This document shows positions 1-64,000 of a stretch of DNA of 64,000 bases, piece by piece. Origin of the DNA: Candidatus Sulfurimonas marisnigri (GTDB lineage: Bacteria > Campylobacterota > Campylobacteria > Campylobacterales > Sulfurimonadaceae); contig NZ_CP054493.1 in assembly GCF_015265475.1 (NCBI RefSeq), forward strand, positions 124,001-188,000, in the 5' to 3' direction. The notes below the pieces were generated by a model, which was given only the letters and a program-made list of their open reading frames with translations, was not told the DNA's origin and ran no database searches. The position numbers and the translations under genes were made by a program. Within the stretch, counting starts at the first letter, position 1. Every line of letters begins with the position of its first letter.

Positions 1-1
1 G

Positions 2-505
2 ATTCAATCAAATTCAGAGGAGATGTCAACAATTGCTCAAAATGCAACCAACAGTATAGATGATTTTTCTACTACATTGGATGGTTTTGAAGTTGATGCT
101 AAAGAGTCCGCTGACTACACAGGATACATAGGTGGTTCACTGTTTATGGTACTTATAAAAATCGATCATATTTTATTTAAATCAAATGCTTATGCAACAA
201 TTGTTGCAGGCAATAGTGATGCAAAATTTGTTGATCACCATAATTGTCGCCTTGGAAAGTGGTACGAAAATGATGGTAAAAAACAGTATGGCAATACAAA
301 TGGTTACGCTCTGATTGATACTCCTCATTCTAAAGTTCATCAAAATGTACTAAAGAATATGGAGTTTGTTAAGCATGGTACGGCACTGAATCAAGTAAAT
401 GAAGATGCAATCATTAATAATTTTATAGAGATGGAAAAAGAGAGTGAAAAACTTTTTGGTATTCTTGATGGTATTGTTCATGAGTTAGACCCTTCTTTAA
501 AATAG
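2..505 (+). CDS. Methyl-accepting chemotaxis protein, C-terminal fragment with CZB domain (5' end outside window)
   Basis: The frame is open to the left edge of the window, so the internal ATG at 23 is not the true start and only the tail of a chemoreceptor is present. The first residues (SNSEEMSTIAQNA) fit the end of a coiled-coil signalling domain. The rest matches a chemoreceptor zinc-binding (CZB) domain: an early IDH histidine, a NCRLGKW cysteine/tryptophan segment and a later HSKVH histidine pair would supply the His3Cys zinc site. In characterised CZB proteins this zinc site tunes chemotaxis or diguanylate cyclase output to zinc or hypochlorous acid. The ligand of this receptor cannot be told because its sensor half is outside the window. 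A short hairpin follows the stop codon. Confidence 0.85.
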   Translation: MQSNSEEMSTIAQNATNSIDDFSTTLDGFEVDAKESADYTGYIGGSLFMVLIKIDHILFKSNAYATIVAGNSDAKFVDHHNCRLGKWYENDGKKQYGNTNGYALIDTPHSKVHQNVLKNMEFVKHGTALNQVNEDAIINNFIEMEKESEKLFGILDGIVHELDPSLK

Positions 506-530
506 ACTTTATTATTAGTTAGACATATAA

Positions 531-551
531 GAGCGAGAAATATTTTCGCTC
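531..551 (+). terminator. Hairpin after the chemoreceptor gene
   Basis: GAGCGA and TCGCTC form a stem, extended by AAA/TTT with one bulged G. It lies 26 bp after the stop codon. There is no clear U-tract, so it may be a weak terminator or a 3'-end stabilising hairpin. Confidence 0.35.
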
Positions 552-648
552 GTCTGCAACATACTTTAAATCCGCCTACTTCTGCATTGATAATTTAACC
601 TTTGTATATGTTTTATCAAGAGAGTAAAATAAATTAGAGCAATTGCTC

Positions 649-678
649 TTGACATTAAATATCTTTCTTAGCTATACT
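649..678 (+). promoter_or_regulatory. Promoter of the yceI operon, overlapped by a 14-bp perfect palindrome
   Basis: TTGACA at 649-654 and TATACT at 673-678 are separated by 18 bp, a good sigma70 match. A perfect palindrome, AGAGCAATTGCTCT (636-649), abuts the -35 box, as expected for a repressor operator. The TetR-family regulator encoded at the end of the same gene run is an obvious candidate, but this pairing is inference. Confidence 0.6.
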
Positions 679-716
679 TTTAGAGTAATTACACTAATTA
701 AATAAAAGGATAGAAA

Positions 717-1289
717 ATGAAAGTATTAACTTCATTGGTAGTAGCAAGTATTGTAGGTGTTTCAGGTTTGTTCGGTTCAAGTTTTAATGTAGATCCGTCA
801 CACACAAATGTAGGCTTTAAAGTAAAACATATGATGATTTCAAATGTTAACGGTAAGTTTAATAATTTTGAGGGGACATTTTCTATAGACGACTCAACAA
901 AGAAGTTCACAAAGCTTGATGGCATTGTAAAAGTTGCTTCTATAACAACAGAAAATGAAAATAGAGATAAACATTTAAAAAGTGCAGATTTTTTTGATGT
1001 TGAAAAATACCCCCAGATGAAACTAAAATTAGTGGAGCATAACGGCGATACTGCATTGGTTGAACTATCTATTAAAGATGTTACAAAAACAATCAAGATG
1101 GATGTTGAAGATATAAGCGGTATGGTTAAAGACCCATGGGGAAATGTTCGTACAGCTTTCGTTTTAGAGGGTAAAATAGATAGACAAGAGTTTAATATTA
1201 AGTTTAGTAAAGTAATTGAAACTGGTGCCCTTATGGTTGGAAATGAGGTTAAAATCATCATTGAAGCTGAGGGAATTTTAACTAAATAA
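717..1289 (+). CDS. YceI family periplasmic lipid-binding protein
   Basis: This 190-aa protein has an N-terminal signal peptide (about residues 1-20, hydrophobic VVASIVGVSGLFG). The YceI lipocalin-like fold is recognisable from the DPSHTNVGFKVKHMMISNVNG opening, the ENRDKHLKSADFFD segment and the KYPQMK segment. YceI proteins bind polyisoprenoid or other amphiphilic lipids in the periplasm, and several are linked to stress. The ATG is preceded by AAAGGA and sits behind a good sigma70 promoter. It heads a run with an unknown exported protein, a thioredoxin-like protein and a TetR regulator, which suggests an envelope or redox-stress role. The ligand cannot be read from the sequence. Confidence 0.9.
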   Translation: MKVLTSLVVASIVGVSGLFGSSFNVDPSHTNVGFKVKHMMISNVNGKFNNFEGTFSIDDSTKKFTKLDGIVKVASITTENENRDKHLKSADFFDVEKYPQMKLKLVEHNGDTALVELSIKDVTKTIKMDVEDISGMVKDPWGNVRTAFVLEGKIDRQEFNIKFSKVIETGALMVGNEVKIIIEAEGILTK

Positions 1290-1298
1290 TATGTATAA

Positions 1299-1319
1299 TA
1301 GCCCTCCTAAAGAGGGCTA
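1299..1319 (+). terminator. Intergenic hairpin between yceI and the next gene
   Basis: TAGCCCTC and GAGGGCTA form an 8-bp stem around the loop CTAAA. The T-run begins only about 9 bp later and contains the next gene's TTG start, so this is more likely an attenuating or processing hairpin than a full terminator. Confidence 0.4.
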
Positions 1320-1332
1320 AAAAAGGATTTTT

Positions 1333-1776
1333 TTGAAAATTATAAAAGCAGTTTTATTTGTATCGGCGCTAACAACACTCTTATACTCCAAATCACCATT
1401 TACCCTCACCGGCGTTAAATCTTACTATCCTGTGGTTGAGCTTCATAGCGATAGAATAGATAAAAAATATAAAAAAATTATTTTAGACTCGTTGATAGAG
1501 ATGTCAAATGAGCTGGGTATTGAGACAAAAAACTTTTCTTCCCGCTCTTTAACTTTTTTAATAAACTATATAAGTGTCGGAGATATTCTTGCTTTAAAAG
1601 TATCTCTTGTTTTGGGCGAAGACGTAATGCGTTTAGATACAAAAGATGAAATTTTTGTTCTCGCATATGCAAAGAGTCGTATATTTGTTGTAGAAAATCT
1701 AGAAGAAGACTTGATGGATAACGTAGAAGAGTTGCTAGAAGAGTTTGCTGAACAATACAAAGAGGATCAGCTATGA
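1333..1776 (+). CDS. Exported protein of unknown function
   Basis: I do not recognise this 147-aa protein. It starts with TTG at 1333, behind AAAAGGA. Residues 1-20 (MKIIKAVLFVSALTTLLYSK) look like a signal peptide, so it is probably periplasmic. The mature part has alternating beta/alpha character (SRSLTFLINYISVGDILALKVSLVLGE) and an acidic C-terminal helix. It has no cysteines for redox chemistry. Its stop codon overlaps the ATG of the following thioredoxin-like gene in an ATGA arrangement, so the two are probably translated together and may act on the same envelope substrate. Confidence 0.7.
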   Translation: MKIIKAVLFVSALTTLLYSKSPFTLTGVKSYYPVVELHSDRIDKKYKKIILDSLIEMSNELGIETKNFSSRSLTFLINYISVGDILALKVSLVLGEDVMRLDTKDEIFVLAYAKSRIFVVENLEEDLMDNVEELLEEFAEQYKEDQL

Positions 1777-2168
1777 AGAATCTAGTTTTACTATTACTAT
1801 TTACAACAATATTATCTGCACAGGGGTATAGGGAGTTTGCTCAAAAAATGGGTTACGAAACATCATATGAGACAGCTGTGGAAAAAGCAAAAAAAGAGAA
1901 TAAAAATATAATGTTTTTCATGATAACAAACTATTGCCCGTGGTGTAGTAAGATGGAAAAAAGAATACTTTCAAATTTAGATGTAGATAAAACTTTAAAA
2001 GCTAAGTTTGTACCTCTTATTTTAAATAAAGAAGAGAAGAAATTTCCAAAAAAGTTTGATGTTCCGGGTAGTCCAGTTACATATTTGATAGAACCAAAAC
2101 AAGAAAAAGTTTACGATAAAAGACTTGGATATATGAATAAAAAAGAGTTTTTAAATTTTATAAAATAA
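1773..2168 (+). CDS. Periplasmic thioredoxin-like protein (CPWC active site)
   Basis: This 131-aa protein has a signal peptide (residues 1-16, ending LSAQ) followed by a thioredoxin fold. The active site is NYCPWCSKM, with cysteines 55 and 58 in a CxxC pair, and a later GSPVTYL supplies the cis-proline loop. It resembles SoxW-type or thioredoxin_7/DUF255-like thiol oxidoreductases, which reduce periplasmic disulfides or support cytochrome and Sox maturation. The start overlaps the preceding stop codon by 4 bp (ATGA). The specific partner is unknown; the neighbouring exported protein is a reasonable guess. Confidence 0.8.
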   Translation: MKNLVLLLLFTTILSAQGYREFAQKMGYETSYETAVEKAKKENKNIMFFMITNYCPWCSKMEKRILSNLDVDKTLKAKFVPLILNKEEKKFPKKFDVPGSPVTYLIEPKQEKVYDKRLGYMNKKEFLNFIK

Positions 2169-2176
2169 GAGTGGAT

Positions 2177-2773
2177 ATGAGCACAAAAGAGAGAATTTTG
2201 CAGACGGCTTTAGAGCTGTTTAATAGTGGAAATACCCAAATGGCTACGACAAACCATATTGCAAAAGCCATGAATATTAGTCCAGGTAATCTGCATTATC
2301 ACTATAAAAATAGAGAAGAAATTATAAGAGTTTTGTATAAGCAGATGAGGAGTAAAGCATCATTACCTATTGAAGAACTTCCAACTACTATTTTAGAGTT
2401 AAATAAGCATCTAAAAGATTTGTTGGAAATACTATGGGAGTATAGATTTTTTTATAAAGAGTTACTTTTTTTATTTTCACGTGACTCCGAACTAGAAAAG
2501 ATGTGTGTTGAGGATAATTTAAAACATCGTCAAAGGATTATAAAGAGTATTGAGAATTTTATAAAAAATGGTGAATTAGAACTACACAACGGACAAAGTA
2601 CGGGGTATGTTGCAGACTATGTTTTAATGACAGAGCAATTTTACTTCTCTTATTCAAAAACTTTAGGCAAAGAGATTGATAGAGATAGCGTTAGAGAGAC
2701 TATAAACCATATCAATGGAGTTTTTAGACCTTATTTAACTAAAAAAGCTATTCAAAATCTCAAACTAGACTAA
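2177..2773 (+). CDS. TetR/AcrR family transcriptional regulator
   Basis: The N-terminus carries a TetR helix-turn-helix (about residues 20-45: MATTNHIAKAMNISPGNLHY then HYKNREEII). The rest is an all-helical ligand domain with many aromatic residues. A GTG two codons upstream (2171) is also possible; I prefer the ATG at 2177 because AAGAG sits at a suitable distance. It follows the thioredoxin-like gene by a few bases and is probably in the same operon, so autoregulation through the palindrome near 636-649 is plausible. Its 3' end overlaps the convergent tex gene by 14 bp. The inducer is unknown. Confidence 0.85.
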   Translation: MSTKERILQTALELFNSGNTQMATTNHIAKAMNISPGNLHYHYKNREEIIRVLYKQMRSKASLPIEELPTTILELNKHLKDLLEILWEYRFFYKELLFLFSRDSELEKMCVEDNLKHRQRIIKSIENFIKNGELELHNGQSTGYVADYVLMTEQFYFSYSKTLGKEIDRDSVRETINHINGVFRPYLTKKAIQNLKLD

Positions 2774-4865
2774 GCCCTATTTTCCCCTTTTCGCTATCTA
2801 TCGATATTACCTCTATTTGAGGAAGGTACTGGTTTAGTGCAAGAATTTCAAGGGGGTGGGAAATTCTTTTTTCACTCATTTTGGATATATGAATCATCCC
2901 GTCATTCTTGAGTCCAATATCTACAAATGCACCAAAGTCAGCGATGTTTCGGACAACACCGGATACAAAACTCCCAACACTAAGCATAGCAATATCTGTA
3001 ACGCCATCTTTAAAAGGAATAGGGGGCAAATCCTCCCTAGGGTCAAAACCAGGCTTATTTAGCTCTTTAATGATATCTTTTAATGTCTCTTCCCCTACAT
3101 GTAGCTCCTGAGATTTTGTTTTTATATCTATCGAGCTTAACTCTAAAGCGCTCAATTTTTTTGCAATATCATAACTCTCAGGATGAATACCGCTGTTGTC
3201 AAATACACTTTTTCCATTTTTTATACGTACAAATCCTGCAGCTTGCTCATAGGCTTTTTTTCCGAGCCCTTTGACTTTTAAAAGTTGTTCTTTCGTTTTA
3301 AAGAGACCATTCTCCTCTCTAAAGGCAATTATATTTTGAGCAACTTTAGCGCCGACTCCGGCAACATAAGCAAGAAGAGAAGCCGAAGCTGAGTTTATGT
3401 CAACACCAACGCGGTTTACAAGGTCTTGGGTTACATCTGTTAGCTTTTTTTCCAAAAGTTTTTGGTCAACATCGTGTTGATACTGCCCTATCCCCAAAGA
3501 TTTCGGGTCTATTTTAACTAGCGCTGCCATAGGGTCTTGCAATCTTCCGGCAATAGAGATAGCACCTCTAATTGTAACATCAAGGTTTGGGTACTCCTGA
3601 GCGGCTATTTTTGAAGCAGAGTAAACAGACGCACCAGCTTCAGAGACAACCGTGTAATTTAGTTTGGCATCTTCTTCTTTGTTTAAGCGGGCAAAAAACT
3701 CCTGTGTCTCACGAGAAGCTGTCCCGTTTCCAATAGCAACGCCTGTTATGTTATACTTTTTTGTTAGTGTTAGTACCTTGTTTTTAGAGTTCTCATAATC
3801 TTTTTTTGGCTCGGTAGGGTAGATTACAGCAGACTCTAGATAATTTCCGTTTTCATCAATAACAGCTAGTTTGCATCCACTCACAAAAGCGGGGTCAACT
3901 CCAAGAAGAACCCTTTTTGTGACCGGAGGTGTCATAAGAAGTTGGCTTAGATTCTTGCCAAAAGTATTAATTGCAGAAATATCAGCCTTCTCTTTTAGCT
4001 CTACATGTAGCTCTCTCTCAAGCGAGGGGAGGAGAAGTCTTTTCAGCCCATCTCTGTAAGCTTCAAACAGCAACTCTTTGGAGCTTGAGGCATGAGATGG
4101 GATTTTGTACCGTTTTATATTCTCTTCTATATGGCTTATGTCTGTGGTTATCTTTACCGAGAGCTCTTTTTCTTTTACCCCGCGCATAATTGCAAGGTAG
4201 CGATGGGAAGGGATATAAGCAACTTTTTCACCCTTTGCGTCTTTGTTTGCAAAATTCTTAAAAGTACCGTTCTCATCAAAACTCTTACTCTTTTTAACCT
4301 CTAAAATACCAAAACGGAGCATATTATTACGGATGGCTTCGCGCTCACGCGGCAAATCGGCATAACGCTCTGCTAAGATGTCTTGTGCACCTTTTACGGC
4401 TCCATCAACGGAGGAAACAACCCCTTTTATAAACTTTTTAGCTTCTTGTTTAAACTCAGAAGTAGTTAATCTGGCACTTTGCAAAGTATTGGCTAGAGGT
4501 GTTAAACCATTTGCCATAGCAGTTGTTGCCCGAGAACTTTTTTTCTCTTTAAAAGGTCGGTAAATATCTTCTAAAACTCTAAGAGTATCAGCCTCTTCTA
4601 TGCTTTTTTTAATAGAGTCAGTTAAAGTTGCTCTCTCGGATATAAGTCTAGCAACTTCTTCTTTTCTCTCTAAAATTTTTTTACTACTTATGTAGATTGT
4701 CTCAAACTCACGAAGAACTTCATCATCTGCACCACCAGTCATCTCTTTTCTGTAGCGTGCAATGAAAGGGATAGTAGAACCCTCATCTAGAAGTTTTAAA
4801 ATGTTTGCGATGTGCTCTTTTTTTAGTGGAGTTTTTTGTGTTAGTAACGTTATTAGATTTGTCAT
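2760..4865 (-). CDS. tex: Tex-family RNA-binding transcriptional accessory protein
   Basis: This 701-aa protein shows the standard Tex order. An N-terminal helical domain (IPFIARYRKEMTGG) is followed by a YqgF/RNase H-like domain around residue 320 (LLGVDPAFVSGCKLAVIDE), helix-hairpin-helix repeats around 480-540 (LAYVAGVGAKVAQNI, LKVKGLGKKAYEQ) and a C-terminal S1 domain (GVVRNIADFGAFVDIG). Tex binds nucleic acid and is needed for expression of some toxin and virulence genes, and it associates with transcription and RNA quality control. At 701 aa it is shorter than the roughly 770-aa proteobacterial forms because it ends right after the S1 domain. It is monocistronic, convergent with the TetR gene. 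Confidence 0.95.
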   Translation of the reverse strand: MTNLITLLTQKTPLKKEHIANILKLLDEGSTIPFIARYRKEMTGGADDEVLREFETIYISSKKILERKEEVARLISERATLTDSIKKSIEEADTLRVLEDIYRPFKEKKSSRATTAMANGLTPLANTLQSARLTTSEFKQEAKKFIKGVVSSVDGAVKGAQDILAERYADLPREREAIRNNMLRFGILEVKKSKSFDENGTFKNFANKDAKGEKVAYIPSHRYLAIMRGVKEKELSVKITTDISHIEENIKRYKIPSHASSSKELLFEAYRDGLKRLLLPSLERELHVELKEKADISAINTFGKNLSQLLMTPPVTKRVLLGVDPAFVSGCKLAVIDENGNYLESAVIYPTEPKKDYENSKNKVLTLTKKYNITGVAIGNGTASRETQEFFARLNKEEDAKLNYTVVSEAGASVYSASKIAAQEYPNLDVTIRGAISIAGRLQDPMAALVKIDPKSLGIGQYQHDVDQKLLEKKLTDVTQDLVNRVGVDINSASASLLAYVAGVGAKVAQNIIAFREENGLFKTKEQLLKVKGLGKKAYEQAAGFVRIKNGKSVFDNSGIHPESYDIAKKLSALELSSIDIKTKSQELHVGEETLKDIIKELNKPGFDPREDLPPIPFKDGVTDIAMLSVGSFVSGVVRNIADFGAFVDIGLKNDGMIHISKMSEKRISHPLEILALNQYLPQIEVISIDSEKGKIGLSLV

Positions 4866-4981
4866 AAATGCAGCTTCTTTAATGATTGTATTTTTGAGAG
4901 ATTTTATCTTATATTCACTTTGTTTTAAGTCTCTTATTTAGATATTAGTCGTTAAATACAAATTTAACAGTAATTTTAAGT

Positions 4982-4987
4982 TATAAT
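4982..4987 (+). promoter_or_regulatory. Probable -10 box for the globin-coupled cyclase gene
   Basis: TATAAT lies about 46 bp before the GTG start at 5034 in an AT-rich 168-bp intergenic gap. No convincing -35 is seen, which is common for Campylobacterota promoters. Confidence 0.45.
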
Positions 4988-5033
4988 CAATGTAATTTTT
5001 TTATGTTAAATTTAGATTGTTAAGGATTTTATC

Positions 5034-6107
5034 GTGAAGCAAACAGACCAGACTTTATTGGAACAGATGAGAATTACAGAATTTGAAATGGCAAATCGAA
5101 AAGAGTTGTTTTATCTTGAAGATGTTGATTTTAACCTTTTAAAAAAATGTAAAACTTTTATAGAGCCAAGAATGAATTCTCTAGTTGATGAATTTTATGA
5201 GATGCAGACATCGATTATAGAGATTGCACTGTTGATTGGTGATTCTGATACTCTATTTAGGCTTAAAAATGCACAGCATAAATATTTGCAAGATCTTTTT
5301 AGCGGAGTGTACGACCTTGAATATATTAATAATAGACTTAGAATCGGATTGGTGCACAAGCGTATTGGCGTTGAACCAAAGCTCTATCTCTCAGCAATAG
5401 GTACGCTAAAAAACCTCCTATTTAAAGTTATTAGAGAAGAGATGAAAGACTCACAAGAGCTAGTAGATACACTGTCATCACTGGATAAACTATTTTTATT
5501 TGATATAACTCTGGTCTTTGAGACATATATTAAAAGTTTGGTGGCAGAGATAGAATCTTCAAAAGAGAAGTCAGAACGGTATGCTTTAGCATTGGAAGAG
5601 ACAGTAATGGAGCGTACGCATCAACTTGAGATTATGTCAACAACTGACGCTTTAACTGGTTTACTAAATGTAAGAAGTCTCTCAGAAACGCTTACAAAAA
5701 TACTCAGGTCAGCTGAGCGTCGTTCTGAATTAGTAAGCATTGTTTACATTGACGTTAATGATTTTAAAATAGTAAATGACACAGACGGACATCAAAAAGG
5801 AGATGAAATTTTACGGGCAGTAGGTGATGCAATAAAAAAGGTATCTCGTATAGTGGATAACTGTTATCGTTACGGCGGTGATGAATTTTGCATAGTTTTA
5901 CCAAATTGCTCTAAAGAAGAGGCGCATAATATTTATATGAACCGTCTTAGAACTGAGTTAAAGAAGAGTTTTAAAGATGTAACTTTAAGTATTGGTATTG
6001 TTGATGCAGGACCGACTGATTATTATGGAGCTCATACACTAATTCAAAAAGCTGATGAGCAGATGTATATTGATAAAAAAAAGCATAAGGAAAATAAGTC
6101 TAAATAA
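5034..6107 (+). CDS. Globin-coupled diguanylate cyclase (heme sensor GGDEF)
   Basis: This 357-aa protein begins with GTG behind AAGGA. Residues about 10-165 look like a globin-coupled sensor: LVHKRIGVEPKLYL contains the characteristic proximal histidine (His108). A short coiled linker leads to a GGDEF domain (about 195-355). The intact GGDEF signature is at 281-285, and an RxxD inhibitory site (RIVD, 272-275) sits five residues before it, so c-di-GMP synthesis should be subject to product inhibition. Known family members (GcHK, DosC, BpeGReg-type proteins) sense oxygen through heme. No membrane segment is visible, so it should be a cytoplasmic oxygen- or NO-responsive c-di-GMP source. Heme binding is inferred from the motif only. 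Confidence 0.85.
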   Translation: MKQTDQTLLEQMRITEFEMANRKELFYLEDVDFNLLKKCKTFIEPRMNSLVDEFYEMQTSIIEIALLIGDSDTLFRLKNAQHKYLQDLFSGVYDLEYINNRLRIGLVHKRIGVEPKLYLSAIGTLKNLLFKVIREEMKDSQELVDTLSSLDKLFLFDITLVFETYIKSLVAEIESSKEKSERYALALEETVMERTHQLEIMSTTDALTGLLNVRSLSETLTKILRSAERRSELVSIVYIDVNDFKIVNDTDGHQKGDEILRAVGDAIKKVSRIVDNCYRYGGDEFCIVLPNCSKEEAHNIYMNRLRTELKKSFKDVTLSIGIVDAGPTDYYGAHTLIQKADEQMYIDKKKHKENKSK

Positions 6108-6123
6108 AAGACCTATTTAACAC

Positions 6124-7056
6124 TTAGTATCTTTTTCCCTCACACTCCATGAGGTCTCTTTCACTAAGGTCTTCAACAAGGCTTTTAAAGTTTTTAAGAG
6201 CAAGCAGTTTTACATCTGCTCCCTTTAAACTTTTAAGCTCATTTGTAAAACCACTTTTTGAGATAACTACACAGATATCAGGGGTCATCTCTGCTAAAGC
6301 ACATTGCTCTTTTAGTTTAGTAAGCTCAGATTTTTTCGCTTTTGAATTAGAATATTTGCATATACCGGCAACGACTTTGCCTGATTTTGTTTTTGCTAAG
6401 ATATCTATTTCTGTATTTCTATCCCAATAACTTCCTATCTCAGTAATAGGGTCATCTTTGAAACTATTTTTCATAACTTCCTGTGCTAACTTCATAAAGA
6501 CTAGCTCAGAAAACTCTTGTTCACGGTTAGCAAAACTCTCTTTTGCTTCTTTATAATCGCCATCTTTAATACTTTTAAAATATGGGGATACAAATGAGAA
6601 CCAAAAGCGCATGAATGGCTTAGTAAAGTTTAGTTTTTCATCTACTCGTTCTTCTTCATTTGGAGGATTTTCAAGAGAGTACTCAGCTTCTAGCATACCT
6701 CTGTCAAACATCTTTTCCATAGCGTATTCGCCATCATTTCTAGAGATACGTCCTCTTTTTAGTGCAGAGTGAGTACGACGGTCACCAGTAGCAATACCGC
6801 TAAGTAGAGAGTGACTGTGCTTATCACTCTCTGTAAGCTGAGTAATGTCCGCATGAATGTAGCGGTAGTTGTTTAAAACCTTACTTATTATAATCTCAGG
6901 AAGAGGTTTCTCCATGTCAACACTCCAACTCATACCACCAAATACAGCAAAGTATTTTATAGCCTGCTCAAGGTCTTTAGGGTTGTTTTGAAAATAAAAA
7001 GAGCGAAACTGTTCTAAAATTGTAGGGTTTTTTTTGTACTTGTTGTATTTTGACAT
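6124..7056 (-). CDS. DUF234-type protein with degenerate PD-(D/E)XK-like C-terminus
   Basis: This 310-aa protein resembles the C-terminal half of archaeal-type AAA ATPases (DUF234), without the ATPase. The N-terminal half looks like winged-helix/replication-initiator-like helices (SKVLNNYRYIHADI, HSALKRGRISRN). The C-terminal part has the restriction-endonuclease-like order: EIGSYWDRNTEIDILA, then GKVVAGICKYS. In relatives the last motif is usually G-E-C-K; here the glutamate is isoleucine, so nuclease activity is doubtful. It is a single gene in its own transcription unit, convergent with the cyclase gene. Function unknown; DNA binding is a guess. Confidence 0.65.
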   Translation of the reverse strand: MSKYNKYKKNPTILEQFRSFYFQNNPKDLEQAIKYFAVFGGMSWSVDMEKPLPEIIISKVLNNYRYIHADITQLTESDKHSHSLLSGIATGDRRTHSALKRGRISRNDGEYAMEKMFDRGMLEAEYSLENPPNEEERVDEKLNFTKPFMRFWFSFVSPYFKSIKDGDYKEAKESFANREQEFSELVFMKLAQEVMKNSFKDDPITEIGSYWDRNTEIDILAKTKSGKVVAGICKYSNSKAKKSELTKLKEQCALAEMTPDICVVISKSGFTNELKSLKGADVKLLALKNFKSLVEDLSERDLMECEGKRY

Positions 7057-7178
7057 GTGAATGACCTTGGAGTTTGTTTTTGTAATTATACAGTAATAGA
7101 ATGAAAGTGGGGTTTTTCTGATTTATGACATGTAATTAAGATATTTTCTTATTTAGTATGAATTTATTTTAGGCTGGA

Positions 7179-7184
7179 TATAAT
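7179..7184 (+). promoter_or_regulatory. Probable -10 box for the GGCT-like/TPR operon
   Basis: TATAAT lies 42 bp before the ATG at 7227, in the 170-bp divergent gap. No clear -35 is visible. Confidence 0.45.
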
Positions 7185-7226
7185 AAATGAAAATAAAACT
7201 AACAAAAATTAATAAAGGATTTAAAA

Positions 7227-7775
7227 ATGAATTATTATCTTTTTGGGTATGGATCTATCATGAGTCCAAAAAGTGCTTCACGTGGGATGAAAAAAGTTTT
7301 GCATAAAGATGATTTTATACATGTAGTTTTAAACGGATATATAAGAACATGGACGGCGGCAGAATTACTGTTTTTTGAGCAAACTCAAAAAGAGTCAACA
7401 GGGGTGTTCTTAAACCTTAGTGAGAAAGTGGACAAGAAAACCAACGGAGTACTGATACCTATCTCTGAAAAAGAACTAGAGCATATGAAAAAGAGAGAGA
7501 AGAATTACGACTGTGTAGATGTTACAAACAAAATAGAAACATCATTAGAAAATATTTCAGTTTTTACTTTTATCACACCCTTGGAGCGTCAGGCAAAAAC
7601 AGGAATGCCAAATGCATATATACCTGCAAGATACCTTGATATTTTACAAGATTCTTTTGACACATGGGGTGAAGATTTCGAAAATAGTTATAAGAGCACG
7701 ACAGAAGATATGAATTTTACATTAATGCAAGGGCCTTACAGGTTTGTTGATGCTCAACAGCAAGAACATGTTTGA
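7227..7775 (+). CDS. Gamma-glutamylcyclotransferase-like protein
   Basis: This 182-aa protein has the GGCT/AIG2-like fold signature. FGYGS (residues 6-10) forms the anion-binding loop, and Glu91 in KKREKNYD aligns with the catalytic glutamate of gamma-glutamylcyclotransferases. Such enzymes release 5-oxoproline from gamma-glutamyl peptides, including glutathione derivatives or gamma-glutamylamines. The last codons overlap the next gene, so the pair is likely co-translated. The neighbour is a large membrane TPR protein, not a glutathione gene, so the real substrate may be something else. The start ATG has AAAGGA before it. Confidence 0.75.
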   Translation: MNYYLFGYGSIMSPKSASRGMKKVLHKDDFIHVVLNGYIRTWTAAELLFFEQTQKESTGVFLNLSEKVDKKTNGVLIPISEKELEHMKKREKNYDCVDVTNKIETSLENISVFTFITPLERQAKTGMPNAYIPARYLDILQDSFDTWGEDFENSYKSTTEDMNFTLMQGPYRFVDAQQQEHV

Positions 7776-10057
7776 GTATAATAATGAATACTAGTAATAT
7801 AAAAAATATAGTAATACAAAGTTTTTCACTTCACAATTCTAAGCGTTCAGGCAAAAAAAATTTTGTATATAAATCAGAGACAGAACTTGAAATTTCTCTT
7901 TTAGAAGATGATGATTTTGAGACTTTTGAGAGAACACTTCTAGCACTACGCAAAAAAGGGAAACTGTACTATAAACTTTTAGAGTATTGGAGACATTTAA
8001 TTGTAGTTATGGTTCCTGCCTTGGTTATTGCTATTGGCTTTGCCTCCGTTTCTATTTACGAGGACACTTTTAAACAGCTGCTCTTTTCATTTCCACAAAC
8101 CTTTGGTTCAAAAGAGACAATAGCTGTCATTATATCATTGTTCACGGTAGGCATGATAGCTTTTCTTCCTGCTCTTATTGCTGGAGAAAATGGGCATTTT
8201 GAAGAAAAAGTTCGTTCCTGGTTTAATCATGAATATCGACTTACTAAAAGGCTTGAGTTTTTACTTAAAACACTCCTTCGCAGTAATAGTTCCATACATG
8301 TATACAATGTGGATATGTTTTGTGAAAAAAGCTGGATATGGACTGTGCTAATCCCTTCTGTTATTAAACAACCAAATTCGCTTATTCTACATGTACGTCA
8401 TGATATGAAAAATGAATTTAGTAAAAAGTTAGAGCAAATTGCTAAAGAGAACTCATTATCTATAAATATAATATTTAAAGATGAAAAGATTTCTAAAGAG
8501 CCAATAAGAATAGAGATGCTTTTTAAAGACGAGCAGAGATTGCTGGGAATACTTTACTTTTGTTCATTGTATAATCTTCCTAAAGAGTGGAAAAAAGAAA
8601 AAGAGACAGAGCTATCTTCCATGGAACGGATATCTACTGTTTTTGCAGATTTTATTTTTGATATACTTGAAAAACAGGATAAATGGAAAAATAAAGTATC
8701 TTTTGAACATTTTTTGCAGCGATGCTCACAAGACTACGGTTTTTGTCAGTTTGAAGATGGAGAGTGGTATCTAAATAGATTGGAGCACAAACCTGCTTCA
8801 TATGAGAATGATTATGTTACTTTATATAATTATCTTCATAGTCATCCTCATGAGATTTTGCATAAGCAAAGTGATGCAATAGGACTTATGATTATATATG
8901 CTATTTTACCATCAATGCGTCAAGTTTCATCTTATAAAAAACCATTGATTTCTCTGCTAATTGACAAGCTTTATAAGAATGAACAGTATTTTCTTGTTTC
9001 AAGGTATTGGCATAATATTGCAGGGAATATACCTGATATCAAAAAGCCTGCTCAAAGTTTTTCAGTTAATTCAACAACTTTATACAGAGAACTTAATGTA
9101 GAGAGTCTAGATGCATTAGAGACACTGTTTGAACGTGCAGGTATGTTTGACGAAGCACTTCTTCTGTCACAATTTTTATATAATTATGAACCATTTAAAT
9201 ACCATATAGGTATTGCCAGATTGTATGAGAGAAAAGGGGAATTTACAAAAGCAATAAAAGAACTTGAAAGTGCAGAATATTTAGATTTTTTTACTAAAGA
9301 GAGCCCTGTATATCTACAGTATCTTCAGTATCGTGCTTGGTTTATTGTTAGTGCTCGTGAAGAGGAAAAGAAAAAATGGGGTCAAAAAGCCCTTGAGGAG
9401 TTTGAATCAGTATTAAACTCTTCAAATATTGGCATACGGGATACAAAAATGCTTTGGCATCTTTATAACACTAAGGCTAATTATGCAGAGTGGGAAGGTG
9501 ATTACATAAAAGCTATAGAGGCTTATGAAAAGTGTCTTCTTATGCCAGGTGTAGGCTATTATGAGTATGGAGGTACATTTGTAAATATGGGTATATCCTA
9601 CCGTCTTTTAGCTGATAGTAAAAATATTGAAGAAGCAAAAGAAAAAGCGAAACTTAGTAAGATATACGGAGAAAAGGGAGTCAAGCTTAAACGTATGCTT
9701 GGTGATGAGGATGAACTTCCTATTGCATTGCATAATCAGGCTTTAAACAGGTTGACAGAATATATGCTATCTCCATCTGAACCACTATTGCAGGAGGTGT
9801 TGGATGAGACTAAAGAAGCTTGCAGTATTTTAGAAAAAAATGGTGCAAAAAAACGTTATGCTATGCTATTGTGTGAAAGATACATTGCTTATATCCTCTT
9901 AGGCAAAGATATTGAGGGAGATGAAGTTTTTAACAGGTTATTGGAATGGGTGCAAAATTCTAATTCATCAAAACAAGAGTGCAGAAATATATATAATACT
10001 TTCAACACTTACTTAAGTTTAAATCCAGATAAGCTTGCTTTTTTGGTTGAGATATAG
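7772..10057 (+). CDS. Membrane-anchored TPR protein of unknown function
   Basis: I do not recognise this 761-aa protein. The N-terminal 70 residues are charged and probably cytoplasmic. Two hydrophobic segments (about 75-94 and 116-137) form a membrane hairpin, and a roughly 300-residue middle region follows. From about residue 440 there are tetratricopeptide-like helical pairs (LYERKGEFTKAIKELESAEYL, NYAEWEGDYIKAIEAYEKCL, NMGISYRLLADSKN). The start is either TTG 7772, overlapping the previous stop codon, or ATG 7784; neither has a strong ribosome-binding site. Coupling to the cyclotransferase-like gene suggests a two-gene unit. TPRs imply protein scaffolding at the inner membrane. Confidence 0.6.
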   Translation: MSIIMNTSNIKNIVIQSFSLHNSKRSGKKNFVYKSETELEISLLEDDDFETFERTLLALRKKGKLYYKLLEYWRHLIVVMVPALVIAIGFASVSIYEDTFKQLLFSFPQTFGSKETIAVIISLFTVGMIAFLPALIAGENGHFEEKVRSWFNHEYRLTKRLEFLLKTLLRSNSSIHVYNVDMFCEKSWIWTVLIPSVIKQPNSLILHVRHDMKNEFSKKLEQIAKENSLSINIIFKDEKISKEPIRIEMLFKDEQRLLGILYFCSLYNLPKEWKKEKETELSSMERISTVFADFIFDILEKQDKWKNKVSFEHFLQRCSQDYGFCQFEDGEWYLNRLEHKPASYENDYVTLYNYLHSHPHEILHKQSDAIGLMIIYAILPSMRQVSSYKKPLISLLIDKLYKNEQYFLVSRYWHNIAGNIPDIKKPAQSFSVNSTTLYRELNVESLDALETLFERAGMFDEALLLSQFLYNYEPFKYHIGIARLYERKGEFTKAIKELESAEYLDFFTKESPVYLQYLQYRAWFIVSAREEEKKKWGQKALEEFESVLNSSNIGIRDTKMLWHLYNTKANYAEWEGDYIKAIEAYEKCLLMPGVGYYEYGGTFVNMGISYRLLADSKNIEEAKEKAKLSKIYGEKGVKLKRMLGDEDELPIALHNQALNRLTEYMLSPSEPLLQEVLDETKEACSILEKNGAKKRYAMLLCERYIAYILLGKDIEGDEVFNRLLEWVQNSNSSKQECRNIYNTFNTYLSLNPDKLAFLVEI

Positions 10058-10127
10058 AAATTGCAGTTAGTTCACGATTAGCACACATTTATTTAATACC
10101 ATATGCAATCACTAAAAATAGTTAGTG

Positions 10128-10133
10128 TATAAT
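10128..10133 (+). promoter_or_regulatory. Probable -10 box for the DUF1104/two-component/cytochrome run
   Basis: GTGTATAATCG carries TATAAT 33 bp before the ATG at 10166. It could drive the DUF1104-like gene and the following two-component genes. Confidence 0.45.
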
Positions 10134-10165
10134 CGTCTGATTAAAGCTAATAAGAAAGTTATGAA

Positions 10166-10390
10166 ATGTTGAAATTTTTCACTATATTGCTCTCATCTTT
10201 ATTGTTAATCTCTTTTTTGTATGCCAAAGAGAACTTTAGTGAAATGAGTACACAAGAGCTTATTTCTATAATGGGCTATGTGAAAAAAGAGAATGTTCAA
10301 GAGTTTAAAAAAGAGCTTCAATCAAGAGTCTCAAGTATGAGCCAATCAGAGAAAAAAACTTATGAAAAAAACATAAAAAAGATAAAATAA
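10166..10390 (+). CDS. Small exported DUF1104-like protein
   Basis: This 74-aa precursor has a clear signal peptide (residues 1-20, ending FLYAKE). The mature part, about 54 residues of charged helix (STQELISIMGYVKKENVQEF), resembles DUF1104, a small periplasmic family typical of Campylobacterales. No function is established for the family. It lies 5 bp before an OmpR-type regulator and its kinase, an arrangement that suggests it may be the periplasmic partner or a target of that two-component system, but this is inference from position. Confidence 0.7.
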   Translation: MLKFFTILLSSLLLISFLYAKENFSEMSTQELISIMGYVKKENVQEFKKELQSRVSSMSQSEKKTYEKNIKKIK

Positions 10391-10395
10391 CTAAT

Positions 10396-11067
10396 ATGAA
10401 AGCAAAAATACTTTTACTTGAAGATGATTTAACTCTTAGTGAAACTGTAGTTGAGTTTTTACAAGAGAATGACTATGAAGTGATAACTGCTTACGATGGT
10501 GAAGAAGCTTCGGAGCTTATTTATGAGCAACAGTTTGACCTTTTTTTACTTGATGTAAATGTTCCTCTTCTTAATGGGTTTGAGCTTTTAAAACAAAAGC
10601 GAGACGATGGCATTAAAACTCCTGCTATCTACATAACATCGCTAAACTCAATAGACTCTCTTGAAAATGGCTACAAAAGTGGTTGTGATGACTACATTAG
10701 AAAACCTTTTGTTTTAAAAGAGCTTCTCTTTAGAGTGGAAAGTATCTTAAAAAGAGGCTTTTTTCATGAGAGTAGTTCAAGGGTTAAAATAGATGTACAT
10801 GTAGAGTATGATACAGAATCAAATCTGCTTTTTGTAGACTCTAAACATGTTGGGCTAAATACAAAAACATCTCAGCTTTTAAAACTATTTTTACAGAATC
10901 AAGAGGAAGTGATTTCACATGAGAGGATTTACGATGCTCTTTGGAGTTACGGCGAGACACCGAGTGAAAATGCTTTGAGAACATACATAAAAGATCTTAG
11001 AAAAATTATAGGAAAGGAAAAAATTGTTAGCATCAAAAAGCTTGGGTATAGATTTTCCCCGCAGTGA
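10396..11067 (+). CDS. OmpR/PhoB-family response regulator
   Basis: This 223-aa protein has an N-terminal receiver domain with the acidic pocket LLEDD, phospho-acceptor Asp53 (LLDVNVP) and the KP lysine (YIRKPF). A C-terminal winged-helix DNA-binding domain follows (SHERIYDALW, SENALRTYIKDLRKIIG, KKLGYRF). It overlaps the downstream kinase gene by 44 bp, so the two form a tightly coupled pair. Likely targets are nearby genes, including the two cytochromes and the DUF1104-like gene, but no repeated operator was identified. Confidence 0.92.
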   Translation: MKAKILLLEDDLTLSETVVEFLQENDYEVITAYDGEEASELIYEQQFDLFLLDVNVPLLNGFELLKQKRDDGIKTPAIYITSLNSIDSLENGYKSGCDDYIRKPFVLKELLFRVESILKRGFFHESSSRVKIDVHVEYDTESNLLFVDSKHVGLNTKTSQLLKLFLQNQEEVISHERIYDALWSYGETPSENALRTYIKDLRKIIGKEKIVSIKKLGYRFSPQ

Positions 11068-12208
11068 AAAACAGACTCTAGTTAGATTCTTAGCTCTGTA
11101 TATTTTACTAACGGTTATTATAATATTGGTATTTTCTTTTATCTATTTTGAACTTCAAAAAGATTTGATGCTGCAAGAAAAAAAATCAACCCTGCAAAAG
11201 TATTCTAAGGAGCTTATAGAAGACCTCAAGCAACTACATGTATATTTTGATAAAACACAAATCTATCCAAGAAGCGACAAGTTTGATTCTGCAATTTTTG
11301 ATAATGAAAAAAAGCTGATTTTTTCAACGAATGATACTAAATTAAGATTAGATAAGATTTTATATCTTGAAAGTGGAGTGATTCACTTAGTCAACATTCC
11401 TGAGTCTTACTATCTTGGCGCTAGATATATTATAGTCAAAGTAAAAGATGATGAGGTCTGGCTAGAGCAAACCAAAAAAGAGATTATAACTTTTGGAGCT
11501 ATAACATTTTTGTTTATGTTAGTTATTGGCTATATCTTGCTTAGGCTGTTTTTGAAACCAATGCGTGATGCAATCACTCTTCTTGATGAGTTTATAAAAG
11601 ATACCACCCATGAGTTAAATACACCTGTTAGTACTATAGTCGCGAATATAGAGATGATAGATAAGTCGTCTCTTGATGAGAAGCTGTTAAAAAAGATAAA
11701 TAGAATAGACATAGGTGCAAAAACAGTATCAAATATTTACCAAGATTTAACCTATCTAACACTTGGTAATGAGATAGCCTCCAATAATGAAGATATAGAT
11801 ATAGAGCAGTTAGTCCTAGAGAGGGTAGAGTACTTCACTTCACTTGCCCTTGCTAAAAAAATAAAAATCTGTACAAATATTAGAGAGAGAACATTTCTAC
11901 ATGTAGATAAGTTTAAAATCTCAAAACTTTTAGATAACTTGCTATCAAATGCGATAAAGTACAATAAAGTTGGTGGAGAGATTATAGTCACTGTAGAGAG
12001 TAGAGTCTTTAGTGTAGAGGATTCTGGCATTGGTATAGCAGAGGAGGACATCTCAGAAATCCAAGGGAGATACAAAAGGTTTAACAAAAGTAGCGGTGGG
12101 TTTGGAATAGGTCTTAGTATAGTATCTGCAATCGCTAAAGAGTATAACCTGAAAATTGATATAACTTCCAAAGAGAGAGTTGGAACAAAAGTGAGTGTCT
12201 CATGGTAA
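11024..12208 (+). CDS. Membrane sensor histidine kinase
   Basis: This 394-aa kinase has two membrane segments (about 20-42 and 153-175) flanking a periplasmic sensor of about 110 residues without a recognised domain. The H-box is KDTTHELNTPVS with His196. The ATPase domain shows the N-box (LLSNAIKYNKVGG), G1 (VEDSGIGI) and G2 (GGFGIGLSIV). I keep the TTG start at 11024 because GGAAAGGA lies just upstream, although this makes a 44-bp overlap with the regulator gene. The stimulus is unknown. The stop overlaps the next cytochrome-like gene by 7 bp, which ties heme-protein expression to the pair. Confidence 0.9.
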   Translation: MLASKSLGIDFPRSEKQTLVRFLALYILLTVIIILVFSFIYFELQKDLMLQEKKSTLQKYSKELIEDLKQLHVYFDKTQIYPRSDKFDSAIFDNEKKLIFSTNDTKLRLDKILYLESGVIHLVNIPESYYLGARYIIVKVKDDEVWLEQTKKEIITFGAITFLFMLVIGYILLRLFLKPMRDAITLLDEFIKDTTHELNTPVSTIVANIEMIDKSSLDEKLLKKINRIDIGAKTVSNIYQDLTYLTLGNEIASNNEDIDIEQLVLERVEYFTSLALAKKIKICTNIRERTFLHVDKFKISKLLDNLLSNAIKYNKVGGEIIVTVESRVFSVEDSGIGIAEEDISEIQGRYKRFNKSSGGFGIGLSIVSAIAKEYNLKIDITSKERVGTKVSVSW

Positions 12209-12534
12209 AAAAAACAGTTTTAATTCTTAGTCTTATGTTTTGTATTGCAAACGCAGATGTATATAAAAACAATTGTGTAAAGTGTCATGAGCAACTCCCT
12301 ATAAGCATAGATAAATATTTTTATAAATACTTACTTATATATAGTAGCGAGACAGATATGAAAAATGCGATTATTAGTTACTTGAAATATCCAGCAAAAG
12401 AGACCACTGTTATGTCAGATGCATTTGTAATTAAGTTTGGTATAAAGAAAAAAACTAAACTTAGTGAAGCTGAACTAAAAGAAGCTGTTGATGTTTACTG
12501 GCAAAAGTATAAAGTCTTTGGAAAGTTAAAATAG
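12202..12534 (+). CDS. Small periplasmic monoheme c-type cytochrome-like protein
   Basis: This 110-aa precursor has a signal peptide (about residues 1-18, ending IANA) and one CVKCH heme-attachment motif at residues 25-29. VMSDAFVIKFG may provide an axial methionine. It overlaps the kinase gene by 7 bp, so it is translationally coupled to the two-component system. It is either a small electron carrier or a heme-based accessory sensor for the kinase; the position favours the second slightly. It is unlike the next cytochrome outside the heme motif. Confidence 0.75.
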   Translation: MVKKTVLILSLMFCIANADVYKNNCVKCHEQLPISIDKYFYKYLLIYSSETDMKNAIISYLKYPAKETTVMSDAFVIKFGIKKKTKLSEAELKEAVDVYWQKYKVFGKLK

Positions 12535-12603
12535 TAAATATCTCATTACACAATTGCCTCACAATTAATTGTTAAACTTACTCTATCAAAAAAGGAGTTT
12601 CAA

Positions 12604-12930
12604 ATGAAAACTACAACAATAACAAAAACATTAAAATCTTTAGTTATAGCAAGTGCTATTATTGGTTCATCAGCTCTGTTTGCTGCTGATGGTGCTTCAC
12701 TTTACAACAAGTGTGCAGGTTGTCACGGTACTACAGGTGAAAAAGTTGCTCTTGGTAAGTCAAAAGTTATTGCGAATATGAGTGAAGATGAGATAAATAT
12801 AGCGATAAATGGCTATAAAGCTGGTACTTATGGTGGAGCAATGAAAGGTCTTATGAAAGGTCAAGTTGCAAGTCTTTCAGAGGATGATGTTAAAGCAGTG
12901 TCAGCTCATATTGCTTCGTTAAAAAAATAG
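12604..12930 (+). CDS. Class I cytochrome c (c553-type)
   Basis: This 108-aa precursor has a signal peptide (to about residue 28, LFAADG). A classical heme site, CAGCH, lies at residues 37-41, and a likely axial methionine is in GGAMKGLMKGQ. The size and spacing match soluble cytochrome c553, a periplasmic carrier to cytochrome c oxidase or peroxidase in this phylum. The gene has its own AAGGAG ribosome-binding site and is closed by a strong terminator. It may be under the control of the adjacent two-component pair. Confidence 0.88.
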   Translation: MKTTTITKTLKSLVIASAIIGSSALFAADGASLYNKCAGCHGTTGEKVALGKSKVIANMSEDEINIAINGYKAGTYGGAMKGLMKGQVASLSEDDVKAVSAHIASLKK

Positions 12931-12954
12931 GCTAGGTTGCCTCGTGTTTAGAAT

Positions 12955-12985
12955 AACAGCTAATAGATACTTAGCTGTTTTTTTA
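12955..12985 (+). terminator. Rho-independent terminator after cytochrome c
   Basis: AACAGCTAA and TTAGCTGTT form a perfect 9-bp stem with a 7-nt loop, followed immediately by a T-run. This is the clearest terminator in the window. Confidence 0.85.
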
Positions 12986-13035
12986 AACTTTAATACTAGT
13001 CAATAAAGTTTTGAAATTATAAAAAATCTTTTGAG

Positions 13036-13041
13036 TATAAT
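13036..13041 (+). promoter_or_regulatory. Probable -10 box for the CGAGKCG peptide gene
   Basis: GAGTATAATAATG carries TATAAT 26 bp before the ATG at 13068, after the cytochrome terminator, so this small gene has its own promoter. Confidence 0.5.
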
Positions 13042-13067
13042 AATGAAAATCAATTATAAGGATATTC

Positions 13068-13337
13068 ATGAAAACTATCAAATTACCAACACTTATTTTA
13101 GGGGCGGTTTTATTTTTAAGTGTGGGTGCTACAACGGCTAGTGCAGAAGCTATGAAGTGTGGAGCAGGAAAGTGCGGTTCTGAGATGAAAACACCTAAAG
13201 CTAAGAAAGAAAACATGAAGTGTGGAGCAGGAAAGTGCGGTTCTGAGATGAAAACACCTGAATCTTCAGATGATAAAAAATGGGGCAAAAAGTATTATGA
13301 AAAAGAGAGACCAAGAGGTGAGATAAAGACTCACTAA
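13068..13337 (+). CDS. Small exported cysteine-motif protein with duplicated CGAGKCG repeat
   Basis: This 89-aa precursor has a strong signal peptide (about residues 1-27, ending TASAEA). The mature part carries two identical 15-residue blocks (MKCGAGKCGSEMKTP) separated by six residues, then a charged tail. The paired-Cys KCGxGKCG pattern is like low-complexity EGKCG-type exported peptides such as HvfA, known as metal-linked RiPP precursors when next to DUF692 and DUF2063 genes. No such maturation genes are in this window, so modification is not supported. Periplasmic metal binding (copper, for example) is the most economical guess. Ribosome-binding site AAGGA precedes the ATG. Confidence 0.75.
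   Translation: MKTIKLPTLILGAVLFLSVGATTASAEAMKCGAGKCGSEMKTPKAKKENMKCGAGKCGSEMKTPESSDDKKWGKKYYEKERPRGEIKTH
13152..13259 (+). repeat. Two perfect 45-bp direct repeats inside the CGAGKCG gene
   Basis: Copies at 13152-13196 and 13215-13259 are identical in all 45 bases, including third codon positions, with an 18-bp spacer (63-bp period). Perfect synonymous identity means a recent duplication or ongoing recombination. Confidence 0.95.
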
Positions 13338-13840
13338 ATTTTTTTATTAACCAAACTACTCAAGACATCTTCAAATCTGCCTTTTATTATCTCATAGCAA
13401 GAACAGGCAATCATTAGGTTTATTGGGTGGCTGAAATCTTCTATACTCTTTCCATTTGAATCTACATGTAGATTATTTACCAGTTTTTTTTCATCTTTAG
13501 AAAACTGGTTGATGTACTCAGAAGTATCATCCATATAGCCGTAAACTTTTTTACCTAAAGCACTGGCATAACCACACTCCCAGATAGTTCCGCTATCGGC
13601 TTCTTTGCCTCTAAAAGGGTTAAGGTTCGCTATAACTATATCTGCTTCTTCTATTAGGTTTACATTTGCAACAAAAATATCTTTGGCAATCTTTTTCTTC
13701 TCCTGGCTAAAGTCAACAATGTTATCTAAAGGATAAAGTCCTTTAAAACCATACTCCTTGCACAAAGCAGAATACTCTTTACCAATTTCTATCGAGTTAG
13801 GCTCAAAAACATCAGGACCAGCTATGTAGATTTTTTTCAT
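13334..13840 (-). CDS. Nucleoside 2-deoxyribosyltransferase
   Basis: The protein is 168 aa if it starts at the ATG at 13840 (MKKIYIAGPDVF), which overlaps the upstream stop codon as ATGA; a start 10 codons earlier adds nothing recognisable. The IYIAGPDVF opening and the later ADIVIANLNPFRG plus DSGTIWECGYA match the nucleoside 2-deoxyribosyltransferase family, where the glutamate is the catalytic nucleophile. These enzymes swap or hydrolyse the base on deoxynucleosides in purine and pyrimidine salvage. It is the last gene of the minus-strand gltX run. It overlaps the CGAGKCG gene end by 4 bp. Confidence 0.85.
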   Translation of the reverse strand: MKKIYIAGPDVFEPNSIEIGKEYSALCKEYGFKGLYPLDNIVDFSQEKKKIAKDIFVANVNLIEEADIVIANLNPFRGKEADSGTIWECGYASALGKKVYGYMDDTSEYINQFSKDEKKLVNNLHVDSNGKSIEDFSHPINLMIACSCYEIIKGRFEDVLSSLVNKKI

Positions 13841-14370
13841 TTGTTTATCTCTTCTAGCATCCAAGGCCATTCACCAAAACCGCTGTCGGCGTTTATATGC
13901 CCAGAAGCATCTAAAACCTTCATAGGAATATCAAGAGCTCTCTGGAGTGCTTTTGCTTCATCTAGTGTCATATAAGGGTCATCTGTTGAGGTGATTAGAA
14001 GAGACTCTTTTGCGTGGAGGTTTGTAGGTATTTCACAAGGAAAGAAGCTTTTTAACTCCTTTATATCACACTTTAAACTTGGTGGAGCTACTATGTATAA
14101 TTTCTCTATTTTTTCTACATGTAGATCATTAGAAATATGAAACCAGAGGATATTCGCTATGGAGTGACAAATAACTATGTCTGGTTTGAACTCTTCGAGC
14201 TCTGTTTTCAGCTCCTGCTCCCAATCATTTTTATTTGGAAAATCAATATTGCTAAACCTCAAAAAACTTACTTTTCCATAATTTTTTGCAATTTCACTAG
14301 CCAACCAACTCTGCCAATGTGGAAAATCGCTTCCGCCCCAGCCGTGTATAAGTAAAACTTTTTTACTCAT
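13837..14370 (-). CDS. RBBP9/YdeN-family alpha/beta hydrolase
   Basis: This 177-aa serine hydrolase opens with LLIHGWGGSDFPHW, the oxyanion region. The nucleophile lies in CHSIAN, the aspartate in TSTDDPY and the histidine in ASGHINADSGFGEWP, the last being a hallmark of the RBBP9/YdeN family. Physiological substrates of bacterial members are unknown. It is translationally coupled (ATGA) to the deoxyribosyltransferase downstream and sits a few bases after the permease gene. That shared transcript need not mean a shared pathway. Confidence 0.85.
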   Translation of the reverse strand: MSKKVLLIHGWGGSDFPHWQSWLASEIAKNYGKVSFLRFSNIDFPNKNDWEQELKTELEEFKPDIVICHSIANILWFHISNDLHVEKIEKLYIVAPPSLKCDIKELKSFFPCEIPTNLHAKESLLITSTDDPYMTLDEAKALQRALDIPMKVLDASGHINADSGFGEWPWMLEEINK

Positions 14371-14376
14371 ATGTTC

Positions 14377-15462
14377 TCATTTTTTAAAGTACGGTTTTAG
14401 TATAAAAAATAGCATAAAGCCCCAGAGTATAATAGAGCTTGCTATCTCTAAAATACCTACCTCTTCATGAAAATGCACTAATGATTTTGGGTCAATTGAG
14501 TTGATGTCAAATATATAGTCTAGACCAAGTCCAAACAGAACGCTTCCAAAAACTATGCTTCCTAGATAGATATACAAAGATTTTGTGCCAAGCATCTTTT
14601 TAACAACACCGATTGTCACTGTATTTGTTGCAGGCCCGGCACTTAAAAATACAAAAGCAGCTCCAGCACTTACTCCACTTAGCATAAGTGCCGCTGCAAT
14701 CGGAAGAGAGGCTGTCGCACAAACATACATCGGTACTGCAATTGCGATAACAATTAGATAGGAGAGCCAAGAGTATTCAACTAAAACATCACTCAGGTTT
14801 TGAGGAATAGCTATTGTGATTAGTGCACCCAAAAGCAGACCATAAAAGAGAGGTTTTGCTATGTCTGAAAGGAGTGTTAAAAAAGCGTAGTTGATTGCTT
14901 TTTTGAATGAAAATCTTATCTTCTTTTCATCTGTTGAGCAAGATGATTCCCCTGCGCAGCAACAGCTTTCTCCTTCTTCATCTGGAACTTCAATGCTGAA
15001 GTTTTGAGGATGGATGCTAAACTTGTTCATAGCAACAACTTTTTCTGGCTCTTTGTCTAAAATATTAGTCATTATCCCTGCAAACATAGCAATAACCATA
15101 GATGTAATAACTCTATATATAGTAAAAACCCAGCCAAACATACCAAAAGTAGCCAAAATAGAGTCAACACCTGTAATGGGTGTAGAGATTAAAAATGAGA
15201 GAGTTGCACCTTTACTTGCACCACTTTTTTTAATACTTGTAGCAAGAGGAATTACACCGCAAGAGCATACGGGAAGAGGTATTCCAAAAAGTGTAGATTT
15301 GACAACTGAGCTGATAGTCTCTTTGCCTAAATGTTTTGTAACAATTGTGTCTGGAACTAACTCGTGTAAAATACCCGCAAAGATTAGTCCAAAGAGAATA
15401 TAAGGAGCCATAGCATTGCTAAGCTCAATTAATGCCGTAAAAAAAAGAGTAACTATCTCCAT
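14377..15462 (-). CDS. SO_0444-family Cu/Zn efflux permease (DUF318/YraQ-like)
   Basis: This 361-aa polytopic membrane protein has about eight hydrophobic segments. Signature motifs are PLPVCSCGVIPLA (residues 62-74), SFLISTPITGVDSI and the second-half counterpart CATASLPIAAALM with LSAGPATNTVT, giving the pseudo-symmetric two-half layout of the family. A cysteine-rich cytoplasmic loop around residues 167-175 (SCCCAGESSC) fits metal capture. Relatives are annotated as Cu/Zn efflux transporters. It lies 5 bp after gltX. Metal specificity cannot be decided from sequence. Confidence 0.85.
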   Translation of the reverse strand: MEIVTLFFTALIELSNAMAPYILFGLIFAGILHELVPDTIVTKHLGKETISSVVKSTLFGIPLPVCSCGVIPLATSIKKSGASKGATLSFLISTPITGVDSILATFGMFGWVFTIYRVITSMVIAMFAGIMTNILDKEPEKVVAMNKFSIHPQNFSIEVPDEEGESCCCAGESSCSTDEKKIRFSFKKAINYAFLTLLSDIAKPLFYGLLLGALITIAIPQNLSDVLVEYSWLSYLIVIAIAVPMYVCATASLPIAAALMLSGVSAGAAFVFLSAGPATNTVTIGVVKKMLGTKSLYIYLGSIVFGSVLFGLGLDYIFDINSIDPKSLVHFHEEVGILEIASSIILWGFMLFFILKPYFKK

Positions 15463-15467
15463 GATGT

Positions 15468-16856
15468 TTAAGAGTGAACTGTTATTGCATTTGCAATTCT
15501 AAGCATAGTCTCATCTCTGCCTATAATCGCCATAACGTTGTCAAGTCCAGGACCACTCATCTTTCCTAAAAGTGCAACTCTAAGAGGTTGTCCAATTTTG
15601 CCAAAACCTATACCCATTTCATTAACCACATCTTCCATTAAATGGTGATAATCACTTGGAAGATGTAGCTCGTCACATGAGCTGATTTTTGCCCCAAAAG
15701 CATTTAAAACTTCAATAGAGTCTTCTTTAAAAGCTTTTTTGACAGCTTTTTCATCGTATGAGATTGGAGCAACAATAATCTCATTTGTTAACTCTGCTAA
15801 CTCTTTTAAAGTTTTTGCACGATCTTTTAGTGCATCTAAAAGTATCTCTTTTTTATCATGTGAAGTTAAGATTAGTCCATACTGCTCTAGAAGCTTTGCA
15901 AGCTCTGCATTTGAAGTATTTTTGATGTAGTGTGAACTTAACCAATCAAGTTTTTCAGTATTGTAGATAGATGCTGATTTGTTTATGTCTTTAGGGTTGA
16001 AAAGATCTTGCATCTCATCCATAGAGAATATCTCTTGGTCGCCATGACTCCAGCCAAGACGAACTAAAAAGTTTAAAAGTGAAGCCGGAGTATAACCCAT
16101 CTCTTTGTAAGCCATAACATCAGTCGCACCATCGCGCTTACTTAGCTTTTTCCCCTCAGAGTTATGAATCATTGGTACATGGTAAAACATTGGCAGATCA
16201 AAACCAAGAGCTTCGTACACAACTATCTGTTTTGGAGTGTTTGATAGGTGGTCATCCCCGCGGATAACCTCATTTACACCCATTAAATAGTCGTCAATAG
16301 CTACAACAAAATTGTAAGTAGGAGAGCCGTCAGCACGTGCTATAACAAAATCATCTAAGATATCTTCAGCTTGAAAACTCACATTGCCCTTTACTCCGTC
16401 TCTAACTAAAATTTCCCCAGTTAGTGGTGCTTTTATGCGAATAACAGGCTCTACGCCATCTGGTGCTGTTCCATCAAAGTCACGATATTTTCCATCGTAT
16501 TTTGTTCTCTCTTTATTCGCCATCTGACTTTCACGAAGTTCTGTGAGTTCCTCTTTTGACATATAGCATCTGTAAGCTTTTCCTTCATCTAAGAGTTGCT
16601 TTATATATTGTGCATAAATCTCATCTCTGTTTGATTGGTATATTATCTCGCCCTCATGTTCTAAACCTAACCACTCGAATGCTCTTAAAATAGCATCTGT
16701 AGCCTCTTGAGAATTTCTGGCTTTATCCGTGTCCTCTATGCGCAGAAGAAACTTGCCACCATTTTTTTTAGCCCAAAGATATGAAAACAAAGCGGTTCTT
16801 AAACCACCAATATGTAGATAGCCAGTAGGGCTTGGAGCGAAGCGAGTAACAACCAT
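15468..16856 (-). CDS. gltX: Glutamyl-tRNA synthetase
   Basis: This 462-aa class I synthetase carries the HIGH-type motif HIGG (PTGYLHIGGLRTALF, residue 15 onward) and the KMSKS-type motif KLSKRDGA. It charges tRNA-Glu. Campylobacterota usually carry two GltX paralogues, one of which charges tRNA-Gln for transamidation by GatCAB; I cannot tell which one this is. It is the first gene of a minus-strand operon with a metal permease, a hydrolase and a deoxyribosyltransferase. A likely -10 (TATAAT, minus strand) lies at 16869-16874. Confidence 0.95.
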   Translation of the reverse strand: MVVTRFAPSPTGYLHIGGLRTALFSYLWAKKNGGKFLLRIEDTDKARNSQEATDAILRAFEWLGLEHEGEIIYQSNRDEIYAQYIKQLLDEGKAYRCYMSKEELTELRESQMANKERTKYDGKYRDFDGTAPDGVEPVIRIKAPLTGEILVRDGVKGNVSFQAEDILDDFVIARADGSPTYNFVVAIDDYLMGVNEVIRGDDHLSNTPKQIVVYEALGFDLPMFYHVPMIHNSEGKKLSKRDGATDVMAYKEMGYTPASLLNFLVRLGWSHGDQEIFSMDEMQDLFNPKDINKSASIYNTEKLDWLSSHYIKNTSNAELAKLLEQYGLILTSHDKKEILLDALKDRAKTLKELAELTNEIIVAPISYDEKAVKKAFKEDSIEVLNAFGAKISSCDELHLPSDYHHLMEDVVNEMGIGFGKIGQPLRVALLGKMSGPGLDNVMAIIGRDETMLRIANAITVHS

Positions 16857-16868
16857 GAAAAACCTTTT

Positions 16869-16874
16869 ATTATA
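16869..16874 (-). promoter_or_regulatory. Probable -10 box for gltX
   Basis: ATTATA on the plus strand reads TATAAT on the minus strand, 13 bp before the gltX ATG, in the 88-bp divergent gap shared with the chaperone gene. Confidence 0.4.
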
Positions 16875-16944
16875 GTTAATGGAATTTTAGGCAAATGTTT
16901 GTTAAAGGTGGGTAAAATACTTCTTTTAATTAATAGGAATATAT

Positions 16945-17781
16945 ATGTATAAAATATTTTTGATTCTTCTGTTTAGTGCAATTTTAAATGCTGAGCTGAT
17001 TAACGGTGTTGCGATTGTTGTAAAAGGTGAAGCGGTAACTCTTCACGATATAAGAGAAGAGATGCGAATCTCCAAGCTAAACATTAGTGATGCTACTGAT
17101 GTTTTAATAAGAAAAAAACTTGAAGAAGTTGAGACAAAAGAGAGAGAAATAAGTGTAAACAGCAGTGAAATTTATGATCACATAAAGCAAACAGCGGCTA
17201 AAAACAACATGAGTATAAGTGAGTTTTATGAGGCTGTTAGAAACTCTAACGGATTGAGTTCTGAAGAGTTCAAAGAAAAAACCAAAGAGAAATTACTCTC
17301 TCAAAAACTATACTCAGCAATATCTTATTCATCGGTTTCTATGCCTACGAAAGAGGAAGCAGAAGAGTATTTTGAACTTCATAAAAATGAGTTTACGCAT
17401 CCAGGCAGTTTCGATGTTATTATTTATAACACTAAAGATGAAGCAGCACTTCAACAGAAAATAAATAACCCAATGTTCTACTCAGCGAACATCAAAGAAG
17501 ATCAACAGAAGCTTGAATATGAAAGAATTTCACCAGAATTAGCAGGATTTTTAGAAAAGCAAAAAGTAAAAAGCTTCAGCCCCATTGTTCCTGATGGAAA
17601 AGGTGGGTTCATGTCTTTTTATATAAAAGAGATTGATAATATTAAAGAAGCGACTTATGAAAGTGTTGAACAACAGATAATCAATTTGATTATGGGTAAT
17701 AAAAGAGAACAGGTTCTTAGTGACTATTTTGCAAGACTTCGTGATAGCGCAGATATAAAAGTTATAAGAGAAGCTAAATAG
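16945..17781 (+). CDS. SurA-like periplasmic chaperone / peptidylprolyl isomerase
   Basis: This 278-aa protein has a signal peptide (about residues 1-17, ending LNAE). The mature start, LINGVAIVVKGEAVTLHDI, is typical of the SurA N-terminal domain. A helical SurA_N-like core is followed by a short PPIC-type segment (FDVIIYNTKDEAAL) and a C-terminal helix. It probably assists folding of outer-membrane proteins. The parvulin part looks reduced, so isomerase activity is uncertain. It abuts the dCMP deaminase gene with no gap and probably heads that operon. Confidence 0.8.
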   Translation: MYKIFLILLFSAILNAELINGVAIVVKGEAVTLHDIREEMRISKLNISDATDVLIRKKLEEVETKEREISVNSSEIYDHIKQTAAKNNMSISEFYEAVRNSNGLSSEEFKEKTKEKLLSQKLYSAISYSSVSMPTKEEAEEYFELHKNEFTHPGSFDVIIYNTKDEAALQQKINNPMFYSANIKEDQQKLEYERISPELAGFLEKQKVKSFSPIVPDGKGGFMSFYIKEIDNIKEATYESVEQQIINLIMGNKREQVLSDYFARLRDSADIKVIREAK

Positions 17782-18225
17782 ATGCTAAATGATGAAAACT
17801 TTATAAAAATTGCATTAGAGTTGGCAACAGCTTCGAAATGTGTATCCAAGCAGGTTGGAGCAGTTATTGTAAAGGATGGAAGAATTCTAAGTACTGGTTA
17901 CAATGGTACTCCTGCAGGTTATAAAAACTGTTGCGATCATTGGGATGGTGAGTACACAAAAGACCATCATGAATGGTCGAAAACATATGAGATACATGCA
18001 GAGATGAATGCAATAATCTGGGCAGCAAGAAAAGGGATATGTGTAGAAGGTGCTACAATCTATGTGACTTTGGAGCCATGCAGTGAGTGCAGTAAAAACT
18101 TAATCGCCAGCGGTATTATAAGAATAGTATATTCAAAGCCGTATGAGCACACACACTCAGATACAATCTCAAAATTTATCGAAGATAACGGAGTGAGCAT
18201 TGAGAAACTCACTTATAAGGAGTAA
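17782..18225 (+). CDS. dCMP deaminase family protein
   Basis: This 147-aa zinc deaminase has the HAEMNAI motif (zinc His plus catalytic Glu) and the PCSECS motif (zinc Cys pair). The extended N-terminal segment (SKQVGAVIV, GYNGTPAGYKNCCDHW) is the dCMP deaminase/ComEB pattern. It makes dUMP from dCMP for thymidylate synthesis. It starts directly after the chaperone stop codon and is followed within 3 bp by the NifU-like gene, with upp close behind, so pyrimidine genes are grouped here. Confidence 0.9.
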   Translation: MLNDENFIKIALELATASKCVSKQVGAVIVKDGRILSTGYNGTPAGYKNCCDHWDGEYTKDHHEWSKTYEIHAEMNAIIWAARKGICVEGATIYVTLEPCSECSKNLIASGIIRIVYSKPYEHTHSDTISKFIEDNGVSIEKLTYKE

Positions 18226-18228
18226 TTT

Positions 18229-18726
18229 ATGAATGAACAAGAAGAGTTAGCTGCTGAGATAGGAAAACATCTTATACAGCCAGAAAACTATGGAAAACTT
18301 GAAGGTGCAAATTGCACAGGCGTTGCAGTGGATCACGCTGGTAAGGCATATGTTATTATGTATATAAAAAGAGATGAAAACACAATCTTGGATGTTATGT
18401 TTGGAACAAATGACCCTGAAGATATTACAACTCTTGGCTCTATTTTTACGGAGATGATTAAGGGTGATAATATTGAGAGTGCAAATATTGCAGTAAAAGC
18501 TTTGGAAGATGAAATTAGAGAGATGGTAAACTCAAATAACACTGCGGATGAGTATAACCACTCAATAATGAAACATCAAGATAATGCCAACATGGTCATG
18601 CTTTCATTTCGTGCAGCTATGCGTCACTACGAGCGTCAGCAAGAAGGTATAGAAGAGGAACAGTTTGAGATGAGTTTGGTAAAAGCTTGTCCCCCATCAT
18701 CAGCTAAAGCCTGTCAAATAAAGTAG
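18229..18726 (+). CDS. NifU/IscU-like scaffold-related protein (cysteine ligands not conserved)
   Basis: This 165-aa protein resembles NifU N-terminal domains in its start (QPENYGKLEGANCTG) and the helical LGSIFTEMIKGDNIESA segment. True scaffolds hold a cluster with three conserved cysteines. Here only one cysteine (about residue 29) lies in the domain, and two more are in the tail (KACPPSSAKAC). It may therefore be a degenerate or specialised relative, not a working scaffold. It lies between the dCMP deaminase and upp genes and probably shares their transcript. Assignment is tentative. Confidence 0.55.
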   Translation: MNEQEELAAEIGKHLIQPENYGKLEGANCTGVAVDHAGKAYVIMYIKRDENTILDVMFGTNDPEDITTLGSIFTEMIKGDNIESANIAVKALEDEIREMVNSNNTADEYNHSIMKHQDNANMVMLSFRAAMRHYERQQEGIEEEQFEMSLVKACPPSSAKACQIK

Positions 18727-18733
18727 AAATAGA

Positions 18734-19357
18734 GTGATATTTGAATTATCCAATCCCGTTACAAAAACTTTAGTTACACACTTAAGAGATCAAAGAAGAG
18801 ATGCTATTCGTTTTAGACATACTATAGCAGAGATTGCAAAGCAACTTGTTTATGAAGCGTTAAAAGAGTTTCCTTTAATAGAAAAAGAGATAACTCCATG
18901 GCAGGGCGAGGGTAAGTTTAGCGGTATTGATGAAGATAATATAGTAGTTGTTACAGTTTTAAGAGCTGGGATGCCTATGTTAGACAGCGTTATGGAACTA
19001 CTACCTGAAGCTCACGCAGGCTTCTTGGCAATGAAAAGAGATGAGACTACACACGAAAGTGTTCTTTACTATGACAGGCTACCTGATTGTAAAGGTAAGA
19101 ACATTCTTTTAGTTGACCCTATGGTTGCTACAGGCGGTTCTATAAGAGATGCAATAGAGCTTCTCAAAAGCAGAGAGCCTCTAAAAATTATAACACTCAA
19201 TATAATAGGTTCACCAGAGGGTTTAAAAGCAGTCAGCTCAGCCTACCCTGAAGTTGATATTTACATTGCACAGATAGATGAAAAACTAAATAGTGATAAA
19301 TACATTATTCCAGGTCTAGGCGATGCTGGTGACCGTTCGTACAATACTCTAGAGTAA
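18734..19357 (+). CDS. upp: Uracil phosphoribosyltransferase
   Basis: This 207-aa enzyme starts at GTG 18734. The PRPP-binding motif ILLVDPMVATGGS and the C-terminal uracil-binding segment YIIPGLGDAGDR are both intact. It converts uracil plus PRPP to UMP in pyrimidine salvage, which fits the dCMP deaminase gene upstream in the same run. The length is normal for bacterial Upp. Confidence 0.95.
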   Translation: MIFELSNPVTKTLVTHLRDQRRDAIRFRHTIAEIAKQLVYEALKEFPLIEKEITPWQGEGKFSGIDEDNIVVVTVLRAGMPMLDSVMELLPEAHAGFLAMKRDETTHESVLYYDRLPDCKGKNILLVDPMVATGGSIRDAIELLKSREPLKIITLNIIGSPEGLKAVSSAYPEVDIYIAQIDEKLNSDKYIIPGLGDAGDRSYNTLE

Positions 19358-19366
19358 TAAATAAGC

Positions 19367-20251
19367 ATGACAATTGATTTAAAAGGGAAAACCTCATCAG
19401 AGATACTTAAGTATTTTGAGATGCTATATGTAGAAGATAGTGAAGTTATAGATGTAGAAGTTTTAGAGTCTGATATTGAATCAATTGGATATAAAGCTTT
19501 TGTAGATTTGGCACAAATATTTTTTATGAAAATGCTTACTCCATTTCAAAAAGAAAATGATACTATTGTCTTGAAGTTTCAAAAATTAAATCAAAAAAAC
19601 TCCTTTCATAAAGCACAAACAAGTAGTGAAAAATACGGCGTAGAGAGTCAGTTTTTTAGTGTTGATAAAACAAAACAGTTTACTTTTTTATACCACTATC
19701 AACAAGCACTTCAATTTATAAACATAGATAGTAAAAAGAGAGTTCTGAACCTTGGTGTAAACAAAGGCGATGAGTTTAAAGTTATAAAAGATATGCTTAC
19801 ATGTAACGAGTTTGAGAGTAAAGAATTTATTGGCATAGATTACTCTGCTTCTGCCATAGCGTACGCTTCACAAGAGTTCGCACAAGATACTAATGTAACA
19901 TTCGCATGTCAAGATATAAATAAACTCCAAGCGTCTGACTTGGGTAGATTCGATTTAATAATCTCCATAGGGACACTGCAAAGTTCAAATATAGAATTTA
20001 ACGCTACATTTATGTCTCTGTATCAAAACCACTTAGAAAAAGATGGCTCTATAATACTTGGATTTCCAAACTGCAGATGGATTGACGGTGAGATGGTTTA
20101 TGGGGCGAAAGCACCAAACTATAGCTTTAATGAGATGAGTTTAGTTTTAAAAGACATTCACTTTTGTAAGAAGTATTTACAACAAAAAAAGTATAGAGTA
20201 ACGATTACTGGTAAAGATTATCTATTTTTGACTGCAAGAAAGATAGTTTAG
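19367..20251 (+). CDS. SAM-dependent methyltransferase (class I)
   Basis: This 294-aa protein has a Rossmann methyltransferase core in its second half: motif I RVLNLGVNKGDEF, an acidic residue in FIGIDYSASAIAYA, and motif IV FDLIISIGTL. The N-terminal 115 residues are a separate region with no recognised domain. The glycine loop is unusual (GVNKGD for the normal GxGxG). The substrate is unknown. It follows upp by 9 bp and is the last gene before the purE promoter region. Confidence 0.7.
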   Translation: MTIDLKGKTSSEILKYFEMLYVEDSEVIDVEVLESDIESIGYKAFVDLAQIFFMKMLTPFQKENDTIVLKFQKLNQKNSFHKAQTSSEKYGVESQFFSVDKTKQFTFLYHYQQALQFINIDSKKRVLNLGVNKGDEFKVIKDMLTCNEFESKEFIGIDYSASAIAYASQEFAQDTNVTFACQDINKLQASDLGRFDLIISIGTLQSSNIEFNATFMSLYQNHLEKDGSIILGFPNCRWIDGEMVYGAKAPNYSFNEMSLVLKDIHFCKKYLQQKKYRVTITGKDYLFLTARKIV

Positions 20252-20252
20252 G

Positions 20253-20349
20253 TATAATAACGTTAATTTTAAATAAACCACCCCTCATTATAAGTAAATC
20301 ATATAAAAATAATAAATAATTAGTATAATTCTTCTTTTTTAGGTATAAT
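20253..20349 (+). promoter_or_regulatory. Three TATAAT boxes upstream of purE
   Basis: TATAAT occurs at 20253-20258, 20324-20329 and 20344-20349 in the 171-bp gap before purE; the first and last share TTAGGTATAAT. The box at 20344 leaves a leader of about 70 bp. No purine riboswitch could be recognised. Confidence 0.4.
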
Positions 20350-20422
20350 TCCAGCATAATTAACATATGTGGTTTTTCAATAAAATGTTAAATTTCAAGC
20401 AATAAAATAAAGGGGAATACAG

Positions 20423-20923
20423 ATGAAATTTGTATCAATTGTAATGGGTTCTAAAAGTGATTATGAGGTAATGAAGTCGTGTTCACAAACACTAGAGACT
20501 TTTGGCGTTAAATTTGAGATGATTGTATCTTCTGCTCACCGCTCACCAGCAAGAACTGCGGAGTATGTTCAGAGTGCAGAGAACAAAGGTGCACAAGTTT
20601 TTATAGCTGCAGCAGGAATGGCTGCACACTTAGCTGGTGTTTTGTCTTCAAAAACAGTTAAGCCGATTATAGGTGTACCGATGAGCGCTTCTGCACTAGG
20701 TGGAATAGATGCTCTTCTCTCAACGGTTCAAATGCCAGCTGGAATGCCAGTTGCCACAGTTGCAATAGGAAAAGCTGGGGCTATCAACTCTGCTTATTTA
20801 GCTATGCAAATACTTGCACTAAATGATGAAGAGTTAGCTGCAAAATTAAAAGAAGACCGTGTAACAAAAGCTAAAAATGTTGAAAAAGATTCTTTAGAAA
20901 TAGAGACAATCATAGCCATATAG
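20423..20923 (+). CDS. purE: N5-carboxyaminoimidazole ribonucleotide mutase
   Basis: This 166-aa class I PurE shows the phosphate-binding MGSKSDYEVM loop, SAHRSPARTAEY with the catalytic histidine, and AAAGMAAHLAGVLSS. It moves the carboxylate of N5-CAIR to give CAIR in de novo purine synthesis. The ATG is preceded by AAAGGGGA. The downstream neighbour is a protein of unknown function 19 bp later, probably co-transcribed. A PurK partner is not in this window. Confidence 0.95.
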   Translation: MKFVSIVMGSKSDYEVMKSCSQTLETFGVKFEMIVSSAHRSPARTAEYVQSAENKGAQVFIAAAGMAAHLAGVLSSKTVKPIIGVPMSASALGGIDALLSTVQMPAGMPVATVAIGKAGAINSAYLAMQILALNDEELAAKLKEDRVTKAKNVEKDSLEIETIIAI

Positions 20924-20942
20924 AGTTCTAAAAAGGATATTT

Positions 20943-21581
20943 ATGCCAATAACTAAGCTTCTAGATGACAATTGTAAGAAGAGAATAAAACCTACTCTTT
21001 TAAGAGACGTTAAAACTGAAGCTTTACTCGTTTTTTCAAGAACGGCTCTTGAGAGATATTTTGAGCAGATAGATGAGGCTGGATATAAACCTAGCGTTGG
21101 GACAGATGAAGATACAATTTACGTATATGACACTCTAAGAAAGTTATTAGTTAATCTCCAGGAGTGTGTAGTTAATGTAGATTATGCAATCAATCTAGTT
21201 CAAGGTGCTAAAAAGTACCCAGAACTTAGATCGTTAGCCAAACTTGAAGAGCCTTTAATTAACTACTATGATGTAATGGCAGAAAAAGTATCAAAATATT
21301 ATGCGGATAAGCCAGCATACTTGCCAGAGTGTTTAGTTGTTTGTCTGCTTGGAGATTGGATTTTAGAAGAGGAAAAATCTGTAAACTTATATCCATTTTT
21401 AAAAGAGATAAACTTTTTAGACTTGATAGGTAAATTTGAATCCAACAGAAAATCTTTTGAAAAGAATGATGAGTGTAAAATCAGTGAAGTACATGAGCTC
21501 TCTTTTAAAATTATCGAAAAACTTAAAAATAAAAAATACAAGGTAAATAAAGCTAGAGTTTCAAAAACTAGAAAGAAATAA
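20943..21581 (+). CDS. Conserved-looking cytoplasmic protein of unknown function
   Basis: I do not recognise this 212-aa protein. It is largely alpha-helical, with no signal peptide or membrane segment, and ends in a very basic tail (KNKKYKVNKARVSKTRKK) that could contact nucleic acid. Four cysteines are scattered without a metal-site pattern. The ATG has AAAGGA before it. It sits between purE and the carbonic anhydrase gene. Confidence 0.65.
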   Translation: MPITKLLDDNCKKRIKPTLLRDVKTEALLVFSRTALERYFEQIDEAGYKPSVGTDEDTIYVYDTLRKLLVNLQECVVNVDYAINLVQGAKKYPELRSLAKLEEPLINYYDVMAEKVSKYYADKPAYLPECLVVCLLGDWILEEEKSVNLYPFLKEINFLDLIGKFESNRKSFEKNDECKISEVHELSFKIIEKLKNKKYKVNKARVSKTRKK

Positions 21582-21653
21582 GTGGTGAAGTTATAATTAG
21601 TATTGTTTGTTCTGAGATATACTACTCTATGTCAAATTCACAAGGAAATTAAT

Positions 21654-22310
21654 ATGAATAATTTTGGCCTTATCCAAGGAAATGAACTGTTTCAAAAGAG
21701 TTATTTTAAGGCTCATGAAAAAGAGTTTCTCTCTTTGGCTAAAAAAGGTCAGCATCCAAAAGCTTTATATATAGGCTGTTCTGACTCTAGAGTTGTACCA
21801 GATCTAATGATAAGTAGTACTCCGGGTGATTTATTTGTTGTTAGAAATGTTGGTAACTTTGTAGCTCCATATCAACCAGATGAAGATTTCCACTCTACTG
21901 CCTCAGCCATAGAGTATGCAGTAAGTATTTTGAAAGTAAAAAATATTATAGTTTGTGGACATACACATTGTGGAGCAATTGCAGCAATTCATAATAAAAG
22001 TTCTTCAAATGACCCAGAACTTGTTCATACACATACATGGCTTACTCTTGGTGAGAGTGCAAAAGAACAGGCTCTTTTAGCCTTAGGTTCAAAAGCTGAT
22101 AAAGAGGTTCTTTATCGTCTCACAGAAAAACTTTCAGTAATCTCTCAATTGGAAAACCTTTTAACATACCCATCTGTAAGCAAAAGGGTGGATAGCGGTG
22201 AGATAGCTATCCATGGCTGGGTTTACGATATAGAGAGTGGTGAGATAGAGTATTATGACCCAGAGAACTCACAGTTCTTTCCAATCAGTTCACTAAAAGT
22301 TGAAGAGTAG
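21654..22310 (+). CDS. Beta-class carbonic anhydrase
   Basis: The ATG at 21654 is preferred over an in-frame ATG 17 codons earlier because AAGGA lies at the right distance and the protein then starts like its family (MNNFGLIQGNELF), giving 218 aa. Zinc ligands Cys42, His103 and Cys106 and the CSDSR dyad (Asp44-Arg46) are intact. It interconverts CO2 and bicarbonate. In a CO2-fixing Campylobacterota this would supply the reverse TCA cycle carboxylases. No signal peptide is seen, so it should be cytoplasmic. Confidence 0.92.
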   Translation: MNNFGLIQGNELFQKSYFKAHEKEFLSLAKKGQHPKALYIGCSDSRVVPDLMISSTPGDLFVVRNVGNFVAPYQPDEDFHSTASAIEYAVSILKVKNIIVCGHTHCGAIAAIHNKSSSNDPELVHTHTWLTLGESAKEQALLALGSKADKEVLYRLTEKLSVISQLENLLTYPSVSKRVDSGEIAIHGWVYDIESGEIEYYDPENSQFFPISSLKVEE

Positions 22311-22311
22311 A

Positions 22312-24117
22312 TTACAATAACCACTTTTTTATCCAAACACTAAGCACATAAAGACCCCAAATGTGCTGTTTGAAATTTCCACTGTTTGAACCTTTTATAT
22401 ATTCATCAAGTTTATCTTTTTTAAAGAGCCCACTTTGCTTATTTACCTCATGAATCAACTCTATTTTTTTGCTATTTATAAGGTACTCCATATATGGATT
22501 TGAGAATCCTTTTTTCTTTCTTGACAGTATTTTTTCATTCAAGTGCGGTTTGGAAATTTTCTTAAGAAGAGCCTTTGTAACTCCATCCTCATACCGAAGT
22601 TTTGGGTCAATACTAAAAATAGCAGAAGCGAGCTTATGGTCCAAAAAAGGTGTGCGGGACTCTATGGAGTGAGCCATACTTACTCGGTCTAGTTTTGTTA
22701 AAAAATGCTCTGCTTGAAAAAGGTTTAAATCAATATAGCTATACCAAATACTCTCATCTGCATGTAGAGATTTTTCAAATCTATCTCTATAGCTTTTGAG
22801 GTATTTTAATGATTGGTTGTCTTTTACATTTCTCTTCATAAGCTCATTTTTTTGAAGGTCTGTAAAGTTCTCTCCTGAAGTTCTAAAGAGAAGGGTCTCA
22901 TCAAAAATCCGCTTATAGTGCTCCCACTCTCTATTCTTAGAGAAGTTCGAGCGGAAGTATTTTTTCAGCCAATTTTTGTTGTTTAGTTTGGATAAACTCT
23001 CTATATCTAAATACTCAAAATATTGTCTATATCCTAAAAATAATTCGTCACTACCCTCACCGCTCAAAACTACTTTATACCCATCTCTTTTTATTTTTTC
23101 AAACAGTAGATAAAGTGGGACTGATGCAGGGTCATTTAGCGGTTCATCCAAGGTATCTAAAACTTTGTCACTTGCACCTATGAAATCATCTTGTGATATC
23201 TCTATATCTTGATTTTTAAGTCCCAAAAACTCTGCAGACTCTTTGGCATTAACTCTTTCGTCATACTTTGCAAACTCTTTGTAGCCAAGAGTATAAGTTT
23301 GCAGACTAACACCATTTTTAAGAGCATAAGCATTTATAGTTGCACTGTCTATTCCACCCGATAGCAGTGAAGCTATAGGGACATCGGAACTTAGTCTTAT
23401 GTCTATAGACTCTTGAAGTAAGTTTTCTAACATATAAACGGCTTCGTCTTTGTTAGCTATAACGTTTGGTTTGTTATCCATCAGGTCAAAGTATCTTTTC
23501 ACCTCTGCATGTGAATCTTTAAAAGTGAGATACTCCCCGGCAGCGAGTTTTTTAATCCCTTTGAAAAAAGTAAAGGGAGGTGTCGGAGCTAAAAAAGACA
23601 AGTAGCTCATAAGGGCATCATCATCCATCTCTATATTGCTTAAAAACGGTGTAAGCGCTTTGATTTCAGAGGCGAATATAAAGCTTTTACCATCGAGATA
23701 AAAGAGAGGTTTTTTACCAAGTCTGTCACGAAAAAGATAAAGTGTGTCATCGTCCAAAAGAGCTATTGCAAACATACCTCTTAGATGATTTACAAACTCT
23801 ACCCCCCACTTCAGATAGGCGGCTATTATAACCTCACTATCACTTTGTGTTTTAAATTCAAACTCACACGTTAGCTCTTGTTTTAGCTCTTTGAAATTAT
23901 ATATCTCTCCATTAAAAGATAGCAAAATATTCTTTACATGTAGAGGTTGGTTTGAATGGGAGTGAGCGTCGATTATACTTAGGCGATGATGAGCAAAAAA
24001 AAGATTTTTACTTTGTGTGATTCCGCAAAAATCAGGACCTCTATGAGTTAGCGAAGAGAGTGCCTTTCTTGCTTTTTCTTCCTCGTATTCTCCTATGATT
24101 CCAAAAATTCCACACAT
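22312..24117 (-). CDS. asnB: Asparagine synthetase (glutamine-hydrolysing)
   Basis: This 601-aa protein starts MCGIFGIIG, so after Met removal Cys2 is the glutaminase nucleophile. The class II amidotransferase domain (about 2-190) is followed by a synthetase domain with the pyrophosphate loop LLSGGIDSATIN. It makes asparagine from aspartate and glutamine, or amidates a cell-surface sugar in polysaccharide clusters. Its start overlaps the stop of an upstream methyltransferase gene by one base. That pairing is compatible with either role. No sugar-biosynthesis genes are adjacent. Confidence 0.9.
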   Translation of the reverse strand: MCGIFGIIGEYEEEKARKALSSLTHRGPDFCGITQSKNLFFAHHRLSIIDAHSHSNQPLHVKNILLSFNGEIYNFKELKQELTCEFEFKTQSDSEVIIAAYLKWGVEFVNHLRGMFAIALLDDDTLYLFRDRLGKKPLFYLDGKSFIFASEIKALTPFLSNIEMDDDALMSYLSFLAPTPPFTFFKGIKKLAAGEYLTFKDSHAEVKRYFDLMDNKPNVIANKDEAVYMLENLLQESIDIRLSSDVPIASLLSGGIDSATINAYALKNGVSLQTYTLGYKEFAKYDERVNAKESAEFLGLKNQDIEISQDDFIGASDKVLDTLDEPLNDPASVPLYLLFEKIKRDGYKVVLSGEGSDELFLGYRQYFEYLDIESLSKLNNKNWLKKYFRSNFSKNREWEHYKRIFDETLLFRTSGENFTDLQKNELMKRNVKDNQSLKYLKSYRDRFEKSLHADESIWYSYIDLNLFQAEHFLTKLDRVSMAHSIESRTPFLDHKLASAIFSIDPKLRYEDGVTKALLKKISKPHLNEKILSRKKKGFSNPYMEYLINSKKIELIHEVNKQSGLFKKDKLDEYIKGSNSGNFKQHIWGLYVLSVWIKKWLL

Positions 24118-24704
24118 TAGTCACGAGCCTTTAAAAATGTGACAGTTATGTCATTTTTAAAGTAATCATCTCTAAGTATTACTTTATCAACATTTAAGTT
24201 ATTGGCAATATCTTCAATCTGCTCAGTTGTAACATAATTGTATGTTTCACTTTTTTTATCCCCGTGAAGTACATTAAATATAAACCCATATCTACATGCG
24301 GAGAAACAGTTTTGAATAAATAGATGTGATTCAAATAGTTTTAGTGTATTCATAGCACCGCTGCATATGTAATAGTCTGCTGATGGAAGAGAATCTCTGC
24401 AAATATCAGCCAGTATTATTTCACAGCCAGTACGCTCTGAAGATATTTCGTACATGTCAATAAGTGAATCTATCCCAATATACTCTTTAGGCTCTTTAGA
24501 ATTTTTTTGAGCATAGAGGTAAAAATCACCAAATCCACAGCCGGCATCAGCGATAGAGTAGGAAGATAAATCATTAGGGAGCATATCAAGTATAACATCA
24601 AATCTAAGCGTTTGAGTCCCTTTGGATAACCAGTTTACACCTTTGGCTGTTATGCCGTATTTTTGTATGGCAGAAGTATAAAAATTTTTATTAAATGAGT
24701 TCAA
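24117..24704 (-). CDS. SAM-dependent methyltransferase (class I)
   Basis: This 195-aa protein has a clear motif I (IADAGCGFGDFYLYA), an acidic residue that would bind the ribose (YIGIDSLIDMYEI) and motif IV-like ADYYICSGAMN. It is translationally coupled to asnB (TAATG overlap). The target is unknown; small-molecule or glycan methylation is possible. Transcription probably starts in the 105-bp divergent gap shared with mgtE. Confidence 0.78.
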   Translation of the reverse strand: MNSFNKNFYTSAIQKYGITAKGVNWLSKGTQTLRFDVILDMLPNDLSSYSIADAGCGFGDFYLYAQKNSKEPKEYIGIDSLIDMYEISSERTGCEIILADICRDSLPSADYYICSGAMNTLKLFESHLFIQNCFSACRYGFIFNVLHGDKKSETYNYVTTEQIEDIANNLNVDKVILRDDYFKNDITVTFLKARD

Positions 24705-24780
24705 CTGTGGTACGTCTTTATTTGCAAGATTTTAATTAATAGATTATATTATAATTTTTTCTAATTAGCCTTAACTAGGG

Positions 24781-24786
24781 TATAAT
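24781..24786 (+). promoter_or_regulatory. Probable -10 box for mgtE
   Basis: GGGTATAATTCC carries TATAAT 23 bp before the mgtE ATG. The leader is too short for an M-box magnesium riboswitch, so magnesium control, if present, is likely at the protein level. Confidence 0.5.
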
Positions 24787-24809
24787 TCCATAAAGAAGAT
24801 AAAGAGATA

Positions 24810-26138
24810 ATGAATAAACTACAAGAGTACCTAAATTCTTATGAACTTAGCGAGATTCACCCCTCGGATATAGCAAGAATACTTAAGCAGCTAGATGATA
24901 GTGAGTTTGCTGATGCCTTAAAACTTGTACCTAAAGATTTACTAGGGGATGTTGCTCTTGCACTCCCTGACAGATATTTTGATGACGTAGTAGGCAACCT
25001 TAGTGTAGATGAGTTAAGACATGCTGTAACTGAGCTTGAGTCAGATGATCAAGTTGACTTTATGCATGAACTTGGAGAGCTTGATGAAGATAAAGCTTTA
25101 GAAGTTTTTAAAACACTTGATGAGGAAGATAAACAAGAGATTACAAGGCTTCAAACCTATGATGAGGATGAAGCTGGTGCTTACATGCAGCTTGAAGTCT
25201 TCACAGCAGCTAAAGATGAAGTTGTTCATGATGTAATTAAGAGGTTTGGTGAACTTAGAAAAGCTAAGACTATTGAGAATGTTCAAAACCTTTTTATTGT
25301 CTCAAGTGATAAAAAACTTCGTTTTACGGTTGGGCTAGATGACCTTCTTGTATTTGATTTTGATAAAACATTATTAGAAAATATTGAGCAGAGTGAAGAT
25401 AGCTTTGAGCCTAAAAAAGCAGAAGATAGAGAGAGTATTAAAGATGTAGTACACTATTTTGAAGAGTATGACCTCTCTGTAATGCCAGTTGTTAATGCCT
25501 ATGGTATTTTGCTTGGTCGTATAACTTCGGATGACATTTATGATATTATTAATGAACACGCAACAGAACAGATGTATAATCTCGCCGGTGTGGATGATGA
25601 AGCAGAAGAGGATGATGAGGTTTTCAAAGCTGGAAAAAAGAGAGCTTCTTGGCTAAGTTTAAACCTGTTTACTGCAATTTTTGCCTCTTTAGTTATTGGT
25701 CTTTTTGCCGATACATTGGAGAGTATGGTAGCACTTGCAGTGCTTATGCCAATTGTCGCTTCAATGGGCGGTAATGCAGGAACTCAAAGTCTAACAGTTG
25801 TAGTTAGACAGTTGGCACTTGGAGATATTTCTCAGGGTGATGCGATGCGTATTATAAAAAAAGAAGTTACGATTGCATTAATGAATGGAATCTTATTTGC
25901 TATAATTATGGGAATAGTAGCAGCTATCTGGTTTGATATGAAAATGCTTGGTGTGGTAATTGCACTTAGTATGATTATAAATCTTCTGATGGCTGGTTTT
26001 TTTGGTGCGGCGATACCACTCTTTTTAAAGAAGATGGACATTGACCCAGCAATTGGAAGTACTGTAATCTTAACAACAGTAACGGACGTTGTAGGCTTTT
26101 TTAGCTTTTTGGCACTAGCCACTGTTATATTATTTTAA
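24810..26138 (+). CDS. mgtE: MgtE magnesium transporter
   Basis: This 442-aa protein has the MgtE order. An N-terminal helical superfamily domain (to about 130) precedes two CBS domains (about 130-255), a connecting helix and five membrane helices (about 275-440). The signature MPIVASMGGNAGTQSLTV lies in the pore region. It is a gated Mg2+ channel, closed when Mg2+ binds the cytosolic domains. The following gene encodes a CorC/CNNM-type protein 17 bp away, also linked to magnesium export or homeostasis, so this is a magnesium pair. Confidence 0.95.
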   Translation: MNKLQEYLNSYELSEIHPSDIARILKQLDDSEFADALKLVPKDLLGDVALALPDRYFDDVVGNLSVDELRHAVTELESDDQVDFMHELGELDEDKALEVFKTLDEEDKQEITRLQTYDEDEAGAYMQLEVFTAAKDEVVHDVIKRFGELRKAKTIENVQNLFIVSSDKKLRFTVGLDDLLVFDFDKTLLENIEQSEDSFEPKKAEDRESIKDVVHYFEEYDLSVMPVVNAYGILLGRITSDDIYDIINEHATEQMYNLAGVDDEAEEDDEVFKAGKKRASWLSLNLFTAIFASLVIGLFADTLESMVALAVLMPIVASMGGNAGTQSLTVVVRQLALGDISQGDAMRIIKKEVTIALMNGILFAIIMGIVAAIWFDMKMLGVVIALSMIINLLMAGFFGAAIPLFLKKMDIDPAIGSTVILTTVTDVVGFFSFLALATVILF

Positions 26139-26155
26139 AGGATATTTAAAAATAA

Positions 26156-27226
26156 ATGGATTTATTAATTCTATTTTTCGTTTTGTCGGTCGGTATTTCG
26201 TTTTTGTGTTCAATTTTAGAAGCGGTGCTTCTATCAGTAAATATGTCATATGTCTCGGTTTTGGAACAAGAGAGACCATCAGTCGGAAAACTCTTAAGAC
26301 ACCATAAAAAAAATATAAATAAATCTATAGCCGCTATTTTAATCTTAAATACTATCGCACATACCTTGGGAGCTGCCGCTGTTGGAGCACAAGCTGCTGC
26401 TTTGTTTGGGAATGATGCTGTTGTGATTATCTCAATTATTATGACCTTTGCTATTCTTTTTCTTTCAGAAATTATTCCTAAAACAATCGGTGCAGTATAT
26501 TGGAAGCAATTAGCCCCTGCGGCAGCTCAATTCATTAGATTTTTTATCTGGATAACTTATCCTATTATTTTAACAACACTTTTTGTAACCAACAGAATCT
26601 CAAAGGGCAATGAATTTGCAAATAGTTTAACTAAAGAGGAACTGCTCCACAGTATGCTTCTTAGCGAAGATGATGGTGTTATTGATGAAAAAGAGTCCGA
26701 CTTTATAGAGAACATACTAAACTTCAATAAGATAAAAGTAAAAGAGGTTTTAACACCTAGAAGTGTTGTCTTTGCACTTGAAGAAAATATGAGCATAAAA
26801 GAGGTTATTGATACGCAAAGTGATATTTTTAAATTCTCCCGCATACCGGTTTACAGAGGCTCTTTAGAGAATGTAACAGGTATAGTTTTAACAAAAAAAA
26901 TATTCAGACAAGCATTAGAAGATGATGCTGTAAGTGTAGGTTCTATCCAAAAAGATATTTTTACTATTAATGAAAATATTCCAGTTAGTAAGGCACTTGA
27001 CCTATTTATAACTAAAAAAGACCATATGTTCTTGGTTGTAGACAGCTACCATCAAACAGATGGAATTATAACACTCGAAGATTGTATAGAGACTATATTA
27101 GGTGTTGAGATAGTAGATGAGAGTGACTCTATTGATGATATGCGTGAGCTTGCGAAGATGCAAATGAAACTAAAGAGAAAAGATATTGAAAGTAGAAACT
27201 GCGAAGTGAAAGAGAATCCACTCTAA
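26156..27226 (+). CDS. CNNM/CorC-family DUF21-CBS membrane protein
   Basis: This 356-aa protein has a DUF21 transmembrane domain (about 1-180; AILILNTIAHTLGAAAVGAQ and FLSEIIPKTIGA are typical) and a CBS pair (about 200-330; LTPRSVVFALEEN, ITLEDCIETILG). The C-terminal CorC_HlyC transporter-associated domain is missing, so it is a short form. Family members, often labelled hemolysins, act in Mg2+ or Co2+ efflux. It lies directly behind mgtE and is probably on the same transcript. Confidence 0.88.
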   Translation: MDLLILFFVLSVGISFLCSILEAVLLSVNMSYVSVLEQERPSVGKLLRHHKKNINKSIAAILILNTIAHTLGAAAVGAQAAALFGNDAVVIISIIMTFAILFLSEIIPKTIGAVYWKQLAPAAAQFIRFFIWITYPIILTTLFVTNRISKGNEFANSLTKEELLHSMLLSEDDGVIDEKESDFIENILNFNKIKVKEVLTPRSVVFALEENMSIKEVIDTQSDIFKFSRIPVYRGSLENVTGIVLTKKIFRQALEDDAVSVGSIQKDIFTINENIPVSKALDLFITKKDHMFLVVDSYHQTDGIITLEDCIETILGVEIVDESDSIDDMRELAKMQMKLKRKDIESRNCEVKENPL

Positions 27227-27240
27227 AACTTCGCTCATAA

Positions 27241-28425
27241 CTACATTCCAGGAATTCTTGGAATTTTGCCAAGCTTAGAGTATCTGCAGTAGCTGCCCCA
27301 TGCTTTTTTAAGCCAATGACCAATCACAGGCAGCGGAATCATAAAAGCTCTTTTTTCATCTCTGTAGATAAATGAAGCACCATCTCCACTGTCCATAATA
27401 CAAAGGATGTTTAGATGTTCATGGTAACCTTTGAAGTTTGTGTTATTGTTGTCTTTTTCTTGAATATTATGGGCAACATTTTTAGCCATAACTTCAGCAA
27501 TATGACCTTGTTTTGCTCTCCACTCATAGCCTTCAAGTGCGACTGAATCTCCTATTGCATATATGTTAGTAGGCATTGCAGGGTCTTTAAAAATCACATT
27601 GGAGTAATCATCTGTTTTTATAAATCCAGCTTCATTAAGGGGAAGGTCAGACAATTTTGCAACTTCATGTCCGTCACCCGCCGGAATAAACATGGTAAAA
27701 TCTGATTCTAGTTTAGAGTCATCTTCAAAAATAATACCGTCTTTTTCAAACATTTTTATTTTTTTTCCAAAGTGTTGGTTAATATCTAACATGTTAAAAA
27801 ACTTATTCATCATCTTCAGTGCTTTGGGACCCATTCTTTTTCCAGGCTCAGGCATTGGTGCAAAAAATGTTAACTCGAATTTGTCTCTAATCCCTTTTTT
27901 CTTTAAAAGATTGTGCACATTAAAAAGCAACTCAAAGCCGGGACCACCACGAACAGCAGATGTATCTTTAGGGTTCCCGCCAAAACCAAAGCAGATTTTA
28001 CCACTACCTTTTTGTATAAGCTCATCTATTTTAGCACGTATCATAAGTGACTGCTCTGGAGCACCGCAAATTGAGAGTGTATTCTCAATCCCCTTATGTT
28101 TCATTTTAGATGCGCCAATTCCAATAACTAAGTGATCATAATCACTTAATACAGTTCCGCTTTTGAGCGTTACTGTATTGTTTTTTGCGTCTATTTTAGA
28201 AACTGAGTCAATGATAAGCTCAAATCCATGAGCATTTTTTAACTCATTCATATCTACACAAACATCACTAAATTCAGACTCTCTAGTTGGAATCCAGATT
28301 GATGTAGGATATATATAAAAGTAGTCTCTATCGCTAACTAAAGTAACTTTGTAGTTTGCTTTTCGTAAATATATTGCAGCCTCTAGGCCAGCAAAACCGC
28401 CACCAAGGATAAGTGCATTTTTCAT
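27241..28425 (-). CDS. Sulfide:quinone oxidoreductase-family flavoprotein
   Basis: This 394-aa protein has an N-terminal FAD dinucleotide-binding loop (ILGGGFAGLEAAIYL) and a second FAD contact near the end (IYAIGDSVALEG). Its size and fold pattern match type II NADH dehydrogenase/Sqr-like membrane-associated flavoproteins. Cys120 (LSICGAPEQ) and cysteines near the C-terminus (NILCIMDSG, SYCRYSK) could form the redox-active site of an Sqr. The C-terminal FMIPLPVIGHWLKKAWG is amphipathic, as in monotopic quinone reductases. It probably oxidises sulfide or polysulfide and passes electrons to quinone. It stands alone on the minus strand. Confidence 0.8.
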   Translation of the reverse strand: MKNALILGGGFAGLEAAIYLRKANYKVTLVSDRDYFYIYPTSIWIPTRESEFSDVCVDMNELKNAHGFELIIDSVSKIDAKNNTVTLKSGTVLSDYDHLVIGIGASKMKHKGIENTLSICGAPEQSLMIRAKIDELIQKGSGKICFGFGGNPKDTSAVRGGPGFELLFNVHNLLKKKGIRDKFELTFFAPMPEPGKRMGPKALKMMNKFFNMLDINQHFGKKIKMFEKDGIIFEDDSKLESDFTMFIPAGDGHEVAKLSDLPLNEAGFIKTDDYSNVIFKDPAMPTNIYAIGDSVALEGYEWRAKQGHIAEVMAKNVAHNIQEKDNNNTNFKGYHEHLNILCIMDSGDGASFIYRDEKRAFMIPLPVIGHWLKKAWGSYCRYSKLGKIPRIPGM

Positions 28426-28477
28426 AATTTAACCTTATAAATATAATAAGAAATATTACACTGTAAGATGTTAAAAA

Positions 28478-29347
28478 CTAATTAATCACTTTTTTATTTA
28501 TAAAATATACAGCAAACAAACTAAGTGCTCCCCCTATAATTATATGTGTTTGAATCTCCTCATCGAGCACAACCCAGGCAATTAAAAGGGCAAAAAGAGG
28601 AACAAGGAACATAAAAGAGCTTGTTTTTTCACTACCAAGTTTACCGGATGCTGTAAAAAATATGGTTGTAGCAACGCTCTGTCCAAGAACAGCCAAGTAA
28701 ATAAGAGCTATCCAAAACTTACTACCTTGATTAAAAACAGACATTAAATCGCTATTAAAAGCGTACAAAAATGTCACTACTGTAGCAACAATAGAGATAA
28801 AAAAACTATAGTGTACAGGGTGTATATTTCTTTGTGAGTGCTGTGAGAGAACTGTCACTCCGGCCCAAATTATTGCACAGAGTAAAAAGTAGATATTTGA
28901 ACCATTTAAAAATTGGCTTAAACTACCTAACTCTAACATTATTACTCCGCCGATTAGGCCTAAAAAAAGTCCAAAGTACTGTCTGTTGTTAAGTTTACTT
29001 TTGAATATTATTAAAACTAAAAGAGAGGTCATAATTGGACTCATTGTAGTGATTATTACGCCACCCGCTCCAGCTAAACCATATTTAATACCTAAAAATG
29101 ATGAGACCATAAAGGCTATATTTAGAGTTGAGCTTCCAACTATATATGTTAGCGTTGATTTGTTTAGTATTATTGGTTTTTTAATGAAATAAAGTATTGG
29201 AATAAAAGAGAGACTCATAATAAAAAATCTCCAAAATATAATTACTTCAATTGATAAATCATAAGTTAAAATTTTAAGGGCGCTCCATCCGCCACCCCAT
29301 AGGAGCATAGATAATACCAATAAATAGGTGAAATTTATATTTTTCAT
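28478..29347 (-). CDS. DMT-superfamily (EamA) exporter
   Basis: This 289-aa protein has about ten hydrophobic helices arranged as two EamA repeats (LLWGGGWSALKIL in the first, IIWAGVTVLSQ in the second). The family exports small metabolites and amino acids or takes up nucleotide sugars. The substrate cannot be predicted. An AAAAGG ribosome-binding site supports the ATG at 29347. It is separated from the Sqr-like gene by 52 bp. Confidence 0.88.
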   Translation of the reverse strand: MKNINFTYLLVLSMLLWGGGWSALKILTYDLSIEVIIFWRFFIMSLSFIPILYFIKKPIILNKSTLTYIVGSSTLNIAFMVSSFLGIKYGLAGAGGVIITTMSPIMTSLLVLIIFKSKLNNRQYFGLFLGLIGGVIMLELGSLSQFLNGSNIYFLLCAIIWAGVTVLSQHSQRNIHPVHYSFFISIVATVVTFLYAFNSDLMSVFNQGSKFWIALIYLAVLGQSVATTIFFTASGKLGSEKTSSFMFLVPLFALLIAWVVLDEEIQTHIIIGGALSLFAVYFINKKVIN

Positions 29348-29431
29348 ACAAACCTTTTGATTATGATTTAATGTTATTTTTTAAGTAAAAACTTGATATT
29401 ATCATACTTAATTAAATTAAGGGTTTAAATA

Positions 29432-30892
29432 ATGAGAAATGAGCGTTTGTTTAAAGTAGGTGTAAATCTAGTCAGGTTTGCATGGCTGGTGGAGATTGTA
29501 GCAGTATTAATAGGTTTTTTAATATCTATAATTGTTTCATACTCTGTCTATTTTCAGATAAATAGAGCAGATGAAGCATTTACATTTGGAGACTACTCAA
29601 CAATATTGGTGGCAGGCTTGCCCTTTTTTCTTGTGGCAATTGTAGAAGCTACTAAAATCCCGGTTGCAACTGCTTTGATGTATGCTAAACATAGAAGTTG
29701 GAGAATAATACTTTTTGTCGGACTATTGTTATTAGCAACTATTACCTTTGAGACTATGATTAACGGTTTTGAGAGAAACTTTTCTAACTTAACTCTAACA
29801 ATAGATGAGAGAAAGAATGATGAGCTTTTATTACAGCATAAGATTGATATTTTAGAAGATAAAAAGAATAAAATTGATGTTATATCCCCAGAGAAAGTTG
29901 AATCTTCTTGGAACCAAAGAATATCAATGGCAAATAAGAGTTTCAACACAAGAGTAAGTAAGCAAAGAGAGTTTATTGAAGCCCAAATCAACTCTTTGTC
30001 TAAAAATGACATGGAAAAAATTAATGATGAGATATCAAAACTTTCAGAGCAAGAGAGTGAAATATATAAATCATGGGACAACGAGAGAACAGAGTTAAGA
30101 GGTCGTGTAAGAGGCTTAATAAATCAAAATATTGAAGGTTCTACATCTGATAAAGTAAAATTGGCAAAGGAATTAGATGCGTTAAAGGCTGAGATGAAGA
30201 GAGAATTGGATGATTCTAACTTTTTGACAAGGCTTGGAATTGAGCAAAAATACAGAGCATTAATAGATAAAAAAGAGAAGAGGCTATATGCTGTAACTGA
30301 TTATGCAGTAGGATCTAAAGCAATTGAGCAACAAACAAAATCTGAAGAGCAGCTTCAAGAGCATTTAATTGTTGTTGCAAAGAATTATCAAGCACGTATA
30401 GACACTGTTAGAAATAGAATAGACTATTTAAATAAAAAGATAAAAAGTCACCAAGAGGCAAATGAATTTTTGGAAAATAAGTACAGAAGTGAGTTAAATA
30501 CTTTTACTACTAATGCTTCTCAAAACAGAAAAACTACAGTGCGAAAAGCAGCTAATGATAGAAACAACAGCCTAAAGGAATACGCAAATATTCAAGTTAA
30601 AGTTAAAGCTTATGATGAGGAGATATTTAAACTCATTGAGCAACAACGTGAGATTCACTATGGAATCAACAAGCTTGTAAATCAAAATCAGGTGTACCGT
30701 GTAGCAACATACATTAGTGGAAAAGAGAATGCTATAGAAGTACCTCGTGATACAGTTGGTCTGGTAGCCTTGGTCTGGTTTGCATCACTGGCATTTATTT
30801 GTGCTGTTGCGGGTGTATTTCTTGCAATATCAGGAATATATATACAAAAAATTTATTCAGGCGAGTATGAGCTAAGTGATTCAAAAAATTAA
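29432..30892 (+). CDS. Membrane protein with long central coiled coil, unknown function
   Basis: I do not recognise this 486-aa protein. Three hydrophobic segments lie near the N-terminus (about 16-40, 55-75, 88-106) and one near the C-terminus (about 445-470). Between them are roughly 330 residues of highly charged heptad-like sequence (for example NDEISKLSEQESEIYKSW, KIKSHQEANEFLENK). The topology resembles a membrane-anchored coiled-coil stalk. The gene overlaps the following dicarboxylate/amino-acid symporter by 17 bp, so the two proteins are made together and may work together. It may organise or gate the transporter, but nothing in the sequence proves that. Confidence 0.6.
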   Translation: MRNERLFKVGVNLVRFAWLVEIVAVLIGFLISIIVSYSVYFQINRADEAFTFGDYSTILVAGLPFFLVAIVEATKIPVATALMYAKHRSWRIILFVGLLLLATITFETMINGFERNFSNLTLTIDERKNDELLLQHKIDILEDKKNKIDVISPEKVESSWNQRISMANKSFNTRVSKQREFIEAQINSLSKNDMEKINDEISKLSEQESEIYKSWDNERTELRGRVRGLINQNIEGSTSDKVKLAKELDALKAEMKRELDDSNFLTRLGIEQKYRALIDKKEKRLYAVTDYAVGSKAIEQQTKSEEQLQEHLIVVAKNYQARIDTVRNRIDYLNKKIKSHQEANEFLENKYRSELNTFTTNASQNRKTTVRKAANDRNNSLKEYANIQVKVKAYDEEIFKLIEQQREIHYGINKLVNQNQVYRVATYISGKENAIEVPRDTVGLVALVWFASLAFICAVAGVFLAISGIYIQKIYSGEYELSDSKN

Positions 30893-32099
30893 AAAATACT
30901 CCACAACTAACACCTTGGTAATTTTTGGAATTATTTTTGGTGTTTTGTTTGGAATTCTTTTTCCGGAACTGGCTTTAAAACAGCAGGTAATCGGGCAGAT
31001 TTTTATAAGCTTTTTAAAAATGCTGGTAGTCCCTTTAGTCTTCTCAAGTATATATATCGCAATAATGGGACTTGGGAGTTTAAATGATTTAAAATCAATT
31101 GGACTCAAAACAATTGGTTTATATCTTCTGACTACAGCTTTAGCTGTTTTGTTAGCTATAGCCGTAATGAACTTAGTGCCAATAGGGGAGCCCACTTCTG
31201 TTGAAGGTTTAGAGTATGTTAAAGCATCGCAAGTAGCACCATTTACTTTTGAAGCAATGATACTAAGCTTTATCCCTACTAATATTTTCAACTCGTTAGC
31301 AGATGGTTCAATGATGCAAATTATTGTTTTTTCAATCTTGTTTGCCATAGCCTCAATGCACTTACATGTAAAGAGACAAGAGCTGATGCTAGATTTTTTC
31401 ACAGCTGTTACTAATGCAATGCTTACGATGGCAGAGTGGGTTATTAAACTTACCCCTATTGGGGTATTTAGTCTTATCTCATATGTTATTGCAGAGCAGG
31501 GTGTTGATGTTGTTTTGGGTCTTTGGAAGTATCTATTAATGGTTATATCGGTTTTACTTATTCATGCTGTTGTGACTCTTCCGGCTCTGTTAGCAATTTT
31601 TGCAAAGATTAATCCATTCAAATACTTAAGTGATGTTCGCGAAGCACCAATTATGGCTTTTTCAACAGCTTCGAGTGCAGCAACTCTACCTGTGTCAATG
31701 CGCATAGCAGAAGAAGATGGCGGAGTTGATGAAAAACATGCATCTTTCGTTTTACCACTTGGTGCTACAGTTTCTATGGATGGAACAGCAGCTTATCTTA
31801 CTGTGGCTGTTTTATACATTTCACATTTAGCCGGTGTTGATTTGAGCTTAATGGACCAAGTCCTCTTAGGGGTAACTGTGGTCGCACTAAGTGTAGGAGT
31901 CGCAGCACTGCCAAGTGCATCACTGGTTATGATGGTTGTTATTTTAAATCAAATAGGACTACCTGTTGAGTATATTGCACTTATTGTCGCAGTGGATAGA
32001 ATATTAGACATGGCAAGAACATCTTTGAATGTTACCTCAGATTTAGTTGTTGTAAAAATTATTGACCAGATTCAAAAAACGACAATAAAAGAGAAATAG
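30876..32099 (+). CDS. Dicarboxylate/amino acid:cation symporter (DAACS family)
   Basis: This 407-aa transporter starts at GTG 30876 inside the previous gene. It has about eight membrane helices plus two re-entrant hairpins. The serine-rich loop FSTASSAATLPVSM and the MDGTAAYL and NVTSDLVVVK segments are the conserved substrate and sodium-site motifs of the GltP/DctA/GltPh family. It takes up glutamate, aspartate or C4-dicarboxylates with Na+ or H+. The final helix segment (RILDMARTSLNVTSD) contains an RxxxR-like pair but does not settle acidic amino acid versus dicarboxylate use. Confidence 0.92.
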   Translation: MIQKIKKYSTTNTLVIFGIIFGVLFGILFPELALKQQVIGQIFISFLKMLVVPLVFSSIYIAIMGLGSLNDLKSIGLKTIGLYLLTTALAVLLAIAVMNLVPIGEPTSVEGLEYVKASQVAPFTFEAMILSFIPTNIFNSLADGSMMQIIVFSILFAIASMHLHVKRQELMLDFFTAVTNAMLTMAEWVIKLTPIGVFSLISYVIAEQGVDVVLGLWKYLLMVISVLLIHAVVTLPALLAIFAKINPFKYLSDVREAPIMAFSTASSAATLPVSMRIAEEDGGVDEKHASFVLPLGATVSMDGTAAYLTVAVLYISHLAGVDLSLMDQVLLGVTVVALSVGVAALPSASLVMMVVILNQIGLPVEYIALIVAVDRILDMARTSLNVTSDLVVVKIIDQIQKTTIKEK

Positions 32100-32113
32100 T
32101 GAAATCAATATGC

Positions 32114-32119
32114 TATAAT
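32114..32119 (+). promoter_or_regulatory. Probable -10 box for the signalling cluster
   Basis: GCTATAATTATT carries TATAAT 21 bp before the ATG at 32141. It could transcribe the whole run from the HD-GYP regulator to the third kinase (32141-39217), whose gaps are all under 30 bp. Confidence 0.5.
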
Positions 32120-32140
32120 TATTTCAATTAGGAGTAACCT

Positions 32141-33658
32141 ATGGTAAATGCTAAAGAACTAAAAGAGATTACAAAAAATCTAACACTTCTTTATGTAGAA
32201 GATGAAGATGATTTAAGAGTATCAGTAGAGGGTTATTTAAGTAAACTTTTTGCTAAAGTTGTTTGTGCCACAAATGGTAGAGAAGGGTTGGATTACTACA
32301 AAAATGGTCAATACGATATTGTAATGACTGATATACAGATGCCACTTATGGATGGCTTGGAGATGTCAAAAAAGATAAAAGAGATTAATCCTAATCAGGA
32401 GATTATTATTACCTCTGCATATGGGGAGACCATTTACTTCCTTGAGTCAATCCGAATAGGGGTTAATGGCTATATTATAAAGCCTATTGATTACATGCAA
32501 ATGAACCAAGAGCTATATAAGTCAACGTTAAAACTAGTTAGCTTCAAAGAAAATGTAAACTATAAACTACACCTTGAAGATATGGTTACAGAGCGAACAG
32601 AAAAAATCTTGGCTATGGAAGATGAGAGAACAAGAAACTTTGAAAATACAATATTATCATTTGTTGAGATGATTGAAGACCGCGACACATATACCGGTGG
32701 ACACTCTCAGCGTGTAGCTAGCTATGCTAAACTAATTGCAAAAGAGATGGGTCAAAGTGATGAAGATTGTGAACTTCTCTATGTGGCTGGTATGATGCAC
32801 GATATTGGTAAAATTGCTACACCAGATACAATACTGCTTAAACCTGGGAAACTAAATGACATAGAGTATGAATTAATCAAAGAACATGCAACGGTTGGTT
32901 ATGAACTTCTTAATAAAATTCCTATGTATAAGAAACATGCAGAGATAGTTAGACATCACCATGAGAGATATGACGGTAAAGGCTATCCGCAAGGTCTTGC
33001 AGGTGAAGAAATTCCATTACTCTCTCATATCTTACTTGTTGCGGATGCCTTTGACTCTATGACAACAAATCGTATTTATAAAGGGCGTAAAAATATTGAC
33101 AAAGCAGTAGAAGAGCTTGATACGTTCTCTGGTATGCAGTTTCATCCAGATGTTGTCAAAAGTGCAATAAAAGTTCTTTCAAAAATAGATATAGATACTT
33201 TAATAACGCAATTACCTCAAACAGAGATTGAAAAAGAGCGCTTCTCCTATTTTTTCCGTGACCAAATAACAGATGCCTATAATAAACAGTATCTTGATTT
33301 TATATTAGAGCGTAATATCCTAAAAGAATATGTATGTGTTAATAAGTTATATCTTCATAACTTTAATCAATATAATCAAAAAAACAGTTGGGAGGAGGGT
33401 GATGTGTTTTTAAATAAATTTGTTACTTATTTACACAAAAGCTACCCTTTATCAACAGTTTTTAGAGTCAATGGCGATGATTTTGTATTAATGAATAAAG
33501 AGCATATAGAGATTGATGTAAAAGAGTTTGAAGCGCTAGATTTTATACAAAATGCTAATGTTAATATAAGTGTTATGCATTTCGACTTAAGAAAAAAGAA
33601 TATATCAAATAAACGGGAACTGGAAGAAGCACTATTAAAGGCAGAGCAAGATGATTAA
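32141..33658 (+). CDS. Response regulator with HD-GYP phosphodiesterase and degenerate GGDEF tail
   Basis: This 505-aa protein has three parts. A receiver domain (about 10-130) carries phospho-acceptor Asp64 (MTDIQMP) and a KP motif. An HD-GYP domain (about 165-350) has the intact HD pair (MMHDIGK, His220-Asp221), HHHERYDGKGYP and the GYP signature at 281-283, so it should hydrolyse c-di-GMP. The C-terminal 140 residues begin DQITDAYNKQYLD, a typical GGDEF opening, and contain NGDDF at 444-448 in place of GGDEF, so this third domain is probably a non-catalytic GGDEF relative. It overlaps the next receiver gene by 8 bp and leads the kinase cluster. Confidence 0.9.
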   Translation: MVNAKELKEITKNLTLLYVEDEDDLRVSVEGYLSKLFAKVVCATNGREGLDYYKNGQYDIVMTDIQMPLMDGLEMSKKIKEINPNQEIIITSAYGETIYFLESIRIGVNGYIIKPIDYMQMNQELYKSTLKLVSFKENVNYKLHLEDMVTERTEKILAMEDERTRNFENTILSFVEMIEDRDTYTGGHSQRVASYAKLIAKEMGQSDEDCELLYVAGMMHDIGKIATPDTILLKPGKLNDIEYELIKEHATVGYELLNKIPMYKKHAEIVRHHHERYDGKGYPQGLAGEEIPLLSHILLVADAFDSMTTNRIYKGRKNIDKAVEELDTFSGMQFHPDVVKSAIKVLSKIDIDTLITQLPQTEIEKERFSYFFRDQITDAYNKQYLDFILERNILKEYVCVNKLYLHNFNQYNQKNSWEEGDVFLNKFVTYLHKSYPLSTVFRVNGDDFVLMNKEHIEIDVKEFEALDFIQNANVNISVMHFDLRKKNISNKRELEEALLKAEQDD

Positions 33659-34055
33659 AGATATAAAAGTACTAAAAGAGATGGTTAATGAGTTGAAAAT
33701 ACTTTATGTGGAAGATGAAGATGAGATGCGAATGGGAAGTGAACTTTTTTTAAAAAAGTTTTTTAATTTTGTTGAAACTGCTAAAGATGGGAAAGATGGT
33801 CTTGAAAAATTTCAGAAAAACAGACACAATATAATTTTCACCGATGTTATGATGCCAAGAATGGACGGGGAAGAGATGATTGAGAAAATTAAAGAGATTG
33901 ATGATGATGTTTTCTGTGTGACGCTAACAGCTTCTGAAGTAAGATTAGAAGATATTAAAGAGATGTGTGATTTATACTACAGAAAGCCAATTTCTTATGA
34001 TGATATGAATACGGTTTTGCAAGAAATTGTAAAGAAATTTAACTTATCAAAATAG
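33651..34055 (+). CDS. Stand-alone receiver (CheY-like) protein
   Basis: This 134-aa protein consists of one receiver domain. It has the acidic pair (VEDED), the phospho-acceptor in FTDVMMP, the switch threonine (TLTAS) and a YRKP lysine. No output domain follows. It overlaps the HD-GYP gene and precedes three kinases, so it is probably a phosphotransfer intermediate, a phosphate sink or a diffusible output for them. Confidence 0.9.
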   Translation: MIKDIKVLKEMVNELKILYVEDEDEMRMGSELFLKKFFNFVETAKDGKDGLEKFQKNRHNIIFTDVMMPRMDGEEMIEKIKEIDDDVFCVTLTASEVRLEDIKEMCDLYYRKPISYDDMNTVLQEIVKKFNLSK

Positions 34056-34082
34056 ACTTTTAAATCACAAGGGATGTAAAAT

Positions 34083-35951
34083 ATGAGGCTCTACTTGTTA
34101 ATAGTCAGCATTATGATGACAACTTCACTTTTTGCACAAGCAGAGGTTAAGATAGGTGTGAGAGCCTATAACAGTGAAAAAGTTTCCGTAAAGAGATGGG
34201 AAGAGACAACAAAAGCTCTTGAGAGAGCAATCCCTGAATATAATATTTCAATGGTTCCTATAGTCTCTTTTAAAGAGATGGAAGATGCCGTTAAAAATAA
34301 AGAGATTGATTTTATTTTAACAAACCCGAGTGAATATGTTGCATTTGAAGCAAGAAATAATGTACGAAGAATTGCCACACTTATAAATCACAGAGATGAA
34401 GGTGGACTAGCTAAGTTCTCATCTATTATATTTACCAAAGCAGATAGAGATGATATAAACTCTTTAGAAGATACCAAAGGCAAATCTATACTGGGTTTAA
34501 AGAAACAAGCATTTGGTGCTTGGCAGATGGCTCATAAAGAGTTCTTAGATAGCGGTATTGATCCATTTGAAGATCTGGACGTTAAATTCAACTTGGCTTC
34601 TAGCCAACAAGAGATTGTATACGCTGTGCTAAATGGTAAAGCAGATTTAGGAACAGTTAGAACAGGAGTAATGGAGAGATTGATAAAAGATGGAAAAATT
34701 CTAACATCTGAAATAAAAGTAATCAACGTTAAGGTTGATGGATTTCCACTTCTTCATAGCACCGCAACTTACCCAGAATGGGCATTTGCCTCACTGCAAC
34801 ATATACAATTTGACCTTGCAAATAAAATAGCTATAGCCTTGTTGCAGATAAGACCAAATGATGAAGCTGCGGTAAAAGGCAACTATACCGGCTGGACTAC
34901 GCCCCTTGAGTATGGAAAAGTTCACGATACTTTAAAAGAACTCAAAGTCTTCCCCTATGAAAATTATGGGGAGATTACTTTGGAACTAATATGGAAAGAG
35001 TATAAATATACTCTCCTCCTTCTTTTATTGGGTGTTTTATCACTAATAATTTATAATAAACATGTAAAGAGCTTAAATGATAGATTGGCGAAAAAGAGTA
35101 TAAAATTAAAAAAGATAAACATGGAGTTAGAAAAAGCTACTTATGAGCTGTCAAAATTCAGTAAAGAGTTAGAGAAAAGAGTAAAAGAGGAAGTAAAAGA
35201 GAACAAAGAAAAAGATAAATTAGTATCCCAACAATCAAAGATGGCAGCTATGGGAGAGATGATAGGAAATATTGCACACCAATGGAGACAGCCAATAGCA
35301 ATCATATCTATGTGGGCAAATAATATAATAGCAGATATAGATATGGGAAATATAAAGAATGAAGAGTTAAGAAAATATGCAAACAGTATTAATATGCAAA
35401 CTCAACACCTATCCCAAACAATAGATGATTTTAGAAACTTTTTCACTCCAAATAAAGAGAAAAGCATCTTTACTCTAAGGAGTAGTGTAGATAAGACAAT
35501 GTCTCTTTTAACTGCTTCATTTAAAACACACAGTATTGAACTTATAGAAGATATAGAAGATATAGAGATAGTAGCTTTAGAAAATGAACTAACGCAGGCT
35601 ATCTTAAATATTATAAAAAATGCTAAAGATGTTTTAGAAACACGTCCTGATGGTAGTAGAAAACTAATCTTTATAAATGTATATAAAAAAGATAGCAAAG
35701 CAATTATAGAGATAAAAGACAGCGGTGGCGGGATAGCAGACAATATTATAGATAAAGTGTTTGAGCCATACTTTACAACGAAGCATAAATCACAAGGGAC
35801 GGGGATAGGTCTTTATATGACAGAGTCTATAATTACTAAACATTTACATGGAGAGATAACTGCTGAAAACTCAGAGTATGAGTATAAAGGGAAACATTAC
35901 AAAGGGGCAGTGTTTGCTATAAGCTTGCCGACTAGTGAGGAAAAAGGGTGA
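34083..35951 (+). CDS. Sensor kinase with PhnD/TtrS-like periplasmic binding domain
   Basis: This 622-aa protein has a signal peptide (residues 1-20). A PhnD-type substrate-binding domain spans about 22-300 (IDFILTNPSEYVAF, KGKSILGLKKQAFG, GKADLGTVRTG, ATYPEWAFASL). One membrane helix lies near 310-330, then a coiled linker and a kinase with H-box GNIAHQWRQPIAI, N-box AILNIIKNAKD and G2 GTGIGLYM. The YPEW motif and layout are like the tetrathionate/thiosulfate sensors TtrS and ThsS, so a sulfur oxyanion ligand is plausible here. Phosphonate or other anions remain possible. Its 3' part is nearly identical in DNA to the next kinase gene. Confidence 0.88.
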   Translation: MRLYLLIVSIMMTTSLFAQAEVKIGVRAYNSEKVSVKRWEETTKALERAIPEYNISMVPIVSFKEMEDAVKNKEIDFILTNPSEYVAFEARNNVRRIATLINHRDEGGLAKFSSIIFTKADRDDINSLEDTKGKSILGLKKQAFGAWQMAHKEFLDSGIDPFEDLDVKFNLASSQQEIVYAVLNGKADLGTVRTGVMERLIKDGKILTSEIKVINVKVDGFPLLHSTATYPEWAFASLQHIQFDLANKIAIALLQIRPNDEAAVKGNYTGWTTPLEYGKVHDTLKELKVFPYENYGEITLELIWKEYKYTLLLLLLGVLSLIIYNKHVKSLNDRLAKKSIKLKKINMELEKATYELSKFSKELEKRVKEEVKENKEKDKLVSQQSKMAAMGEMIGNIAHQWRQPIAIISMWANNIIADIDMGNIKNEELRKYANSINMQTQHLSQTIDDFRNFFTPNKEKSIFTLRSSVDKTMSLLTASFKTHSIELIEDIEDIEIVALENELTQAILNIIKNAKDVLETRPDGSRKLIFINVYKKDSKAIIEIKDSGGGIADNIIDKVFEPYFTTKHKSQGTGIGLYMTESIITKHLHGEITAENSEYEYKGKHYKGAVFAISLPTSEEKG

Positions 35952-37673
35952 AAGTTGAAATTTAGCCAAAAATTAATATTTCTTTTTTTACTGATTCTTA
36001 CTGCAGTACTCTTAAATAAAGTATGGCAAGAGAAGATTGAGTTGCTGAAAAAAGAAAAATATATAGCAGTCACGCAAGAGATACAAGAACAAACAAATAT
36101 ATTAGTGGAAGAGAAGAAAAATGCAACTGTTGCTATTGGTGTCTCCCTGTCGTTTGACAAAACTATAAAAGAGGCATTGAAAAAAGATAAAGTAGAGCTA
36201 ATAAAATTAGGTGAACTCTCAGCATCCTTGCGAAAAAATAGTGACTTTAAAAATGTTTGGTTCCATGTTCTTACAGGAGAGGGAAAATGCTTTTATAGAA
36301 GCTGGACAGATAGAAGGTGTGACACGGTTTTAAATAATAGAATTGATATTGAAGAGATGCTTAAAGATCCAAAAATAATGACAACCATCAGTGTTGGCAA
36401 TTACGATATGACATTTAAGGTAATGATTCCTATTTATGAAGAAAAAAATCTACTAGGAATAATAGAGGTCATTACACATTTTAACTCGATCACTATAAAA
36501 CTTCTTAAAAAAGGGATTGAACCTGTCGTTTTAGCTGATAAAAAGTACAAAGAACAACTTCTATACCCGTTTACAAAACTGTTTATAGGCAATTATTATG
36601 TAGCCAATTTAAATGCAAATCCTAAATATATGGACATAATTGAGGAAAAAACAGTAGAACACTTTTTAACTTTTGAAAAAATTTATAATGAAGATATAGA
36701 GAGAGGTAATATAGAAACACTATATACGGTGCCTGATATTAAAGGTGACCCTTTGGGCTACATCATACTCTTTAAACCAATAAATGAAATAGACATGTCA
36801 GATATAGAGTGGATGAAAGAGGAGATGGTTTACTATATTGTAATTTTACTTATTTTATCTGCATCTATCTTTTATTATCTTACAAACAGAAGGGTTATAT
36901 CTGCAATCTCATCTAAAAACAGAAGTATGAAAAAATTAAATGATTATTTGGAAAAAGCATTAATAGAGGAGAAAGAAGCTCAAAGACAGCAGGAAAAAGA
37001 GAGACAAATTTTATTCCAGCAATCAAAGATGGCGGCCATGGGTGAGATGATAGGAAATATAGCACACCAGTGGAGACAACCAATAACAATTATATCAATG
37101 TGGGCAAACAATATAATAGCAGATATAGATATTGGAGATGTTGAGAATAAAGAGTTAAGAAAATATGCCGTAAATATCAACGAACAAACGCAACACTTAT
37201 CTCAAACAATAGATGATTTTAGAAACTTTTTCATTCCAAACAAAGATAAAAGTATCTTCACTATAAAGAGCAGCATAGATAAAACAATGAGCCTCTTGAG
37301 TGCAGCCTTTAAAACACACGGTATTGAACTTATAGAAGATATAGAAGATATAGAGATAGTAGCTTTAGAAAATGAACTAACGCAGGCTATCTTAAATATT
37401 ATAAAAAATGCTAAAGATGTTTTAGAAACACGTCCTGATGGTAGTAGAAAACTAATCTTTATAAATGTATATAAAAAAGATAACAAAGCAATTATAGAGA
37501 TAAAAGACAGCGGTGGCGGGATAGCAGACAATATTATAGATAAAGTGTTTGAGCCATACTTTACAACGAAGCATAAATCACAAGGGACGGGGATAGGTCT
37601 TTATATGACAGAGTCTATAATTACTAAACATTTACATGGAGAGATAACTGCTGAAAACTCAGAGTATGAGTAT
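35533..37673 (+). repeat. 353-bp near-identical direct repeat shared by two kinase genes
   Basis: By eye, 35533-35885 matches 37321-37673 (offset 1788 bp) with a single mismatch (G/A at 35695/37483). It covers the ATPase-domain half of both genes. Flanking parts of the same domains differ at many synonymous sites. Confidence 0.9.
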
Positions 37674-37736
37674 GAGGGGAAACATTATATGGGTGCAATG
37701 TTTACTATAGCTCTGCCAATTGATGAAAAGAGATAA
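35955..37736 (+). CDS. Cache-type membrane sensor histidine kinase
   Basis: This 593-aa kinase starts at TTG 35955, behind AAAAAGGG. A first membrane helix (about 6-22) and a second (about 291-311) enclose a periplasmic domain of about 270 residues. The pattern (helix, then DFKNVWFHVLTGEGKCFYRSWTD, then FKVMIPIYEEKNLLGIIEVI) is that of a double-Cache or related PAS-like sensor of small organic ligands. The kinase part has H-box GNIAHQWRQPITI and the same ATPase half as the previous gene. It follows that gene by 3 bp. Ligand unknown. Confidence 0.88.
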   Translation: MKFSQKLIFLFLLILTAVLLNKVWQEKIELLKKEKYIAVTQEIQEQTNILVEEKKNATVAIGVSLSFDKTIKEALKKDKVELIKLGELSASLRKNSDFKNVWFHVLTGEGKCFYRSWTDRRCDTVLNNRIDIEEMLKDPKIMTTISVGNYDMTFKVMIPIYEEKNLLGIIEVITHFNSITIKLLKKGIEPVVLADKKYKEQLLYPFTKLFIGNYYVANLNANPKYMDIIEEKTVEHFLTFEKIYNEDIERGNIETLYTVPDIKGDPLGYIILFKPINEIDMSDIEWMKEEMVYYIVILLILSASIFYYLTNRRVISAISSKNRSMKKLNDYLEKALIEEKEAQRQQEKERQILFQQSKMAAMGEMIGNIAHQWRQPITIISMWANNIIADIDIGDVENKELRKYAVNINEQTQHLSQTIDDFRNFFIPNKDKSIFTIKSSIDKTMSLLSAAFKTHGIELIEDIEDIEIVALENELTQAILNIIKNAKDVLETRPDGSRKLIFINVYKKDNKAIIEIKDSGGGIADNIIDKVFEPYFTTKHKSQGTGIGLYMTESIITKHLHGEITAENSEYEYEGKHYMGAMFTIALPIDEKR

Positions 37737-37738
37737 TA

Positions 37739-39217
37739 ATGAAGAATGAGATATTCTATAAAAGATTAAAAAAAATAAAAAAATATTATATCAATATTTT
37801 GGTTTTAGCAACTCTGACTATTGTTTCTTTATTAGCATGGAGCATTGATAACGAAGTAAAGCATTATAAAAATTTGGCATTAGAATATGCAAAAATTTCT
37901 TTTGATAAAGATCTAATATTTAGAAAGTGGGCTGCAAGTCATGGAGGAGTATATGTTCCTCCTACTAAAAGGACACCCTCAAACCAGTACTTGATTAACG
38001 TAGAAGATAAAGATGTAGTTACAACAACAGGTAAAAAGCTAACACTTATGAATCCGGCTTATATGATAAGACAGCTAATGGAAGAAAATGAGGGCCTGTA
38101 TGGAGCAAAAGGGCATATTACAAGTTTAATTTTGCTAAATCCCAAGAATAAACCAAGCGATTGGGAGACTAAAGCACTCAAGTTGTTTGATAAAGGTGAA
38201 AAAGAAGAAGTTTATGAGTTTTTAAACAAAGATGGCAAAGAGTACATATACTATATGAAAGCTTTGGTGACAGAAGAGTCTTGTCTGAAATGTCACGCAC
38301 ATCAAGGTTATAAGATAGGTGATACCAGAGGTGGAGTTTCTGTAGTTATACCAATGGAAAAGTACGATAATGAGATGTATGGTGAAATCATTAGAATTAT
38401 CAGTGTGTTTTTTATTTTTTATATGATTGCTATAGTCGGTATGATTTATACATACGGGCGGCTTAAAGCCTCTTTACTAGAACAAGAGAAGCTATTTGAC
38501 GAGAACAGAAAAAAAGATGAGATTATGCTTGCTCAATCAAGAAACGCGGCAATGGGAGAGATGATAAGTATGATAGCTCATCAGTGGAGACAACCAATAG
38601 CAATCATATCTATGTGGGCAAATAATATAATAGCAGATATAGATATGGATGAAGTTCATAATGATGACTTTAAAAAATATGCTAAAAATATCAATGAACA
38701 AACTCAGTATCTATCCCAAACAATAGACGACTTTAGAAACTTTTTTAAACCAGATAAAGCTAAAGAAAAAGTTTTGATACAAGATGTAATGGATGAGTGC
38801 TTAGGTGTTGTTGGAAAAAGCTTACAAAACAGCAATGTACATGTAGAAAAAAACTATACATGTAATACTCCTATAAGTATACACGCAAGAGAGCTTATGC
38901 AAGTCTATATTAATATACTCAAAAATGCAAAAGAGGCACTTGTTGAGCAAGAGATTAAAGATGCTAAAGTAATTATAAATATTTATGAAGATGAGAATAG
39001 TGTGGTTTGTGAAATCAAAGACAATGCAAATGGGATTAAAGAAGAGATAATGCAAAAAATATTTGACCCGTATTTTACAACTAAGGGTGTTCACTCAGGC
39101 ACTGGAATAGGTCTGTATATGAGCAAAATTATAGTAGAACAGCACCTACATGGGACAATTAGTGCAGTCAATATTAAAAAAGGTGTCTGCTTTAGTATTG
39201 TTATACCTAAAAAGTAA
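37739..39217 (+). CDS. Heme-dependent sensor kinase with DUF3365/Tll0287-like domain
   Basis: This 492-aa kinase has an N-terminal membrane helix (about 18-35), a periplasmic domain of about 175 residues and a second helix (about 213-235). The periplasmic domain fits DUF3365 (Tll0287-like): RKWAASHGGVYVP near its start and a covalent heme motif, CLKCH, at 182-186. The kinase has H-box MIAHQWRQPIAI, N-box ILKNAKEAL and G2 GTGIGLYM. Such domains are thought to sense redox state or gases through c-type heme. It follows the second kinase by 2 bp and ends the plus-strand cluster. Confidence 0.88.
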   Translation: MKNEIFYKRLKKIKKYYINILVLATLTIVSLLAWSIDNEVKHYKNLALEYAKISFDKDLIFRKWAASHGGVYVPPTKRTPSNQYLINVEDKDVVTTTGKKLTLMNPAYMIRQLMEENEGLYGAKGHITSLILLNPKNKPSDWETKALKLFDKGEKEEVYEFLNKDGKEYIYYMKALVTEESCLKCHAHQGYKIGDTRGGVSVVIPMEKYDNEMYGEIIRIISVFFIFYMIAIVGMIYTYGRLKASLLEQEKLFDENRKKDEIMLAQSRNAAMGEMISMIAHQWRQPIAIISMWANNIIADIDMDEVHNDDFKKYAKNINEQTQYLSQTIDDFRNFFKPDKAKEKVLIQDVMDECLGVVGKSLQNSNVHVEKNYTCNTPISIHARELMQVYINILKNAKEALVEQEIKDAKVIINIYEDENSVVCEIKDNANGIKEEIMQKIFDPYFTTKGVHSGTGIGLYMSKIIVEQHLHGTISAVNIKKGVCFSIVIPKK

Positions 39218-39221
39218 AGTT

Positions 39222-39911
39222 TTAAATAGGAACTATTTTATATCCTGAGCCATAAACAGTTTTAATAGTGTCTTTTGGCAGTTTACTTCTTGTGCGTTTT
39301 ACCAAAGAGGTGACGGCATCGTTTGAAAATTCATTTTCACTTGCTGATTGGTGAAGATAATTAAATATATCCTCTGATGTAAAGTTATGGTTTGGTTTTG
39401 AACATAACAGTTTTAGCAGTAAAGTCTCTTTTTTTCTAAGTTGTATCTCTGCATTGTTCTCCCAAAATGTATATGTGTCACTATCCCAATAGATGTTGTC
39501 ACTGAAATATATACGTCTGTTGGTAACTCTGATTTGTTCTACTGTGTCAAATAAAACTTTTTTTAAAACATCAGATTTTATGGGCTTTATCAGGTATGTT
39601 TCAAGATGCAGTTTAACTGCGTGAAGAAGTTTTTCCTGATCAGAATGGGCACTCATAATTATGACTTTTGTCTCTTTGTCCTTTTCTCTTATGTTAGAGA
39701 TTAGGCTTAGTCCATCAAGGTTTGGCATATTAATATCTGTAAGTATTATATTTGGACGTTTCTCTTTATATATCTCATAAGCCTCTTTGCCGCAAGCCGC
39801 ACTATATACTCTAGAGAAAAACATTTGGAGATACTCAACCGTTGACTCTCGTAACTCTTCTTCATCTTCAGCTAAAAGGATAGAAATATCCCTGATTAAA
39901 TCAATTTTCAT
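39222..39911 (-). CDS. OmpR-family response regulator paired with the diiron-sensor kinase
   Basis: This 229-aa protein has a receiver domain with Asp59 (LTDINMP), a switch serine (MSAHS) and a KP motif (LIKPIK). A winged-helix domain follows (LRKKETLLLKLL, NDAVTSLVKRTRSKLP, VYGSGYKIVP). It overlaps the upstream kinase gene by 11 bp, so the two are translationally coupled and almost certainly partners. The siroheme genes precede both in the same run, so nitrite or sulfite reduction genes are plausible targets, but these are not in the window. Confidence 0.9.
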   Translation of the reverse strand: MKIDLIRDISILLAEDEEELRESTVEYLQMFFSRVYSAACGKEAYEIYKEKRPNIILTDINMPNLDGLSLISNIREKDKETKVIIMSAHSDQEKLLHAVKLHLETYLIKPIKSDVLKKVLFDTVEQIRVTNRRIYFSDNIYWDSDTYTFWENNAEIQLRKKETLLLKLLCSKPNHNFTSEDIFNYLHQSASENEFSNDAVTSLVKRTRSKLPKDTIKTVYGSGYKIVPI

Positions 39912-41436
39912 TTTTCATCTTTATAATAAATTTAGCACCTATTTGTGTGCCATCATCTTCATTACTGTTCTTTACACTTAAAAAGCCATTCATATTGTTT
40001 TCAATAATCATTTTTGCTATATGTAAGCCGAGTCCAGTTCCCATAGACTTATGTTTGGTTGTAAAGTATGGATCAAATATCTTGCTTATGATTTTATCAT
40101 CAATCCCGCCACAATCATCAGTTATACTAAGAGTTGTGTAATAATCATCTGATTTTAGAGAGATAGTTATATTGACATTTGCTAAGTTTTTGCTGTCTAT
40201 GATATCGTTGATATTCGAAAGAATAGAGACTATAACTTGAACAAACTCATTCATAATACCGTATATTTCAATATTATCATCAAGATAAAGGTTGAGTTTA
40301 ACTCTTTCATCGTTGCCAGATAAATGCACAATATTAAGTGCTTTTTTTATTGAATTATTAACTTTAAACCAACTTTTTTCCTTATCTGGACGATAGTAGT
40401 TCATGAAGTCTTCAATTGTATCAGACATGTAGATTATAGATTTTTCCATTTTTTGTAGCTTAGCGTTAACATCATCTTTTTGCAGTATATCTGCACTGTT
40501 TTTCTCTTGGAGAATCGCTACAGTTGTATTTATAATTGCGAGGGGTTGCCTCCATTGATGTGCTATATTACCAAGCATCTCGCTAATGTCTACCCTTTTA
40601 GCTTGCTCGAACAACAGCATATCACGCTCTTTTAAAGCTTCTTCTTTCTCTTGAAGCTCTTTTATTGTGTCGACTAGTTCCTTGTTATACTTCTCTTCTA
40701 TATATAATCCGCAATCAAGATTTTTCATATTGCTAATCAAACCACTAATGTACTTTTTCTCTATTATTGAGCCATGCTGTGGTGCAATTAAGCTAATATC
40801 CAATTTCTCTATTTTATTTAGAGCATAGTTAAATATATCTTTGCTTGGCATATACTCTTGATGGAAGAGTTTAGCTTTATGAAAATATGTCTCATCGGCA
40901 TAAAAATCCCAAGAGTCATCTAATCCTCCGAAAATATCACCCGAAAATAGAACTTTAGAAGCAGGGTCATAAGATACAAATGCACCAGGTGAGTGGCAAT
41001 ATGGAGTAGTGTGAAAATCAAGTCTGAAACCGGTTGAAGTCACTAATTGGTTGTTGTTTTTATCTATCTCATAATAATCTGATTTAATAAGATAGTGTTT
41101 AATTAATACGGAAGTTCTTGAGTGCGTAACAACCAACAGGTCGTCTCTGTTTATAAGTTTTTCAATCTCAGGAACTGCTGCAACCAAATCAGGGTCTTGA
41201 TGATGAAGTACAATATATTTTATATTTTTCATATCAGTTAGTGTTTTCACTTTTCTGATTGTCTCATCAAATTCAATCATTGAACCTGGGTCAATTAAAA
41301 TAGACTCATTACTGTTAAGTATAATATATGGGTGGCACTGAAAAGGGTCGTCTTTGAGGTGCATTCCAACCCAATAGATATTAGGAGCTATCTCTACCGC
41401 CTCTTGAGTGTTTATATCTCTATTTATCATTTTCAA
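39901..41436 (-). CDS. Histidine kinase with diiron metallo-beta-lactamase-fold (ODP/FprA-like) sensor
   Basis: This 511-aa protein has no signal peptide or membrane helix. Residues about 10-240 form an FprA/ROO-type beta-lactamase fold. The six diiron positions are all filled: His79-x-Asp81-x-Asp83, His148 (YCHSPGAF), Asp167 (FSGDIFGG) and His221 (APQHGSI), with Asp81 replacing the usual Glu. There is no flavodoxin domain. A coiled linker leads to a kinase with H-box GNIAHQWRQPLAI (His293), N-box and G2 GTGLGLHI. Related ODP domains bind O2 in chemotaxis systems, so this is probably a cytoplasmic O2, NO or redox sensor kinase. It overlaps both its regulator and the siroheme gene. Confidence 0.85.
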   Translation of the reverse strand: MKMINRDINTQEAVEIAPNIYWVGMHLKDDPFQCHPYIILNSNESILIDPGSMIEFDETIRKVKTLTDMKNIKYIVLHHQDPDLVAAVPEIEKLINRDDLLVVTHSRTSVLIKHYLIKSDYYEIDKNNNQLVTSTGFRLDFHTTPYCHSPGAFVSYDPASKVLFSGDIFGGLDDSWDFYADETYFHKAKLFHQEYMPSKDIFNYALNKIEKLDISLIAPQHGSIIEKKYISGLISNMKNLDCGLYIEEKYNKELVDTIKELQEKEEALKERDMLLFEQAKRVDISEMLGNIAHQWRQPLAIINTTVAILQEKNSADILQKDDVNAKLQKMEKSIIYMSDTIEDFMNYYRPDKEKSWFKVNNSIKKALNIVHLSGNDERVKLNLYLDDNIEIYGIMNEFVQVIVSILSNINDIIDSKNLANVNITISLKSDDYYTTLSITDDCGGIDDKIISKIFDPYFTTKHKSMGTGLGLHIAKMIIENNMNGFLSVKNSNEDDGTQIGAKFIIKMKNEN

Positions 41437-42160
41437 ACCATTTTAGCTGCTCTCTAAGCGCTACAACTTTTCCAACAATAATCATAGCCGGAGTTCTTAG
41501 GCCTTTTGCTTTCATTGCTATATCCATAAGTGTACCGGTCACTACCTTTTGCTCTTTTGTAGTTCCCTTGGAGATTACAGCACATGGGCAGTCACTCTCT
41601 TTTCCAACCTCTATTAGTTTTTTGGAGATTTTTTCAAGGTTGTGTAGCCCCATTAAAAACACAATTGTGTCATCTGTTTTTAGACTATTCCAATCGGTCT
41701 GGGTCTCTTTTTTATCTGGAGATTCATGTCCAGTTACAACTCTAAAGCTCACAGCTATACCACGATGAGTTACAGGAATCCCAGCATAAGCAGGAACGCT
41801 AATAGCAGAAGTGACACCAGGGATAATCTCAAATTTAATATTTCTCTCAAAGAGGTATGCAGCTTCTTCGCCTCCTCTTCCAAATACAAAAGGGTCACCA
41901 CCTTTAAGGCGAACAACATTTTCATACTTTAGAGCATTTTGGTAAATAGTTTCGTTTATATCATCCTGAGGCATAATGTGGCGACCATCCTCTTTGCCGA
42001 CAAATATAAAACCACAACCGCTCTTTGCCTCTTTTAAAATATCTGGATTTGCTAAACGGTCGTAAATTATCACATCTGCTTTTTTAATTACCCTAAGTGC
42101 TTTTATAGTCAGCAGTTCAATATCTCCAGGCCCGGCACCTGTTAAATAAACTTTACCCAT
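41420..42160 (-). CDS. cobA: Uroporphyrinogen-III C-methyltransferase
   Basis: This 246-aa enzyme carries the SUMT motifs: VYLTGAGPGDIELLTIKA at the N-terminus, VRLKGGDPFVFGRGGEE and VIPGVTSAISVPAYAGIPVTHR. It methylates uroporphyrinogen III twice to precorrin-2. Its start overlaps the upstream precorrin-2 dehydrogenase gene by 8 bp and its end overlaps the diiron-sensor kinase by 17 bp, an unusual coupling of siroheme synthesis to a sensor. Together the two siroheme genes do the work of CysG. Confidence 0.93.
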   Translation of the reverse strand: MGKVYLTGAGPGDIELLTIKALRVIKKADVIIYDRLANPDILKEAKSGCGFIFVGKEDGRHIMPQDDINETIYQNALKYENVVRLKGGDPFVFGRGGEEAAYLFERNIKFEIIPGVTSAISVPAYAGIPVTHRGIAVSFRVVTGHESPDKKETQTDWNSLKTDDTIVFLMGLHNLEKISKKLIEVGKESDCPCAVISKGTTKEQKVVTGTLMDIAMKAKGLRTPAMIIVGKVVALREQLKWFENDK

Positions 42161-42722
42161 CAGAGTGCAACCTCATATAATCTGCCGCTTTTTTTTCTAG
42201 CATTTTCATCCGCTCTCTCCCCTTGGGAAGAGTTTTTCGTAAAGCTTTCATTTGAGCTAAAAAATCTGAGAGACCTGATGGAAGCAGATTTTTTATATAA
42301 GATTTTAATTGTTTTGCCATTGCAGGAGAAGCCCCTGAGGTTGAAATGGCAATTGTCAAATCATCTTGTTTTATGTAAGAAGGAAAAATAAAATCACAAT
42401 AGTCGACCGAATCAACAGCGTTGCAAAGACATTTGTATTTTTTTGATTCACTGAATATTTTTTCTTGAAGAGAGATGTCATCAACAGCAACTATTACAAT
42501 TGCAAAATCTTTAATGTCCCCAGTTTTGTACTCTCTATTTTCTACATGTAGAGTTTTTTCTTTTATGGTTTTATTCATAATCTCTGAGATTTTAGGAGAT
42601 ATAACTGATATGTTTGAGGTGAAGTCTAAAAGGCGCTCTAGTTTTTCATAAGCTATATTCCCGCCACCAACAATTAGAATTTTTTTATTATCTAATTTTA
42701 AAAATGCAGGGAAATAACTCAT
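42153..42722 (-). CDS. Precorrin-2 dehydrogenase/sirohydrochlorin ferrochelatase (CysG N-terminal type)
   Basis: This 189-aa Met8/CysG N-terminal-type protein has the NAD-binding loop ILIVGGGNIAYEKLERLL and the IATSTSGASPAMAKQLK-type segment (here IAISTSGASPAMAKQL). It oxidises precorrin-2 to sirohydrochlorin and may insert iron to give siroheme, the cofactor of nitrite and sulfite reductases. It is the first gene of the minus-strand run that continues with cobA, the diiron kinase and its regulator. Confidence 0.9.
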   Translation of the reverse strand: MSYFPAFLKLDNKKILIVGGGNIAYEKLERLLDFTSNISVISPKISEIMNKTIKEKTLHVENREYKTGDIKDFAIVIVAVDDISLQEKIFSESKKYKCLCNAVDSVDYCDFIFPSYIKQDDLTIAISTSGASPAMAKQLKSYIKNLLPSGLSDFLAQMKALRKTLPKGRERMKMLEKKAADYMRLHSDG

Positions 42723-42800
42723 GCGTCTCTTTCATATATTTATTTATGACATAATAACATATAGTTATTAAATAATCTTATCGAACTTTAGGAGACAGCA

Positions 42801-43496
42801 ATCAAAAATATTAGTATTATTGGGTGTGGTTGGTTGGGTAAGCCACTTTCACAAGAACTTTCAGTTGATGCACATGTAGAGTGTTATGAGCGTGATATAA
42901 CACAAGACAACTCAAGGTTTTACCAATGTGACATTATGATTATTGCCATTAATCCAAAGCAGAATTACCTTCAAACACTTAGCAAAATAGCTTCATTAAC
43001 CAAGCCTACATGTAGAATAATTTTAATGAGTTCCACTTCTGTTTATAGGGAGTTTGACAAAGAGGTTGATGAGGCTACATGTATAACAAAAATATCTTTG
43101 CAAAAAGAGGCTGAGGAGCTAATGCAAACTCTAAAAGAGAATGTTATCGTTCTGCGACTTGGAGGTTTGATGGGCGAAGACAGAATCTCCGGTAAGTGGA
43201 AAAATAGCTTATCTTTTAGTGATGGGTTTGTGAACTATATTCACAAAGATGATGTTATAAATATTACAAAAGAGTTGATTGAGGGAAAGATTACAAAAGG
43301 GGTTTACAATCTCGTCGCTCCTAAACATCCCCTGCGCTCAGAGGTACATAAAAAAAACAGTGAAGAGTTAGGGTTTGAGCTTGGAGAATTTGAGGGTAAT
43401 ACTTGTCGTATAGTGAATTCAGACAAGATTATAGAAGAGTTGCATTACACCTTTTTGTATCCAGACCCTCTCTACATGTGGAGTGAAAAAGTTTAG
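42801..43496 (+). CDS. NAD-binding epimerase-like protein, probable ATC start codon
   Basis: The Rossmann loop GCGWLG is encoded from 42822. Between the in-frame TAG at 42789 and this loop there is no ATG, GTG or TTG. The natural beginning IKNISIIGCGWLG starts at ATC 42801, with AGGAGA at a good distance upstream, so ATC probably initiates. The TTG at 42834 would remove the loop. The 232-aa protein continues with IMSSTSVYRE and EADE-like acidic motifs of extended SDR proteins (YeeZ-like), then LRLGGLMGEDR. The substrate is unknown. Its end overlaps the convergent small Cys-rich gene by 4 bp. Confidence 0.7.
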   Translation: MKNISIIGCGWLGKPLSQELSVDAHVECYERDITQDNSRFYQCDIMIIAINPKQNYLQTLSKIASLTKPTCRIILMSSTSVYREFDKEVDEATCITKISLQKEAEELMQTLKENVIVLRLGGLMGEDRISGKWKNSLSFSDGFVNYIHKDDVINITKELIEGKITKGVYNLVAPKHPLRSEVHKKNSEELGFELGEFEGNTCRIVNSDKIIEELHYTFLYPDPLYMWSEKV

Positions 43497-43690
43497 TTTT
43501 CTCTGGCTAGTTTTGCAAAGTCTATCTCTTCTTCTTTTGTTTCACTCTTTATCTTGTCGCCCTCAAAACTTCCACTGCTAAAGATAATCCCGTCACACTT
43601 ATTTAGTATGCACCCTTTTATACCTGGTACACAATCTTTGTTTAGAAGTTTGCAGTAACCTTTGTGGTCATGTTGACATGTCCAACCCAT
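43493..43690 (-). CDS. Small cysteine-rich protein of unknown function
   Basis: This 65-aa protein has five cysteines in its first half (CQHDHKGYC, DCVPGIKGCILNKC) and an acidic C-terminal half without cysteines. The spacing suggests a small metal-binding site, zinc or an iron-sulfur cluster. I do not recognise a named family. Its 3' end overlaps the epimerase-like gene, and its promoter would lie in the short gap shared with mtnK. Confidence 0.65.
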   Translation of the reverse strand: MGWTCQHDHKGYCKLLNKDCVPGIKGCILNKCDGIIFSSGSFEGDKIKSETKEEEIDFAKLAREN

Positions 43691-43761
43691 AATAGACCTC
43701 TGATTTTTATTATATATAGCTAATTATGATACAATTTTTTAAACGAACAGTAGGGAGTATT

Positions 43762-44988
43762 ATGAACTATAAAGTATTAGATGTAAATAGCGTAATCGAA
43801 TATCTTTTAACAATTAAAGCGATTGAGACTTTTTTTGGTTCTGACACTATAAAAGCTCAGGAAATTGGAGATGGAAACCTAAACTATGTTTATAAAGTAA
43901 GCTCAGAGCAAGACCCTGAGAAAGCTCTTATAGCTAAACAGGCAGTTCCATATCTTAGATGTGTTGGGGAGGAGTTTCCTCTCTCTCGTGAGCGAATGAC
44001 TTTTGAGATAAGAGCTTTAGATAAATTTTACAAAATATTTCCAAATTTTATACCAAAAGTACAGCACTCAAGTGAAGAGATGAGCCTTGTTGTAATGGAG
44101 TATTTAGGTAATCATATCATTATGCGTGAAGGTCTTATAAACGGAGTTAAATATACTAAATTTTCCGAACATATATCGACTTACATGTCAGCTACACTTT
44201 TTTACACTTCATCTCTTGCTTTAAGCAGCTCAAACAAAAGAGAACTGATGGATAAGTTTAACGGCAACACAGAGCTGTGCAAATTAACAGAAGATTTAGT
44301 TTTTAGTTTCCCTTTTATGGAACATGAGACAAATGACAATGAGAATGTAACAAGTAATCCAAATGCCAAAAAACTTTTTGAAGATTTTGAATTTAAAGAG
44401 AAGGTATTGGACTTGAAATATAAGTTTATGACACAAAGTGATGCTCTTCTTCATGGTGACTTGCACACTGGCTCTATTATGATAAACAAAGATGAAACTT
44501 ATGTTATAGACCCAGAATTTGCCTTTGTTGGTCCTTTTGGTTTTGATGTAGGAGCACTTCTGGCAAACCTAGTAAATAATTATATTCACCACTGCGTTGT
44601 GACTAAAGATGAAGAGTTTAAGGAGTGGTTGCTCCAAACAATAAAAGAGGTTTTGGATAAATTCAGTGAAAAATTTTTGCAGTACTGGCGTGAGTTAAAA
44701 GACTCTGCTCTTTGTGTTTCAGGCTATTTGGATGATCGCACATCTGAAGTATATAAAAAAAGATTTGTTAAAAATATCATTAGAGATAGTGTCGGATTTG
44801 CCGGATGCAAGATGGCTAGAAGAGTCTACGGTGTAGCAGGTGTAGCAGAGATACGAGGTATACAAGATGTAACATTAAGGGGTGAGGCTGAAGAACTAGC
44901 CCTTAAAATCGCAAGAGAGTTTGTTATGAACTACGACAAGATAAATACAAGTGATGAGATATTGGAGATTATAAAAAATGCAAGGTAA
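43762..44988 (+). CDS. mtnK: S-methyl-5-thioribose kinase
   Basis: The ATG at 43762 is chosen because AGGGAG lies just before it and the family start is MNYKVLDVNSV; an upstream ATG at 43726 has no ribosome-binding site. The 408-aa protein has a nucleotide loop region (GDGNLNYVYKV), a lysine in LIAKQAVPYLR and the catalytic LLHGDLHTGSIM with DPEFAFVGP, typical of MtnK. It phosphorylates 5-methylthioribose at position 1. It overlaps mtnA by 11 bp, and the aldolase/dehydrogenase follows, making a three-gene salvage unit. Confidence 0.92.
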   Translation: MNYKVLDVNSVIEYLLTIKAIETFFGSDTIKAQEIGDGNLNYVYKVSSEQDPEKALIAKQAVPYLRCVGEEFPLSRERMTFEIRALDKFYKIFPNFIPKVQHSSEEMSLVVMEYLGNHIIMREGLINGVKYTKFSEHISTYMSATLFYTSSLALSSSNKRELMDKFNGNTELCKLTEDLVFSFPFMEHETNDNENVTSNPNAKKLFEDFEFKEKVLDLKYKFMTQSDALLHGDLHTGSIMINKDETYVIDPEFAFVGPFGFDVGALLANLVNNYIHHCVVTKDEEFKEWLLQTIKEVLDKFSEKFLQYWRELKDSALCVSGYLDDRTSEVYKKRFVKNIIRDSVGFAGCKMARRVYGVAGVAEIRGIQDVTLRGEAEELALKIAREFVMNYDKINTSDEILEIIKNAR

Positions 44989-46084
44989 ATATAAAGCTTT
45001 ATGGTTAAATGATGATGACTTTTATGAGTATTTAGAGGTAATAGATCAGACAAAACTTCCATTTGAGTATGATACAAAAATTCTTACAACTACAGATGAG
45101 GTAGTGAGGGCTATAAAAAATATGACTGTTCGCGGTGCCGGAGTTATAGGTAGCGTTGCTGCGTTTGGAATATACATAGCAGCTATCGAAGTAGAGGGAG
45201 ACTATGAAAAGCTCAAAGAAAAAGCTAATCTTATAAGAGAGTCACGCCCGACTGCTGTAAACCTTATGTGGGCGGTTGATAAGATGATGGAGCTTTTAAA
45301 GGATTCAGAAGATCCGGAAGATTCAGATGCTTTAGCAGAAGCTGCATTGGAGTTTGCTATACAACTAAATGATGAAGAGGCGTTAGAGAGTCAAAAAATA
45401 GCTCAGTATGGGTGTGACATTATAGAAGAGATTTTAAAAAAGAAAAACAAGACAAAAATAAATATACTAACACACTGTAACGCTGGATGGTTAGCTGTTA
45501 TAGATGAGGGAACAGCTCTTGCACCAATCTATGAGGCAAAAAGAAGAGGAATAGATGTACATGTATGGGTTGATGAGACAAGGCCAAGAAACCAAGGGGC
45601 AAGCCTAACAGCATGGGAACTTGCACAAAGTGAAATTGAGCATACTATCATTGCAGACAACACAGGTGGACACCTTATGCAGCACGGAGAAGTTGATATG
45701 GTTATAGTCGGGGCAGATAGAGTTAGTGCAAGTGGCGACGTTGCAAACAAGATAGGAACATACTTAAAGGCGCTCGCAGCATATGATAACAATATCCCTT
45801 TTTATGTAGCTATACCAGCTTCCACATTTGACTTTAGTATAAAAGATGGTGTTAAAGAGATTCCTATTGAGCTGAGAAGTCCAGACGAAGTGAGATATAT
45901 GAAGGGTGTTGATGATGAGGGAATTGTAAGAGAAGTTCTTATAACTCCAAAGGATTCACCGGCAATTAACTACGGTTTTGATGTGACTCCTGCCCGACTT
46001 ATAACGGGTCTTATAACAAACAAAGGTGTTTGCGAGGCAGACTTTGATAAAATTCAAGAAAAATTTAAAAGAGAAAATATATGA
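44978..46084 (+). CDS. mtnA: S-methyl-5-thioribose-1-phosphate isomerase
   Basis: This 368-aa member of the eIF2B-alpha-like family carries VRGAGVIG, the catalytic cysteine in ILTHCNAGWLA and the catalytic aspartate in VGADRVSASGDVANKIGT. It converts 5-methylthioribose-1-phosphate to the ribulose form. It overlaps mtnK upstream and is coupled by ATGA to the aldolase/dehydrogenase downstream. No mtnB, mtnC, mtnD or mtnE genes are nearby, so the classical methionine salvage route is not supported here. Confidence 0.93.
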   Translation: MQGKYKALWLNDDDFYEYLEVIDQTKLPFEYDTKILTTTDEVVRAIKNMTVRGAGVIGSVAAFGIYIAAIEVEGDYEKLKEKANLIRESRPTAVNLMWAVDKMMELLKDSEDPEDSDALAEAALEFAIQLNDEEALESQKIAQYGCDIIEEILKKKNKTKINILTHCNAGWLAVIDEGTALAPIYEAKRRGIDVHVWVDETRPRNQGASLTAWELAQSEIEHTIIADNTGGHLMQHGEVDMVIVGADRVSASGDVANKIGTYLKALAAYDNNIPFYVAIPASTFDFSIKDGVKEIPIELRSPDEVRYMKGVDDEGIVREVLITPKDSPAINYGFDVTPARLITGLITNKGVCEADFDKIQEKFKRENI

Positions 46085-48042
46085 AAAGTTTATGGAATGA
46101 TTTAGAGGCACAAGAGTTTAAAACAGATTTAGATTTAAGAGTATATACATCAAGACTGCTAGGACGTGACCCATCTTTAGTTCTTCACGGTGGCGGAAAT
46201 ACTTCTGTAAAATCAACTGCAATAAACCTTTTTGGTGAGAGCGAAGATATACTATACGTTAAGGGGAGTGGCTGGGATTTAGCGACTATTGAAGCGGAGG
46301 GCTTTGCCCCAGTTAAAATGGATATGCTTTTAAAAATGGCAGAGTTAAAAGAGCTTAATGACCCAGATATGGTTAAGTACCAAAGACTCGCCATGACAAA
46401 TCCATCCGCACCAAACCCTTCAGTCGAAGCAATATTGCACGCAATTATTCCCTTTAAATTTGTAGACCATACTCACACTGACGCTGTTGTGACTATTACA
46501 AATACTGAGGGTGGTGAAGATAAAATAAAAGAACTTTATGGAGATAAGGTTCTTATTATTCCTTATATTATGCCAGGATTTGTTCTTGCAAAACTTATTT
46601 ACGATATGACCAGAGATGTAAACTGGAGTGAGCTAGAGGGTTTAGTTCTTATGAATCATGGTCTTTTCACATTCAATGACGATGCTAAGAAATCTTATGA
46701 AAAAACAATTGAGTTAGTTGATAAGGCTGAGAAGTATTTAGAGTCTAAGGGCGCAAATCTACATGTAGAAAAAGAAGAGTCACATGTAGAACTTTTAGAG
46801 CTTGCAAAAATTAGACGTGAAGTTTCCAATATTAAAGGTAAAGCGACTATTTCTATTTTAAATGATAGTGATGAAGCAATCTATTTTTCTAAACAAGATA
46901 TAGAAAAAATTTCAACACAAGGTCCTTTAACGCCAGACCATGTTATAAGAACAAAACGAATTCCTGCTATATTGGGAGTTGATTTTGAAGTAGATTTAGA
47001 AAAGTATGTACAAGATTATAAACAATACTTTGGGGATAATAAAACGAACGAAACACTTTTGAACCCTGCGCCTAATTTTGCTATCCTTAAAAATAATGGG
47101 ACACTCTCTTTTGGAGCAAATGCAAAAGAAGCAAACATTATCAAAGATATAAATGACCATACCTTCGAAGCGATTTTAAAAGCCGAAAAGCTTGGTGGTT
47201 ATAAGGCGTTAAGTGCTGCTAATATCTTTGAGGTTGAGTATTGGTCCCTAGAGCAAGCAAAACTTAAAAAGGGTGGTTCTGCACCGGAGTTTAATGGACA
47301 AGTTGCTCTTGTAACTGGAGCTGCAAGTGGAATAGGGTTGGCAATTGCAAAGATGTTAAATGCAAGAGGTGCTGCAGTTATAGCACTTGATATAAACCCT
47401 GACATTGAGACAATATTTGCTAAAAGTGATGCGATTGGTGTGAAGTGTGATTTGACATGTAGCGATGATATTCAAAACGCTGTTAGCATAGCTATTAAGA
47501 GTTTTGGCGGAATTGACATAGTTGTAAGTAATGCAGGTATCTTTACACCTAGTGAAAACCTTGACATGTTAAGTGATGAAAATTGGCAAAGAAGTATGGA
47601 TATTAACCTTACTTCACATCAAAAACTTATCAAAGAAACAGCACCATTTTTAAAACTAGGGGTCGATGCATCTATAGTTATGGTCGCTTCTAAAAACTTT
47701 CCAGCTCCAGGAAAAGGTGCAGCAGCATACTCAGTGGCAAAAGCTGGACAGACTCAGCTTGCTAGAATAGCTGCGTTAGAGCTTGGTGAATATGGCGTAA
47801 GAGTAAATACTCTTCATCCTCATGCAGTGTTTGACACAGCAATTTGGACTGATGAGGTTTTGGAAAATCGTGCAAAAGCTTACGGAATGAGTGTTGAGGA
47901 GTATAAAACTAACAATGTCCTTAAAACAGAGATAAAGTCAGATAATGTTGCAGAGTTAGTATGCGCTATGGCAGGAAAGCCATTTTCAAAAACTACTGGT
48001 TCTCAAGTTGCAATAGACGGTGGAAGCGATAGAATAATTTAG
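46081..48042 (+). CDS. Bifunctional class II aldolase / short-chain dehydrogenase
   Basis: This 653-aa fusion has a RhaD-type class II aldolase half (about 1-390). Its zinc ligands lie in VDHTHTDAV (His130, His132) and NHGLFTF, and Glu116 is a likely catalytic residue. The second half (about 405-653) is a short-chain dehydrogenase with TGAASGIG, NAG and YSVAK motifs. Such fusions are often named rhamnulose-phosphate aldolase/lactaldehyde dehydrogenase. Behind mtnK-mtnA, a better reading is cleavage of methylthioribulose-1-phosphate (or 5-deoxyribulose-1-phosphate) to DHAP and an aldehyde, which the dehydrogenase half then reduces or oxidises. It is ATGA-coupled to mtnA. Confidence 0.9.
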   Translation: MKSLWNDLEAQEFKTDLDLRVYTSRLLGRDPSLVLHGGGNTSVKSTAINLFGESEDILYVKGSGWDLATIEAEGFAPVKMDMLLKMAELKELNDPDMVKYQRLAMTNPSAPNPSVEAILHAIIPFKFVDHTHTDAVVTITNTEGGEDKIKELYGDKVLIIPYIMPGFVLAKLIYDMTRDVNWSELEGLVLMNHGLFTFNDDAKKSYEKTIELVDKAEKYLESKGANLHVEKEESHVELLELAKIRREVSNIKGKATISILNDSDEAIYFSKQDIEKISTQGPLTPDHVIRTKRIPAILGVDFEVDLEKYVQDYKQYFGDNKTNETLLNPAPNFAILKNNGTLSFGANAKEANIIKDINDHTFEAILKAEKLGGYKALSAANIFEVEYWSLEQAKLKKGGSAPEFNGQVALVTGAASGIGLAIAKMLNARGAAVIALDINPDIETIFAKSDAIGVKCDLTCSDDIQNAVSIAIKSFGGIDIVVSNAGIFTPSENLDMLSDENWQRSMDINLTSHQKLIKETAPFLKLGVDASIVMVASKNFPAPGKGAAAYSVAKAGQTQLARIAALELGEYGVRVNTLHPHAVFDTAIWTDEVLENRAKAYGMSVEEYKTNNVLKTEIKSDNVAELVCAMAGKPFSKTTGSQVAIDGGSDRII

Positions 48043-48043
48043 C

Positions 48044-48313
48044 TTACATCTTCTCTGAGAGGTGGGTCATAAGTAGCAGTTGACCCATTCCCTCAAAAAA
48101 CTTGTTTATGCCCATCTCTTTAGCCTCTATTGCCTTTTTAAGAGCTGTTATAAATACTAGTTGAGATTCATCGGAAGCCAGCATAAAAGTCTCTACTATA
48201 TAGTTAAAAGATAGCGTATGAACTTTTCCGTTAATATCAAAGTCTATCTCAGAAAATATATCAATATTTTGCTCTGTTAAAATCTGCTTGCATTGTTGTT
48301 CAATATTATTCAT
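48044..48313 (-). CDS. Small cytoplasmic protein of unknown function
   Basis: I do not recognise this 89-aa protein. It is helical, with one short beta region (DFDINGKVHTLSFNYIVETF), no signal peptide and one cysteine. Its start overlaps the end of the alanine/glycine symporter gene (ATGA), so it is made with that transporter and could be an accessory or regulator of it. It is convergent with the aldolase gene, 1 bp apart. Confidence 0.65.
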   Translation of the reverse strand: MNNIEQQCKQILTEQNIDIFSEIDFDINGKVHTLSFNYIVETFMLASDESQLVFITALKKAIEAKEMGINKFFEGMGQLLLMTHLSEKM

Positions 48314-49755
48314 ATTATTGCCTCACGATCTAGTTCACCGCTTTTGAGTTTTACTAGATAATCTTCTAGTTGTTTTTTAACATCACCGCTTAGAATAAAC
48401 AGTCCTAGGATATTTGGAAGTGCCATTGTAAGCATAAGCATAAAACTAAAGTCTACCATTATCCCTGTGTTTACAACCGTTGCTATTACGGAGAGGGATA
48501 AGAATAGTATCTTATAGATGATTGAGAACTTTGAGCCAAAAAGATAAACCCAAGCACGCTCTCCATAGTAAGACCAAGATATCATTGTAGAAAAAGCAAA
48601 AAGAAATATACTGACAGATAACACAGTTGGAAACCAAGAAATAACAGTTCCGTAAGCTGCACTTGTGAGAGCTGCTCCCTCTTTTGCTGCAATAAGAGAT
48701 GCATGAACACCATCTGGCTCATAAACACCAGTAATGATGATAACTAAAGCAGTCATGGTACATATAACTACAGTGTCAATAAACGGTTCGTAAAGTGCAA
48801 CAAAACCTTGTCTTACTGGGTATTTAGTTAAAACTGGTGCATGCGCAACCGGTGAAGAGCCAAGCCCGGCTTCGCTTGAAAAAACAGCCCTTTGGAAACC
48901 TTGAATAAGTGCTCCAATCATTCCACCATAAAGTGCACTTGTGCTGAACGCACCTTCAAATATAAGTACAAAGGCATCATCGATTTTGTCATAAAATGAG
49001 CCTAAAATCCAAATAGATGCACTAAGATATATAACGACCATAATAGGTACAAGTCTCTCTGTGATGGCAGAAATTCGTGTTATTCCACCAATGATAACCG
49101 CACCAGTTAGAGTTGCAATAATAAATCCAAATACTAAAGGGTTTTCTGAGAAATATGGAACTTCATGTGAAATAGCACTATAAGCTTGTGAAACTTGAAA
49201 AATGTTTCCTCCACCAATCGCTCCGCCAATCATTAAAAATGCAAATACAACAGCTAGGACTTTGCCAAGGCTCACATACCCTTTTTTTGCAAGACCCTTT
49301 GAGAGATACTCCATAGCACCACCCATAATAGTGCCATCTTTTAAAAATTCTCTGTATTGAAGTGAAAGTGTTACCTCTGTAAACTTTAGACTCATACCTA
49401 AGAAGCCAGCAACAATCATCCAAAAAGTAGCTCCAGGACCTCCAATAGATACAGCCAGTGCAACTCCTGCAATGTTACCAAGTCCAACTGTGGCACTTAA
49501 AGCAGTTGTTAAAGCTGCAAAAGGAGATATTTGCCCTTCGTCATCTATGGTTTTATATTTACCTCTTAATATGTTAAAAGAGTGAGTAAATGCTCTTACA
49601 TTTATAAACTTAGTTAAAAATGTAAGATAAATGCCACCAGAAATAAGCCAAGCAACGAGAAAAGGAAAGCTTACGCCATCAACTGTTCCAAAAAGTATGT
49701 CAAAAAACAACAATGCCTCTAGAAAAGAGTTAATACTAATAAAAAATTCGTTCAA
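48310..49755 (-). CDS. Alanine/glycine:cation symporter (AGCS family)
   Basis: This 481-aa protein has about eleven hydrophobic helices. The motifs TALSATVGLGNIAGVALAVS and GGPGATFWMIVAGFLGMSLKF are the AGCS signature, and QGFQRAVFSSEAGLGSSPVAHA is the second conserved block. It imports alanine or glycine with Na+ or H+. A small unknown gene is coupled to its 3' end. No glycine riboswitch could be recognised in the 172-bp region upstream. Confidence 0.93.
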   Translation of the reverse strand: MNEFFISINSFLEALLFFDILFGTVDGVSFPFLVAWLISGGIYLTFLTKFINVRAFTHSFNILRGKYKTIDDEGQISPFAALTTALSATVGLGNIAGVALAVSIGGPGATFWMIVAGFLGMSLKFTEVTLSLQYREFLKDGTIMGGAMEYLSKGLAKKGYVSLGKVLAVVFAFLMIGGAIGGGNIFQVSQAYSAISHEVPYFSENPLVFGFIIATLTGAVIIGGITRISAITERLVPIMVVIYLSASIWILGSFYDKIDDAFVLIFEGAFSTSALYGGMIGALIQGFQRAVFSSEAGLGSSPVAHAPVLTKYPVRQGFVALYEPFIDTVVICTMTALVIIITGVYEPDGVHASLIAAKEGAALTSAAYGTVISWFPTVLSVSIFLFAFSTMISWSYYGERAWVYLFGSKFSIIYKILFLSLSVIATVVNTGIMVDFSFMLMLTMALPNILGLFILSGDVKKQLEDYLVKLKSGELDREAII

Positions 49756-49855
49756 AAAATGCCCTTCAAAACTATTTAAAAGTATTGTAACAAACTAATC
49801 TTAATCTCATTTTGTGTCAATAGTAGCAAAGTTTATTAATTGTGATAGAAAACTA

Positions 49856-49884
49856 TTGACATTTGAAAATTTATTGACTATAAT
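49856..49884 (+). promoter_or_regulatory. Consensus sigma70 promoter of the tRNA cluster
   Basis: TTGACA at 49856-49861 and TATAAT at 49879-49884 are perfect matches separated by 17 bp, 43 bp before tRNA-Pro. It is the strongest promoter in the window, as expected for a stable-RNA operon. Confidence 0.85.
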
Positions 49885-49927
49885 TTCGCCTCATTAACCA
49901 GCTGTAAAGTCGGTTTTTGTAATAGGT

Positions 49928-50005
49928 CGGGGTGTAGCTCAGTATGGTTAGAGTACCTGGTTTGGGACCAGGGGGCCGAAGGTTCGAGTCCTTTCACCCC
50001 GACCA
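49928..50005 (+). tRNA. tRNA-Pro (TGG)
   Basis: Acceptor CGGGGTG pairs with CACCCCG, the T-loop is GGTTCGAGTCC and CCA is encoded at 50003-50005. The anticodon stem CCTGG/CCAGG holds loop TTTGGGA, so the anticodon is TGG. First of five tRNAs. Confidence 0.96.
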
Positions 50006-50025
50006 CTCTTTTATATTTACTGCAT

Positions 50026-50103
50026 GGTGGGATTAGCTCAGTTGGTTAGAGCACTGGTTTGTGGTGCCGGGGGTCGCGGGTTCGAATCCCGTATCCCACC
50101 CCA
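50026..50103 (+). tRNA. tRNA-His (GTG)
   Basis: Acceptor GTGGGAT pairs with ATCCCAC. The extra G at -1 (50026) faces a C discriminator at 50100, the hallmark of tRNA-His. Anticodon loop TTGTGGT gives GTG. CCA is encoded. Confidence 0.96.
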
Positions 50104-50147
50104 TAAAATAAATATAAAAACTTAAAAATTAATAATAAATTATTGTG

Positions 50148-50224
50148 GCGTTCGTGGCTCAACTGGATAGAGTTTCGGACTTCGGATCCGACGGTTATAG
50201 GTTCGAATCCTATCGGGCGCACCA
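50148..50224 (+). tRNA. tRNA-Arg (TCG)
   Basis: Acceptor GCGTTCG pairs with CGGGCGC through two G-T pairs. Anticodon stem TCGGA/TCCGA holds loop CTTCGGA, so the anticodon is TCG. CCA is encoded. Confidence 0.94.
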
Positions 50225-50238
50225 TGTTTTATATGTAT

Positions 50239-50315
<77 letters not shown>

Positions 50316-50367
50316 CTTTTCTTTTTATTTAAGAATAAAAAGATACAATGTCGAACACAAATCACAT

Positions 50368-50452
50368 GCGGATGTGGTGAAATTGGTATACACGCCAGAC
50401 TTAGGATCTGGTGCCGCAAGGCGTGGAGGTTCAAGTCCTCTCATCCGCACCA
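50368..50452 (+). tRNA. tRNA-Leu (TAG)
   Basis: Acceptor GCGGATG pairs with CATCCGC. Anticodon stem CCAGA/TCTGG holds loop CTTAGGA, so the anticodon is TAG. The long variable arm (TGCCGCAAGGCG) marks a class II tRNA. Its 3' end is next to an integrase remnant, so it may have served as an integration target. Confidence 0.96.
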
Positions 50453-50536
50453 CTCACTCGAAAACCCCTGAAACACGTTACTTCAAAGACTCTTTAAAAT
50501 TCATTGTTCCAAAACTGTGCCAAAAATGTTCCATCT

Positions 50537-50643
50537 TTAAGAAGCTAACTTATCAAATATAGTACCTTTTCTTGAATTAGTAGGTATAAACTTTGAATAT
50601 TTCTCTAAAGTTATTCTTGGATTCTTATGTCCTAATATTCTTG
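50537..50643 (-). pseudogene. C-terminal remnant of a tyrosine recombinase (integrase), cut by the IS
   Basis: On the minus strand the sequence reads RILGHKNPRITLEKYSKF and then about 16 more codons to a TAA at 50537-50539. LGHKN..TL..Y is the C-terminal box of phage-type integrases, with His and the catalytic Tyr. The frame is interrupted at 50644 by the IS left end. If the IS and one TTG copy are removed, the frame continues a few codons to the right but soon degrades. It lies 85 bp from tRNA-Leu, in the usual place for a tRNA-targeting integrative element. Confidence 0.7.
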
Positions 50644-50672
50644 ACTATAATGCCCCTAAAATCTAAGACAAC
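50644..50672 (+). repeat. IS left inverted repeat
   Basis: It begins ACTATAATGCCCCTAAAA and is preceded by the TTG target duplication. The complement of this sequence closes the element at 51854-51882. Confidence 0.88.
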
Positions 50673-50732
50673 TCTTTAGTAAGATTTATTTCCTAAATGT
50701 TAAAATTTTAATAACAAATATGGAGATAAAAA

Positions 50733-51816
50733 ATGGCACGCAAAAAAGGTCAAGTTTACACAGCAGAACAAAAAACTAAAATTGTCTTAGAACTTCTCAA
50801 AGAGGAACAGACTATTAGTCAAATAGCCACAAAATATAAGATTACATCTAAAACTATCCAGAATTGGAAGAAACAGTTTTTAGAAAATGCATCTTTAGCA
50901 TTTGATGTTGGTGGTGCGACTAAATCTTATAGAGATGAGATAGAAGAGTTGAGAACTGAAAATGATGGGTTAGCTAAAGCACTTGGAAAAGCAACTATCA
51001 AAGCGGAGTGGGCAGCGGGAAAGTTAAAGAGCTTGGACTTTGATAACAAAAAGTCTCTGATTGAGTCTAAGCATAAAAAAATATCTGTGTCAGAGCAGTG
51101 TGCAACTATTGGTATTAGTCGAAGTAGTTACTACTATCAACCAGTGCCAATGAGTCAAGAAAATATAAAATTACTTCATAAAATATATGGGAATACTTGG
51201 CACTCAAGCTATATACCCTACTAAAAAAAAACTCACAAGCCTTAAAAACCAAGCACATCCAATTTATGAGTATCTACTTAAACAATACTGGACTAAAGTT
51301 GGCAGAAAAAAAACTGTATATGTACCAACCCCTAACGAGGTGTGGAGTGGCGATATTACTTATATTCGCATCAATGGTGGCTTTATGTATCTTGCAGCAG
51401 TTATAGACTGGCATAGTAAAGCTATTCTTTCATATAAAATATCAAACTCAATGGATGCAACACTGGCTACCGATGTTCTCGAAGATGCACTTGCTAAATA
51501 TCCTAGACCTAAAATATTTAACTCAGATCAGGGTAGCCAATACACAAGTCATGAACATACTCAGCTACTTAAAAAACATGATATAAAAATATCAATGAAT
51601 GGCAAAGGCAGAAGTATAGATAATATTGTCATTGAGAGATTTTTTAGGACTCTAAAGCATGGCAATATTTACATAAACGATTATTTAACAATCAAAGATT
51701 TAAAAGAAGGAGTTAAAGCTTATATACACAAATACAACTTCAAGAGATTTCACTCAAGTTTGAATTATCAAAAACCTATGAATGTTTATCTTGAATATCT
51801 TAAAAATGTAGGATAA
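50733..51816 (+). pseudogene. IS3-family transposase, frameshifted by internal deletion
   Basis: The first frame (50733-51224) encodes an HTH_Tnp_1 domain (YTAEQKTKIVLELLKEEQTI, TSKTIQNWKKQFLE), a coiled region and the HTH_21-like start of the integrase part (SVSEQCATIGISRSSYYY). It then goes out of frame after LLHKIY. The second frame (51187-51816) holds the rve core with the DDE triad: WSGDITYI, FNSDQGSQYT and NIVIERFFRTLK. Family members carry roughly 30-40 more residues between LLHKIY and LGTQAIYPTKKK (the YGYRR-type region). That block is gone, and the deletion is not a multiple of three. The transposase should be inactive. Confidence 0.82.
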
Positions 51817-51853
51817 AGTAGCAGTTGCAGAGGGAAATAAATTAAGCTGTTAG

Positions 51854-51882
51854 GTTGTCTTGATTTTTAGGGGCATTATAGT
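51854..51882 (-). repeat. IS right inverted repeat
   Basis: Read on the minus strand it begins ACTATAATGCCCCTAAAA, matching the left end in 26 of 29 positions. The TTG duplication follows at 51883-51885. Confidence 0.88.
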
Positions 51883-51964
51883 TTGGTGAAAACCATGAAG
51901 AAAAACAGTACATTTTTTTTGTAACAGCGTAAAGTTTTTAGTTAATTTATCCCTAGTTATTCGA

Positions 51965-51970
51965 TATAAT
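51965..51970 (+). promoter_or_regulatory. Probable -10 box for the mscS-like gene and tamAB
   Basis: GATATAATACC carries TATAAT 50 bp before the ATG at 52021. It lies outside the IS, so the IS did not remove this promoter. Confidence 0.45.
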
Positions 51971-52020
51971 ACCAAACTTAATACAAGTCTATTTTTGCTT
52001 GAAGGAAGGAAGGTTAATTA

Positions 52021-52353
52021 ATGGGTTTAAGTATTTTATGGACTTTTGTTGTAATCCTTGTATCATATATTAGTTTTAGACTTTTTAAACGAATTTTAAA
52101 CAAGATTGCAAAAACTAAGTCAGTCGCTATAAAAAGACTTTTTTATATTCAAAAAGTTTTCGAGATATTGTTTTTTATCATAGCAATGGTTGCTATGTCA
52201 TTTGTTTGGAGCGTTGACTTAAAGGGTGCCTCTGTTTTTGCATCATCAATTTTTGCCATTATTGGTGTTGCGATGTTTGCACAGTGGTCAATACTAATTT
52301 TATACCCTAACAACCTCTTATTGCAAAAACCGGTTATCAGAATAAACAAATAA
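52021..52353 (+). CDS. MscS-family mechanosensitive channel, internally deleted short form
   Basis: This 110-aa protein has two N-terminal hydrophobic helices and the start of the MscS pore helix (GASVFASSIFAIIGVAMFAQWSIL). It then jumps directly to ILYPNNLLLQKPVIRI, which in MscS proteins is the end of the beta domain (IPNN-type motif). The rest of the pore helix and almost all of the beta domain, about 50-60 residues, is missing without loss of frame. Such a protein cannot form a normal channel. A strong ribosome-binding site (GGAAGGAAGG) precedes the ATG. It sits between the IS and the tamA-like gene. It could be a pseudogene or an assembly artefact. Confidence 0.7.
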   Translation: MGLSILWTFVVILVSYISFRLFKRILNKIAKTKSVAIKRLFYIQKVFEILFFIIAMVAMSFVWSVDLKGASVFASSIFAIIGVAMFAQWSILILYPNNLLLQKPVIRINK

Positions 52354-52397
52354 TCCACAATATCTACAAAGTACATAACTCATGCAAGGGGGTGAAG

Positions 52398-54092
52398 ATG
52401 AAGCAATTAACTTTTCTTTTATTATTGTTTTCTTCGCTTTTGCATGGAGATTTTGTACCTATTTACTTTCAAGGCAACCAACAGATAAAAGAGCGGGAAC
52501 TATATGAAGCATTAAATCTCTATAAACCCTACATGTATGAGTTTTGGAAAAAAGAACCAACTGTAAGCCCTGAAACAGCTACTTTACTTAGTGAAACTAT
52601 TAAAAACTTTTACCGTTCAAAAGGGTACTTTCATGCGGAAGTTACGCACACTAAGAGTAGTAAAGATGTGAATATTACAATTTCTGAAAAATCTCCTGTA
52701 CTTGTAGCCGCTATTTCAACAATATCAAAGCTGAAGATTCATTCCGCAATACCATTTAAAAAAGGGATGTTGTTTGATGCCGACAAATTTGATGTCAGCA
52801 AAAAAGACATAAAGCTTCTTTACGCAAACAGGGGTTACTGCAATGTAGAAATTGACTCCAAAGCGTGGATAGATATAGAAACAAACAATGCGTATCTTAT
52901 GTATGATGTTACTCCAAATAAGTTATGTTATTTCGGAGAGGTAGAGATAAACGCTCCTAAAAGTATTGACCCTCAGATTATTAGTTCAATGCTTCACATT
53001 AAACAAAACGATCCATTTTCTCCCCAAAAGGTACGCAGAAGCTATCAGAGCCTCTATGCAAATGAAGGAATCAGTAAAGTATTGATAGATACTGTTGTTA
53101 AAAACACAAATATTGCACCAGTAAGCGTCTCTGTAACTGAAATTGAAAAGCCGATTAGATTTCAAGCAGGTATTGGGGCGAGCAGTGATGAAGGGGCTAT
53201 GATCTCTCTTGGAGTGAAGCATAGAAATATATTTGGCAATCTAAAAACAGCTGCCGTAGAGACACGACTAACAGAGATAAAACAGACAATCAAAACAAAT
53301 TTTTTTATGCCTCTAAAAAATAGAAACTCAACAGGTGCAGAGATTGGTTTTGAGAAAGAAAAGTTTATAGGTTTTAAGGAGGATAGATATTTTGGAAGTA
53401 TCTTTCTTAAGCAGAGCGAGACCCCGCATATATTTCAAGAGATGCTTCTTTTTGACCATGTGACTACCTATGAGAGTGAGGATGAGAGTCTGTTCCCGCA
53501 AGGTCAGCTCTTTGTCACATCTGCAAAGCTTCAATGGAGCTATGACACTAGAGATGATATTCTTAATCCTAAAAAAGGCTATTTCCTCCGTCCTCAGCTA
53601 ACCGGCTCGATAAAGTCGCAAATATCGGATGCGAGTTATTACAAATATAATATATCCGGAGGGTATATAATCCCGCTGCTACCTTCTATTTTGGCATTAA
53701 AAGCAAACTTTGGTTCACTACGACTTTATGAGGGTAATATTCCGGCATCTTACCGTTTTTATGCAGGGGGGATGAACAGCAACCGCGCGTACAATTATAG
53801 AAAACTAGGTCCGGTTAATGAACACGGTAATCCAATAGGGCTCCATTCGATATTGGAGATGACGGCAGAATACAGATTTGCAATAAGCGGCAATTTCAGA
53901 GGAGTGGTTTTTAATGACACCACTTTTATAGGGGAGAATGAAACTCCAGAGTACAAGAGGGGTTACTATTCTCTTGGTGTGGGTGTCCGCTATGCTACCC
54001 CTATCGGTCCAATAGCACTCGATGTCGGATTTGACGCAGAGAATCCAACAAAGCAGTACGCTTTTCATTTTCATATAGGTGAACTGTTTTGA
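52398..54092 (+). CDS. tamA: Omp85-family outer membrane protein, TamA-like
   Basis: I choose the ATG at 52398 (MKQLTFLLLL), behind AAGGGGG; a GTG two codons earlier is possible. A signal peptide covers about 1-17. POTRA-like repeats fill the first half (VPIYFQGNQQIKERELYEAL, SKKDIKLLYANRGYCNVEID, KVRRSYQSLYANEGI). The second half is a 16-strand-type barrel with LQWSYDTRDDILNPKKGYFLRP and the family motif FYAGGMNSNRAYNYR. It overlaps the following TamB-like gene by 4 bp. Together they would insert some outer-membrane proteins or move lipids across the envelope. Confidence 0.88.
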   Translation: MKQLTFLLLLFSSLLHGDFVPIYFQGNQQIKERELYEALNLYKPYMYEFWKKEPTVSPETATLLSETIKNFYRSKGYFHAEVTHTKSSKDVNITISEKSPVLVAAISTISKLKIHSAIPFKKGMLFDADKFDVSKKDIKLLYANRGYCNVEIDSKAWIDIETNNAYLMYDVTPNKLCYFGEVEINAPKSIDPQIISSMLHIKQNDPFSPQKVRRSYQSLYANEGISKVLIDTVVKNTNIAPVSVSVTEIEKPIRFQAGIGASSDEGAMISLGVKHRNIFGNLKTAAVETRLTEIKQTIKTNFFMPLKNRNSTGAEIGFEKEKFIGFKEDRYFGSIFLKQSETPHIFQEMLLFDHVTTYESEDESLFPQGQLFVTSAKLQWSYDTRDDILNPKKGYFLRPQLTGSIKSQISDASYYKYNISGGYIIPLLPSILALKANFGSLRLYEGNIPASYRFYAGGMNSNRAYNYRKLGPVNEHGNPIGLHSILEMTAEYRFAISGNFRGVVFNDTTFIGENETPEYKRGYYSLGVGVRYATPIGPIALDVGFDAENPTKQYAFHFHIGELF

Positions 54093-56848
54093 TTGTAAGA
54101 ACCTATCTGTTTAGCTACTATTTGACAATCTTTATAACGGTTGTTGTTCTGGGCGTTGCAACCATACTTGTACATCCAGATTCTGTAAAGTATCTTGCAG
54201 ATAAGTTTTTAAAAGAAAACGAAATTGCGTATAGCAGAGTCGAAGGTTCTCTTCTTACGGGGGTGACTCTTCATGACATCAATTATGCGGATACTTTTAC
54301 TGCCAAAAGAGTTGAAGTGGGATACAACTTTTTTATGCTTTTTAATCCCACTCCAGTTATTAGAAAAATCAAAGCAGACAAAGTAGTGTTAAACCTTGAC
54401 AAGCTGCCAAAAAATCAAGAGGGCAGTGATGAGTTTTTTGCTTTTGCCATAGGAAAACTTCAGCTGAGAGATGCGAGTGTTATTTTTGAGGATGAGCGGT
54501 TTGTTTTTAATCTAAAGGCATCAAGGATTGATTACGGTAAAACCTTGGATGTGAGAAAACTTTTTATAGAGTTATTTACCCCATATGCAGATGCGACCAT
54601 AGATGGAAAAATAGATTCAAGCAGGCTTTATGCAAAAACTTTAGTTACACCTAAGGCATCAGTTACAAAAAAATATTTAGGATTTTTAGAGGGAGTTGCT
54701 AAAACAATTGCTATAGATGTTGATGCATCGCTGCAAAAAATATTTATGCGTACACATTTTAATCGATTAGGCTTCAGTGCAGACCAGAACATAAGAGTTG
54801 GCAATGCAGATGTGAATCTAACATATTTCACAAAAGAGGAGTACGTCTCTCTTGATAGCTCCTACACTCTCTCTTATCAAGAGTTTGAAGCAGAGGTAAA
54901 ACAAAACGGAATCTTTAGCTATTTTGGAGCCTATTTCTCTGAGTTAAGTGCAGAGTTGACAAAATACCCACAGCAACTCCCTTTTAAAAGATTTAGTGCG
55001 GAGTTTGCCGGAGATACAGAGAGTCTTGCAGGTAAGATAAAGACAGAGCAGTTTAATCTTAATATAAACTCAAAAGATTATAAAGAGTTTATGCTACATG
55101 TAGACAGTAAAGCTCTTGCCTTATCGTCTATCTCGCAGCTTCCAGATATGCTCAAAAAACACACTCTCACTGTTAATGCAGATGCCGTTATAGCGATATC
55201 TCCATTTTCACTGATTGGAACGTTCAACACACAAGGGCTTTATTGCAGTGCAGAGGGAAACATAGCACTAGATGGCAGCAGTCAGCTTTTTTTTGCACAG
55301 CTCTATCCAAAATTGGAGTTGGAGATTTTCAAATCATACCCTGCTGATATGTTCTCACCTTTGGAGTTTATATATTACAACGAAGATGAAAAAGCTGTTT
55401 TAAATCTTGATGCAAATATGTTTGGCCTTACTCTTTTTAAAAGTGGCACGTCTCTTAACGGACTTGGAAATTTCGGTTCACAGAGTTTTGATGTCAAAGG
55501 GGGAATCTCTGATAAAAATGATGCAAATATAACACTTAGCGCAAACATACCATCACTCAACACACTGTTGAGTGAATTTGGCTTGGTAAAACCAGAAGAT
55601 GGCATTTTCTTTGATGCAGAGGCAAAAATAGAGGCATCCGTGGATTTTTCAGAAAATATGCAGATAAAAAGCCGTCTTCACATCCCTTGGTCTATCGCAA
55701 GAGTTGATACTAAAACGGCATACACGGTAGAAAACATTTATTTTGAGGCAACCACGACAAATAGAGATATAACTATTGAGCAATATACTCTGGACTTTAA
55801 AAATCATAATTTTAACTCTCAAAAAAAGTCAAAAATAAGTTTTGACAACAATGCAACTTTAAAACTAAAAGAGTTTTGGATATATGATAACCTTCTTGTG
55901 ACGGGTCTCTTCAACCCTGTTCAAATGAAAGGGGATTTGCAGATAAAAAGTGATATGTTTAAATATGAGGGTAAAGAAGCAAGCGTAACACTAAAAGCCG
56001 ATGTGGATATCTCCTTGGATGGCAACGGTACACAAAAAATAGAGGGGGATATAACACTGCTTGATGGTGTTATAACGTATGAGCCACCAGTTGAATATAC
56101 AATCTCAGACGACATAATAATTATACAGGATATCAAACCGCAAGCGCAGAGTAAGCGTTTTATAAATATACATGTAAACTCTCTAAAGCCTATTGCATAT
56201 AAAACAAAAAATATTGATTTGCGCTTTGTTCCCGATATGGTTCTTTGGCAGGAGCCGTCACGACCTTTGGCTCTTTTAGGAATGGTAACAATTGAAGAGG
56301 GGAGAGTGACGGCAAGCGACAAACTCTTTACATTTGAGAAGAGTGAGGTTTATTTTAATGGAGCAAGTCCGATAAACCCGCATCTGAGCCTGAACATGCA
56401 CTATCAGACATTGAACTACATCGATATAGAGATATATATTACAAACACTCTCGCTTCACCTATAGTGATATTTAAGTCAACACCATATTTAAGCCAAAAC
56501 GACATAATGTCATACATACTCTTTGGAGAACCGGCAGCCTCAGCTTTTGATAGCTCATCTGGGGCAAAAACCTCTGTCAGCTCCCTGCTTTTGGCAACCG
56601 GAGTAAAGCAGATATTTAATGACACGGCAGGGGTGAATATAGACACATTAAATGTATTGACAAACGAAGAGGGTACTCTGGGGTATGAAATCGGGGCGCG
56701 TTTTAGCGATAAGTTAAGAGTTATATACAAGAACGATACAATTTCGAGCATAATATTGCAATACAGTTTTAGCAAATCTATTAGATTAGATATTAATCTC
56801 CACGAGACTGGGCAGGGAATAAATATACTGTATGTAAAAGACTTTTAA
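54089..56848 (+). CDS. tamB: TamB-like translocation and assembly module protein (AsmA-like)
   Basis: This 919-aa protein starts at TTG 54089, overlapping the TamA stop codon. An N-terminal membrane anchor (about 3-25) is followed by AsmA/TamB-type repetitive beta sequence. The C-terminal DUF490 domain contains GMVTIEEGRVTASDKLFTFE, the ILFGEPAAS-type segment and a final beta-strand pattern. It is shorter than the roughly 1260-aa E. coli protein. TamB bridges inner and outer membranes with TamA, and AsmA-like proteins may conduct phospholipids. The gene pair is tightly coupled. Confidence 0.88.
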   Translation: MIVRTYLFSYYLTIFITVVVLGVATILVHPDSVKYLADKFLKENEIAYSRVEGSLLTGVTLHDINYADTFTAKRVEVGYNFFMLFNPTPVIRKIKADKVVLNLDKLPKNQEGSDEFFAFAIGKLQLRDASVIFEDERFVFNLKASRIDYGKTLDVRKLFIELFTPYADATIDGKIDSSRLYAKTLVTPKASVTKKYLGFLEGVAKTIAIDVDASLQKIFMRTHFNRLGFSADQNIRVGNADVNLTYFTKEEYVSLDSSYTLSYQEFEAEVKQNGIFSYFGAYFSELSAELTKYPQQLPFKRFSAEFAGDTESLAGKIKTEQFNLNINSKDYKEFMLHVDSKALALSSISQLPDMLKKHTLTVNADAVIAISPFSLIGTFNTQGLYCSAEGNIALDGSSQLFFAQLYPKLELEIFKSYPADMFSPLEFIYYNEDEKAVLNLDANMFGLTLFKSGTSLNGLGNFGSQSFDVKGGISDKNDANITLSANIPSLNTLLSEFGLVKPEDGIFFDAEAKIEASVDFSENMQIKSRLHIPWSIARVDTKTAYTVENIYFEATTTNRDITIEQYTLDFKNHNFNSQKKSKISFDNNATLKLKEFWIYDNLLVTGLFNPVQMKGDLQIKSDMFKYEGKEASVTLKADVDISLDGNGTQKIEGDITLLDGVITYEPPVEYTISDDIIIIQDIKPQAQSKRFINIHVNSLKPIAYKTKNIDLRFVPDMVLWQEPSRPLALLGMVTIEEGRVTASDKLFTFEKSEVYFNGASPINPHLSLNMHYQTLNYIDIEIYITNTLASPIVIFKSTPYLSQNDIMSYILFGEPAASAFDSSSGAKTSVSSLLLATGVKQIFNDTAGVNIDTLNVLTNEEGTLGYEIGARFSDKLRVIYKNDTISSIILQYSFSKSIRLDINLHETGQGINILYVKDF

Positions 56849-56931
56849 CTGACCCCAAAGAAACTTATGTGACCAATAAAAATCAAGACAGATTACCGAA
56901 GTATTTGCTTTAATATAAAGCTATATTGATG

Positions 56932-56994
56932 TTTTATATATTTTTTATATTATTATTATAATTATTGCTATACAATATCAGCAAATATATAAAA
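56932..56994. repeat. 12-bp AT-only inverted repeat upstream of gap
   Basis: TTTTATATATTT (56932-56943) and AAATATATAAAA (56983-56994) are perfect complements 39 bp apart in the 174-bp gap before the sugar operon. It may bracket the promoter (TATACAAT near 56969-56976). AT-only sequence makes chance likely. Confidence 0.35.
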
Positions 56995-57022
56995 AATAAT
57001 AATAAACGCTAAGGAATAAAAA

Positions 57023-58015
57023 ATGGCACTTAAAGTAGCAATAAATGGAACAGGTCGTATAGGAATTAGTGTAGCTAAAATCATAGCATCTCGTGATGAT
57101 GTTGAGCTAGTAGCAATAAACACAACTGCAAAGCATGATATGCTTGAGTATCTTTTTAAGTTTGATAGTGTTCATAAAGGCATTGATGCTAAAGTAATTG
57201 ATGATAAAACAATAGAAATTGATGGTAAGAAAGTAGCACTGTTTTCTACTCGTAGCCTTGATGAGCTTGATTTTGGTTCTGCTGGCGCTGAGTTAGTTAT
57301 TGAGTGTACTGGTGCATTTTTGACAACAGAAAAAGCACAGGGTTATCTGAAAAATGGTGTTAAAAAAGTTGTTATGTCTGCACCTGCCAAAGATGATACA
57401 CCTACTTTTGTTTTAAATATTAATACAAATGATTATAAAGGTGAAGCAATCATATCTAATGCTAGTTGTACTACAAACTGTTTAGCTCCAATCTGTAAAG
57501 TTCTTGATGATACTTTTGGAATTGAGAATGGCTTGATGACTACAATTCACTCATACACAAATGATCAAAATATACTTGATGTAAAACATAGCTCTGATAA
57601 GCGTCGTGCACGTGCAGCGGCTATAAACATGATTCCAACTACGACAGGAGCTGCTAAAGCAATAGCTAAAGTTATGCCACACCTTAAAGGTAAACTAAAC
57701 GGTTATGCTATGCGTGTTCCTACTCCAAATGTGTCTGTAGTTGATTTAACAGTTAATCTAAAAAAAGAGACAACCGTTGAAGAGGTAAATGCAGCTTTTA
57801 ATGCAGCAGCAGCAGGAGAATTTTTAGGTTTAATAGAAATTGATAACGATAAACGTGTTTCTAGTGACTTTATCGGTTCTACTTACAGCTCTTCTTACAT
57901 ACCTGATATGACTAGCCTAGTTGATGGCAAGACACTAAAAGTACTTGCTTGGTATGATAATGAGTGGGGATACAGCAGCCGACTTGTTGATATGTGTGTG
58001 CTTGTCGGAAAGTAA
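57023..58015 (+). CDS. gap: Glyceraldehyde-3-phosphate dehydrogenase, type I
   Basis: This 330-aa enzyme shows the Rossmann start KVAINGTGRIGISVAK and active-site Cys149 (SNASCTTNCLAP) with the later histidine in THISYTNDQ-type sequence (here TIHSYTNDQ). The segment after the second strand is INTTAKHD, without the aspartate that normally holds the NAD ribose, so dual or NADP use is possible. It heads a six-gene sugar operon (pgi, glucan phosphorylase-like, pfkA, CBM48 protein, nucleotidyltransferase fusion) and would run glycolysis or gluconeogenesis there. AAGGA precedes the ATG. Confidence 0.94.
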   Translation: MALKVAINGTGRIGISVAKIIASRDDVELVAINTTAKHDMLEYLFKFDSVHKGIDAKVIDDKTIEIDGKKVALFSTRSLDELDFGSAGAELVIECTGAFLTTEKAQGYLKNGVKKVVMSAPAKDDTPTFVLNINTNDYKGEAIISNASCTTNCLAPICKVLDDTFGIENGLMTTIHSYTNDQNILDVKHSSDKRRARAAAINMIPTTTGAAKAIAKVMPHLKGKLNGYAMRVPTPNVSVVDLTVNLKKETTVEEVNAAFNAAAAGEFLGLIEIDNDKRVSSDFIGSTYSSSYIPDMTSLVDGKTLKVLAWYDNEWGYSSRLVDMCVLVGK

Positions 58016-58018
58016 GTA

Positions 58019-59263
58019 ATGCTGACATTTCAAAAATATTTTCCTCTTGAAGATACTCCAGAGAATGCGAGTATTATGCAAAGTGCTATGGCAGTTGTAA
58101 AAGATGAAATGCAGAGTAATCAAATTGGTTATTATAAATTGCCATCAAATTCACTATCGCTTCTTGAGAGATTAAAGGAGATAGATAGTGGTGTATTTAC
58201 GCAAATTATAATTATCGGTATTGGAGGCTCTTCACTTGGAATTAAAGCGATTGATTCAATTTTACGCCCCTACACACCAAATGCTAAAGAGGTTTTGTAT
58301 TTTGAAAATTCTGACCCTATAACAATATCTGAAACATTAACTAAAATTAAAAAAGACAAAGCTGCATTTTTTATAATCTCAAAATCAGGCTCAACCATTG
58401 AAACAACTTCAATTTTAAAAACTGTTATTGCCACATGTAAGTTAGACCTTGATGGAGTTGACCGTAAACGTGTTTTTGCTATTACCGATAAGGACTCTGC
58501 ACTCTCAAAATTTGCCCAACATCACAATCTTAAGGAATTTAATATACCTGATAATGTTGGAGGACGCTTTTCTGTGCTTAGTGCAGTTGGTGTGGTGCCA
58601 CTTCAAATGGCAGGTTATGATGTGCAAAATATTTTAAAAGGTGCACAAGAGTTTATAACAAGTTTTTTTGAAGGAGGTGAGAATCATCTACTTGAAAAAG
58701 CGTGCTACATGTACATTAATTCTAAGAATCATGGCATTAATGTTCTTTTCTCTTATGCTGACCATCTTGAAGGTTTAACAAAGTGGTATGTACAGCTTTG
58801 GGGTGAGTCACTCGGTAAAATAGATTTTAATGGCAATAGAGTAGGACTAACACCTATCGGATTAATTGGTTCAGTTGATCAGCACTCGTTTTTAGAACTT
58901 ATTATTGAAGGACCTCACGATAAAAGTGTTACCTTTATAAGTATTAAGGATGCCGGAAATAATCTTAAAATTCCAGATATTTCACTTTATGGTATTGAGA
59001 AGACAGACTTTATCAATAATCAAAGTTTCAACACACTTATCAATGCCCAGTGCGATGCTACAATGCAGAGTGTTATTCAGTCTGATATAGCAGTTGATGC
59101 TATTTCTTTTGACAAAGTAACACCTGGAAATATTGGTGCAATTATTATCTATTATGAGCTATTAACCTCACTTATGGGTGCGATGCTTATGATTAACACC
59201 TATAATCAACCAGGTGTAGAGCTTGGTAAAGAAATTCTATATAAAAATTTAGAAAAAAATTAA
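58019..59263 (+). CDS. pgi: Glucose-6-phosphate isomerase (short form)
   Basis: This 414-aa enzyme has IGIGGSSLGIKAID and the sugar-phosphate loop SKSGSTIETTS, with the catalytic glutamate in NVGGRFSVLS and the histidine in SVDQHSFLELI. The length matches short bacterial PGI forms, not the roughly 550-aa E. coli type. It interconverts glucose-6-P and fructose-6-P, linking stored glycogen to glycolysis. It follows gap by 3 bp and precedes the phosphorylase-like gene by 10 bp. Confidence 0.94.
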   Translation: MLTFQKYFPLEDTPENASIMQSAMAVVKDEMQSNQIGYYKLPSNSLSLLERLKEIDSGVFTQIIIIGIGGSSLGIKAIDSILRPYTPNAKEVLYFENSDPITISETLTKIKKDKAAFFIISKSGSTIETTSILKTVIATCKLDLDGVDRKRVFAITDKDSALSKFAQHHNLKEFNIPDNVGGRFSVLSAVGVVPLQMAGYDVQNILKGAQEFITSFFEGGENHLLEKACYMYINSKNHGINVLFSYADHLEGLTKWYVQLWGESLGKIDFNGNRVGLTPIGLIGSVDQHSFLELIIEGPHDKSVTFISIKDAGNNLKIPDISLYGIEKTDFINNQSFNTLINAQCDATMQSVIQSDIAVDAISFDKVTPGNIGAIIIYYELLTSLMGAMLMINTYNQPGVELGKEILYKNLEKN

Positions 59264-59273
59264 AGGAAATTTT

Positions 59274-60923
59274 ATGAATCTATTCTCATATGATATTAAC
59301 GAAAAGTACAAGACATCAGTTGCATACTTTTCTATGGAATTCGCAATTGATCAGGCTTTAAAAATATACTCTGGTGGTCTAGGGTTTCTAGCAGGGTCAC
59401 ATATGCGCAGTGTTTTTGATCTTAAGCAAAACGTTATCGGTATAGGTATGCTTTGGAGTTTTGGCTATTATGACCAATCACGAAATGAAAACCGCTCTCT
59501 TAGACCGCAATATACACGAAAACATTACTATTTTCTAGAAGAGCTTGACGTTAAAGTAACTGTAAAAATTCATGGTGAAGATGTTATGATCAAAGCATTT
59601 TTGGTACGTCCAGATATTTTTGGTACAGCACCGATGATTCTTCTCTCAACAGATATTCCTGAAAATGATTATCTTGCACAAACTATTACTCATAAGCTCT
59701 ATGATGGAAATGAGCGTACCCGTGTGGCACAAGAGATAGTTTTGGGAATCGGCGGTACAAAAGTTCTTGAAGCTTTAAATCAATCAATAGATATTTATCA
59801 TATGAATGAAGGGCATTCTCTACCTCTGGCTTATGAACTATATTCACGATATAAAGATATGGATGAAGTGCGCAAGCATGTTGTTTTTACAACACATACT
59901 CCAGAAAAAGCTGGTAATGAAGAGCACAATATTCACTTTTTACATGAGATGGGTTTCTTTAGTAATCATTCACTTGCTGAAGTTCGTCAAATTACCGGCT
60001 ACAACAATGATGATAATTTTAGTCTTACTGTTGGTGCACTGAGAGCTTCTAAAATAGCAAATGGGGTATCTAAGATTCATGGTATAGTTGCTAATGAGAT
60101 GTGGGCAAATGTTGAAAATAAATGTGAAATTATTTCAATAACAAATGCTCAGAATAAAAAGTATTGGACTGATAAAGCACTGATACGTGCACTTGATGAA
60201 CATGAAGATTATGAAGTCATAGCACGAAAAAAGCATCTTAAAAAAATTCTTTTTGAAATAGTAGCAAATCAAACAGGAAAAATATTCAACCCTGAAGTAT
60301 TAACTATAGTCTGGGCACGACGCTTTGCAGAGTATAAACGACCAGGACTATTAAAATATGATATTGACAGATTTATAAAATTTATTAAAAATACAGACAG
60401 ACCAGTACAGATAATATGGGCAGGAAAACCTTATCCAACTGATGAAGGGGCTATGGAAATATTTAATGAACTTGTACATATGAGCCATTATTATAAAAAC
60501 ATGGCAGTTCTTGTGGGGTATGAACTGTATCTATCACGTCTTATGAAAGAGGGAAGTGATGTGTGGCTAAATACACCTCGTATTACACGTGAAGCTAGTG
60601 GTACAAGTGGTATGACAGCTAGTATGAATGGTTCAGTTCACTTGTCTATTGATGATGGCTGGCATCCTGAGTTTGCTCTAGATGGTAAAAACGCATTTAC
60701 TATCCCCGCACTTGACCATAAGCTTCCTATTGAAGAGCAGGACCGTATAGATAATAAAAATTTGATGGATATTTTAGAGAATAAGATTATTCCAATTTAT
60801 TATGATGAGCCAGCTAAATGGACAGAAATCATGAAAAGCGCTATGACAGACGTTGAGTTCGAGTTTAATTCAGGCCGTATGGTAGCGGAATACTATATAC
60901 ATATGTATGACTATAAAAGTTGA
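59274..60923 (+). CDS. Alpha-glucan phosphorylase-like protein (GT35) lacking the PLP lysine
   Basis: This 549-aa protein has the short-type glucan phosphorylase pattern: YFSMEFAI with SGGLGFLAG, HMNEGHS, TTHTPEKAGNE, WARRFAEYKRP and a C-terminal EASGTSGM segment. The family PLP lysine lies directly after that methionine (GxxMK); here residue 448 is threonine (codon ACA, 60615-60617). Without it pyridoxal phosphate cannot be held covalently, so normal phosphorylase chemistry is in doubt. The gene sits between pgi and pfkA, beside a glycogen-binding protein, so a glycogen role is still likely. AAAGGA precedes the ATG. Confidence 0.85.
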   Translation: MNLFSYDINEKYKTSVAYFSMEFAIDQALKIYSGGLGFLAGSHMRSVFDLKQNVIGIGMLWSFGYYDQSRNENRSLRPQYTRKHYYFLEELDVKVTVKIHGEDVMIKAFLVRPDIFGTAPMILLSTDIPENDYLAQTITHKLYDGNERTRVAQEIVLGIGGTKVLEALNQSIDIYHMNEGHSLPLAYELYSRYKDMDEVRKHVVFTTHTPEKAGNEEHNIHFLHEMGFFSNHSLAEVRQITGYNNDDNFSLTVGALRASKIANGVSKIHGIVANEMWANVENKCEIISITNAQNKKYWTDKALIRALDEHEDYEVIARKKHLKKILFEIVANQTGKIFNPEVLTIVWARRFAEYKRPGLLKYDIDRFIKFIKNTDRPVQIIWAGKPYPTDEGAMEIFNELVHMSHYYKNMAVLVGYELYLSRLMKEGSDVWLNTPRITREASGTSGMTASMNGSVHLSIDDGWHPEFALDGKNAFTIPALDHKLPIEEQDRIDNKNLMDILENKIIPIYYDEPAKWTEIMKSAMTDVEFEFNSGRMVAEYYIHMYDYKS

Positions 60924-60969
60924 TGAAATGAGCTCAAATTTAAACTTTATGCAAGGAGGAGAGTAGATA

Positions 60970-61929
60970 ATGGCTTTAGCAATAATGAGTTCAGGCGGCG
61001 ATGCACCTGGTATGAATCCGGCAATTAAAAAGTTTGTTGATTATACCCATAAAAAAGGTGAAGAGTCTTATCTTATTTATGATGGTCTTGAGGGCTTGAT
61101 TGATAATAAGATTAAAAAAGCAAGTCACAAAATTGTTGCCGGTATCATCCATAATGGAGGCACAATAATTCGTTCATCACGCTCCAAGCGATTTTTTGAG
61201 CATGAGTACAGACAAAAAGCTTTTGATAACCTAAAAGCTCACAATATTACAGGCTTGGTTGTTTTAGGTGGGGATGGTTCATTTAGGGCTATGGAGAAGT
61301 TTAGTTCAGAGTTTGATCTCAACTTTGTAGGTATCCCATCAACAATTGATAATGACATATATGGAACAGAATATTGCTTAGGTGTTGATACTGCACTAAA
61401 TGTTATACGTGATGCTCTTGATAAAATACGTGATACGGCAACCTCTTTTAACCGTGCTTTTTTAGTTGAAGTTATGGGGCGTGATTGTGGATACCTAGCA
61501 ATTGTATCATCTATGATTAGTGGTGCTGAGGTATGTGTAATTCCAGAAGTACCGTTTAATCCAAAGTCACTAGAAAAAAGACTTAAAAAAGAGGTCAAAG
61601 AGGGACGAAACTATATCCTTGCTATTGTCGCTGAAGGAACAAAAAAGACAAGCGAAGTTCATAGCTGGTTGCAGGATAGTTTTGGTCTAGAAACCCGTGT
61701 AAGTATTCTAGGTCATATTCAGCGTGGTGGTAATCCAACTGTGTATGACCGTATGATGGCATTTGATTTTACAATCATAGCTGTTGACCATCTCCTTACT
61801 CACACTGATTCTAGCAAGGTTGTAGTTTATCAAAAAGGTGATTTTAAACTACTTGATATAAAAGAAGTTGTATCTAATAAATATATGATGCCCCAGCATT
61901 ATTTAGATGCTATAAACTATTTAGATTAA
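60970..61929 (+). CDS. pfkA: 6-phosphofructokinase (ATP-type)
   Basis: This 319-aa PfkA carries the ATP loop MSSGGDAPGMNPAI, GGDGSFRAM, the catalytic PSTIDNDI aspartate, the MGRDCGYLA substrate site and HIQRGGNPTVYDR. The glycine-104-type residue in GGDGS favours ATP over pyrophosphate. AAGGAGG lies at a good distance before the ATG. It makes fructose-1,6-bisphosphate and commits the operon to glycolysis from glycogen or hexose phosphate. Many autotrophic Campylobacterota lack PfkA, so its presence is worth noting. Confidence 0.94.
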   Translation: MALAIMSSGGDAPGMNPAIKKFVDYTHKKGEESYLIYDGLEGLIDNKIKKASHKIVAGIIHNGGTIIRSSRSKRFFEHEYRQKAFDNLKAHNITGLVVLGGDGSFRAMEKFSSEFDLNFVGIPSTIDNDIYGTEYCLGVDTALNVIRDALDKIRDTATSFNRAFLVEVMGRDCGYLAIVSSMISGAEVCVIPEVPFNPKSLEKRLKKEVKEGRNYILAIVAEGTKKTSEVHSWLQDSFGLETRVSILGHIQRGGNPTVYDRMMAFDFTIIAVDHLLTHTDSSKVVVYQKGDFKLLDIKEVVSNKYMMPQHYLDAINYLD

Positions 61930-61940
61930 AAGGATAAAAC

Positions 61941-62219
61941 ATGGTAAAGATTACAGCAAAAGGTCAAAAAGCTTGGGTTACATTTAGTGTTATGCCAAAT
62001 GACGGAGATAGTGTAGCTATTTGTGGTGAGTGGAGTGATTGGAAAGATGAGCCTATGAAGGTTAAGAAAAGCGGTGAATTTTATATCACAAAAGTTCTTC
62101 CTTTAGATAACGATTATCAATTTGGTTATCGCATAAATGAAAATAGATGGGAGTGTGACAGTGAGTTAGGGAATATTCTATCACCATTTGGTTCTCATAA
62201 CACTTTATTAAAACTTTAA
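61941..62219 (+). CDS. Stand-alone CBM48-type glycogen-binding domain protein
   Basis: This 92-aa protein consists of one isoamylase-N/AMPK-beta-type carbohydrate-binding domain. VTFSVMPNDGDSVAICGEWSDW is the typical opening, FYITKVLPLDNDYQFGYRI the middle and NRWECDSELGNILSP the end. There is no catalytic domain. It probably tethers neighbouring enzymes to glycogen or senses the glucan. It follows pfkA by 11 bp. Confidence 0.88.
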   Translation: MVKITAKGQKAWVTFSVMPNDGDSVAICGEWSDWKDEPMKVKKSGEFYITKVLPLDNDYQFGYRINENRWECDSELGNILSPFGSHNTLLKL

Positions 62220-62256
62220 TTAACATTTAACAATAAGTAATTAATAATTAATAAAG

Positions 62257-62262
62257 TATAAT
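62257..62262 (+). promoter_or_regulatory. Probable -10 box for the nucleotidyltransferase fusion gene
   Basis: AAGTATAATATAC carries TATAAT 41 bp before the GTG at 62304, inside an AT-rich gap of 84 bp. The last gene may therefore have its own promoter besides read-through. Confidence 0.4.
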
Positions 62263-62303
62263 ATACAAAACCAATTTTTGTTTAGTTGAGAGGATAGTTA
62301 ATA

Positions 62304-64000
62304 GTGAAAGCAGTAGTAATGGCAGGTGGATTCGGTACAAGAATTCAACCACTTGCAAATTCTAGACCAAAGCCAATGTTGCCAATTGTAAATCGTCCGA
62401 TGATGGAACATACTATGATGACGTTGAAAAATCTTGGCATTGAAGAGTTTATAATACTTTTATATTTTAAGCCTGAGATAATTCAAGACTATTTTAAAGA
62501 TGGTAGTGACTTTGGAATTAAAATTACATATGTTATACCAGATGATGATTATGGTACAGCAGGAGCGGTGAAATTAGCTCAAGAGTATATAGGTGATGAT
62601 AATTTTATTATAATTAGCGGTGACTTAGTAACTGACTTTGACATGCAGGGCTTTTTTGACTTTCATGAAAATAAAAAATCAAAACTCTCTATTGGTTTGA
62701 CATCTGTTGAGAATCCATTGCAGTTTGGTGTTGTAATCGCAAATGAAGAGAATGTGATAGAAAAGTTTCTTGAAAAGCCAAGTTGGGGTGAGGTTTTTAG
62801 TGATACTATAAATACTGGCATCTATATAATTGAACCTGAAATTCTAAGTTATATACCTAAGGGTAAAAACTTTGATTTTGGAAAAGATCTGTTTCCTTTG
62901 ATTATGAAAGAAGAGATTCAGCTTATGGGTTATAACTTTGAGGGATACTGGCGTGATGTCGGTAATCCTGAAAGTTATCGGGATGTATATTCAGATATTT
63001 TAGGAAATCGAGTTAATTTTCCAATCCCTGGGAATAAAGAACTCTACACTAGTGGTGTATTGTATAGCGACAAACCGTATAAACTCGATAAAAGTATAGA
63101 GATTATGGGTAATGTTGTACTTGGTAAAAATGTAACGATTGAAAAGGGTGTTAAGCTTAATAATGCTGTTATAGGTGATAACGTAAAGATTGGAAGCGAC
63201 AGTAGTATTTTCAATAGTGTTCTTTGGGAAAATATAGTTGTTGAAAAAAATGTGCGACTAAATAACAGCGTTATATGTAATGACAATGTAATTAATAAAC
63301 ATGTTAATGTTAAAGCAGGATTGATATTAGCTGAGGGTTGTGAGATTGGTGAACTGACGACTTTTGAGCAAGATGTTACAATCTGGCCTGATAAAAAAAT
63401 TGAGCCAGCCTCTATTGTTAGTAACAATGTAGTGTGGGGAAGCCGCTATAAAAACTCAATTTTTGAAAACGGAAGCGTATCAGGTAAAAGTAATGTTGAG
63501 CTTTCATGTGAGATGGCTACTAAATTAGCAGAAGCTTTTGCTGCTCAACTCCCAATCGGCTCAAAGGTGATTATAGCATGTGATTACGATAAGAGCTCAC
63601 GAATGCTCAAGAGAGCATTTTTAAGTGGTCTTCTCTCTGCTGGAATAAATGTTGTTGACCTTAGAAGAACTCCTCCGTCAGTACTGCGATACGCTCTAGT
63701 AAATGATGATAACTTTATTGGTGGTGCGTATGTTGAGCAGTCTCTTATGGATGCTACTGGCTCGCAGATTACACTATTTAATGAAGAGGCACTTCGTATT
63801 GATTCTAATTCGGCCAAAGCGATTGAGAAAGCTTTTTTTATTGAAAAATTTCGTCGTGTTGAACACTCTAAAATAGGTTCTATCTATGAGACAGTAAATG
63901 CCAGAGAGGCAAGTTTATATAAAAAGGCTGTTGAGGACAAGTTTGCAGGCACAATTAATAATGCCAACTTCAGTGTTTCGATAGATTTAATGTATGGAAC
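62304..64000 (+). CDS. Sugar nucleotidyltransferase / phosphomannomutase-like fusion (3' end outside window)
   Basis: The frame opens at GTG 62304 and runs past the window end, so at least 565 residues are coded. Residues 1-230 form a nucleotidyltransferase (KAVVMAGGFGTRIQPLANSRPKPMLP; ISGDLVTDFD; LEKPSW; GYWRDVG). A left-handed beta-helix follows (about 250-370; MGNVVLGKNVTIEKGV). From about 380 the sequence is phosphohexomutase-like (IACDYDKSSRMLKRAFLSGLL), but the usual phosphoserine loop TASHNP is replaced by AYVEQSLMDATGS. Fusions like this are called mannose-1-phosphate guanylyltransferase/phosphomannomutase. The mutase half is probably inactive or altered. It would supply GDP- or UDP-sugars, or ADP-glucose for glycogen. 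Confidence 0.85.
   Translation, partial: MKAVVMAGGFGTRIQPLANSRPKPMLPIVNRPMMEHTMMTLKNLGIEEFIILLYFKPEIIQDYFKDGSDFGIKITYVIPDDDYGTAGAVKLAQEYIGDDNFIIISGDLVTDFDMQGFFDFHENKKSKLSIGLTSVENPLQFGVVIANEENVIEKFLEKPSWGEVFSDTINTGIYIIEPEILSYIPKGKNFDFGKDLFPLIMKEEIQLMGYNFEGYWRDVGNPESYRDVYSDILGNRVNFPIPGNKELYTSGVLYSDKPYKLDKSIEIMGNVVLGKNVTIEKGVKLNNAVIGDNVKIGSDSSIFNSVLWENIVVEKNVRLNNSVICNDNVINKHVNVKAGLILAEGCEIGELTTFEQDVTIWPDKKIEPASIVSNNVVWGSRYKNSIFENGSVSGKSNVELSCEMATKLAEAFAAQLPIGSKVIIACDYDKSSRMLKRAFLSGLLSAGINVVDLRRTPPSVLRYALVNDDNFIGGAYVEQSLMDATGSQITLFNEEALRIDSNSAKAIEKAFFIEKFRRVEHSKIGSIYETVNAREASLYKKAVEDKFAGTINNANFSVSIDLMYG

Follow-up and report, generated by a model that had tools for sequence, protein, structure and literature searches.

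Can a glucan phosphorylase relative dispense with the lysine that holds its cofactor, pyridoxal phosphate (PLP)? The question is raised by one gene in the 64,000-nucleotide stretch of Candidatus Sulfurimonas marisnigri DNA analysed here (the window). An open reading frame at 59274-60923 on the plus strand encodes a 549-aa protein (containing NTPRITREASGTSGMTASMNGSVHLS) that family models assign to the GT35 phosphorylases, with 450.1 bits against TIGR02094, the alpha-glucan family phosphorylase model (cut-off 191.7), and 52.1 bits against Pfam Phosphorylase PF00343 (cut-off 27). The protein reached the cut-off neither of the classical model TIGR02093 (47.8 vs 552.9 bits) nor of the GT5 GlgA model TIGR02095 (36.3 vs 328.45 bits). 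The initial annotation had placed a threonine at the PLP-lysine position and located it at 60612-60617. These six nucleotides encode M447 (ATG) and T448 (ACA), the latter being the residue concerned, at 60615-60617 (+), within the motif EASGTSGMTASMNG (residues 440-453; 60591-60632, +). Two alignments bear the assignment out: T448 lies opposite the lysine of the best PDB relative, the Segatella copri glycogen phosphorylase 9l6i (EASGTSGEKAEMNG; EASGTSGEK), and opposite K646 of E. coli MalP, which is the PLP lysine according to PMC11046441. The 549-aa protein has Thr448 in place of the lysine that forms the Schiff base with PLP. A normal GT35 gene elsewhere in the genome was considered and ruled out, as a search of its one contig, rated 100% complete, gave no second GT35 match.

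The simplest account would be an ordinary phosphorylase altered by a sequencing error or by a recent private mutation, and in its favour ACA is one base from AAA. Relatives were drawn from 60 close genomes, 298 Campylobacterota genomes, 63 named contigs, the genomes of ten of the loci on these contigs, and 296 genomes of Bacteroidota, the phylum of the Mucilaginibacter locus L107. Residue 448 was read in 150 distinct sequences, after rows with no match across the site, rows alike over a 120-residue stretch and the E. coli locus had been set aside. Among the 130 that share 45% identity or more with the query (its own sequence included), from Campylobacterota and Bacteroidota, it is Thr in 86, Ser in 43, Ala in one and Lys in none; below 45% identity it is Lys in all 20. 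Six additional members of the first group, which we call the Thr/Ser branch, split evenly between Thr (3) and Ser (3). With Thr, Ser or Ala in 130/130 sequences, from many assemblies and in several codon families, error or private mutation is refuted and keeps next to no probability. The single-base distance from lysine, to which the initial annotation had drawn attention, is true of the gene's own codon and irrelevant, and the orthologues do not restore the lysine. The change at 448 is old, because all four ACN codons (ACA, ACG, ACT and ACC) are used for Thr, and both AGY and TCN codons for Ser.

A quick-method tree was computed from 45 branch and 16 Lys-type sequences (61 in all) with the motif columns removed, and it carries long-branch warnings for L120_K, L180_K and others. 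In it the branch is separate (SH-aLRT 100) and the type changes once, in a direction that we infer to be loss of the lysine. When all four letters are counted, the same tree requires 13 changes, so that Thr, Ser and Ala exchange often. The one Ala belongs to L033, the sole GT35 protein of genome G110, and a hydroxyl at 448 is therefore not strictly needed. The nearest Lys-bearing relative found, L180 (G580:C1:2322168-2323766; 40-42% identity), has TNGVH in place of TNAQ, is short as in the branch (574 aa) and is a good outgroup for the change. Two branch copies occur in each of four genomes: in G342, G344 and G448 the second copy carries Ser at 448 and shares 50-51% identity with the query, and both copies in G539 (51-52% identical to the query) have Thr. 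A 46-residue piece just upstream of the full gene in another genome (G189:C3:274437-274574), 85% identical to the query N-terminus, is perhaps the remnant of a tandem copy.

Apart from the lysine, the catalytic and phosphate-binding residues are kept. In an alignment of 101 members, limited to proteins of at least 500 aa and without the duplicates L001-L003, 13 positions that we take to serve catalysis or phosphate binding in phosphorylases show no variation: G34, G35, H208, N291, W298, R349, R350, Y354, K355, Y416, E440, G443 and T444, the counterparts of MalP G114, G115, H346, N450, W457, K534, R535, Y539, K540, Y614, E638, G641 and T642, respectively. Besides the motif around residue 448, which holds E440 and T444, several of them fall in NAQNKKYWT (residues 291-299; 60144-60170, +), with N291 and W298, in RRFAEYKR (residues 349-356; 60318-60341, +), whose arginines and lysine stand at MalP K534, R535 and K540, and in GYELYLSRLMK (residues 415-425; 60516-60548, +), whose tyrosine stands at MalP Y614 and presumably packs on the PLP ring. 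MalP K534 and K540 coordinate the PLP phosphate, according to PMC11046441; the K534 position is Arg in the branch and also in the Lys-type TIGR02094 rows. Altogether, at least 99 of the 101 members agree at 165 positions.

The branch is under purifying selection and strong constraint. The dN/dS ratio is 0.036-0.050 in three close pairs of branch genes and 0.04-0.09 in three more distant pairs with dS of 1.5-2.4. For the window's own gene, dN is 0.135 and dS 1.51 against L059, and 0.134 and 2.03 against L060; against its nearest relative, L004, dS is saturated and gives no value. A pseudogene was rejected on the intact reading frame and the low dN/dS in related pairs. The initial annotation was right that a family member without the PLP lysine has its other motifs intact, whereas its suggestion of an inactive enzyme, one of three alongside non-covalent PLP and a different glycosyltransferase, is disfavoured by the invariant catalytic residues and the low dN/dS.

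The predicted fold is that of solved phosphorylases. An AF2 model of the 549-aa protein (pLDDT 88.8, pTM 0.90) adopts a GT-B fold and matches 9l6i with a VIA Z of 35.0 (rmsd 2.0 over 536 residues, 31% identity), MalP (1l5v) with a VIA Z of 31.8 and starch synthase IV (6gne) with a Z of 31.1 over 456 residues; TMq to 9l6i and 20yr is 0.90-0.91. Within this fold, 33 positions are kept in at least 93% of the 45 branch rows and present in at most one of the 16 Lys-type rows. Q293, two residues past the active-site Asn, is Gln in 130/130 branch sequences and in 0/20 of the Lys type. Five of the 33, G415, E417, L418, S421 and K425, fall in segment 415-425 around Y416, a crowding with p 0.0005 if the segment is chosen beforehand, and 8.4% of random placements have an equally dense window (p 0.084). 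K30 hardly varies in the branch, and most Lys-type rows have Pro at this position; it is not special to the branch, however, since 9l6i, with a normal PLP lysine, also has Lys there.

Remodelling of 415-425 beside kept phosphate-binding residues would fit a protein that had reverted to a nucleotide-sugar glucosyltransferase, its PLP pocket holding the nucleotide of NDP-glucose and the alpha-glucan being lengthened. A residue 448 that stays small (Thr, Ser or Ala) agrees with this, and in an hhalign comparison G415 and S421 match GlgA (GYELYLS vs GYHEAFS in the E. coli protein). PLP has been suggested to have entered a proto-GT35 NDP-sugar enzyme by replacing a nucleoside monophosphate (PMC11046441). 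The whole profile, however, is no closer to GlgA than that of the Lys type (hhalign E 5.7e-6 vs 1.1e-10), and its TNAQ motif does not resemble that of GlgA, the E. coli protein having LNGVD.

The neighbourhood bears on this reading as well. The initial annotation spoke of a glycolytic operon, and glycolytic genes are indeed present on the plus strand: GAPDH (57023-58015) and phosphofructokinase (60970-61929), both assigned by domain and family models, and glucose-6-phosphate isomerase (58019-59263; PRK03868, 542.1 bits, cut-off 487). That description is incomplete, however, as the whole is a glycogen operon with glycolytic genes. On the same strand follow a 92-aa glycogen-recognition (AMPK1_CBM) protein (61941-62219; 29.8 bits, cut-off 26.8) and a nucleotidyltransferase-phosphoglucomutase fusion (62304-64000), which is cut by the window end and 832 aa long in locus L122 (304-2802). 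The fusion joins nucleotidyltransferase, left-handed helix and phosphoglucomutase domains and could make the operon's sugar nucleotide from glucose-6-phosphate; its presence favours the nucleotide in the pocket. Past it, after the window, L122 holds a GH57 protein, a GH57 amylase/glucanotransferase, a GalT-like protein, GlgA, a ROK-family kinase, a second GlgA and GlgB. The ROK kinase and the two GlgA genes that flank it span L122:7905-11597, and these GlgA are 36% and 61% identical to the GlgA of L116.

In the four Lys-only Campylobacterota genomes read (G175, G264, G307 and G061), the counterpart operon includes a Lys-type protein of 698-712 aa (4/4), encoded ahead of the same run of genes, which begins with the nucleotidyltransferase fusion and ends with GlgB. 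This speaks against a nucleotide-dependent branch enzyme. The G061 operon has one GlgA against two in the window's own genome. Both GT35 types are found in one operon in G053, and within a few kilobases of each other in G080, G082 and G087. A scan of 18 Bacteroidota loci gave no match to the operon proteins among the neighbours of the branch genes, the Pfam scan covering seven proteins of two loci.

A GT35 match was found in 44 of the 298 Campylobacterota genomes, the window's own included: 38 belong to the Thr/Ser branch, five have the Lys type only and one has pieces only. Among the 38, the branch protein stands alone in 28 and is accompanied by a Lys-type match in 10. Genomes were assigned to these types by identity, and residue 448 was afterwards inspected in each of the 38 branch genomes, in four of the five Lys-only genomes and, for the Lys type, in two of the ten genomes with both. 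GlgA over the cut-off also occurs in 44 of the 298 genomes, 43 of which have a GT35 match as well (the own genome included); one genome has GlgA alone and one has only GT35 pieces. The latter, G103, has a GT35 match in three weak pieces (G103:C1:456684-458225) and no GlgA over the cut-off, a pattern that looks like pathway decay. We also considered that the branch protein might be the synthase where GlgA is absent; this was rejected for Campylobacterota, as GlgA is over the cut-off in the own genome, which has two GlgA genes, and in 37/37 of the other branch genomes.

Ten genomes with both types would suit a pseudoenzyme, a pathway regulator that binds glycogen or sugars, and the loss of the cofactor lysine is itself in keeping with it. 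The invariance of the other catalytic positions checked in 101 members, together with the 165 nearly identical positions, nevertheless makes such a regulator improbable.

A wider set consists of 67 genomes, 28 from Campylobacterota and 39 from Bacteroidota, picked since earlier searches had shown only the branch type in them. When their Pfam Phosphorylase matches were compared by eye with the known places of branch genes, only branch proteins and no other GT35 were matched (67/67). A glycogen synthase is present in 62 of these 67. Of the 39 Bacteroidota, 27 have GT5 GlgA over the cut-off, compared with 20 of the 21 Lys-type genomes of the same panel; among the remaining 12, six have a GT3 synthase, one (G467) has a putative GT4-like synthase next to GlgC (a 401-aa reading frame assigned by inspection) and in the other five GlgA, GT3 synthase, GlgC and GlgB all fail to reach the cut-off. 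GlgB is over the cut-off in 32/39 branch genomes vs 6/21 of the Lys type, a difference that points neither way. Many Bacteroidota genomes also encode, besides or in place of full GlgA, proteins of mostly 258-325 aa whose match to the GlgA model is confined to its first half. No Lys-type match was found in the 33 branch genomes of the 296-genome Bacteroidota panel, although this separation of the types may only follow kinship.

With a synthase already in 62 of the 67 branch-only genomes, and two GlgA in the own genome, a nucleotide-sugar glucosyltransferase is a possible but on the whole unlikely identity for the branch enzyme. A narrower claim, that the PLP pocket now holds the nucleotide part, reversing the proposed step from NDP-sugar glucosyltransferase to phosphorylase, with residue 448, Q293 and 415-425 as the record of the swap, we likewise regard as unlikely.

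The product of the reaction can be approached through the companion enzymes. Full-length TIGR01132 phosphoglucomutase occurs in 16 of the 28 branch-only Campylobacterota genomes and in 14 of the 15 with a Lys-type match, a count made up of 24 genomes over the cut-off and six with a full-length protein just under it. Its absence in 12/28 vs 1/15 gives a Fisher p of 0.017, kinship being ignored, and speaks against glucose-1-phosphate as the product. The own genome has one such phosphoglucomutase, far from the operon. In addition, six of 60 sources (the window and 59 loci) encode an in-frame fusion with a ROK kinase at the N-terminus of the branch protein, and in four more the kinase lies directly upstream of the branch gene; the neighbourhood table behind this count leaves out L096, where an antisense reading frame had been chosen. 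The six fusions, with almost no linker, come from MAG contigs (L087:3428-5989, L088:7095-9689, L091:1429-4008, L092:5613-8207, L098:2378-4750 and L113:3542-5743, the last two cut by the contig end).

Kinase fusions and missing phosphoglucomutases would be explained if the branch enzyme cleaved alpha-glucan without phosphate, by hydrolysis or glucosyl transfer, and the free glucose were then phosphorylated by the ROK kinase. The fused or adjacent cases in the tree (L087, L089 and L091), however, form one Campylobacterota group and could reflect a single event, the operons of all four Lys-only genomes read likewise have a ROK kinase, and free glucose could be supplied by the operon's GH57 amylase/glucanotransferase. 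Phosphate-free cleavage would, moreover, leave the kept phosphate-binding residues without an obvious use, and we consider it quite improbable.

The reading we prefer, at a rough probability of 0.4, is that the branch lost the PLP lysine once on the tree and stayed a working alpha-glucan enzyme, likely replacing the ordinary phosphorylase without covalent PLP. A working enzyme on the breakdown side is favoured because constraint is strong, the catalytic set is kept, the Lys type occurs in the corresponding operon of other genomes and synthases of different families occur beside it. In this GT35 (TIGR02094-type) branch of Campylobacterota and Bacteroidota, we infer that catalysis persists and that the enzyme would, most likely, remove glucosyl units from alpha-1,4-glucan in place of the ordinary phosphorylase. 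PLP in phosphorylases acts through its phosphate, not its aldehyde, so that catalysis could survive without the Schiff base as long as the pocket is filled by a phosphate-bearing ligand. Such a ligand, either loosely bound PLP or another phosphate compound, would be gripped non-covalently by the residues that normally bind the phosphate of PLP and that of the substrate. A ligand free of any tie to the protein would agree with the always-small residue 448 and with the remodelling of 415-425, as far as sequence can tell. Proton exchange with the PLP phosphate is described for phosphorylases in PMC11046441.

Several observations count against the preferred reading. Since a Lys-type match is present in 10 of the 38 branch Campylobacterota genomes, and lies within a few kilobases in G053, G080, G082 and G087, the two types need not share a job. 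A product other than glucose-1-phosphate is suggested, though not strongly, by the kinase fusion and the gaps in phosphoglucomutase, and the GlgA-like residues, with the idea put forward in PMC11046441, lean equally gently towards a nucleotide in the pocket. Also to be counted are the five of 39 Bacteroidota without GlgA, GT3 synthase, GlgC or GlgB over the cut-off, the lower share of GT5 GlgA (27/39 vs 20/21) and the unmatched neighbours in 18 loci.

Among the literature matches listed, which cover few subscription papers, there was no description of a GT35 branch without the PLP lysine. With no PLP lysine in its sequences, the branch is not to be classed among the PLP-dependent phosphorylases; it belongs to GT35 by descent and may work like one, and the name 'glycogen phosphorylase' is not safely transferable to its members. 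As a branch without the linking lysine that is the sole GT35 in all 67 genomes chosen for showing this type alone, it makes it possible to test whether nature can do without the Schiff base, and also whether a PLP pocket can revert to a nucleotide pocket. Mostly glycogen-storing bacteria of two phyla may process sugar chains by a different chemistry.

Compared with known systems, the branch is nearest to the TIGR02094/GT35 phosphorylases such as 9l6i, with which it shares the GT-B fold and all aligned catalytic and phosphate-binding residues except one; it differs in having Thr/Ser for the PLP lysine, in Q293 and 415-425, and in length, with 549 aa in our protein against 852 aa in 9l6i, whose residues 101 to 716 the match spans. 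Relative to E. coli MalP/GlgP, MalP H346, N450, W457, R535, K540, Y614, E638, G641 and T642 are identical in the branch, whereas K646 is replaced and K534 is Arg, as in the Lys-type TIGR02094 rows. GT5 GlgA has the GT-B fold and the GY....S segment in common with the branch and occurs alongside it in most genomes, but sequence kinship is weak (profile probability 85.5%) and the branch has EASG where GlgA has EPCG. The retaining trehalose phosphorylases of GT4, which are not known to carry PLP, set a precedent beyond GT35 for phosphorylases of a retaining GT family; they belong to another family, act on another substrate and were compared through the literature only. GT4 and GT35 share the same likely front-side mechanism, according to PMC8950772.
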